From Bacteroidales bacterium (GTDB lineage: Bacteria > Bacteroidota > Bacteroidia > Bacteroidales > P3), in assembly GCA_017940465.1 (NCBI GenBank), contig JAGAYN010000010.1, forward strand, positions 1 to 34,671: a stretch of DNA of 34,671 nt. Direction: 5' to 3'. The position numbers were made by a program, and so were the translations under genes. The notes under the pieces are model-generated. The model did not search any database. It had not been told where the DNA came from and saw nothing but the letters and a program-made list of their open reading frames with translations. Below are positions 1 to 34,671 of this stretch, piece by piece (positions within the stretch are counted from its first letter, which is position 1; each line of letters starts with the position of its first letter).

Positions 1-95
1 ATGCCTAACTCCTTGGATACCTGTTTCGCACTCTTGCCCGAAAGGCATCTTCTCACCGCCTGCTCTCGCTCTTTTACACTGTGTCTTTTGCTCAT
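1..95 (-). CDS. IS3-family transposase OrfA, N-terminal fragment (runs off window)
   Basis: Only the first 31 codons are present. The minus-strand peptide starts MSKRHSVKEREQAVRRCLSG and continues with KSAKQVSKELG. This is the amphipathic helix-turn-helix start typical of IS3/IS150-type OrfA proteins, which bind the element ends and are joined to the DDE catalytic OrfB by programmed frameshifting. The ATG is at 95-93, 46 bases inside the IS end and just after a perfect hairpin. The catalytic part is not in view, so activity cannot be judged. It could belong to another HTH transposase family, but the terminal repeat next to it supports IS3. Confidence 0.7.
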   Translation of the reverse strand, partial: MSKRHSVKEREQAVRRCLSGKSAKQVSKELG

Positions 96-102
96 AACAA
101 AA

Positions 103-132
103 CCCCGAAAGTTTTTTGTCCAACTTTCGGGG
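103..132 (-). repeat. Perfect 11-bp inverted repeat inside the IS end
   Basis: Positions 103-113 (CCCCGAAAGTT) and 122-132 (AACTTTCGGGG) are perfect reverse complements with an 8-base loop. The stem lies between the IS tip and the transposase start codon. In IS elements such hairpins can shield the transposase from read-through transcription by sequestering its translation start or by terminating transcription. That role is inferred here. Confidence 0.7.
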
Positions 133-141
133 GTCATTACA

Positions 142-252
142 TTCAAGCTCCTTCAGCAAGCGTGCATAGTCGTTTGCCAAGGAACGATAGCGTTTTCCCA
201 AAGTCTTCAACTCCCTGTTGAATCCCTTGGATGATACAATATTACAACTCAT
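142..252 (-). pseudogene. RelE/ParE-type toxin, 5' fragment interrupted by the IS
   Basis: The frame starts at ATG 252, overlapping the antitoxin stop by 11 bases as is usual for type II toxin-antitoxin pairs. The native part reads MSCNIVSSKGFNRELKTLGK, then RYRSLANDYARLLKELE, and stops matching at the IS boundary (37 codons). The pattern of a short N-terminal strand, an F-x-R-E-L-K-x-L-x-K-x-Y-x-S-L helix and a D-x-x-x-L-L-x-E-L helix is that of RelE-like mRNA interferases, which normally run to about 90-110 residues. The C-terminal beta-sheet with the catalytic residues is missing. The frame stays open into the IS to the window edge, so a fusion peptide could be made, but it should not be an active toxin. 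Confidence 0.65.
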
Positions 253-523
253 TCAACACCTCCCATGCACTAGGCAGTTCAATCAGTCCCTGCTCATAAA
301 GCTTGGCTTCACGCACGCCCTCGACGATGCTGTCGAGGATATACTCCTTGCTGCCGCGCTTGGGCTTGGCCTTGCGAGCAGCGGAGGGGGACTTGGCAGA
401 GGCGGACTTGGCCTTGTTGCCAGAGTCGCTGTACTTGATGCCCATGCCTTTGAACATGTCGACGAAGGTGTCGTAGTAAGCCGCGGGCATATCCACGGTG
501 ATGGGGCGGATGGTTTGATTCAT
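242..523 (-). CDS. Antitoxin of a RelE-type toxin-antitoxin pair (93 aa)
   Basis: This small protein would neutralise the toxin encoded directly downstream. Residues 1-32 form a compact start (MNQTIRPITVDMPAAYYDTF...). Residues 33-58 are a low-complexity Ala/Lys/Ser linker. Residues 59-93 form an amphipathic helix ending in SAWEVLNEL, very like the C-termini of Bacteroidota RelE-partner antitoxins, where this tail wraps the toxin. The stop overlaps the toxin start (ATGAGTTGTAA). Because the toxin is broken by an IS, this gene now looks like an orphan antitoxin. It lies 44 bases downstream of tyrS on the same strand. The role is inferred from context and C-terminal resemblance; no DNA-binding domain was positively identified. 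Confidence 0.65.
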   Translation of the reverse strand: MNQTIRPITVDMPAAYYDTFVDMFKGMGIKYSDSGNKAKSASAKSPSAARKAKPKRGSKEYILDSIVEGVREAKLYEQGLIELPSAWEVLNEL

Positions 524-567
524 GGCTGCAGTGTTTTTGTGGATAACGCAGTGGTGGGCAAAATATT

Positions 568-1845
<1,278 letters not shown>

Positions 1846-1884
1846 CTATATATTATATAAAGAATACATTTTATTTACTATCAG

Positions 1885-1918
1885 AAAGGAGGTACTGCCT
1901 GCGGGCGGTACCTCCTTT
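1885..1918 (-). terminator. Rho-independent-type terminator of the 1941-5198 gene
   Basis: Arms 1885-1895 (AAAGGAGGTAC) and 1908-1918 (GTACCTCCTTT) are perfectly complementary. The stem extends inward by four more pairs, one a G-T, to a TGCG loop. On the minus strand it lies 23 bases after the stop codon of the T9SS protein gene and before tyrS. There is only a short T run, so it could also act bidirectionally or as an mRNA 3'-end stabiliser. Confidence 0.8.
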
Positions 1919-1940
1919 TCAGTGCTTTTCCACGCCCAGA

Positions 1941-4900
1941 CTATCGCACCATCATCTTGGTGGCGGCGGTGTGGCCGCCGATGATGACGTTGACCAGGTA
2001 CATGCCCTTGGAGAGGCCCTCGGTGGAGAGGGTGAACGACTGCTTGCCCTCGGTGGCGTAGCCCAGGTTGCGGTCCACAACGCAACGGCCGTTGAGGTCG
2101 TAGACACGCAGGACGGCGCGGCCGGCCACAGCGGAGGTCAGCTCAAGGGTGGCCTCGGTGGTGACGGGGTTGGGATAGAGGCTGACGCTGTTGAGGCCGA
2201 CACCGCTGACGGTGGGGATGCCGACAACAGGAGTATAGTCCACCGAGTCGACAATCTCATTGACACGGTCGGTGACATAGCTCATGTCCATGAAGACACC
2301 GCGGCCGTTGGTGCCGAAGTAAATGGCGCGCGGCCACTTGGTCTTGGCAAAGACGTAGTTATTGGCGTTGATGCCGATATGGCTGAGGTTGCGGCGGAGG
2401 GGGAGCTTCTTGGTCTGCTGGAACATGGCGGTGACCGGAATCTCGGGGATTTTCTCATAGAGCTGCCATTGGCTGTTGCCCTGCTTGGTGTAGACACCCT
2501 TCTCGGTACCCACGTAGATAATGCCGGTGGAATCCTCGACCAGGGCGCAGTAGGCAGGAATCTGGGGAGCACTCTCCAGAGCGATGGGGACGATGGTGGC
2601 GGTGCTGCTGGCATTCTCCACAATCATCACATTGGGGCTGATATCGACATAGCTGAAGCCATCGAAGGTGAGAATGAGGCGGTCCTCGCCGGCACGCGGG
2701 TCGACGGCGATGGAGCTGATGCCGCGCGGGATCCACTTGTTGCCTGCATACTTGAGGGTGTCCACCTTCAGCTCACGGAAGTCGTTGCGGTAGGTCATAG
2801 CCTTGCACAGCTGGTCGCCATTGGGGTTGGAGAAGTCCATCTTCTCGAAGCCGCTGATGCGGAAGAGCATGGAGCGCTGGTTGCTGAGGTCATAGGCGCT
2901 GACGTAGACGTAGCGGCCGTTGTTGCTGATGACGGCGTTGCGGACGTAGGTGTTCTCGAACTCGGAGCCTGTATAGCGGCTGATGGCGAAGATGGGGGCC
3001 CACCAATGGTACTTCTCAGCCTGCTCGGAAGAGAGCTGCGTGCCGGAGGTGCCAGACTCCCACACCTTGGTGAAGTCGGTGGCGGACCAGGAATACCATA
3101 CGGCCGAGGTCGCGACGGCAGCCTGGCCATCGTAGGCGACGGTGACCATACGGGACTGGACGGGGTTGCGCACCACGATGCTGTCGCCCGCCAGCTGATT
3201 GGCGGTGAACTCATACTCGAAGGGGTAGTCGGCGTGGCCGCGGCTGGAGAAGACGGCACGGTCGTGGGCCTTGATCTGGAACTTGGAGCCACGATTGGCG
3301 CCGTTGGAGGCGGCATTGATCCAGATGGTGTCCCACTCGCCGGTGCTTTCGTTGCGGCGGAAGATGTAGCCGAGGGTGTCGATAGCGGCCTTGACGGTGC
3401 TGTTGAAGACGGTGTTGGTGTCGGTCTCCCAGAGGTAGAGTTGGCCGAGGGTGGGGCCGCCGGAGATGGCGTCGGTCATGAAGCTCTGGCCGGTAGTCCA
3501 GGTGGTGGTGTTGAGGTAGTCCATATAGTCGGCATAGGAGCGGCCGAGCATGGCGTTGCCGGTCGAGGTGAAGATGGTGCGGCGCGACTGCGGGGCGTAC
3601 TGCTGGAAGGAGGAGGTGGCCACCTGGCCGCCGTCACCCGCCTGCCAGAGTACGTTGGCGTCGTGGTTGAAGTTGCCCAGCGAGCCGTCGTCGAACCACG
3701 AGAGGCGGGGCTCGCCGCCGACGTGGGTCAGGATGGGCTCGATGATGGGGCAGCTGTTGCCGTCGGCGCCGAGCAGGACGGTGCCGTCAGGGGCCACGGA
3801 GAGGCCGTTCACGCTGATGGTGTTCAGGCCGCGGTTGACGTTGGCATAGCCGTTGAAGAACTCGTTGGTCTCGAAGACGCCGCCGTTGGTGGCGATGTAG
3901 AAGCGGTTGTAGAGTTCGCCTTCATAGGTGAACGGAACGGCCAGCAGGTCGTTGATACCGGAATGGACAAAGCTGGAATTGTTGAACACGCGGTCCATGT
4001 AGTCGCCCGTGACGGGGCGCTGGTACATGAGGCTGAACTCGTTGGAGGAGGCGGCGGTCCACTGGTAGTAGGAGTTCTCCACATAGCCCTGGCCGATCCA
4101 GAGGTCGGTGCCGCCGATGATGATGCGTTTGGGGTTCTTGGGGTCCACGCAGAGGGTGCCGGAGGTGGTGCCGGAGGTGTAGGAGAAGGGGAGGACCGAG
4201 GAGGTGGTGAGGGTGGTCCAGGTCTGCCCGTTGGTGGTGAGGTAGACACCTGCCATGTAGCCGTACCTGTTGATGGCCATGGCATAGAGGTATTCCGGGT
4301 CGTTGGGGGCCACGGCCAGGAGGAAGGTCGCGTTGTCGATGAAGTCGGGATTGGAGGTGGTGATGTCCACCACCGAGGCGGCGATGGCGTCGTCGGGCAG
4401 CGTGGCGTCGCCTATGCGGTAGAGCTTGGCGCCCTCGGGATCCATGGCGCCGTACGCCACGGTGGAGGCATAGACGATGCGGTGCTGGCGGACCACCTTG
4501 ACGTCGCGGATGGTGCCGGGCACCACCTGCACGCCGAGCTGGTAGCCCCAGGCACCGCCCTGCACGTCGCTGTCGGCCACAGCCCAGCGGTAGAGGCCGT
4601 CGGTGGCGGCGACGAAGAGGTAGGTGGTGTCGTTGCGACGGATGTAGTCGAGGGCGTAGATGCCCGAGAAGCGGTTGTCGTCGGTCTCGGCGAGCATGGT
4701 GAAGGAGCCGTCGGCGGGGTCGTAGCGGAAGACGCCGCAGCCGCCGCGGTTGAGGCTGTACATGCTGCTGCCGAAGTTGCCCAGCGGGGCGCCGGTGCCG
4801 ATGAAGATGGCGCCGTCAGGGGCGGCGATCATGGCGTTGATGGGGAGGGCCACCTCGCGCCCGTCTTCCTCGCGGACATAGCGGATGTAGTGCCACATGT

Positions 4901-5198
4901 CGAGGGTGCCGGCGAGCTGTTCGCGGCGGGCCTGGCCCATCCGCTCGTCGCGGGAATAGAGTGCGCGGAGCACGTCGGGGTTGGTGGTGCGGACGAAGAG
5001 TCCGCCGTTGGCACTGCCGGCGTAGATGGTGGTGTCGCCGGGCTGAAGTGTGCCGAGGGCGAGGCTTGTTACCTTGCCGCTGATGTTCGTGGGGCCGATT
5101 TCATAGAAATTGCTATCCGCGTTCTGGGCGGTCGCCGACCCTCCGGCCAAAGTAATCAGGCCCACAAAGAGGCCGAACAATACTCTGTTTTTCTTCAT
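1941..5198 (-). CDS. Secreted beta-propeller-like protein with T9SS type A sorting domain (1085 aa)
   Basis: A signal peptide (MKKNRVLFGLFVGLITLAGG, ending near SATAQ) is followed by a long region beginning EIGPTNISGKVTSLALG. Repeated blocks such as TTIYAGSANGGLFV, GAIFIGTG, RIIIGGTDLW and GIIYVGTEKGVY have the spacing of BNR/sortilin-like beta-propeller blades. The last 75 or so residues start SVSLYPNPVTTEATLELTS and end GMYLVNVIIGGHTAATKMMV, a type A T9SS C-terminal sorting domain. The protein should cross the outer membrane by T9SS and be anchored at the cell surface or released. No catalytic motif was recognised, so the substrate or partner is unknown. It is a single-gene unit with a -7 element upstream and a hairpin downstream. 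Confidence 0.85.
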   Translation of the reverse strand: MKKNRVLFGLFVGLITLAGGSATAQNADSNFYEIGPTNISGKVTSLALGTLQPGDTTIYAGSANGGLFVRTTNPDVLRALYSRDERMGQARREQLAGTLDMWHYIRYVREEDGREVALPINAMIAAPDGAIFIGTGAPLGNFGSSMYSLNRGGCGVFRYDPADGSFTMLAETDDNRFSGIYALDYIRRNDTTYLFVAATDGLYRWAVADSDVQGGAWGYQLGVQVVPGTIRDVKVVRQHRIVYASTVAYGAMDPEGAKLYRIGDATLPDDAIAASVVDITTSNPDFIDNATFLLAVAPNDPEYLYAMAINRYGYMAGVYLTTNGQTWTTLTTSSVLPFSYTSGTTSGTLCVDPKNPKRIIIGGTDLWIGQGYVENSYYQWTAASSNEFSLMYQRPVTGDYMDRVFNNSSFVHSGINDLLAVPFTYEGELYNRFYIATNGGVFETNEFFNGYANVNRGLNTISVNGLSVAPDGTVLLGADGNSCPIIEPILTHVGGEPRLSWFDDGSLGNFNHDANVLWQAGDGGQVATSSFQQYAPQSRRTIFTSTGNAMLGRSYADYMDYLNTTTWTTGQSFMTDAISGGPTLGQLYLWETDTNTVFNSTVKAAIDTLGYIFRRNESTGEWDTIWINAASNGANRGSKFQIKAHDRAVFSSRGHADYPFEYEFTANQLAGDSIVVRNPVQSRMVTVAYDGQAAVATSAVWYSWSATDFTKVWESGTSGTQLSSEQAEKYHWWAPIFAISRYTGSEFENTYVRNAVISNNGRYVYVSAYDLSNQRSMLFRISGFEKMDFSNPNGDQLCKAMTYRNDFRELKVDTLKYAGNKWIPRGISSIAVDPRAGEDRLILTFDGFSYVDISPNVMIVENASSTATIVPIALESAPQIPAYCALVEDSTGIIYVGTEKGVYTKQGNSQWQLYEKIPEIPVTAMFQQTKKLPLRRNLSHIGINANNYVFAKTKWPRAIYFGTNGRGVFMDMSYVTDRVNEIVDSVDYTPVVGIPTVSGVGLNSVSLYPNPVTTEATLELTSAVAGRAVLRVYDLNGRCVVDRNLGYATEGKQSFTLSTEGLSKGMYLVNVIIGGHTAATKMMVR

Positions 5199-5251
5199 AA
5201 GTTGGTAATTATTAATTAGTTATTCTATTTCTTCGTTGTTAAATCAATGCA

Positions 5252-5259
5252 CAAAGATA
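5252..5259 (-). promoter_or_regulatory. Bacteroidota -7 promoter element for the 1941-5198 gene
   Basis: On the minus strand the sequence is TATCTTTG, an exact match to TAnnTTTG, the -7 element recognised by the Bacteroidota primary sigma factor. It lies 53 bases before the ATG at 5198, giving an AT-rich leader. No TTTG -33 element is visible at the usual spacing. Confidence 0.6.
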
Positions 5260-5343
5260 CAACTTTTTTTATATATAGGGCCATTTTATTTCATTTTCGG
5301 CACATTTTTTTTTCAACACCCCCTGTGGACAGCCACGGTCTTC

Positions 5344-5425
5344 CTCCGAGACAACTCCGTGTCAACTCCGAGTCAACTCCGAGTTTCTCCGACACACGTC
5401 CGAGTCATGTCCGACACCCCTCCGG
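5344..5425 (+). repeat. 11-bp-period tandem array, copy A
   Basis: The word TCCG recurs at 5345, 5356, 5367, 5378, 5388, 5399, 5410 and 5421, so spacing is 11 bases with one step of 10. The first units are near-identical (GTCAACTCCGA type) and the later ones degenerate outside TCCG. The core 5344-5384 matches 17300-17340 at 40 of 41 bases. Both copies have the same orientation and lie upstream of a plus-strand promoter. The function is unknown; the spacing close to a helical turn would place the words on one face of the DNA. Confidence 0.85.
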
Positions 5426-5469
5426 GTCGGCAGCCGTTTAAAAAAATGAGCGGCGGCACAATAAAAGCG

Positions 5470-5477
5470 TATTTTTG
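5470..5477 (+). promoter_or_regulatory. -7 promoter element for the moxR-bat operon
   Basis: TATTTTTG matches TAnnTTTG exactly and lies 45 bases before the moxR ATG at 5523. No good -33 TTTG is visible at about 19 bases upstream. The 11-bp array ends about 45 bases upstream and could therefore influence this promoter. Confidence 0.6.
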
Positions 5478-5522
5478 CAGTTATAAGGCTTGTCAAAAAG
5501 AGAAAAGACACAACAAAGATAT

Positions 5523-6514
<992 letters not shown>

Positions 6515-6518
<4 letters not shown>

Positions 6519-7378
6519 ACGAAGACATCATCAAGAAAGTACGCAAGATAGAAATCAAGGCGCGGGGGCTTTCGCAGCAGATGTTCAGCGGCGAATACCA
6601 CTCCGCCTTCAAGGGGCGCGGCATGGTGTTCAGCGAAGTGCGCGAATACCAGTACGGCGACGACGTGCGCAACATCGACTGGAACGTCACCGCCCGCCTG
6701 GCCCACCCCTACGTGAAGGTGTTCGAGGAAGAGCGCGAACTGACGGTGATGCTCCTGGTGGACGTCAGCGGAAGCAACCGCTTCGGCACCCACAACCAGT
6801 TCAAGGAGGAGCTGGCCGCCGAGGTGGCCGCCACCCTGGCCTTCAGCGCCATCGCCAACAACGACAAGGTGGGCGTCATCCTCTTCAGCGACCGCATAGA
6901 GAAATTCATCCCCCCCAAGAAGGGCCGCTCGCACATCCTGCGCATCATCCGCGAACTCATCACCTACCGCCCCGAGAGCAACGGCACCGACATCAGCCTG
7001 GCCCTCGGCTACTTCGCCAACGTCATCAAGAAACGCTGCACCACCTTCCTGCTGAGCGACTTCTACGACACGGGCTACGCCGACGCCGTGAAGCTGGCCG
7101 CCGGCAAGCACGACCTGGTGGCCCTGCGCCTGGTGGACCGCCGCGAGGAGCACCTGGAAAACCTCGGACTGGTGAAATTCTACGACCCCGAGAGCACACG
7201 CACCCTGTGGGTCGACACCGGCTCCGCCGCCGTCCGCCGCCGCGCCGACGAACACTACGCCCTGCGCCGGCAGGAAGTGGAGACCGTCATGCGCCGCTAT
7301 GGCGTCGACATGGCCACCATGCACACCGGCGAGGACTTCGTCAAGCCGCTCAAAGGGCTGCTGGCACGGCGGAGCTAA
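6515..7378 (+). CDS. DUF58 family protein of the Bat locus (287 aa)
   Basis: DUF58 proteins carry a VWA-like fold and are almost always encoded beside moxR. The signature YGDDVRNIDWNVTARL is near residues 47-62. A degenerate MIDAS (VDVSGSNRFG) follows near 86-95, and a later SDFYDTGY segment corresponds to the usual conserved Asp in the second half. No membrane segment is evident, so it is probably cytosolic or peripheral and may dock to the MoxR ATPase. It starts at GTG 6515, overlapping the moxR stop (GTGA). The length of 287 fits the Bacteroidota subgroup. The molecular activity of the family is not established. Confidence 0.9.
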
Positions 7379-7391
7379 GACCAACCAAGCA

Positions 7392-8297
7392 ATGAAGACC
7401 CCCATGAAACCAAGACATATCATCCTGTTGGCGGCCGCCCTGTGGAGCCTGATGCCGGCGGCGGGCCGCGCCCAGGCGGTGGCCTCCCTCAGCGCGGACA
7501 CCATCCTCCTGGGCGACCAGACCACCCTCACCGTCCGCCAGGCCCGCAACTACCCCTCGACCGACATGCTCTCGCGCGGCGGCATCGTGGCCCTCGAGCA
7601 GCACTTCGACACCGCCTCCAACACACAGACCACCCTCCTCACCTGCTTCGAGCCCGGCGACCGCTTCCTGCACCTCGGCCCCGACGACTCGCTCCTGCTC
7701 GTGGTGCTCGACGTGGAAGTCGACACCTCGGCCCAGGCCGACATACGCGACATCGCCGACATCGAGCGCATCCCCTACACCTTCTGGGAGGTGTTCCGCT
7801 GGGTGCTGCCGGCACTGGGCCTGCTGGCCGCAGCCCTGCTCGCCTGGTGGCTCTACACACACCGGAAGAAAATCCAGCAAGTGCTGGGCACCGCCGCACC
7901 CGTCGACACCCGCACCCCCGAGCAACGCGCCCTCGACACCCTCGAGGAATTGCGCACACGCAAACTCTGGCAAGGCGGCAAAGTCAAGGAATACCACACC
8001 GAACTCACCGACGCCGTGCGCCGCTTCATCGAGGAAAGCACCTCCATCCGCGCCACCGACATGACCAGCGACCAGACCGTCGAGGCCGTGGCCGACGGAC
8101 GCTGGGGGGTGGACCTCCAGCCGCTGCGCGACATCTTCACCACGGCCGACCTCGTCAAGTTCGCCAAAAGCGAGCCCCTCCCCAGCGAACACGACCGCTC
8201 CATGGCCAACGCCGTGGCCTTCGTGCGCCAGATGTGGCAGCAGGTGAAGCCCGCCGAGGCCGGGCCCAAGGCAGAAAAGGAGGCCGCCGATGAGTAG
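7392..8297 (+). CDS. Membrane protein of the Bat locus, between DUF58 and BatA (301 aa)
   Basis: An N-terminal signal peptide (MKTPMKPRHIILLAAALWSL, cleavage near GRAQA) leads to a small periplasmic beta-rich domain. One membrane helix lies near residues 137-156 (VLPALGLLAAALLAWWLYTH) and a charged cytosolic C-terminal domain of about 140 residues follows (TPEQRALDTLEELRTRKLWQ). A protein with this layout commonly sits at this position in Bacteroidota bat loci, and the C-terminal half resembles that of BatD-type proteins. Function is unknown; it is presumably a membrane partner of the VWA proteins. Start choice: ATG 7392, with 7404 possible. Its stop overlaps the batA start by 8 bases. Confidence 0.75.
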   Translation: MKTPMKPRHIILLAAALWSLMPAAGRAQAVASLSADTILLGDQTTLTVRQARNYPSTDMLSRGGIVALEQHFDTASNTQTTLLTCFEPGDRFLHLGPDDSLLLVVLDVEVDTSAQADIRDIADIERIPYTFWEVFRWVLPALGLLAAALLAWWLYTHRKKIQQVLGTAAPVDTRTPEQRALDTLEELRTRKLWQGGKVKEYHTELTDAVRRFIEESTSIRATDMTSDQTVEAVADGRWGVDLQPLRDIFTTADLVKFAKSEPLPSEHDRSMANAVAFVRQMWQQVKPAEAGPKAEKEAADE

Positions 8298-9282
8298 CAT
8301 CACCTTCGCCCACCCGTGGTGGCTGCTGGGACTGGTGCTGGTGCCGCTGATGGCGGCATGGTACCTCTGGCGCTACCGCAAGCAGGAAGCCGCCCTGCAG
8401 CACTCGGACATCGCCCTCTTCGACGGCGTAAAACCAAGCCTCCGCGTCCGCCTGCGCTGGCTGCCCTACGCCCTGCGCGTGGCGGCCGTGGCCGCCATGG
8501 TGGTGGCCCTGGCACGCCCTCAAAGCCAACTCAGCCGCCAGGAGATGACCGTCGAAGGCATCGACATCGTGCTCGCCATGGACATCTCCGGCTCCATGCT
8601 GGCCGAAGACTTCAAGCCCAACCGCCTGGAAGCCGCCAAGAAAGTGGCCGCCGACTTCATCGACGGGCGCAAGAACGACCGCATGGGCCTCGTGGTCTTC
8701 GCCGGCGAAGCCTTCACCCAGGTGCCCCTCACCATCGACCACCAGGTGCTCCTCAAGCAACTCGGCTCCCTCAAGAGCGGCATCATCCGCGACGGCACCG
8801 CCCTCGGCGACGGCCTGGCCACCGCCATCAACCGCATCAAGGACAGCGAGGCCGAAAGCAAGGTCATCATCCTGCTCACCGACGGCGTGAACAACCAGGG
8901 CAGCGTGGACCCCCTCTCGGCCGCCGAAATCGCCGCACTCTACAACATACGGCTCTACACCATCGGCATCGGCTCCCTCGGCAAAGCACCCTTCCCCTTC
9001 CGCGACCCGTTCGGACGCGTGCACTACCAAAACATCGACGTCGAAATCGACGAGCCCCTCATGCAGCAGATGTCCGCCGCCACCGGCGACGGACGCTACT
9101 TCCGCGCCACCAACAAGAAGGCCCTCGAGGAGATATTCAGCCAGATCGACGAGATGGAGACCTCCAGAATCGACGTCACCCAATACGCCCAGACCCGCGA
9201 CGAGCACCACCCCTGGCTGTGGCTCGCCCTTGCGGCGCTGCTGCTCGAAGCCCTCCTGAGGCACGTATGGCTAAAGAAATGA
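8290..9282 (+). CDS. batA: BatA, VWA-domain inner-membrane protein (330 aa)
   Basis: BatA belongs to the Bacteroides aerotolerance locus; its biochemical role is unresolved but it is a membrane-anchored von Willebrand factor A protein. Membrane helices lie near residues 9-27 and 60-76 and at the C-terminus near 308-326. Between them is a VWA domain with an intact MIDAS: DISGS at 98-102, a Thr in DGTALGDGL, and LLTDGVNN. Metal-dependent protein binding on the periplasmic side is therefore plausible. The length matches the family (about 325-335). It overlaps the preceding gene by 8 bases and is followed 4 bases later by batB. Confidence 0.93.
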   Translation: MSSITFAHPWWLLGLVLVPLMAAWYLWRYRKQEAALQHSDIALFDGVKPSLRVRLRWLPYALRVAAVAAMVVALARPQSQLSRQEMTVEGIDIVLAMDISGSMLAEDFKPNRLEAAKKVAADFIDGRKNDRMGLVVFAGEAFTQVPLTIDHQVLLKQLGSLKSGIIRDGTALGDGLATAINRIKDSEAESKVIILLTDGVNNQGSVDPLSAAEIAALYNIRLYTIGIGSLGKAPFPFRDPFGRVHYQNIDVEIDEPLMQQMSAATGDGRYFRATNKKALEEIFSQIDEMETSRIDVTQYAQTRDEHHPWLWLALAALLLEALLRHVWLKK

Positions 9283-9286
9283 ACAC

Positions 9287-10333
9287 ATGATACACTTTGA
9301 ACATATAGAATACCTCTGGCTCCTGCTCGCGCTGCCGCTGCTGGCCCTGCTGTGGGGATGGTACGAATGGCGGTCGCGCAGGCGCCTCGAACAGTGGGCG
9401 GACAAGGCCATGTTCCCCCGCCTGCTGCCCGACCGGACGCGCTGGCGCCCCGTCTTCAAGCTCTCGCTCACGCTCCTCGGCCTGGCCCTCCTCGTCGTCG
9501 CCCTGGCCAACCCCCAGTTCGGCACCAAAATCGAGAAAGGGAAACGCGCCGGAAGCGACATCGCCATCTGCCTCGACATCTCCAACTCCATGATGGCTGA
9601 AGACATACAGCCCAACCGTCTCGAGCGCAGCAAGCGCGTCATCGGCAACCTCCTCTCCACCCTTGCCGGCGACCGCGTCAGCCTCATCGTCTTCGCCGGC
9701 ACCAGCTACATCCAGATGCCCCTCACCAACGACTACTCCGCCACCAAACTCTTCCTCGACCAAATCTCCTGCGACATGATAGCCTCGCAGGGCACCGCCA
9801 TAGGCGACGCCATCGAGAAGGCCATGCAGACCTTCGGCTATGGCGACCCCGACCGCGAATGGGTGAGCAACAAGGGACGCGCCATCGTCGTCATCAGCGA
9901 CGGCGAGAACCACGAGGACGACGCCGTGGCCGCCGCCCGCAACGCCCACAAGCAGGGCGTCATCGTCTCCACCATCGGCATGGGCCTCCCCACCGGCGCT
10001 CCCATCCCCGAATACAGCCCCCGCGGACGCACCAACAACTACAAGCGCAACAAGGAAGGCTCCATCGTCATGACCAGCCTCAACGAGCAGATGCTCGCCG
10101 ACATAGCCCGCGCCGGCGGCGGCACCTACCTGCATGCCGCCGGACCCTCCGCCTCGCTCTCGGACATCACCAACCTCATCGAAGGGCTGGAGAAAGAGGA
10201 ATTCGGCGAGGCCGTCTTCAGCCGCTATGAGAGCCGCTACCGCTGGCCGCTGGCCGCCGCGCTGCTCTGCCTCGTAGCCGAAGTGGTCCTCTTTGAGCGT
10301 CGCAACAAGAAATTCAAACTCTTCGAACCATGA
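9287..10333 (+). CDS. batB: BatB, VWA-domain inner-membrane protein (348 aa)
   Basis: A paralogue of BatA with the same architecture: N-terminal helices near residues 10-25 and 57-74, a VWA domain, and a C-terminal helix (WPLAAALLCLVAEVVLF). The MIDAS first motif is DISNS at 97-101, with a second-motif Thr in SQGTAIGDAIEKA and an Asp in VVISDGENHEDD, so metal binding looks intact. An internal Gly/Pro-rich loop (GLPTGAPIPEYSPRG) is typical of BatB. It probably pairs with BatA in the inner membrane. Its stop overlaps the batC start (ATGA). Confidence 0.93.
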   Translation: MIHFEHIEYLWLLLALPLLALLWGWYEWRSRRRLEQWADKAMFPRLLPDRTRWRPVFKLSLTLLGLALLVVALANPQFGTKIEKGKRAGSDIAICLDISNSMMAEDIQPNRLERSKRVIGNLLSTLAGDRVSLIVFAGTSYIQMPLTNDYSATKLFLDQISCDMIASQGTAIGDAIEKAMQTFGYGDPDREWVSNKGRAIVVISDGENHEDDAVAAARNAHKQGVIVSTIGMGLPTGAPIPEYSPRGRTNNYKRNKEGSIVMTSLNEQMLADIARAGGGTYLHAAGPSASLSDITNLIEGLEKEEFGEAVFSRYESRYRWPLAAALLCLVAEVVLFERRNKKFKLFEP

Positions 10334-11136
10334 GACACACGCCACACATACTGAACCGACTCGCCCTGCTGGCGGCCTTGGCGGCACTGGCCTCCACCGC
10401 CGCCGCCCAAGCCGACCGGCACCTGCTGCGCGACGGCAACCGGCAGTACCAGCAGGAACGCTACGACCAAGCGGAGATAGACTACCGCCGCGCCCTCGAA
10501 AGCGACAGCCTGGACTACCGTGGCCACCACAACCTCGGCAACGCCCTCTACCGCCAAAAGAACTACGACGACGCCCTGCGCCACTACGACCAGGCCCTCC
10601 AGCGGCCCGACCTCAACGACAAACAGCGCGCCCGCACCCTCCACAACCGCGGCAACGCCAGCCTGCAGGCCGGACGCCAGAACCCCCAGCAAGCCCAGCA
10701 GCACTTCCAGCAGGCCATACAGTCCTACCAGGACGCCCTCAAACTCGACCCCAAGAACGACGACACACGCTACAACCTCGCCCTCGCCCGCCGCCTCCTG
10801 CAGCAGAACCGGCAACAACAGCAGAACCAACAGCAGCAAAGCCAACAGAACCAGCAGGACAACCAGCAGCAGCAAGACCGGCAACAGCAGCAGCAAGGCG
10901 ACAGCAAGCAGGACCAACAAGACCGGCAACAGCAGCAGGACCAGCAGCAACAGCAAGGCAACCCGCAGCAAGGCCAGCAGCGCGACGCACAGCAACAGGC
11001 CCGCCCCAACCAGCAACGCAAGCAGGATGCCGAGCGGATGCTCGAAGCCGTCAAGAACAACGAACGCCAGACCCTCAAGGACCAGGCCAAGAAAGTGCAA
11101 GCCGTGAAGGGCAAACAGAGCGACAAAGACTGGTAA
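10330..11136 (+). CDS. batC: BatC, TPR protein with glutamine-rich tail (268 aa)
   Basis: A secretory signal peptide ends near TAAAQADRH. Three tetratricopeptide repeats follow: DGNRQYQQERYDQAEIDYRR, the HHNLGNALYRQKNYDDALRH unit, and the FQQAIQSYQDALKLDP unit. From about residue 155 to 235 the protein is dominated by Gln with Asn, Asp and Arg, then ends in a Lys-rich segment. Gln-rich C-terminal regions are known in BatC proteins; here the tract is long and coded by mixed CAG/CAA codons. It is likely a periplasmic scaffold for BatA and BatB. It overlaps batB by 4 bases; batD follows after 27 bases. Confidence 0.9.
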   Translation: MRHTPHILNRLALLAALAALASTAAAQADRHLLRDGNRQYQQERYDQAEIDYRRALESDSLDYRGHHNLGNALYRQKNYDDALRHYDQALQRPDLNDKQRARTLHNRGNASLQAGRQNPQQAQQHFQQAIQSYQDALKLDPKNDDTRYNLALARRLLQQNRQQQQNQQQQSQQNQQDNQQQQDRQQQQQGDSKQDQQDRQQQQDQQQQQGNPQQGQQRDAQQQARPNQQRKQDAERMLEAVKNNERQTLKDQAKKVQAVKGKQSDKDW

Positions 11137-11163
11137 ACCCAGAGAAAGAACACGCCACAGAAC

Positions 11164-12984
11164 ATGAAGAAAACAAGCATACTGATCACCCTCCTCCTGC
11201 TGTCGGTCCTCGCACTGGCGCAGGAAATGACCGTACAGGCCCCGAAACAGGTCTACGTCGGCGACCATTTCACCGTACGTTTCATCGTCAATGCCAAGGC
11301 CAGCGACTTCCGCGGACCCGACTTTGCAGGCTTCAAGGTCCACAGCGGTCCCGCGCAATCCTCGCAGAACAGTGTGAGCATCGTCAATGGACAGATGTCT
11401 CAATCCTCCACCACCACCTTCTCCTACAGCCTCTACGCCACCGGCGAAGGCAACTTCTTCGTAGGCACGGCCTCGTGCAACGCCGGAGGCAAGAAGCTGG
11501 AATCGAAGAGCTTCTCCATCAAGGTGGAGAAGATGAGCCAGGCCCAGCAGCAGCAACGCCAGCAACAACAGCAGCAACAGCAACGGCAAGCCTACGACCC
11601 GTGGACACAACAGCCCCAGCCGGCCTCGCAAATCGACGACACCAAGCTCTTCGCCCGCACCAGCATCAGCAACCCCTCCCCCTACCAAGGCGAGCAGATC
11701 ATCATCACCTACAAGGTCTACACCCAGGTACCCCTCCGCGAGGTGGGCATCGACAAACTGCCCGGCAACAAGGGCTTCTGGGCCGAGGACCTCAGTGCAG
11801 GCAAGCAAATCAAGCAATACGAAGAGACTCTCGACGGGCAACGCTACCAAGTGGCCGAGATTCGCAAAGGAGCCCTCTTCGCCCAAGAGAGCGGCCGCCT
11901 CACCATCGCCCCGCTGGATCTCAACGTGCTGGCCATGGTTCAGGCCCCACGCCGCCGCACAGGAAGCATCTGGGACCTCTTCGACGACCCCTTCTTCAAC
12001 ATGGCACAGGCCGTAGAATACCCCCTGCACACCCGGCCCGTCACGGTCAATGTGAAGCGTCTCCCACCGTCGCCAACCGACTTCAGCGGAGCCGTGGGCA
12101 GCTTCAACATCAAAGGAGGGCTCAACACAGACCGCGTCAAGAGCAACGAGGCCCTCTCCTACCGCCTCACCGTCAGCGGCTCGGGCAACCTGATGCTCAT
12201 CACCCCACCCACCCCGGACTTCCCCTCCACCTTTGAAGTCTACGACCCCCAGATGGAGGACAACCTCAAAAAGGGCGACAACGGCGTCAGCGGCAGCCGC
12301 ACCTACGAGTGGGTGCTCATACCCCGGAGCCAGGGCAAATACAAAATCCCCGCCTACAAGTTCATCTATTTCGACCCCTCCACCCAGCAATACGTCACCC
12401 ACACCATCGAGGCCCAAGAGGTACAGGTGGACAAAGGGGCCGCCACAGCCTCCTCCTTCTCGCACAAGGATGACGTGCGCCTGCTGAACCAGGACATCAA
12501 CTACATCCACCCTGTCGGCGCCCTCGCCCCCATACGCACCGAGGACCACGCAGGCACGACCTACTGGGTGCTGCTCGCACTGATACCCCTGCTGGCGGTA
12601 TGCGTCGTGGTCTGGGGCAAGAAACGCCAAGCCGCCCGGCAGGACATCGCGGGCCTGCGCCTGAAACGCGCCACCCGCATGGCACGCCGCCGCCTAAAGA
12701 AAGCCTCGGCCTACCTGGGCCCGGGCGACACCAGCCGCTTCTATGAAGAGATCTACAAAGCCATCTGGGGCTGTCTGGCCGACAAATACAACATAGAGCT
12801 CTCGCAGCTCAACCGCGACACGGTCAGCGCCTGCCTGGAGGAGAAGAGCGTCCACGAAACCGTCCGCGAGCGCATCATGAAGGTGCTCCAAGACGTCGAC
12901 CTGGCCCGCTTCGCCCCAGGCGACGCCGAAGCCCAAAAGCAAAGCATATACACCGAAGCCCTCATGATGATTGCCGAACTATAA
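11164..12984 (+). CDS. batD: BatD, oxygen-tolerance-type periplasmic membrane protein (606 aa)
   Basis: A signal peptide (MKKTSILITLLLLSVLALAQ) is followed by several Ig-like beta domains starting TVQAPKQVYVGDHFTVRF. A Gln-rich linker lies near residues 128-140, then further beta domains, one membrane helix near 461-478 (WVLLALIPLLAVCVVVWG), and a cytosolic helical C-terminal domain (RLKKASAYLGPGDTSRFYEE). This order matches BatD of the Bacteroides aerotolerance locus at its usual length of about 600. Most of the protein would face the periplasm, where it may bind BatA, BatB and BatC. No catalytic motif is seen. Confidence 0.9.
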   Translation: MKKTSILITLLLLSVLALAQEMTVQAPKQVYVGDHFTVRFIVNAKASDFRGPDFAGFKVHSGPAQSSQNSVSIVNGQMSQSSTTTFSYSLYATGEGNFFVGTASCNAGGKKLESKSFSIKVEKMSQAQQQQRQQQQQQQQRQAYDPWTQQPQPASQIDDTKLFARTSISNPSPYQGEQIIITYKVYTQVPLREVGIDKLPGNKGFWAEDLSAGKQIKQYEETLDGQRYQVAEIRKGALFAQESGRLTIAPLDLNVLAMVQAPRRRTGSIWDLFDDPFFNMAQAVEYPLHTRPVTVNVKRLPPSPTDFSGAVGSFNIKGGLNTDRVKSNEALSYRLTVSGSGNLMLITPPTPDFPSTFEVYDPQMEDNLKKGDNGVSGSRTYEWVLIPRSQGKYKIPAYKFIYFDPSTQQYVTHTIEAQEVQVDKGAATASSFSHKDDVRLLNQDINYIHPVGALAPIRTEDHAGTTYWVLLALIPLLAVCVVVWGKKRQAARQDIAGLRLKRATRMARRRLKKASAYLGPGDTSRFYEEIYKAIWGCLADKYNIELSQLNRDTVSACLEEKSVHETVRERIMKVLQDVDLARFAPGDAEAQKQSIYTEALMMIAEL

Positions 12985-12997
12985 TCCCCGCAGTACA

Positions 12998-13765
12998 ATG
13001 AAACGATACATCACCTTAACCATAGCCATCCTGACGGCCTTCAGCGCACAGGGAACCTCCACAGCCCACCTGAAAGCCAACTATGCCCAGATGGGCGACA
13101 GCGCCTACCGTGCGGGCAACTACGAGGAAGCCGCAGCCATCTACGAGGAAGTCATCAGCGAAGGATTCACCTCGGCCGACCTCTACTACAACCTCGGCAA
13201 CACCCACTACCGCCTCGGCAACCACGGCCCCGCCATCCTCAACTACGAACGCGCCCTGCGCCTCAAGCCAGGTATGAAGGATGCGCAGGAGAACCTGGCG
13301 CTGGCCAACAGCAAGACGGTGGACCGCATCACCGAGCTGCCGCGCTTCTTCCTCGTGCGCTGGTACGAAAACCTCTGCACCCACATAACGCCCCACAGCT
13401 GGCGTGTGGTATGGCTACTGCTGTTCGCCCTGGTGTCCGCCGCGGTGGCCACCTTCCTCCTGACGCCATCGCTGGCGGCGCGCAAAGGCTCCTTTGCGGC
13501 AATCATCGCGGCAAGCGTACTGCTGCTGCTGGCCTCGGCCACGCTCCTCTCCTCCACACGCCGCTACAACGCCCACAGCGAAGCCATCGTCATGCAGGAA
13601 TCCATGGCCGTCAAAGGCTCGCCCGAGCAGCAGAGCGTGGACAAACTCATCCTCCACGAAGGCACCAAGGTGACCATCACCGAGAGCCTGGCAGGATGGG
13701 AAAAGATAACCCTCGCCGACGGCACCACCGGATGGTGCGAGACACAAAACATAGAAAGGATATGA
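12998..13765 (+). CDS. batE: BatE, TPR/SH3 membrane protein (255 aa)
   Basis: A signal peptide (MKRYITLTIAILTAFSAQG) is followed by TPR units (YRAGNYEEAAAIYEEVISEG and the LYYNLGNTHYRLGNHGPAIL unit). Two membrane helices follow near residues 131-152 and 158-180. The C-terminal domain looks like a bacterial SH3 module (SMAVKGSPEQQSVDKLILHE through GTTGWCETQNIERI). This is the standard BatE layout. The ATG at 12998 is chosen because the preceding in-frame TTG (12971) lies within batD and would add residues ahead of the signal peptide. Its stop overlaps the next start (ATGA). Confidence 0.9.
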   Translation: MKRYITLTIAILTAFSAQGTSTAHLKANYAQMGDSAYRAGNYEEAAAIYEEVISEGFTSADLYYNLGNTHYRLGNHGPAILNYERALRLKPGMKDAQENLALANSKTVDRITELPRFFLVRWYENLCTHITPHSWRVVWLLLFALVSAAVATFLLTPSLAARKGSFAAIIAASVLLLLASATLLSSTRRYNAHSEAIVMQESMAVKGSPEQQSVDKLILHEGTKVTITESLAGWEKITLADGTTGWCETQNIERI

Positions 13766-15030
13766 AACGACTGGCATTGCTGGCACTGCTGGTAGCCACC
13801 ACCGCACAGGCCCAGCACGTCACCTACGAGACCGACGAGTCCTGCGGGTGCGACATCAGGTTCGTGGACGGCATCGAGACCACACGCGGCGGCGACCGCT
13901 ACGGCTTCCGGCGCTACGACGGCACCGTGCTGGTGCCGAATATATACAAATATGTAGACGAGTTCAGCGGCGGCTACTGCCGGGTGTGGCTGGAGGACGA
14001 CCAGTGCGGACTCATCGACAGCACCGGACGCGAGGTGGTGCCCTGCCGATACCACGCAGTGGCCCTGCCCAGCGAGAACCGCGTCGTGGTGGGGCGTGAC
14101 GGGCTGTTCGGCTACACCGACCTCGAGGGCAACGAGGTGATTCCCCTGCAGTACCGCGACGCAAGCCCCTTCTCGGAGGGGAGCGCCATAGCGGTGGTGC
14201 CGGCCGGAGACGGACAATACCGCTGCACCTTCATAGACACTCTGGGGCACCGCCTCATCCCTACCCTGTATGAGAACGCACGCCCCTTCCACGAGGACCT
14301 GGCGCCGGTGCAACGCAACAGCCGCTGGGGCATCATCGACCGCCAAGGGCACGAGGTGCTGCCCGCCGTGTATGAATACCTCACCGTGCCGGACCAAGGC
14401 GTCTTCTTCGCCGGCGGCGAGGAGGGCTGGGCGATGTTCGACTACACCATGACCCCCCTCACCCCCTTCGTCTACCGCTTGGAATCCAACCCCTCCGAGG
14501 GACACATCGCCGTGCGCCGTGGCGGCAAGGTGGGCTTCCTCGACATGCACGGCCGCGAAACGATACCCTGCATCTACGACAACGCCAACCCCTTCATGTA
14601 CGGACGCGCCATGGTGAACCAGGGACGGCTCTACGGAATCATAGACACCGCCGGCCGCTATGTGCTCCCGATGGAATACACCTACACCGACATGCTGGAC
14701 AAGAAATACGTCTACTACGACAGTCTGGCGCTGGTGGAGAAGGGCGGGATGATGACCTACGTGGACCTGGAGGGACGGCAGACCATCCCCTACTGGTTCG
14801 AGGAGGCGCGCCATTTCAGCGAAGGGCTGGCGGCGGTGCGCCACGGCAGCCTCTGGGGCTACATAGACACCCACGGCGACCTCTACCTGCCGACGGTGTT
14901 CGACTACGCCACCCCCTACAAGGACGGCCGCGCGGAGGTGTCGTACAACGGCCATCGCCACGTCCTCGACCGCAAGGGCAAGTGCGTCAGGAACTGCAAT
15001 GGCATAATCGCATGGAGGGATCCGGAATGA
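13762..15030 (+). CDS. Secreted WG-repeat protein (422 aa)
   Basis: A short signal peptide (MKRLALLALLVATTAQAQ) is followed by consecutive WG-type repeats of about 45-60 residues. They show the pattern (W/Y/F)-G-hydrophobic-(I/V)-D-x-x-G-x-x-(V/I)-(I/L)-P-x-x-(Y/F), for example CGLIDSTGREVVPCRYHAV, LFGYTDLEGNEVIPLQYRD, RWGIIDRQGHEVLPAVYEY and LWGYIDTHGDLYLPTVFDY. At least seven are visible. WG-repeat proteins are extracytoplasmic beta-rich proteins without a settled function and may be binding scaffolds. The gene is locked into the bat run by ATGA overlaps on both sides, so it is probably co-expressed with batE and rseC. Confidence 0.85.
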   Translation: MKRLALLALLVATTAQAQHVTYETDESCGCDIRFVDGIETTRGGDRYGFRRYDGTVLVPNIYKYVDEFSGGYCRVWLEDDQCGLIDSTGREVVPCRYHAVALPSENRVVVGRDGLFGYTDLEGNEVIPLQYRDASPFSEGSAIAVVPAGDGQYRCTFIDTLGHRLIPTLYENARPFHEDLAPVQRNSRWGIIDRQGHEVLPAVYEYLTVPDQGVFFAGGEEGWAMFDYTMTPLTPFVYRLESNPSEGHIAVRRGGKVGFLDMHGRETIPCIYDNANPFMYGRAMVNQGRLYGIIDTAGRYVLPMEYTYTDMLDKKYVYYDSLALVEKGGMMTYVDLEGRQTIPYWFEEARHFSEGLAAVRHGSLWGYIDTHGDLYLPTVFDYATPYKDGRAEVSYNGHRHVLDRKGKCVRNCNGIIAWRDPE

Positions 15031-15446
15031 AGAAAGCACAAGAGATAGCGACCCACGCGGGCGTGGTGAAGGCCGTGGGGCGCGGCCGCGTGAGCGTGCA
15101 GATAGAATCGGTCAGCGCCTGCGCCGCCTGCCAGGCACACGGGAAGTGCGGCTTCGCTGAGAGCCGGGAGAAGACGCTCGAGGTGCCCACCGCCGACTGG
15201 CGACGCTACAGCGAGGGCCAGGCCGTCACCGTGCGCATCAGCCAGGGCCGCGGCCTGCTGGCGGTGTGGATAGCCTACGTGCTCCCCGCGCTGCTGCTGC
15301 TGGGCGTGGCCGTGGGCCTCTCGCTGGCCGGCCTGGGGGAAGGCGCCGTCATCGCGGCCACCTTCGGCACCCTGGCCCTCTACATCCTGCTGCTCGTCCT
15401 GCTGCGGAACCGCATCGACAACCAGTTCACCCTCACCCTATGCTGA
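15027..15446 (+). CDS. rseC: RseC/MucC-family SoxR-reducing-system protein (139 aa)
   Basis: RseC-type inner-membrane proteins modulate redox or envelope-stress signalling and in Bacteroidota are usually encoded with the Rnf electron-transport complex. The N-terminal domain carries the Cys cluster C-x2-C-x5-C (Cys32, Cys35, Cys41 in SACAACQAHGKCGF). Two membrane helices follow near residues 78-98 and 103-124, with little C-terminal domain. No rnf genes are present in the window; the gene lies between a WG-repeat gene and ruvC. ATG 15027 overlaps the previous stop by 4 bases and the stop overlaps the ruvC start by 7. Confidence 0.85.
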   Translation: MKKAQEIATHAGVVKAVGRGRVSVQIESVSACAACQAHGKCGFAESREKTLEVPTADWRRYSEGQAVTVRISQGRGLLAVWIAYVLPALLLLGVAVGLSLAGLGEGAVIAATFGTLALYILLLVLLRNRIDNQFTLTLC

Positions 15447-16021
15447 TCCTCGGCATCGACCCCGGCACCCTCATCCTGGGCTACAGCCTGCTGGACACCG
15501 ACGGCGGGCGGCTGCGCATCGAAGCCATGGACGTGCTCTACCTGAAGAAGATACCCGAATTCAACCTGCGCATACGGCGCATCTTCGAGTCCACGCTGCG
15601 CATCATTGACTCGTTCCACCCCGACCACCTCGCCATCGAGGCCCCCTTCTTCGGCAAGAACGTGCAGTCGATGCTCAAGCTGGGCCGCGCCCAGGGGGTG
15701 GCCATCGCGGCCGCGATGAGCCGCGACCTGAGCGTCACCGAATACGAACCCTCGCTCATCAAGCAGACCGTCACGGGGAACGGCAATGCCACGAAGGAGC
15801 AGGTGGCGGCGATGCTGCGCTCCATCGTGGGCTTCGAGGAGCAGCCGCACTACCTCGACGCCACCGACGCGCTGGCCGTGGCCTACACCTGCCACATGCA
15901 GCTCACCAGCCCCGTGGCCGACCTGCGGGCCCAACTGGCACCGAAGAGAAAGAACCACAAATCGACAAAGCAACAATGGTCAGACTTCATCAACCGGAAT
16001 CCCGAGCGCGTGGAGCGCTAA
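15440..16021 (+). CDS. ruvC: Crossover junction endodeoxyribonuclease RuvC (193 aa)
   Basis: RuvC resolves Holliday junctions made by RecA and branch-migrated by RuvAB, cutting two strands symmetrically with Mg2+. The four acidic catalytic residues are visible: Asp7 in GIDPGT, Glu67 in AIEAPFF, Asp140 and Asp143 in LDATDALAVA. The basic loop KQTVTGNGNATKEQV is also typical. The length is at the upper end of the family because of a basic C-terminal extension (APKRKNHKSTKQQWSDF...). The start at ATG 15440 gives the canonical MLILGIDPGT opening. It overlaps rseC by 7 bases and the following gene by 46. Confidence 0.95.
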   Translation: MLILGIDPGTLILGYSLLDTDGGRLRIEAMDVLYLKKIPEFNLRIRRIFESTLRIIDSFHPDHLAIEAPFFGKNVQSMLKLGRAQGVAIAAAMSRDLSVTEYEPSLIKQTVTGNGNATKEQVAAMLRSIVGFEEQPHYLDATDALAVAYTCHMQLTSPVADLRAQLAPKRKNHKSTKQQWSDFINRNPERVER

Positions 16022-17238
16022 CGCCGCTGTGCATGGTGCTGGCGTGGACGCTGCTGACACTTGCCACGGCCTGCCACCCCAAGGCCGGGCGCGGCGAGTT
16101 CGACCCGCGCAAGGTGGCCTTCACGGCCCGCAGTTCCACCCTTCTGGACGGACAACTCTACCCCTCGCTCATCCTCGCCACCAGCCAGGCCGAGGTTCCG
16201 GAGCTGGCACCCCTGAGCGTCTCGCTGGTCGCCCCGCGCGACAATGCGGTGCTGAGGCTGGTGATCGACTCCTCGGCCCTCAACTACGTCACCATCTTCC
16301 AGGAGATACTCCCCCACCGCGGCGAGACCTACACCTTCACCCCCTCGGTGAAATGGAAATACGACGCGCTGAAGGGGCTGCGCCAGCCGCGCCCGCTCGA
16401 CCTCACGCTGACGTGCTACATCAACGACGAGCAGGTCGACATCAAGAACCTGCGCCTCAACGCGAGGCCGGTGAACGAGTGCCCCCTCTCGCTCCGCTCG
16501 CCCGACACGCTGGTGGACACCCGCTGGCTCTTCGCCGCCTACGTGAACGAAGACCACCCCTACATACAGCAGATACTGACCGACATGGTGGAACGCGACC
16601 CGTCGCTGCGCCTCTCGGGCTACCAGAACGGCACGCGCAACGTGGAGGAGCAGGTCTACGCCGTCTGGCGCTACGCGCTGGAACGCGGCATCACCTACGC
16701 CTCCATCTCGTGCACCTCCAACCCCTCGACCAACGCCAACGTGCAGCACATACGCTTCTTCGACGAAATCTACCGCTCGCGCCAGGCCAACTGCATCGAC
16801 GCCTGCGTGTTCTTCGCCTCGATACTGCGCAAGATAGGGCTGAAGCCGGTCATCTTCGTCGAGCCGTGCCACGCCTACCTGGGCTACTACACGGACAAGA
16901 ACCGGCGCGACGTGGCGCTGCTCGAGACCACCATCACCTCGTGGGCCAACCTGCCGGAACTGGAGCGCAGCCTCAACGACGACGGCACCCTGCCGCAGGA
17001 GCAGCTGGACAAGGTGAGCAAATACCTCTCCGAGAGGCAGCTGCGCGAATGGCACGAGGGACGCCTGGGGCTGGAGGGACTGAAGGATGCCATAGCGAGG
17101 AGCCTGTTTTCCAAGGCTATGGAATACGACCGCGAGACCTACAACACCAACCGCCAACACTTCGCCGACAGCACCGCGATAGGCTTCCAACAGCTTGACA
17201 TCGAGCAGCTTCGCCAACGCGTCCAGCCCATCAACTAA
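15976..17238 (+). CDS. Transglutaminase-like lipoprotein (420 aa)
   Basis: The N-terminus contains a hydrophobic stretch ending LATAC, a lipobox, so the mature protein is probably an envelope lipoprotein. The segment around residues 268-318 reads SRQANCIDACVFFASILRKI, then GLKPVIFVEPCHAYLGYY and LLETT. This matches the Cys-His-acid layout of the transglutaminase-like fold, with candidate residues Cys273, His299 and Glu317. An N-terminal beta-rich domain precedes it. The substrate is unknown; peptide cleavage or crosslinking is possible. ATG 15976 lies inside ruvC and gives a basic n-region; ATG 16033 would give a shorter, less charged signal sequence and no overlap. It is the last gene of the run. 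Confidence 0.65.
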   Translation: MVRLHQPESRARGALTPLCMVLAWTLLTLATACHPKAGRGEFDPRKVAFTARSSTLLDGQLYPSLILATSQAEVPELAPLSVSLVAPRDNAVLRLVIDSSALNYVTIFQEILPHRGETYTFTPSVKWKYDALKGLRQPRPLDLTLTCYINDEQVDIKNLRLNARPVNECPLSLRSPDTLVDTRWLFAAYVNEDHPYIQQILTDMVERDPSLRLSGYQNGTRNVEEQVYAVWRYALERGITYASISCTSNPSTNANVQHIRFFDEIYRSRQANCIDACVFFASILRKIGLKPVIFVEPCHAYLGYYTDKNRRDVALLETTITSWANLPELERSLNDDGTLPQEQLDKVSKYLSERQLREWHEGRLGLEGLKDAIARSLFSKAMEYDRETYNTNRQHFADSTAIGFQQLDIEQLRQRVQPIN

Positions 17239-17258
17239 GGGATGCCCGGGGACTGGTC

Positions 17259-17288
17259 CGTGCCGGTCCCGCCACCCGGACCGGCACG
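17259..17288 (+). terminator. GC-rich hairpin ending the bat-ruvC run
   Basis: Arms 17259-17269 and 17278-17288 form a perfect 11-bp stem (CGTGCCGGTCC with GGACCGGCACG) and an 8-base loop, 20 bases after the lipoprotein stop. There is no T run, so intrinsic termination is less certain; it may protect the 3' end or cooperate with Rho. Confidence 0.6.
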
Positions 17289-17299
17289 CCACAGACCAA

Positions 17300-17349
17300 C
17301 TCCGAGACAACTCCGTATCAACTCCGAGTCAACTCCGAGTCAATACCGA
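17300..17349 (+). repeat. 11-bp-period tandem array, copy B
   Basis: TCCG recurs at 17301, 17312, 17323 and 17334, and ACCG at 17345, all exactly 11 bases apart. Positions 17300-17340 match copy A (5344-5384) at 40 of 41 bases; the only difference is A at 17317 against G at 5361. The copy lies between the operon-ending hairpin and the korAB promoter, in the same orientation relative to the downstream gene as copy A. Confidence 0.85.
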
Positions 17350-17402
17350 CCCTCCCGAGGGGCCTCGGCGGGCATGAACCGGAAAGAGTGGATAAAATAT
17401 TT

Positions 17403-17432
17403 TTTGTGGGTAAGTTTTATTTTGTACATTTG
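17403..17432 (+). promoter_or_regulatory. korAB promoter (-33 TTTG and -7 TAnnTTTG)
   Basis: TTTG at 17403-17406 and TACATTTG at 17425-17432 are separated by 18 bases, close to the consensus Bacteroidota promoter. The predicted start leaves a leader of about 40 bases before the korA ATG at 17476. Confidence 0.75.
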
Positions 17433-17475
17433 CACCGTCAAAAACAAACAAAAAAAGTACAAACAACCTCATAAC

Positions 17476-19314
<1,839 letters not shown>

Positions 19315-19319
19315 ACGCC

Positions 19320-20351
19320 ATGACAGAGAAACATTTCGTTCCCAAAACGGACGCCCAATACACCAAACAGGACTTCACCAGCGACCAGATGGTCAAATGG
19401 TGCCCCGGCTGCGGCGACCACGCCATCCTCTCGGCCCTGCTCAACGCCTTCCCCAAACTGCACGACAAGAAGGAGAACATCTGCATGGTCTCCGGCATCG
19501 GCTGCTCCAGCCGCATCCCCTACTACGTGGACACCTACGGCTTCCACAGCATCCACGGCCGCGCCTGCGCCATCGCCACCGGCGTCAAGCTGGCCAACCC
19601 CGCCCTCAGCGTGTGGGTCAGCATGGGCGACGGCGACTCCATGGCCATCGGAGGCAACCACCTCATCCACGCCATCCGCCGCAACCAGGACCTCAACATC
19701 ACCATCTTCAACAACGAAATCTACGGCCTCACCAAAGGCCAGTACAGCCCCACCACCAAGTTCGGCCAAGTCACCAAGACCTCGCCCTACGGCACCATCG
19801 ACTACCCCTTCAACCCGGGTGAACTGGTGATGGGCTCGCAGGGCACCTTCTTCGCCCGCTCGCTCGACTGCGTGCCCGCCCTCACCACCGACGTCATGAC
19901 CCACGCCGCCGAGCACGACGGCGCCTCGGTCGTCGAAGTGCTGCAGAACTGCGTCATCTTCAACGACAAGACCCACCAGGCCATCACCGACCGCGCCGTC
20001 CGCGACGACCGCACCATCGTACTCGAACACGGCAAACCCATGCTCTTCGGCAAGGACAAGAACCGCGGCATCCGCTTCAACGGCCGCCAGCTCGAAGCCG
20101 TCACCATCGGCGAGAACGGCATCACCATCGACGACATCCTCGTCCACCACGAGGACACCGAGGACGTGGGCATCCACATGATGCTCGCCCGCATGGGCGG
20201 CGACCTCCCCGTGGCCCTCGGCGTCATCCGCAACGTCAAGAAAGTGAGCTATACACAGCTCTACGAAGACCAGATGGAACAGCAGATGGAACACGGCAAA
20301 TACAAGTGCATGGACGACCTGCTCAACAGCGGCGACACCTGGGAGGTGTGA
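19320..20351 (+). CDS. korB: 2-oxoglutarate:ferredoxin oxidoreductase, beta subunit (343 aa)
   Basis: This is the thiamine-diphosphate-binding subunit that works with KorA. The N-terminal Cys motif is in MVKWCPGCGDHAIL. The TPP/Mg motif is SMGDGDSMAIGGNHLIHAIR followed by NITIFNNEIYGLTKGQYSPT. The GIGCSSRIPYYVDTYGFHSI segment is also typical of 2-oxoacid:ferredoxin oxidoreductase beta subunits. It starts 5 bases after the korA stop, so the two are co-transcribed and made in equal amounts. No separate ferredoxin-like (KorD) or extra gamma (KorC) gene is adjacent; the gamma part is fused in KorA, and electrons must go to a ferredoxin encoded elsewhere. Confidence 0.93.
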   Translation: MTEKHFVPKTDAQYTKQDFTSDQMVKWCPGCGDHAILSALLNAFPKLHDKKENICMVSGIGCSSRIPYYVDTYGFHSIHGRACAIATGVKLANPALSVWVSMGDGDSMAIGGNHLIHAIRRNQDLNITIFNNEIYGLTKGQYSPTTKFGQVTKTSPYGTIDYPFNPGELVMGSQGTFFARSLDCVPALTTDVMTHAAEHDGASVVEVLQNCVIFNDKTHQAITDRAVRDDRTIVLEHGKPMLFGKDKNRGIRFNGRQLEAVTIGENGITIDDILVHHEDTEDVGIHMMLARMGGDLPVALGVIRNVKKVSYTQLYEDQMEQQMEHGKYKCMDDLLNSGDTWEV

Positions 20352-20374
20352 CCCCCCGAAGCACGACTATTCCA

Positions 20375-20403
20375 CGAGAGGCGGCCCGCAAGGCCGCCTC
20401 TCG
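20375..20403 (+). terminator. Hairpin terminator after korB
   Basis: CGAGAGGCGGCC (20375-20386) pairs perfectly with GGCCGCCTCTCG (20392-20403) around a 5-base loop, 23 bases after the korB stop. There is no T run directly after it. A new promoter follows within 25 bases, which supports a transcription boundary here. Confidence 0.75.
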
Positions 20404-20424
20404 CCGTTGATGGCGAAAATATTT

Positions 20425-20455
20425 TTTGCCATGTGGAGGAAAATTCCTATCTTTG
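20425..20455 (+). promoter_or_regulatory. Promoter of the subtilisin-like protease gene
   Basis: TTTG at 20425-20428 and TATCTTTG at 20448-20455 are separated by 19 bases, an ideal Bacteroidota -33/-7 pair. The ATG at 20480 is 24 bases after the -7 element. Confidence 0.8.
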
Positions 20456-20479
20456 CACTAAATATAAACCGCACACAAG

Positions 20480-22615
20480 ATGAAAAGAACACTACTTATT
20501 GCATTGTGCATAAGCACATTAATACAGCTCTCCGCCCAGGAGCGGAAATGCGGCATCGACACCCGCGCCCTGGTGGCGGAGGAAATCGCCGCCGGAGCCA
20601 CCTCGGTGCGCATGCTGGCCAAGATGGCCCCGGGCTTCGACCGCGGACCGTTCGAGAAGGCAGGTATCGTGTTCGGCACCCAAGCAGGGCAGATAGTGAC
20701 TCTCACCGTGCCCGTGGAAACGCTGGGCATGCTGGAGAGTAGCCCTGAGGTGCAGCAGTACAGCATCTCGCACCGCATCGCAGCCCCCATGATGAACCTC
20801 GCCCGCGGGGACACCCGCACCGACAGCGTGCAAGCCGGCCTCGGCACCTCCAGCGGCCTCCCCTACACGGGCAAAGGCGTCTACATCGGCATCACCGACT
20901 GGGGCTTCGACTACACCCACCCCAACTTCAACAACCTCACCCCCGACAACATGCGCGTCGACATGGCGTGGGACCACTTCCGTCAGGCGGGACCCGCCCC
21001 GGCAGGCTTCAACTACGGCACCCTCATCAGCGGCACCGAAGCCCTGCACCAGGCCCAGGGCGACACATCGAACCTATACGGCTACGGCACCCATGGCACC
21101 CACGTGGCCGGCATCTGCGCCGGGCGCGGCGCCAACGGACAGCACATCGGCCAGGCACCCGATGCGCGCCTCCTCTTCTGCACCTTCCTCCTGAGCGAGG
21201 CAGAATGGATGGACGGCGTGGCATGGATGCGCCAGGTGGCGCAGGACAGCGCCCGCCGGCTGGTGGTGAACAGCAGTTGGGGCATGTACTCCTTCAGCAC
21301 CCTCGACGGCACCTCGCTGCTGAGCCAGGCCATCGACAACTGGAGCGACGAGGGCACCGTCTTCGTCACCAGCGCCGGCAACAACGGCTACTCCTTCGCC
21401 CCCTTCCACATCAGCCGCACCTTCACCCCGGGCACCGTCGACACCCTGCGCACCGTGGTGGGCAAAGCCAGCTCCATCTACCAACTCCAGGAGGTAGGAC
21501 AGGTGCTCATCCTCTGGGGCGACGAGCAGGGCGACTTCAGCGCCCGCCTGCGCTTCAAGACCGGATCGCAGGTGTGGTCCACCCCCTCGTTCAACACCGC
21601 CGACGGCGACACCGTCATCTACGACACCATAGTCTGCGGCTACAGCGCCACCATCCCCTACCGCGTCCTGGTGGAACACCGCAACCCTTTCGACCATAGG
21701 CCCCACATCCAGATCAACGTGGCCAAGACCAACCTGCAGACCCACCTGCTCTTCACCGCCGAAAGCGGCCAGGTGCACGCGTGGAACCTGGTGGACATGG
21801 AGAACAACGCCGGCAACTCGGGCTGCCCGTTCAGCAGCAACTACATGGCCGGCTACTCGAACGGCGACAGCGACTACGGCATCAGCGAACCGGCCTGCGC
21901 CAGCAAGTGCATCAGCGTGGCCGCCCACAAATCCGACCGCTGGAACGCCAACTACACCGTCTACACCACCGGCGACCTGACCGACTTCAGCAGCCACGGC
22001 CCGCTGATCAACGGCCGTGTGAAGCCCGACATCTCGGCTCCCGGCAGCGATGTCATATCCTCCATAAGCAGTTTCACCACCGACGGCGGCTACGCCACCA
22101 AGGCCACCCTCACCACCAGCGACGGCAAGGTGTACAAATGGTCCAACATGAGCGGCACCTCCATGTCCAGCCCCGCCGCCACCGGCGTGGTGGCCCTCCT
22201 GCTGGAGGCCAACCCCGACCTCACCGTGGACCAGATACGCGACATCCTCTTCACCACCGCCCGCAACGACAGCAAGACCGGCCCGCTGGCAGCCAACGAC
22301 AGCGTGGACACCCGCTGGGGGCATGGGAAAATCGACGCCCTGGCGGCAGTGAACAAGGCGCTCACCCTGGTGGGCATCCAGCAGGTGGAGCAACGGCGCA
22401 CCCCCGTGCAGGTGTTCCCCAACCCGGCCACGGCACAGGTGACGGTGCACACCGGCTGCGGCGAGCGGCAGCTGCTGGAGGTCTACTCCGCCAGCGGCAC
22501 CCTCATGGTGCAGACCCCTGTGAGCATAGAAACCACCCTCGACGTGAGCCGCTGGCCCAAGGGCGTATACATCGTGCGCACCGGCAGCCGCACCGCGAAG
22601 CTCGTCGTGAAATAA
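20480..22615 (+). CDS. Secreted subtilisin-like (S8) serine protease with T9SS sorting domain (711 aa)
   Basis: A signal peptide (MKRTLLIALCISTLIQLSAQ) and a propeptide-like region lead into an S8 peptidase domain. The catalytic triad is visible: Asp140 in ITDWGFDYTHPNF, His208 in GTHGTHVAGI, Ser561 in GTSMSSPAA, with the oxyanion Asn301 in SAGNNG. About 260 residues separate Asn and Ser, so the catalytic domain carries an inserted beta domain, as in many Bacteroidota S8 proteases. The C-terminal 70 or so residues (VQVFPNPATAQVTVHTG ... GVYIVRTGSRTAKLVVK) are a type A T9SS sorting domain. The protein is probably surface-anchored or released and degrades external protein. The residue after the catalytic Asp is Trp rather than the common Thr or Ser. 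It has its own promoter. Confidence 0.9.
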   Translation: MKRTLLIALCISTLIQLSAQERKCGIDTRALVAEEIAAGATSVRMLAKMAPGFDRGPFEKAGIVFGTQAGQIVTLTVPVETLGMLESSPEVQQYSISHRIAAPMMNLARGDTRTDSVQAGLGTSSGLPYTGKGVYIGITDWGFDYTHPNFNNLTPDNMRVDMAWDHFRQAGPAPAGFNYGTLISGTEALHQAQGDTSNLYGYGTHGTHVAGICAGRGANGQHIGQAPDARLLFCTFLLSEAEWMDGVAWMRQVAQDSARRLVVNSSWGMYSFSTLDGTSLLSQAIDNWSDEGTVFVTSAGNNGYSFAPFHISRTFTPGTVDTLRTVVGKASSIYQLQEVGQVLILWGDEQGDFSARLRFKTGSQVWSTPSFNTADGDTVIYDTIVCGYSATIPYRVLVEHRNPFDHRPHIQINVAKTNLQTHLLFTAESGQVHAWNLVDMENNAGNSGCPFSSNYMAGYSNGDSDYGISEPACASKCISVAAHKSDRWNANYTVYTTGDLTDFSSHGPLINGRVKPDISAPGSDVISSISSFTTDGGYATKATLTTSDGKVYKWSNMSGTSMSSPAATGVVALLLEANPDLTVDQIRDILFTTARNDSKTGPLAANDSVDTRWGHGKIDALAAVNKALTLVGIQQVEQRRTPVQVFPNPATAQVTVHTGCGERQLLEVYSASGTLMVQTPVSIETTLDVSRWPKGVYIVRTGSRTAKLVVK

Positions 22616-22631
22616 GCCCTCACGCTCCGCC

Positions 22632-23618
22632 ATGCAGAAGCTGTTCGAGAAGAATACCCCCGCCCAGGTGGCCATCATCATCGCCACCCTGGTGGTGCTG
22701 TGGGCCGGCCCGCTGGCCCATCCGGCACCCATGGCGGCTCCCGACGGCTATGCACCGCTCTACCAGCTGCTCTACAACCTCCACCCCTCCCCCCTCGTGT
22801 CCACGCTGGCGGCCCTGCTGCTGGTGGTGGCCGGAGGCTTCCTGCTCAACCTGATGCTCTCCACCACGGGCATGACGCCGCAGAACAGCCTCATCCCCAC
22901 CCTGCTGTACATCGCCTTCATGAGCGCCTTCTGCCACACATTGAATCCGCTGCTCATCGTCAGCCTGTTCACCATAGCGTGCCTGCGGCTGCTGGTGCCA
23001 CGCGCCTCGGCCTTCACCCTGCCGCAGGACCGTATCTGCAGCGTGGCGGCGCTGACGGCTGTAAGTTCCATGTTCTACCTCCCTTCGCTGGCGCTGCTGG
23101 CGGTCTATCTGGTGGCAGCCATCAACTACCGGCTCTACAGCTGGCGCGAATGGGCGGCCCTGCTGCTGGGGCTGCTGGCCCCCTACCTGCTGCTGTGGAC
23201 CAGCCTCTACCTTTCCGGCGGCCTGCGGACGGGCTTTTCCCTCGCCGCCACACGCCTGGGGAGCCTGGAGGCGGCCATGGGCAATCCCACCCCGCTGCAG
23301 ACAGCGGCCAATGTGCTGCTGGCGGCCGTCCTGGTGGCCAGCCTGGTGGCCCTGTGGAGCCGCCAGGGCGAGAGCACCGTGGGCTGGAAGAAAATCTCCG
23401 CCACCCTGACCGCACCCGTCCTTGCGGGCCTCTTCATGCTGCCCTACACGCAGCTGTTCCCTGTGGACACGCAACTGTTCGCCGCCCCCTTTGCCTTCTG
23501 CGGCACCCACATGCTGCTGGCCCCCACGCGCAAGCCCTATGGCAGGAAGCGCGACTGGCGGCCGTGGGCGCGCACCGCCACCCTCCTGTTCACCCTCATC
23601 GCCGCTGCCCTATGTTAG
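22632..23618 (+). CDS. Polytopic membrane protein, DUF6427-like (328 aa)
   Basis: About eight or nine hydrophobic segments of membrane-spanning length are visible, for example VAIIIATLVVLWAGPLA, TLAALLLVVAGGFLLNLMLS and WAALLLGLLAPYLLLWTSLY. The opening with a short KNTPAQ segment then a helix, the composition and the length fit the Bacteroidota DUF6427 family, whose function is unknown. That assignment is from memory of the family layout and is moderate. The protein is probably in the inner membrane. It starts 16 bases after the protease stop and its stop overlaps the rnhB start by 7 bases (ATGTTAG), so it is translationally coupled to RNase HII. Confidence 0.65.
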   Translation: MQKLFEKNTPAQVAIIIATLVVLWAGPLAHPAPMAAPDGYAPLYQLLYNLHPSPLVSTLAALLLVVAGGFLLNLMLSTTGMTPQNSLIPTLLYIAFMSAFCHTLNPLLIVSLFTIACLRLLVPRASAFTLPQDRICSVAALTAVSSMFYLPSLALLAVYLVAAINYRLYSWREWAALLLGLLAPYLLLWTSLYLSGGLRTGFSLAATRLGSLEAAMGNPTPLQTAANVLLAAVLVASLVALWSRQGESTVGWKKISATLTAPVLAGLFMLPYTQLFPVDTQLFAAPFAFCGTHMLLAPTRKPYGRKRDWRPWARTATLLFTLIAAALC

Positions 23619-24217
23619 CGCCGTGGCTCATAGAAGGTCGCCGCGAGGCGGGATGCGACGAGGCGGGCCGCGGGCCGCTGGCCGGCCCGGTGGTGGCGGC
23701 CGCCGTGGTGTTGCCCAAGGGGTACCGGAATCCTCTGCTCAACGACTCCAAGCAGCTCACCGCGCGCCAGCGCGAGGCATTGCGCGAGGAGGTGGAACGC
23801 GACTGCCAGTGGGCGGTGGCCGTAGTGGAGGCCGACGAGGTGGACCGCCTGAACATCCTGCATGCCTCCACCCACGCCATGTGCCTCGCCGTGCAGCAAC
23901 TGGAGCCGCGGCCCGAGTTCCTGCTCATCGACGGCAACCGCTTCTACAACGAGACGGAGCTGCCCTACCAGTGCTTCGTCAAGGGCGACGCCCTCTATAT
24001 GTCCATCGCCGCCGCCAGCATCCTGGCCAAGACCCACCGCGACGACATCATGCAGCGCCTCCACCAGGAGTATCCCCACTACGGATGGGACCACAACATG
24101 GGCTACCCCACGGCCGAACACTACCGCGCCATCGAGCAGCACGGCCCCTCGCCCTATCACCGCCGCAGCTTCACCCTCTACAAGCAGCACACGCTTTTCG
24201 ACACAGTAAACAATTAA
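23612..24217 (+). CDS. rnhB: Ribonuclease HII (201 aa)
   Basis: This enzyme cuts RNA in RNA-DNA hybrids and starts removal of single ribonucleotides misincorporated into DNA. The catalytic acids are in place: Asp16 and Glu17 in GCDEAGRGPLAGPVV, Asp107 in LLIDGN, and Asp126 in VKGDALYMSIAAASILAK. The LNDSKQLTARQRE motif is also typical. The length is normal for a short bacterial RNase HII. The ATG at 23612 lies within the last codons of the upstream gene and gives the usual short N-terminus before the DEAGRG motif. Confidence 0.95.
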   Translation: MLAPWLIEGRREAGCDEAGRGPLAGPVVAAAVVLPKGYRNPLLNDSKQLTARQREALREEVERDCQWAVAVVEADEVDRLNILHASTHAMCLAVQQLEPRPEFLLIDGNRFYNETELPYQCFVKGDALYMSIAAASILAKTHRDDIMQRLHQEYPHYGWDHNMGYPTAEHYRAIEQHGPSPYHRRSFTLYKQHTLFDTVNN

Positions 24218-24229
24218 ACCCCACGTCCT

Positions 24230-24769
24230 ATGCTGGATTATATCAAAAGTTTCCGCCGCAAGCAGATCATACGTGACCTCAAGAGCCATAAACGCGAGAC
24301 CCGCATCGAGAACATCGACGAGGTGAAGAGCATCGGCCTCATCTGCCGTCTCGACAACGAGCAGAACTGGAACATCCTCTACCACTTCGCCAAGGTGATG
24401 GAGAACCAGGGCAAGCACGTGCACATCATCGCACTGCAGGAACAGGAGATCAACTTTGTGGTGACCCACCAGGCCACCTCCATCTGCCGCACCAAGACCG
24501 ACATCAACTTCTGGGGCCTGCCGTCGGCGGACTCCATCAAGCCCTTCACCTCGCAACACTACGACCTGCTCATCGACACCATCGGCGAGGAGAACTTCTT
24601 CTCGCAGTACCTGGCCCTGCGCACCGACGCCAGCCTCAAGGTGGTCTACGCCACCCCCTACGAGGACCCCACCGAGATATTCGACCTCATCATCCGCGGC
24701 GACGGCCGGGTGGAGCTCAAGGGCTTCTTCAACAACATCATCGAATACCTGGGAATGATCAAAAAATAG
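24230..24769 (+). CDS. Conserved Bacteroidota protein, DUF6913-like (179 aa)
   Basis: No signal peptide or membrane helix is visible, so the protein is probably cytosolic. A basic N-terminus (SFRRKQIIRDLKSHKRET) is followed by an alternating alpha/beta pattern: KSIGLICRL, KHVHIIALQEQE, YDLLIDTIGEENFF, LKVVYATPYED and FDLIIRGDGRVELKGFF. Small conserved proteins of this kind are encoded just upstream of dapA in many Bacteroidota, which suggests the DUF6913 family; function is unknown. It lies 12 bases after rnhB and 7 bases before dapA. Confidence 0.6.
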   Translation: MLDYIKSFRRKQIIRDLKSHKRETRIENIDEVKSIGLICRLDNEQNWNILYHFAKVMENQGKHVHIIALQEQEINFVVTHQATSICRTKTDINFWGLPSADSIKPFTSQHYDLLIDTIGEENFFSQYLALRTDASLKVVYATPYEDPTEIFDLIIRGDGRVELKGFFNNIIEYLGMIKK

Positions 24770-24776
24770 AACCGCC

Positions 24777-25679
24777 ATGCCGAACAACAACAAGCTATTC
24801 ACCGGGACGGGAGTCGCCCTGGTCACCCCCTTCCGCAAGCAGCAGGACACGGTGGACTTCACCAAGTTGGAGCACCTCATCGACCACGTCATCACCGAGG
24901 GCGTGGACTACATCGTGGCGCTGGGCACCACCAGCGAAGCCGCCACCATGACCGAGAGCGAGCGGTCGGCGGTGCAGGAGTTCATCGTCGAGACCGTGGC
25001 GGGCCGGGTGCCCATCATGCTGGGCCTGGGGGGCAACAACACGCTCCACCTCACCGACACCCTGGCCCGCACCAACTTTGACGGCATCAGCGCCATCCTT
25101 TCGGTCACCCCCTACTACAACAAGCCTAACCAGCGCGGCCTGCTGCAGCACTACCGCAGCGTGGCCGAGGCGTCGCCGGTGCCGGTGGTGATGTACAACG
25201 TGCCGGGACGCACCGGGGTGAACCTCAGCGCCGAGACCACCCTCGCGCTGGCGGCCGAGTGCCCCAACATCATCGGCATCAAGGAAGCCTCCGGCAACCT
25301 GCAGCAGGTGATGGAGATCCTGCGCCACCGTCCGGCGGGCTTCAAAGTGATCAGCGGCGACGACGCCCTCACCTACCCCATGCTCGCCCTCGGGGCCGAG
25401 GGGGTCATCTCCGTCATCGCCAACGCACTGCCGGGCACCATGTCGCAGATGGTCAAGCTGGCCCTCAAGGGCGACTTCAAGAAAGCCCTCCCGCTGCACT
25501 ACCGCATGCTGCCGCTCATGCACGCCATCTTCGACGAAGGCAACCCCACCGGCATCAAGGCCCTGATGGAAATCCAGGGACAGATTCACAACGTGCTCCG
25601 CCTGCCCCTGGTGAAAGCCACCAAACCCCTCGCCAACAAACTGACCACCCTCTGCAATGACTATCGAAACCAGGCTTGA
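24777..25679 (+). CDS. dapA: 4-hydroxy-tetrahydrodipicolinate synthase (300 aa)
   Basis: This enzyme condenses pyruvate with aspartate semialdehyde, the first committed step of the diaminopimelate/lysine pathway that also supplies peptidoglycan. Motifs in order: ALGTTSEAATMTESER, TPYYNKPNQRGLLQHY, VVMYNVPGRTGVNLS with the proton-relay Tyr140, IIGIKEASGN with the Schiff-base Lys169, and VISGDDALTYPM. The length is normal. The 3' end overlaps the next coding region by 23 bases, so the last codons of dapA and the first codons of the prenyl synthase share sequence. Confidence 0.96.
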   Translation: MPNNNKLFTGTGVALVTPFRKQQDTVDFTKLEHLIDHVITEGVDYIVALGTTSEAATMTESERSAVQEFIVETVAGRVPIMLGLGGNNTLHLTDTLARTNFDGISAILSVTPYYNKPNQRGLLQHYRSVAEASPVPVVMYNVPGRTGVNLSAETTLALAAECPNIIGIKEASGNLQQVMEILRHRPAGFKVISGDDALTYPMLALGAEGVISVIANALPGTMSQMVKLALKGDFKKALPLHYRMLPLMHAIFDEGNPTGIKALMEIQGQIHNVLRLPLVKATKPLANKLTTLCNDYRNQA

Positions 25680-26352
25680 ACAGGTGCGAGCCGAATACCT
25701 CCGCCGCATGACGCGCGGCAACGGAAGCCTGCTGCAGCAGGTAGAACGCTACGTGGCCGACCGCACGGGCAAGATGCTTCGCCCGCGGCTGCTCCTGGCG
25801 GCCGCCGCCAGCCGCGGCGCCGGCGCCCTGGAGGAACGGCGCACGCTGCTGATGGCCGTGGCCGTGGAGATGCTGCACAACGCCTCGCTGCTGCACGACG
25901 ACGTGGTGGACCGCGCCGACACCCGCCGCGGACGCCCCTCGGTCAATGCACAGTGGAACAACGCCGTGGCAGTGCTCGTGGGCGACTACCACCTGGTGCA
26001 GCTCATGCAGCTGCTCGACGAGGCCGACGACCGGCAGGCCACACGCCTGGTGAACAGCACCGTGGCCGCCATGGTGGAAGGCGAACTCCTCCAGCAGCAA
26101 CTCCTCGGCGGCAAAGCGCTCACCGAGGAGGACTATCTGGCCGTCATCGACGGCAAGACCGCGCGCCTCTTCGCCGCCGCCGCCCTGGGCAACCCCGCCT
26201 GCGGGGACTACGGCCTCCACTACGGACGCCTCTTCCAACTCCTCGACGACCAGGCCGACGGCGAAGCCAACCGCTTCACGCAGCCCCTCATCGACGCCGA
26301 GCGGCGCCACCTGGCCGCCCTGACGCCCCTGCAAGAAATGCCCCCATTGTGA
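25657..26352 (+). CDS. Compact trans-prenyl diphosphate synthase (231 aa)
   Basis: Prenyl diphosphate synthases extend allylic diphosphates with isopentenyl diphosphate for quinone tails and lipid carriers. The basic GKMLRPRLL segment (residues 39-47), the first aspartate-rich motif LLHDDVVDRADTRRGRPSVN (DDxxD at 81-85), EGELLQQQ, DGKTARLF and the second motif FQLLDDQADGEAN (197-201) are all present. The protein then ends after only 30 more residues, whereas family members run to about 290-330 and carry a GKxxTLP-like segment and several more helices. It is therefore some 70-90 residues short. The stop is followed directly by the next gene, so this looks like a compact form and not an obvious frameshift; activity is uncertain. 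Confidence 0.8.
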   Translation: MTIETRLEQVRAEYLRRMTRGNGSLLQQVERYVADRTGKMLRPRLLLAAAASRGAGALEERRTLLMAVAVEMLHNASLLHDDVVDRADTRRGRPSVNAQWNNAVAVLVGDYHLVQLMQLLDEADDRQATRLVNSTVAAMVEGELLQQQLLGGKALTEEDYLAVIDGKTARLFAAAALGNPACGDYGLHYGRLFQLLDDQADGEANRFTQPLIDAERRHLAALTPLQEMPPL

Positions 26353-26370
26353 CACCAACCCATTAAACAC

Positions 26371-26874
26371 ATGTATATGAAAAGAATCCCCCTCCTTGCC
26401 GCCATGCTCCTGGCCATGGCCCTGCCCCTGGCGGCACAGAACGCCAAGATGCCGCAGAACGTGCCCCTGAAGCACGTCGACGGCGACGCCGTGCAGTCCT
26501 CCGTCATCCAGAACGGCGGGCGGCCCGTCATCGTCAGTTTCTGGGCCACCTGGTGCAAACCCTGCAACCGCGAACTGGACGCCATCAAGGAAGTCTACGA
26601 CGACTGGCAGGAAGAGACCGGCGTGAAACTGGTAGCCATCTCGATCGACGACACGCGCTCCGCCGCCCGCGTCCGGCCCTGGGTCAACGGCAAAGACTGG
26701 CCCTACGAGGTCTACCTCGACCAGAATAAAGACCTCGCCCGCGCCATGGGCGTGGTCGACGTGCCCCACACCTTCCTCCTCAACGGCGACGGCGAAATCG
26801 TCTGGCAGCACACCACCTACCAGGACGGCTCCGAGGAGGAACTCATCGAGCGCGTGCGCCAACTCCTCAAGTAG
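26371..26874 (+). CDS. TlpA/thioredoxin-like periplasmic protein (167 aa)
   Basis: A signal peptide (MYMKRIPLLAAMLLAMALPL, cleavage near AAQ) precedes a single thioredoxin-fold domain. The active-site motif is WATWCKPC, with Cys62 and Cys65, and the cis-Pro segment is VVDVPHTFLL. This is the TlpA/ResA type, which keeps cysteines of envelope proteins reduced or serves cytochrome maturation. The Lys-Pro between the cysteines is common in Bacteroidota members. The start may be 26371 or 26377 (MKRIP). It is the last gene before a strong terminator, and the next gene block also encodes a thioredoxin-fold lipoprotein. Confidence 0.9.
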   Translation: MYMKRIPLLAAMLLAMALPLAAQNAKMPQNVPLKHVDGDAVQSSVIQNGGRPVIVSFWATWCKPCNRELDAIKEVYDDWQEETGVKLVAISIDDTRSAARVRPWVNGKDWPYEVYLDQNKDLARAMGVVDVPHTFLLNGDGEIVWQHTTYQDGSEEELIERVRQLLK

Positions 26875-26894
26875 CCCATCCCCCTCCCACCCAC

Positions 26895-26928
26895 AGCGGC
26901 AGGCCCCGACAGCCTGCCGCTTTTTTTT
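26895..26928 (+). terminator. Rho-independent terminator after the thioredoxin-like gene
   Basis: GCGGCAGGC (26896-26904) pairs with GCCTGCCGC (26912-26920) around a 7-base loop, extended by one A-T pair and followed by eight T residues (26921-26928). This is the most canonical intrinsic terminator in the window. Confidence 0.9.
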
Positions 26929-27121
26929 ATTCCCCCGGGCCACTCCTACCGGACACTTGGAAGATAGAAAGAGGAGCAAAACCTATAACTTACAGAACAC
27001 TGAAAACCAGCCTGTTGCAAATCCACAAAACAGCCCCTCGGAAGCACTTCCGGAGCAAAAAAACAGCACTTTTCCGCCTCCCGGTTCCCGCAAGCATAAC
27101 TCATTGATATTCATCCATGTG

Positions 27122-27133
27122 CAACAATTGTTG
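27122..27133. promoter_or_regulatory. 12-bp perfect palindrome, candidate operator
   Basis: CAACAATTGTTG reads the same on both strands. It ends 31 bases before the -7 element, just upstream of where the -33 region would fall. A dimeric regulator could bind here; no matching regulator gene is in the window. Confidence 0.4.
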
Positions 27134-27164
27134 AGAAAAAGCCCTGCAATTCGGCAAAAATATG

Positions 27165-27172
27165 TAATTTTG
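27165..27172 (+). promoter_or_regulatory. -7 promoter element for the DUF6029 gene
   Basis: TAATTTTG matches TAnnTTTG and lies 21 bases before the ATG at 27194. No TTTG appears at the expected -33 distance, which may mean an activator is needed. Confidence 0.6.
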
Positions 27173-27193
27173 CAACCAAAAACAGACCCCGAT

Positions 27194-28858
27194 ATGAACA
27201 GGAAAACCCTCCTCGCCACCCTCATGCTCGCCCTGGCATCCCTGGCCATGGCCCAAGGCATCATGGGCGGTCACGTGACAGGAAACATACAGATGGACGG
27301 TCAGATGAGCCGTGCCGACAGCAGCATCGGCGCCCAGGACATACCCGAACGCCTCCTGCTCAACACCCGTGCCGATGTGCTCTACCAGAACGGCGGCTTC
27401 AGCGCCGGGCTGCGGCTGGAGATGTACCAGAATCCGCTGCTGGGCTTCGACAGCGAGTGGAAGAAGGGCATGGGCGTGGCCCACTACTTCGTCCGCTACA
27501 GCACCCAGCGGCTCAGCGTCACCGCCGGCAACTTCTACGAGCAGTTCGGCAACGGCATGATACTGCGCACCTATGAGGACCGCTACCTGGGCATCGACAA
27601 TGCCCTCTTCGGCCTCGGGGTGCAGTACAGGCCGGTGGAGGGCGTGGTGCTCAAGGCCCTGGCCGGAAGGCAGCGCGTCTACTGGGACTATGCCGAGAGC
27701 CTCGTGCGCGGCATCGATGCCGAAGCCAGCCTGAACAGCCTCATCAAGCCCCTGGAAGAGAGCAAGCTGCGCGTCACCCTCGGCGCGGGCTTCGTCAGCA
27801 AATACGAGGACGACGAGGTCATCCACGCCGAAGACCCCTCCTATCGCCTCAACCTGCCCCTCAACGTCGGGGCCGCCTCCTTCCGCGCCGACCTCGGCTA
27901 CGGCAACTGGACGCTCCAGTCCGAGTACGCCGTCAAAGGGCAGGACCCCTGGACCGACAACAACTACACCTACCGCCGCGGCAACGCCCTCATGCTGAAC
28001 CTCGGCTACTCGCAGCGCGGCTTCAGCGCCGGCCTGCAGGCCAAGCGCATCGACAACATGGGCTTCAAGTCCGTCCGCTCGCAGAGCGGCCAGATGCTCT
28101 TCATCAACTACCTGCCGGCCATCACCAAGAACCACACCTACGCCCTCATGGCCATGTACCCCTACGCCACCCAGGTGGGCGGCGAACAGGGGCTTCAGGC
28201 CGATATAATGTACAAAATCCAGAAGGGCACCCTGCTGGGCGGCAAATACGGTACCGATGTGCATGTGAACAGTTCGGTGGTCACCTCGCTCGACACCACC
28301 CGCACCGGCGGGCGCGGCACCGAGGGCTACACGGTGGAAACCTTCTCCAAAGGACCGATGCTCTATGGCGATGTGTCGCTGGAGGTGGCCAAGAAGCTCT
28401 CCAAGGCCGTCAAACTGACGGCCACCTACGCCTACCAAGTCTTCAACCCACTGGTGGAGGGCCACGGGTCCGACCTCTATCACAACAACATATTGGTGGC
28501 CGATGTGTCGTGGAAGGTGTGCAAGGGCCATTCGATACGCTTCGAGGCCGAGTGGATGGGCAGCGACAGCCGCTACGACCCTGCCGAGGGGCACGACGAC
28601 CGCCGCGCCGGCGACTGGCTGATGGGCCTTGTGGAATGGAACATCGGTTCCCACTGGTTCATCTCCGTCAGCGACCAGTACGCCTACCATGACGGCACGG
28701 GCAACTACTACAACCTCTCGGCCGGCTACAGCCATGGCGCCACACGCCTTCAGGTGGGCTATGGCAAACAGCGCGAGGGGCTGCTCTGCATCGGCGGCGT
28801 GTGCCGTCCCGTCCCGGCCAGCAACGGCCTCACCTTCAGTCTTTCCACCAACTTTTAA
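27194..28858 (+). CDS. DUF6029-type outer-membrane beta-barrel protein (554 aa)
   Basis: A signal peptide (MNRKTLLATLMLALASLAMA, cleavage after AQ) precedes a protein made of alternating amphipathic strands with many aromatic residues (GGFSAGLRLEMYQNPLLGFD, SVTAGNFYEQFGNGMILRTY, GNYYNLSAGYSHGATRLQVG) and ends SNGLTFSLSTNF, a terminal strand with C-terminal Phe as in outer-membrane barrels. The opening GHVTGNIQMDGQ and the FYEQFGNGMILRTYED block fit the DUF6029 family of Bacteroidota. Function is unknown; it may be a porin-like channel. ATG 27194 is chosen because it begins the signal peptide and follows the promoter; a longer upstream start at 26957 is not credible. Confidence 0.8.
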   Translation: MNRKTLLATLMLALASLAMAQGIMGGHVTGNIQMDGQMSRADSSIGAQDIPERLLLNTRADVLYQNGGFSAGLRLEMYQNPLLGFDSEWKKGMGVAHYFVRYSTQRLSVTAGNFYEQFGNGMILRTYEDRYLGIDNALFGLGVQYRPVEGVVLKALAGRQRVYWDYAESLVRGIDAEASLNSLIKPLEESKLRVTLGAGFVSKYEDDEVIHAEDPSYRLNLPLNVGAASFRADLGYGNWTLQSEYAVKGQDPWTDNNYTYRRGNALMLNLGYSQRGFSAGLQAKRIDNMGFKSVRSQSGQMLFINYLPAITKNHTYALMAMYPYATQVGGEQGLQADIMYKIQKGTLLGGKYGTDVHVNSSVVTSLDTTRTGGRGTEGYTVETFSKGPMLYGDVSLEVAKKLSKAVKLTATYAYQVFNPLVEGHGSDLYHNNILVADVSWKVCKGHSIRFEAEWMGSDSRYDPAEGHDDRRAGDWLMGLVEWNIGSHWFISVSDQYAYHDGTGNYYNLSAGYSHGATRLQVGYGKQREGLLCIGGVCRPVPASNGLTFSLSTNF

Positions 28859-28872
28859 CCTTCAACAGCCTT

Positions 28873-29736
28873 ATGAAAAACCATCCCTTCAGTTCCCGCT
28901 TCGCGGCCTTTGCCCTCTCGGTGGCCGCCCTGATATTTGCCGGATGCGACAAAATCAGTCCCGACGAGTACACACTGTTCGACGGCCTTGTGGTCAGCTG
29001 GTCAACCGGAACCCCCATCGACAGCCCCCAGAAGCGGGTGCTGGTGGAGAAATTCACCGGTCCGAAATGCACCAACTGCCCGATGGCCGACAGGACACTT
29101 GATGAGGCACACCGGCAGGTGGGCGACAACCTGGTGACCATCTCCGTCAATACCCCCGACGGCCAGGGGGTACCCTACCCCGGGCAGCCCGACATGCGCA
29201 CCGATGGCGGCACGGCATGGTGCAATCACTACGGCGTCAGCGAAATACCCGCTGCCTTCATCAACCGCAACGCAGACGTAAAATACAGCGGCGCCATGGA
29301 GAACATTGTGGGCGACATACGCACCGCCATACAGGGCACACCCGTCGTGGCCCTGGAGGTAGAGGCTGAGGGAGACGCACAGGTGGCCGCCCGGATCAGG
29401 GTGCAGTTCCTGGAGGATTGCAGCGACGAGCTGACACTGACGGTGGCGTTGCTAGAGGATTCGCTGGTCTACCTCCAGGCCATGCCGGCCGGAAGCCCTG
29501 TGGTACGCGACTCCAACTATGTCCATAACCACATGCTCCGTCAGGTGGTCACCAGCCCCTGGGGCAGCGACCTGCAGGCCACGGGCAAGGCAGGCGAGTG
29601 CCTCCTCGGGCAGTTCACCTTCGTGCCGCCGGCCGATGCCAAGCTGAAGAACTGCCACTTGGTGGCCTTTGTCTCCGACAAGGCTTCGCGCCGCGTGCTC
29701 AACTCCGCCTCATGCAACATCCGACAAGGTGAATAG
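28873..29736 (+). CDS. Omp28-like lipoprotein with thioredoxin-like fold (287 aa)
   Basis: An N-terminal signal ends in a lipobox (LIFAGC, Cys25), so this is an envelope lipoprotein. The segment KRVLVEKFTGPKCTNCPMAD, with Cys66 and Cys69 in a CxxC, and the cis-Pro-like VSEIPAAFINR are those of Omp28-related outer-membrane proteins, which have a thioredoxin-like fold. The rest is beta-rich. In Porphyromonas an Omp28 protein is a surface adhesin, but here only the domain can be claimed. It starts 14 bases after the DUF6029 stop, a frequent pairing in Bacteroidota. ATG 28873 is preferred over an in-frame start inside the upstream gene. Confidence 0.8.
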   Translation: MKNHPFSSRFAAFALSVAALIFAGCDKISPDEYTLFDGLVVSWSTGTPIDSPQKRVLVEKFTGPKCTNCPMADRTLDEAHRQVGDNLVTISVNTPDGQGVPYPGQPDMRTDGGTAWCNHYGVSEIPAAFINRNADVKYSGAMENIVGDIRTAIQGTPVVALEVEAEGDAQVAARIRVQFLEDCSDELTLTVALLEDSLVYLQAMPAGSPVVRDSNYVHNHMLRQVVTSPWGSDLQATGKAGECLLGQFTFVPPADAKLKNCHLVAFVSDKASRRVLNSASCNIRQGE

Positions 29737-31054
29737 ACGCATCCTGGGGCTGGCATTGCCCAACATCATCACCAACATCACCGTACCGCTGCTGGGCATG
29801 GTGGACATGGCCATTGTGGGGCATCTTTCCGGGGCCCACATCGGAGCCATCACCATAGGCACCTCCATCTTCAACCTCATCTACTGGAATTTCGGGTTCC
29901 TGCGCATGGGGACATCGGGTTTCACTGCACAAGCCTACGGGGCGGGCCGGTGGGACGAGGCGCTGGCCACCCTCGTGCGCGCCTGCACCATCGCCTTGGC
30001 CATCGCCTTGACGCTCATCCTTCTCCAATGGCCCATCTCGTTGCTGGTGCCCGTTATCTTCGAGGGTAGCGACGAGGTGATGCGCATGGCCGTCACCTAC
30101 TTCTTCATACGCATCTGGGCCGCCCCGGCCACCCTGGGGATGTATGCCATCAAGGGCTGGTTCATCGGGATGCAGGACTCCAAGACCCCCATGTGGATTG
30201 CCATCGCGCTGAATATAGTGAACATACTCTTCTCGCTGCTTTTCGTGATCGTCTTGCGGTGGGACATTGCGGGGGTGGCCTGGGGGACCGTCGTGGCGCA
30301 GTACTCGGGACTGGCCATGGGCATCTTCTTCCTGAGGCGGAAGCTTCCGCAGATCCAAGCCTCTGTCTCCATCAGGGGGTCGCTCCGCTGGGCGGACATG
30401 AGGCGGTTCTTCAAGGTCAATGGGGACATCTTCCTGCGCACGGTGTGCCTCTCGACTGTGTTCACCTTCATCACCGCCGCCAGCGGCCGCATAGGCGACC
30501 AGGTGCTGGCTGTCGATGCCCTGCTGCTGCAGTTCTTCACCCTTTTCAGCTACATCATGGACGGCTTCGCCTATGCCGGCGAGAGCCTTGTGGGACGCTA
30601 CATCGGGGCCCGCGATTCCAAGAGCCTGCGCCTGGCGGTGCGCCTGCTGCTGCTTTGGGGATTTGCGCTGACCTGTCTCTTCTCTCTGCTCTACGCCCTG
30701 GGGGGGGAATGGTTCCTGCGCCTGTTCACCTCCGACGCCGCCCTGATATCCGCCGCGGGGCAGTACCTTTTCTGGGTCCTGGCCATACCCGTATGCGGAT
30801 TTGCAGCCTTCCTCTTCGACGGCATCTTCATCGGGGCCACCGCCAGCCGCACCATGCGCAACGCCATGTTCGCGGCCACGGCGGTCTTCTTTGCCCTCTA
30901 TTTCGGGCTGAAGGCGCTGGCCTCCTCCCACGGCACACTGACCACCATGCACTGGAACAACATCCTGTGGACCGCCTTCATGGCCTACCTCCTGCTGCGT
31001 GGGGTACTGCAAGGGATACGCGTAAAGAAAGACATCTATAGACAAGCCATATGA
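29729..31054 (+). CDS. MATE-family efflux transporter (441 aa)
   Basis: This inner-membrane antiporter of the MATE/DinF type exports drugs or metabolites using a Na+ or H+ gradient. Twelve hydrophobic segments fit the length. The opening NRRILGLALPNIITNITVPL followed by LGMVDMAIVGHLSGAHIGAI is the characteristic first helix of this family. A GTG at 29729 is the best start: it gives that canonical N-terminus and an 8-base overlap with the Omp28 stop, whereas the longer frame needs a TTG within the previous gene and adds non-homologous residues. Substrate specificity cannot be read from sequence. The stop overlaps the patatin start (ATGA). Confidence 0.9.
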   Translation: MNRRILGLALPNIITNITVPLLGMVDMAIVGHLSGAHIGAITIGTSIFNLIYWNFGFLRMGTSGFTAQAYGAGRWDEALATLVRACTIALAIALTLILLQWPISLLVPVIFEGSDEVMRMAVTYFFIRIWAAPATLGMYAIKGWFIGMQDSKTPMWIAIALNIVNILFSLLFVIVLRWDIAGVAWGTVVAQYSGLAMGIFFLRRKLPQIQASVSIRGSLRWADMRRFFKVNGDIFLRTVCLSTVFTFITAASGRIGDQVLAVDALLLQFFTLFSYIMDGFAYAGESLVGRYIGARDSKSLRLAVRLLLLWGFALTCLFSLLYALGGEWFLRLFTSDAALISAAGQYLFWVLAIPVCGFAAFLFDGIFIGATASRTMRNAMFAATAVFFALYFGLKALASSHGTLTTMHWNNILWTAFMAYLLLRGVLQGIRVKKDIYRQAI

Positions 31055-33069
31055 AACAGCGACAGAAACTACTCGCCGTGCTTTTCCTATTGGCCAGCCT
31101 GTGCGGCATGGCGCAACCGGAGCGGCCCAAGGTGGCCGTGGTCCTCTGCGGGGGCGGCGCCAAGGGGGCAGCCCATGTGGGGGCCCTCAAGGTGATCGAG
31201 GAGGCCGGCATCCCTATCGACATTGTATGCGGCACCTCGATGGGAGCCCTGATCGGCGGCCTCTATTCCATCGGCTGGACGCCGGAAGAGATGGATTCCG
31301 TCCTGCGGTCGCAGGAGTGGACCACCCTCCTCACCGACCGAGTGGACCCCGCCACGCTCAATATCGACAAGAAACGCCTGCAGAACACCTACGCCCTCTG
31401 GCACGCCATCTCCACCAAGGAGGAAGGGGGCGGCATCGTGCGCGGCATCAACCTGGACCGCCTCTTCAACCAGCTGCTCTACGGCTACCTGGATTCCATC
31501 GACTTCTACTCCCTCCCCATCCCCTTTGCCTGCGTGGCCACCAACCTGATCGACAATGCGGAAATCGACTTCCACCACGGCTACCTCAAGCAGGCCATGC
31601 GCTCCTCGATGTCCATCCCCGGGGTCTTCGCGCCGGTGCGTATGGGCGACATGCTGCTGGTGGACGGCGGCTTGCGCAACAACTACCCGGCCGACATCGC
31701 CCGCGAGATGGGTGCCGACATTGTCATCGGCGTCACGCTGCAGGGCGACGAGCTCACGGCCGACGACATCACGCACACGGTCACCGTGCTGGAGCAGATT
31801 GTGGACATCAACTGCCGCAACAAGTACCAGTACAACGTCAACCACACCGACTTGCTGCTCAATGTGGACATCACGGGCTACAGCGCCGCCAGTTTCACCG
31901 ACGACGCCATCGCCACCCTCATCGCACGGGGCGAGAAGGTGGCGCGCGACAACTGGGAGGCTCTTCTGGACCTGCGGCGCAGGAACGGCATCGACTCCAC
32001 GGCGCGGCCCGCCACCCTCCGGCGGCCCACGCCGCCCGAGGAGAAGCACCGTGTGCTGGAGGCGTCGCCGCTGCTGGGCGAGCGCATGGTAGGTGCGGCC
32101 TTCCGGTTCGACAACGAGGAGAACGGGGCCCTGCGCGTGGGAGCCATGCTGCCCTACCACTGGATGGTACCCATGGAGGCTTCCGCCTACTTCCGCCTCG
32201 GCAAGCGGTCGCAGTTCCACATCGAGAACACCATCTTCCCCAGCGGCATCACCAGCCCCGCGGTGGCCTATAGCACCTTCCACGACGACATGGACTACTA
32301 CGTCTCCGGCCGCCGGATGATCAACGTGCGCTACAACCGCCACAGCCTGGACCTCTACCCCATCAACTCGCGCTTCCGCCGCTACGAGCTCCGCGCCGGC
32401 CTGCGGTGGGACTACTACCACTATGACGACCACACCCTCATCCGGCGCGGCATAGACATCGGCGACTTCACCAACGCCCACTATTTCAGCCTCAACGTCC
32501 AGACGCAGCACAACAGCGAGAACCACTGGTACTTCCCCTCCTCCGGCACCCGCATCGCCCTGCGCTATGCCTACATCACAGACAACCTCCTCACCTACAA
32601 CGGCGACCAGGGGATGCACGACATCAGCGCCCACTGGCGCATCAATCTGCCCCTCGCCTCGCGGCTCACGCTGCAGCCCATGGCCTACGGGCGCCTCTTC
32701 ATCGGCCAGGAGCAGCCGCTGCCCTTCGCCACGCTGCTCGGCTCCGAATGGTTCGGCAACGTCAGCGAGATGCAGATGCCGTTCGACGGGGTGACCGACA
32801 ACGAGTACGTGGACCGCAACCTCATGGCGCTGCGCCTCCAGCTGCAGTACCGCCTCTTCAAGAACCACTACCTCCACGCCCGCTTCACCATGGCCTCTTC
32901 GTTCGCGCATCTGGAAAACTTCGAGAAGCCCGAGGACCTGGTCAACCTCTTCGGCGGCGCGCTGGCCTACTTCTACAATTCCTTCTTCGGACCCATCGGC
33001 TTCAACATAGGCTACAGCAACCTGCTGGACAAGCCCACGTTCTATCTCTCCCTCGGCCACCACTTTTAA
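31051..33069 (+). CDS. Patatin-like phospholipase with C-terminal beta-barrel (672 aa)
   Basis: A signal peptide (MKQRQKLLAVLFLLASLCGM) precedes a patatin domain: oxyanion loop VVLCGGGAKGAAHVGALKVI, nucleophile Ser63 in GTSMGA, and catalytic Asp205 in LLVDGGLRNNYPADI. This Ser-Asp dyad hydrolyses acyl esters of phospholipids. From about residue 345 to the end the sequence is a series of aromatic-rich strands and finishes KPTFYLSLGHHF, a BamA/TamA-like outer-membrane barrel with C-terminal Phe. The layout parallels PlpD-type autotransporter (type Vd) proteins; the intermediate POTRA-like part is not clearly delimited here. It is coupled to the MATE gene by a 4-base overlap. Confidence 0.9.
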   Translation: MKQRQKLLAVLFLLASLCGMAQPERPKVAVVLCGGGAKGAAHVGALKVIEEAGIPIDIVCGTSMGALIGGLYSIGWTPEEMDSVLRSQEWTTLLTDRVDPATLNIDKKRLQNTYALWHAISTKEEGGGIVRGINLDRLFNQLLYGYLDSIDFYSLPIPFACVATNLIDNAEIDFHHGYLKQAMRSSMSIPGVFAPVRMGDMLLVDGGLRNNYPADIAREMGADIVIGVTLQGDELTADDITHTVTVLEQIVDINCRNKYQYNVNHTDLLLNVDITGYSAASFTDDAIATLIARGEKVARDNWEALLDLRRRNGIDSTARPATLRRPTPPEEKHRVLEASPLLGERMVGAAFRFDNEENGALRVGAMLPYHWMVPMEASAYFRLGKRSQFHIENTIFPSGITSPAVAYSTFHDDMDYYVSGRRMINVRYNRHSLDLYPINSRFRRYELRAGLRWDYYHYDDHTLIRRGIDIGDFTNAHYFSLNVQTQHNSENHWYFPSSGTRIALRYAYITDNLLTYNGDQGMHDISAHWRINLPLASRLTLQPMAYGRLFIGQEQPLPFATLLGSEWFGNVSEMQMPFDGVTDNEYVDRNLMALRLQLQYRLFKNHYLHARFTMASSFAHLENFEKPEDLVNLFGGALAYFYNSFFGPIGFNIGYSNLLDKPTFYLSLGHHF

Positions 33070-33079
33070 TTTTTTTTCG

Positions 33080-33087
33080 TAACTTTG
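33080..33087 (+). promoter_or_regulatory. -7 promoter element immediately before the DUF4254 start codon
   Basis: TAACTTTG matches TAnnTTTG and ends only 4 bases before ATG 33092. The predicted transcription start would fall on or beside the A of the start codon, giving a leaderless or nearly leaderless mRNA. It sits after a T-rich stretch at the end of the patatin gene. No -33 TTTG is visible at standard spacing. Confidence 0.5.
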
Positions 33088-33091
33088 CAGC

Positions 33092-33685
33092 ATGAAAGCA
33101 CAGGAAATGTACGACTTGTTTGCGAAACAAGTGTCTGAATACCACAAGACTGACTCCATCGACGCCGCCCTGTCCACCCCCTTCGACGCGGGCACTTTCG
33201 AGGCCCTGCTGTGGGAGAAATCGTGGGTGGACACCGTGCAGTGGCACCTGGAAGACTTGGTGCGCCCTGCCGACGTGGACCCCGTCTACGCCCTCGCCCT
33301 CAAGCGCCGCATCGACGCCTCCAACCAGCACCGCACCAACCTCGTGGAGCAGATCGACGACCACTTCATGGCCCGCTTCGGCGAGGTGTCGACGCAGCCC
33401 GGCGCGCGCCTCAACACCGAGACGCCCGCCTGGGCCATCGACCGCCTCTCCATCCTGGCCCTCAAGGTCTACCACTTCGACATCGAGGCCCACCGGGGCG
33501 ACGATGCGCACCGCGCCAGGTGCCGCCAGAAGCTGGACACCCTCCTCGTGCAGCGCGGAGACCTCACCCTGGCCATCGACCAGCTGCTGGAGGACCTGCA
33601 GGCCGGCCGCCGGGTGATGCGGCTCTACCGCCAGATGAAGATGTACAACGACCCCTCGCTCAACCCCTCGCTCTACCGCAAGTGA
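33092..33685 (+). CDS. DUF4254 family protein (197 aa)
   Basis: This is a soluble, largely helical protein with no signal peptide. Typical segments include LLWEKSWVDTVQWHLEDLVR, the ALKRRIDASNQHRTNLVEQI helix, and TPAWAIDRLSILALKVYHFD. The composition and its position directly before a family 9 glycosyltransferase match DUF4254 of Bacteroidota, which is habitually found in lipopolysaccharide-core loci; its biochemical function is unknown. The C-terminus YRQMKMYNDPSLNPSLYRK is also characteristic. The stop overlaps the glycosyltransferase start (GTGA). A second in-frame ATG at 33107 is possible and would give a short leader. Confidence 0.85.
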   Translation: MKAQEMYDLFAKQVSEYHKTDSIDAALSTPFDAGTFEALLWEKSWVDTVQWHLEDLVRPADVDPVYALALKRRIDASNQHRTNLVEQIDDHFMARFGEVSTQPGARLNTETPAWAIDRLSILALKVYHFDIEAHRGDDAHRARCRQKLDTLLVQRGDLTLAIDQLLEDLQAGRRVMRLYRQMKMYNDPSLNPSLYRK

Positions 33686-34671
33686 GGCACGTGCTGGTCA
33701 TACGCCTCTCGGCACTGGGCGACGTGGCCATCATGGTGCCTGTGCTCGAAGCCTACGCGCAGGCCAACCCCGACGTGCGCTTCACCGTGGCCGCCCCGCC
33801 GCTGCTGGAGCCCCTCTTCAGCGGCATGCCTAACGTGGCGTTTCTGGGCGTGAAGAAAAAGCAAAGCGCCCGCGCCATCTACCGCCAGCTGCGTGCCGTG
33901 GGAGCCGACGCCGTGGCCGACCTGCATCAGGTGAACCGCGTGGGCATGGCCCTGACGCTGCTGCGCCTCGACGCCCTCTGCCACCTGCGCCGCCTGCGCT
34001 TCCGCCGCATCCACAAGGGGCGCCTCTCGCGATGGCTCTTCCTGCGCCACCTCTGCATGAGGCCGCGCAAGACGCAGGACCGCCGCTATGCCGAGGTGTT
34101 CGACCGGCTGGGGCTCGCCAGTCGAGGTGGACACCTGCCGCCCGGCCACCGGCCACCGACCGCCGCCGAGCCGCTCCCTCGCGCCGTAGGCATCGCACCC
34201 TTCGCACAGCACCGCGGCAAAATATGGCCGTGGGAGCACACCTGCAGCCTCGCCCTCACGCTGGCCGCCGAGGGCATCCAGGTGCACCTCTTCGGCAGCC
34301 GCGACGAGGCTACGCAGCTGGAAAGCCTGGCCGCGCAGCACGGGAACATCGTCTCGCTGGCTGGGAGACAGAGTTTTGCGGAGGAGTTGGAGATAATCCG
34401 CTCGCTGCCGCTGATGGTCACGATGGACAGCGCCAACATGCACTTCGCCAGCGCGGTGGGCACGCCGGTGGTGAGCATCTGGGGCGCCACGCATCCCGAC
34501 TTCGGGTTTCGCGGCTACGGCCAGGACCCGGCCGACGCCCTCTGCGCCGGCCTCGCGTGCCAGCCCTGCTCCGCCTTCGGGCAGAAGCCCTGTCGCCACG
34601 GCGACTACCGCTGCCTACGGGCCGTCACGCCCGCGCAGGTGGCCGACAAGGTGCGCACCCGCCTCGACGGC
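33682..34671 (+). CDS. Family 9 (heptosyltransferase-like) glycosyltransferase, partial at window end
   Basis: The frame starts at GTG 33682 (VRHVLVIRLSALGDVAIMVP) and stays open for 330 codons to the window edge, so the C-terminus is missing. The opening RLSALGDVAIMVPVLEAY is the donor-independent N-terminal motif of GT9 enzymes. The C-terminal Rossmann domain has VGIAPFAQHRGKIWPWE, VHLFGSRDEA, MVTMDSANMHFASAVGTPVV and SIWGATHPDFGF, the nucleotide-sugar binding features of the family. Such enzymes add heptose or another sugar to the lipopolysaccharide core. A Pro/Gly-rich stretch at about residues 146-168 (34117-34185) has unusual codon bias and may be the result of two compensating frameshifts. 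Confidence 0.9.
   Translation, partial: MRHVLVIRLSALGDVAIMVPVLEAYAQANPDVRFTVAAPPLLEPLFSGMPNVAFLGVKKKQSARAIYRQLRAVGADAVADLHQVNRVGMALTLLRLDALCHLRRLRFRRIHKGRLSRWLFLRHLCMRPRKTQDRRYAEVFDRLGLASRGGHLPPGHRPPTAAEPLPRAVGIAPFAQHRGKIWPWEHTCSLALTLAAEGIQVHLFGSRDEATQLESLAAQHGNIVSLAGRQSFAEELEIIRSLPLMVTMDSANMHFASAVGTPVVSIWGATHPDFGFRGYGQDPADALCAGLACQPCSAFGQKPCRHGDYRCLRAVTPAQVADKVRTRLDG

Follow-up and report, generated by a model that had tools for sequence, protein, structure and literature searches.

The window, 34,671 nucleotides long, is all of contig C4 in the 2.24-Mb draft of a Bacteroidales genome (coded G000), and carries two intergenic arrays of the word TCCG repeated at a pitch of exactly 11 bp. They belong to a family dispersed over this genome and found in related species, where the pitch is kept. 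In G000, the register continues outside the array core; three species show little variation in the number of words, and the arrays tolerate widely differing spacers. It is quite conceivable, at somewhat less than an even chance, that the array is a DNA site read once per helical turn by an oligomerising protein, with an effect on the host. Most of the genomes studied are incomplete drafts, and among the named relatives MAGs prevail.

Arrays in the window

The two arrays and the features around them are listed below.

5252..5259, minus strand: promoter-like −7 box TATCTTTG, facing the gene at 1941–5198
5344..5384, plus strand: core of array 1, TCCG at 5345, 5356, 5367 and 5378, pitch 11
5388..5425, plus strand: second part of array 1, TCCG at 5388, 5399, 5410 and 5421 after one 10-bp step
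5470..5477, plus strand: promoter-like −7 box TATTTTTG of moxR, 92 bp past the last core TCCG of array 1
5523..6518, plus strand: moxR-type AAA ATPase gene (start codon at 5523), the first to follow array 1
17297..17349, plus strand: array 2, four AACTCCG units and a degenerate ATACCGA unit
17425..17432, plus strand: promoter-like −7 box TACATTTG, 91 bp past the last core TCCG of array 2
17476..19314, plus strand: gene for a 2-oxoacid:ferredoxin oxidoreductase subunit (POR, POR_N), the first gene after array 2

All eight TCCG positions given for array 1 in an earlier, sequence-only reading of the window proved correct, and so did its second copy: positions 17300–17340 repeat 5344–5384 with a single mismatch, the second unit having A instead of G. 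The setting between divergent promoters is borne out as well, a promoter-like −7 box (TAnnTTTG) being present on either side of the 5344 array. In the window, a search for three TCCG words at pitch 11 gives six matches, every one inside arrays 1 and 2; in 100 dinucleotide-preserving shuffles of the window, it gives none. The spacers in the second part of array 1 are unlike those of the core, and its one-base shift is seen again downstream of other cores in G000.

The moxR gene has a match in all 41 genomes of the genus, the match in G015 and G024 being a paralogue only, with about 46–47% identity. Array 2 is situated at a synteny break. The genes up to 17238 keep their neighbour order in most relatives examined, and none of the genes from 17476 on was matched at more than 50% identity in the compared stretches of 11 relatives.

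Arrays across the genome

The genome-wide search proposed in the sequence-only reading revealed a dispersed family rather than just two copies. Counting as an array any group of at least two AACTCCG words, we found 42 of them in the window and 38 selected stretches of G000; together with the species-specific families in the genus, this agrees with the earlier suggestion of a dispersed repeat family. All but one of the 42 arrays are outside called genes, the remaining one being inside a called frame. In the whole genome, the pattern CTCCGNNNCAACTCCG matches 120 times and four TCCG words at pitch 11 match 91 times, with zero matches for the reversed controls. The unit variants follow a largely common order, with AGAC first, TATC or TGTC next and two AGTC last. 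Five places, on contigs C6, C9, C28, C37 and C49, hold a second subfamily, whose spacers are different (e.g. AGAATAC and TGATTGC).

The TCCG register extends beyond the cores. Upstream of the 42 cores, at distances of 8–120 bp, 39 of the 61 TCCG words fall into one of the eleven possible registers, and 27 of these 39 are located beyond the unit adjoining the core. Downstream, 39 of 56 occupy the register shifted by one base and nine the exact register; the shifted register comes largely from one subfamily with common letters. The words CGGA, GCCT and TCGG show no register like that of TCCG around the G000 cores. Also in register are CTCC, a word overlapping TCCG, and, on the downstream side, ACCG (12 of 21).

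Several arrays are close to contig starts (C21:283, C27:138 and C45:188 in G000; C12:73 and C18:73 in G012), hence the assembly may break at arrays. The arrays at the ends of C21, C27 and C45 in G000 suggest that some arrays are missing from the draft assemblies.

Distribution in the genus and beyond

Four TCCG words at pitch 11 were found in 19 of 61 genomes, and all 19 belong to the genus of the window, from which 37 genomes had been searched. There were 624 overlapping matches in the 61 genomes vs 33 for the reversed pattern, 17 of the latter in G003; eight of the 19 genomes have at most three matches apiece. At pitch 10, the same four words matched six times, in two of 41 genus genomes, with 16 matches for the reversed pattern. 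The five-word pattern matched in eight of 393 genomes of the order and its reversed control in four. As G000 accounts for 34 of these matches, G376 for 22 and each remaining genome for at most three, the pattern is near background outside the genus. An exception is a Dysgonamonadaceae MAG (JAISYU), found via the pattern itself, with arrays at three loci; at two of them, L098 and L126, the arrays are long, with 17 and 23 TCCG words at pitch 11.

The letters of the spacers are species-specific: TCCGRGGATGG in G010, TCCGTAACAAC and TCCGACACAAC in G012, and TCCGCTTGTTG in G376. A related pattern, CTCCGNNNCAACTCCGNNNCAACTCCG, occurs in at least 96 stretches of named genomes, in a scan that may omit records of the window's own genome. 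Among the matches listed, 83 are from Bacteroidota by title and 13 are not, and several of the listed Bacteroidota stretches come from the rumen or reticulum. Viral contigs yielded three pattern matches. We found no description of 11-bp-period intergenic arrays in Bacteroidales in the literature searched, which covered few subscription papers.

The 11-bp period irrespective of the letters

The 11-bp period is not confined to TCCG. In stretches of 11 relatives not picked for arrays (those of G003, G023 and G028 with a known array being excluded), 35 of 284 intergenic regions contain an array at lag 11. The respective numbers for lags 9, 10, 12 and 13 are 4, 1, 1 and 0. Intergenic autocorrelation has its highest value at lag 11 in G000, G012, G010, G023 and G028 and its second highest in G376, with the stretches of G000, G012, G010 and G376 being partly array-selected, and one in five of the G023 and G028 stretches holding moxR with a known array. 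Lag 11 stands out only weakly in G001, G003 and G009, and not at all in the autocorrelation of G115 and G219, which represent another genus of the family, and of G042 and G059.

In a local scan, 13 of the 14 samples from the genus (all but G030) had intergenic lag-11 arrays, as did one of four samples from outside it (G042, with two arrays, one of them an AT repeat). Copies scattered at random inside genes, an outcome considered in the sequence-only reading, did not occur, as no genic lag-11 array was found in any of the 18 genome samples. A looser filter turned up two genic lag-11 stretches in G000, where 159 kb of coding sequence was covered, and none in another eight samples from the genus.

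Other periods are seen too. Several members of the genus also have many intergenic arrays with periods of 7/14 and 8/16 (for period 7, eight in G001, 12 in G023 and seven in G002), and the two genomes from the other genus of the family, G115 and G219, have intergenic arrays of period 21 (four and five, respectively) rather than 11.

Word number, spacers and inverted repeats

Word numbers were counted in chains of at least three TCCG words at the exact pitch, so that only intact chains are represented and decayed arrays would escape. As the words are exact by selection, the weight rests on the distribution of chain lengths. In G010, 27 of 33 chains have five words, as do 16 of 20 in G012; in G000, 45 of 54 chains have four or five, and in G376 all eight do. 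The distribution is wide in UBA2939, from three to eight words, with four or five in 13 of 24 chains. In CAMJJD, there are three, three and five chains of three, four and five words, respectively, that is, five words in five of 11.

The spacers may change while the number of words stays. Among 30 intergenic arrays of G010, likewise located by intact TCCG chains, three (L229, L231 and L348) depart from the majority type in most of their spacers, one of them keeping a single majority-type unit, and still contain five words. In two orthologous arrays of G433 and G012 (n=2), the phased TCCG is kept and both the spacers and the word number have changed.

The lack of an inverted repeat, noted earlier for array 1, holds for G000 in general: the median inverted-repeat score of its arrays is 8 vs a shuffled mean of 6.5, and none of 41 reaches 16. 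Scores of at least 16 are rare also in G001 (0 of 11) and G010 (2 of 14). They are frequent in G376 (9 of 9), G028 (9 of 12), G023 (5 of 8) and G009 (6 of 9), and are seen in 8 of 17 arrays of G012 and 4 of 17 of UBA2939; in the control, four single-letter shuffles per array, none reached 16. Since the array forms one arm of a hairpin in several relatives and mostly not in G000, G001 and G010, it is the pitch, and not the hairpin, that is the constant feature.

Palindromes of G012 take two forms. A sharp-ended perfect palindrome of another 11-bp unit, TTACGGTAGTA, is present in three copies in 140 kb (L223:9945, L224:16485 and L225:17163), and one of these copies has a change matched in both arms. 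Besides, many arrays of G012 (e.g. L094, L107, L113 and L132) are flanked at one end by a palindrome like TTAGGTCGCGCACGACCTAA.

Placement relative to genes and promoters

For these analyses, genes were called with a simple codon-usage caller. In tandem gene contexts, arrays point with the genes in 17 cases vs 4 against in G000, and in 8 vs 4 in G010. The density of arrays per kb, in a partly selected set, is 0.90 in tandem, 1.30 in divergent and 1.06 in convergent intergenic regions; of the 31 arrays of G010, 13 are in divergent ones.

An exact TAnnTTTG box is situated at most 140 bp downstream of 21 of the 42 G000 arrays, whatever gene follows; four of these boxes (L021 minus, L023, L026 and L036) are outside the tally restricted to the interval between an array and its codirectional gene. 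The distances from core to box cluster at 66–69, 79–81, 90–92 and 103–105 bp (n=20, with one duplicated locus collapsed). Compared with uniform distances in a post hoc test, the scan gives p 0.0003 with the best period of 11.9; for set periods, p is 0.006 at 11 and a non-significant 0.19 at 10.5, and for the largest number in a 4-bp window it is 0.03. An earlier run with 16 distances gave p 0.003. Hence the array-to-box distances in G000 look quantised, in this post hoc comparison. No clear direction or clustering of edge-to-box distances was seen by eye in G010, G012, UBA2939, G376, G028 and G023.

Strict conservation of position between species is not supported, array positions turning over among orthologous intergenic regions. 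Out of 167 orthologous pairs, which are not independent, 34 have an array in both regions, 36 in one and 97 in neither, and the presence of arrays tracks the length of the region. Upstream of moxR, an 11-bp array with unrelated letters is present in eight of ten orthologous regions, a number that includes UBA2939, chosen because of its array, and G001, whose array is weak; inspection by eye shows an array there in further species too. Other families of intergenic regions show mixed presence.

A common regulon was considered and rejected. Out of 31 codirectional downstream genes, all but moxR were scanned against Pfam, and these 30 share no function or pathway; two of them have no Pfam match. 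Homologues of topA, gyrA, uvrB, mfd and recJ are among the genes downstream of arrays, in a number too small to build on.

Candidate proteins and known systems

No reader protein was found. HTH_17, taken as a stand-in for BldC/Xis-like head-to-tail binders, is not supported as the reader, there being no match in the array-bearing genomes G012, G018, G020 and G025. The Y1 (RAYT-like) transposase family PF01797 is present in 28 of 41 genus genomes, with six matches in G000. It is unsupported as a general cause of mobilisation, because several array-rich genomes, namely G009, G019 (81% complete) and G028, have no match to it. None of the six G000 loci has a TCCG array. The stretches of two of them, L278 and L291 (at 5047), contain another 11-bp array, as do L274, L283 and L289 among the 20 loci L271–L290. 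At L278 (G000:C10 near 24384), the Y1 transposase gene is near a long 11-bp array of the TACCTTCCTGG type.

At parC, a single centromere-like locus, ParR cooperatively binds 11-bp direct repeats. The arrays of G000, by contrast, are 42 and dispersed over the chromosome, and no partition families are among the Pfam matches of the 30 downstream genes. In MraZ boxes, several short words are read at about one turn, with pitch 10, at one or few promoters per genome, whereas the arrays described here have pitch 11 and number dozens per genome.

BldC is described as forming head-to-tail oligomers along DNA; in an extended promoter complex its molecules are one DNA turn apart, and one of its targets has 9-bp direct repeats (PMC11963761). 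Winged-HTH proteins of the BldC/RdfS/Xis type resemble the predicted reader in direct repeats and one-turn spacing, but the spacing here is 11 bp and HTH_17 does not track the arrays. From a Bacteroidales genome, that of Porphyromonas gingivalis, the BrickBuilt MITE is described as a dispersed, always intergenic tandem repeat of a 23-nt brick, with a leader and a tail that have terminal inverted repeats; the description covers one species (PMC4596501). On this account, our arrays are similar in being dispersed and intergenic (41 of 42 in G000) and differ by the 11-bp pitch, the lack of inverted repeats in G000 and the change of letters from species to species. REP/REPIN elements with RAYT are species-specific intergenic palindromes of high copy number (PMC3733652), whereas the G000 arrays are direct-only, and the available portion of that source mentions no 11-bp unit. 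CRISPR repeats, given there as 24–48 bp long and separated by spacers (PMC3733652), are ruled out by the 11-bp unit.

Explanations of the arrays

In the proposed mechanism, a short word, TCCG in G000, would be presented on each helical turn, exactly every 11 bp, and usually four or five times. An oligomerising DNA-binding protein would bind head-to-tail, contact the word and tolerate very different spacers. The dispersal, the exact pitch, the limited word number in three species, the continued register, the freedom of the spacers and the intergenic position are observed; the protein reader, its oligomerisation and its effect on transcription or architecture are inferred, as the best-rated account. 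A head-to-tail oligomer with one contact per turn would account for how exact the pitch is, how little the word number varies and how freely the spacers change, and for the way the arrays point in G000. Since in G000 they are mostly upstream of a promoter and facing it, any effect is likely to be on transcription or local DNA architecture. Within a species, the spacers would be homogenised by copying or gene conversion, with the word and the pitch kept, and so would come to differ between species. A simple regulatory reading is opposed by the unrelated adjacent genes and the turnover of positions. The phased cooperative binding suggested from the sequence alone gains support from the register beyond the core, the narrow range of word numbers in three species and the diversity of tolerated spacers; no function shared by the downstream genes emerged.

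In the main rival explanation, which we regard as possible but less likely, the arrays are a small MITE- or REP-like non-autonomous mobile or self-amplifying repeat, often palindromic. The mobilising enzyme would make its contacts at the words, and the host would gain nothing. A mobile, palindrome-prone repeat would explain the copy number, the species-specific letters, the turnover of positions between species and the hairpins. Indeed, dozens of G000 copies have a largely common order of unit variants, and the density per kb is alike in all classes of intergenic regions. Inverted repeats are present in G376, G028, G023, G009, G012 and some arrays of UBA2939; sharp-ended palindromes occur at three G012 loci, and many G012 copies have common flanks and a conserved palindrome. 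On the other hand, inverted repeats scoring at least 16 are few in G000, G001 and G010, simple copying fails to explain the five words in the odd-spacer arrays of G010, the Y1 transposase is missing from the matches of array-rich G009, G019 and G028, and inspection by eye showed no target-site duplication at any of the three palindromes with sharp ends. At that, the protein-site and mobile readings may both hold, the words being possible contact sites of a mobilising enzyme.

Action of the array as RNA seems unlikely, be it a rut-like region for Rho loading with a UC or CC word every 11 nt, or a transcribed stability hairpin. Regularly placed pyrimidine words are the spacing rule of rut sites, and here such words number mostly four to six. 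In tandem contexts of G000 and G010 taken together, 25 of 33 arrays run in the direction of the genes, and in many tandem cases the array follows the upstream gene. However, divergent intergenic regions are about as array-dense per kb as convergent ones and hold 13 of 31 arrays in G010, where the array strand is G-rich; the exact pitch would be unexpected, and hairpins would hide a rut site. Moreover, above the Rfam gathering score, the window has no matches and seven other loci have only four tRNAs. An ordinary functionless minisatellite, born of replication slippage, is disfavoured and seems very improbable, despite the head-to-tail units in intergenic DNA, the wider word numbers in UBA2939 and the 17 and 23 words in the Dysgonamonadaceae MAG, as one unit is dispersed over 42 arrays of G000, chains in G010, G012 and G000 vary little in their number of words, and period 11 is favoured whatever the letters.

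Returning to the oligomeric reader, it can be extended to a code of the whole genus, a speculation that we rate as rather unlikely. Only the 11-bp pitch, a short word and the number of about five words would be heritable, all other letters being replaced in each species, and the reader, an as yet undescribed oligomeric protein, would act at intergenic sites numbering from dozens to over a hundred in each genome, organising transcription or chromosome folding.

If a protein reads only the four-letter word and the pitch, the arrays would offer naturally occurring sites, of a number that can be counted, on which head-to-tail DNA–protein filaments could be studied. They would also exemplify a whole set of binding sites that changes its letters between species with the geometry kept. 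If the arrays are mobile, they would represent a class of repeats, frequent in one gut genus, for which the literature searched offered no description. Either way, they occupy many of the longer intergenic regions in genomes of the genus, and can be tested in cultured relatives or with synthetic arrays.
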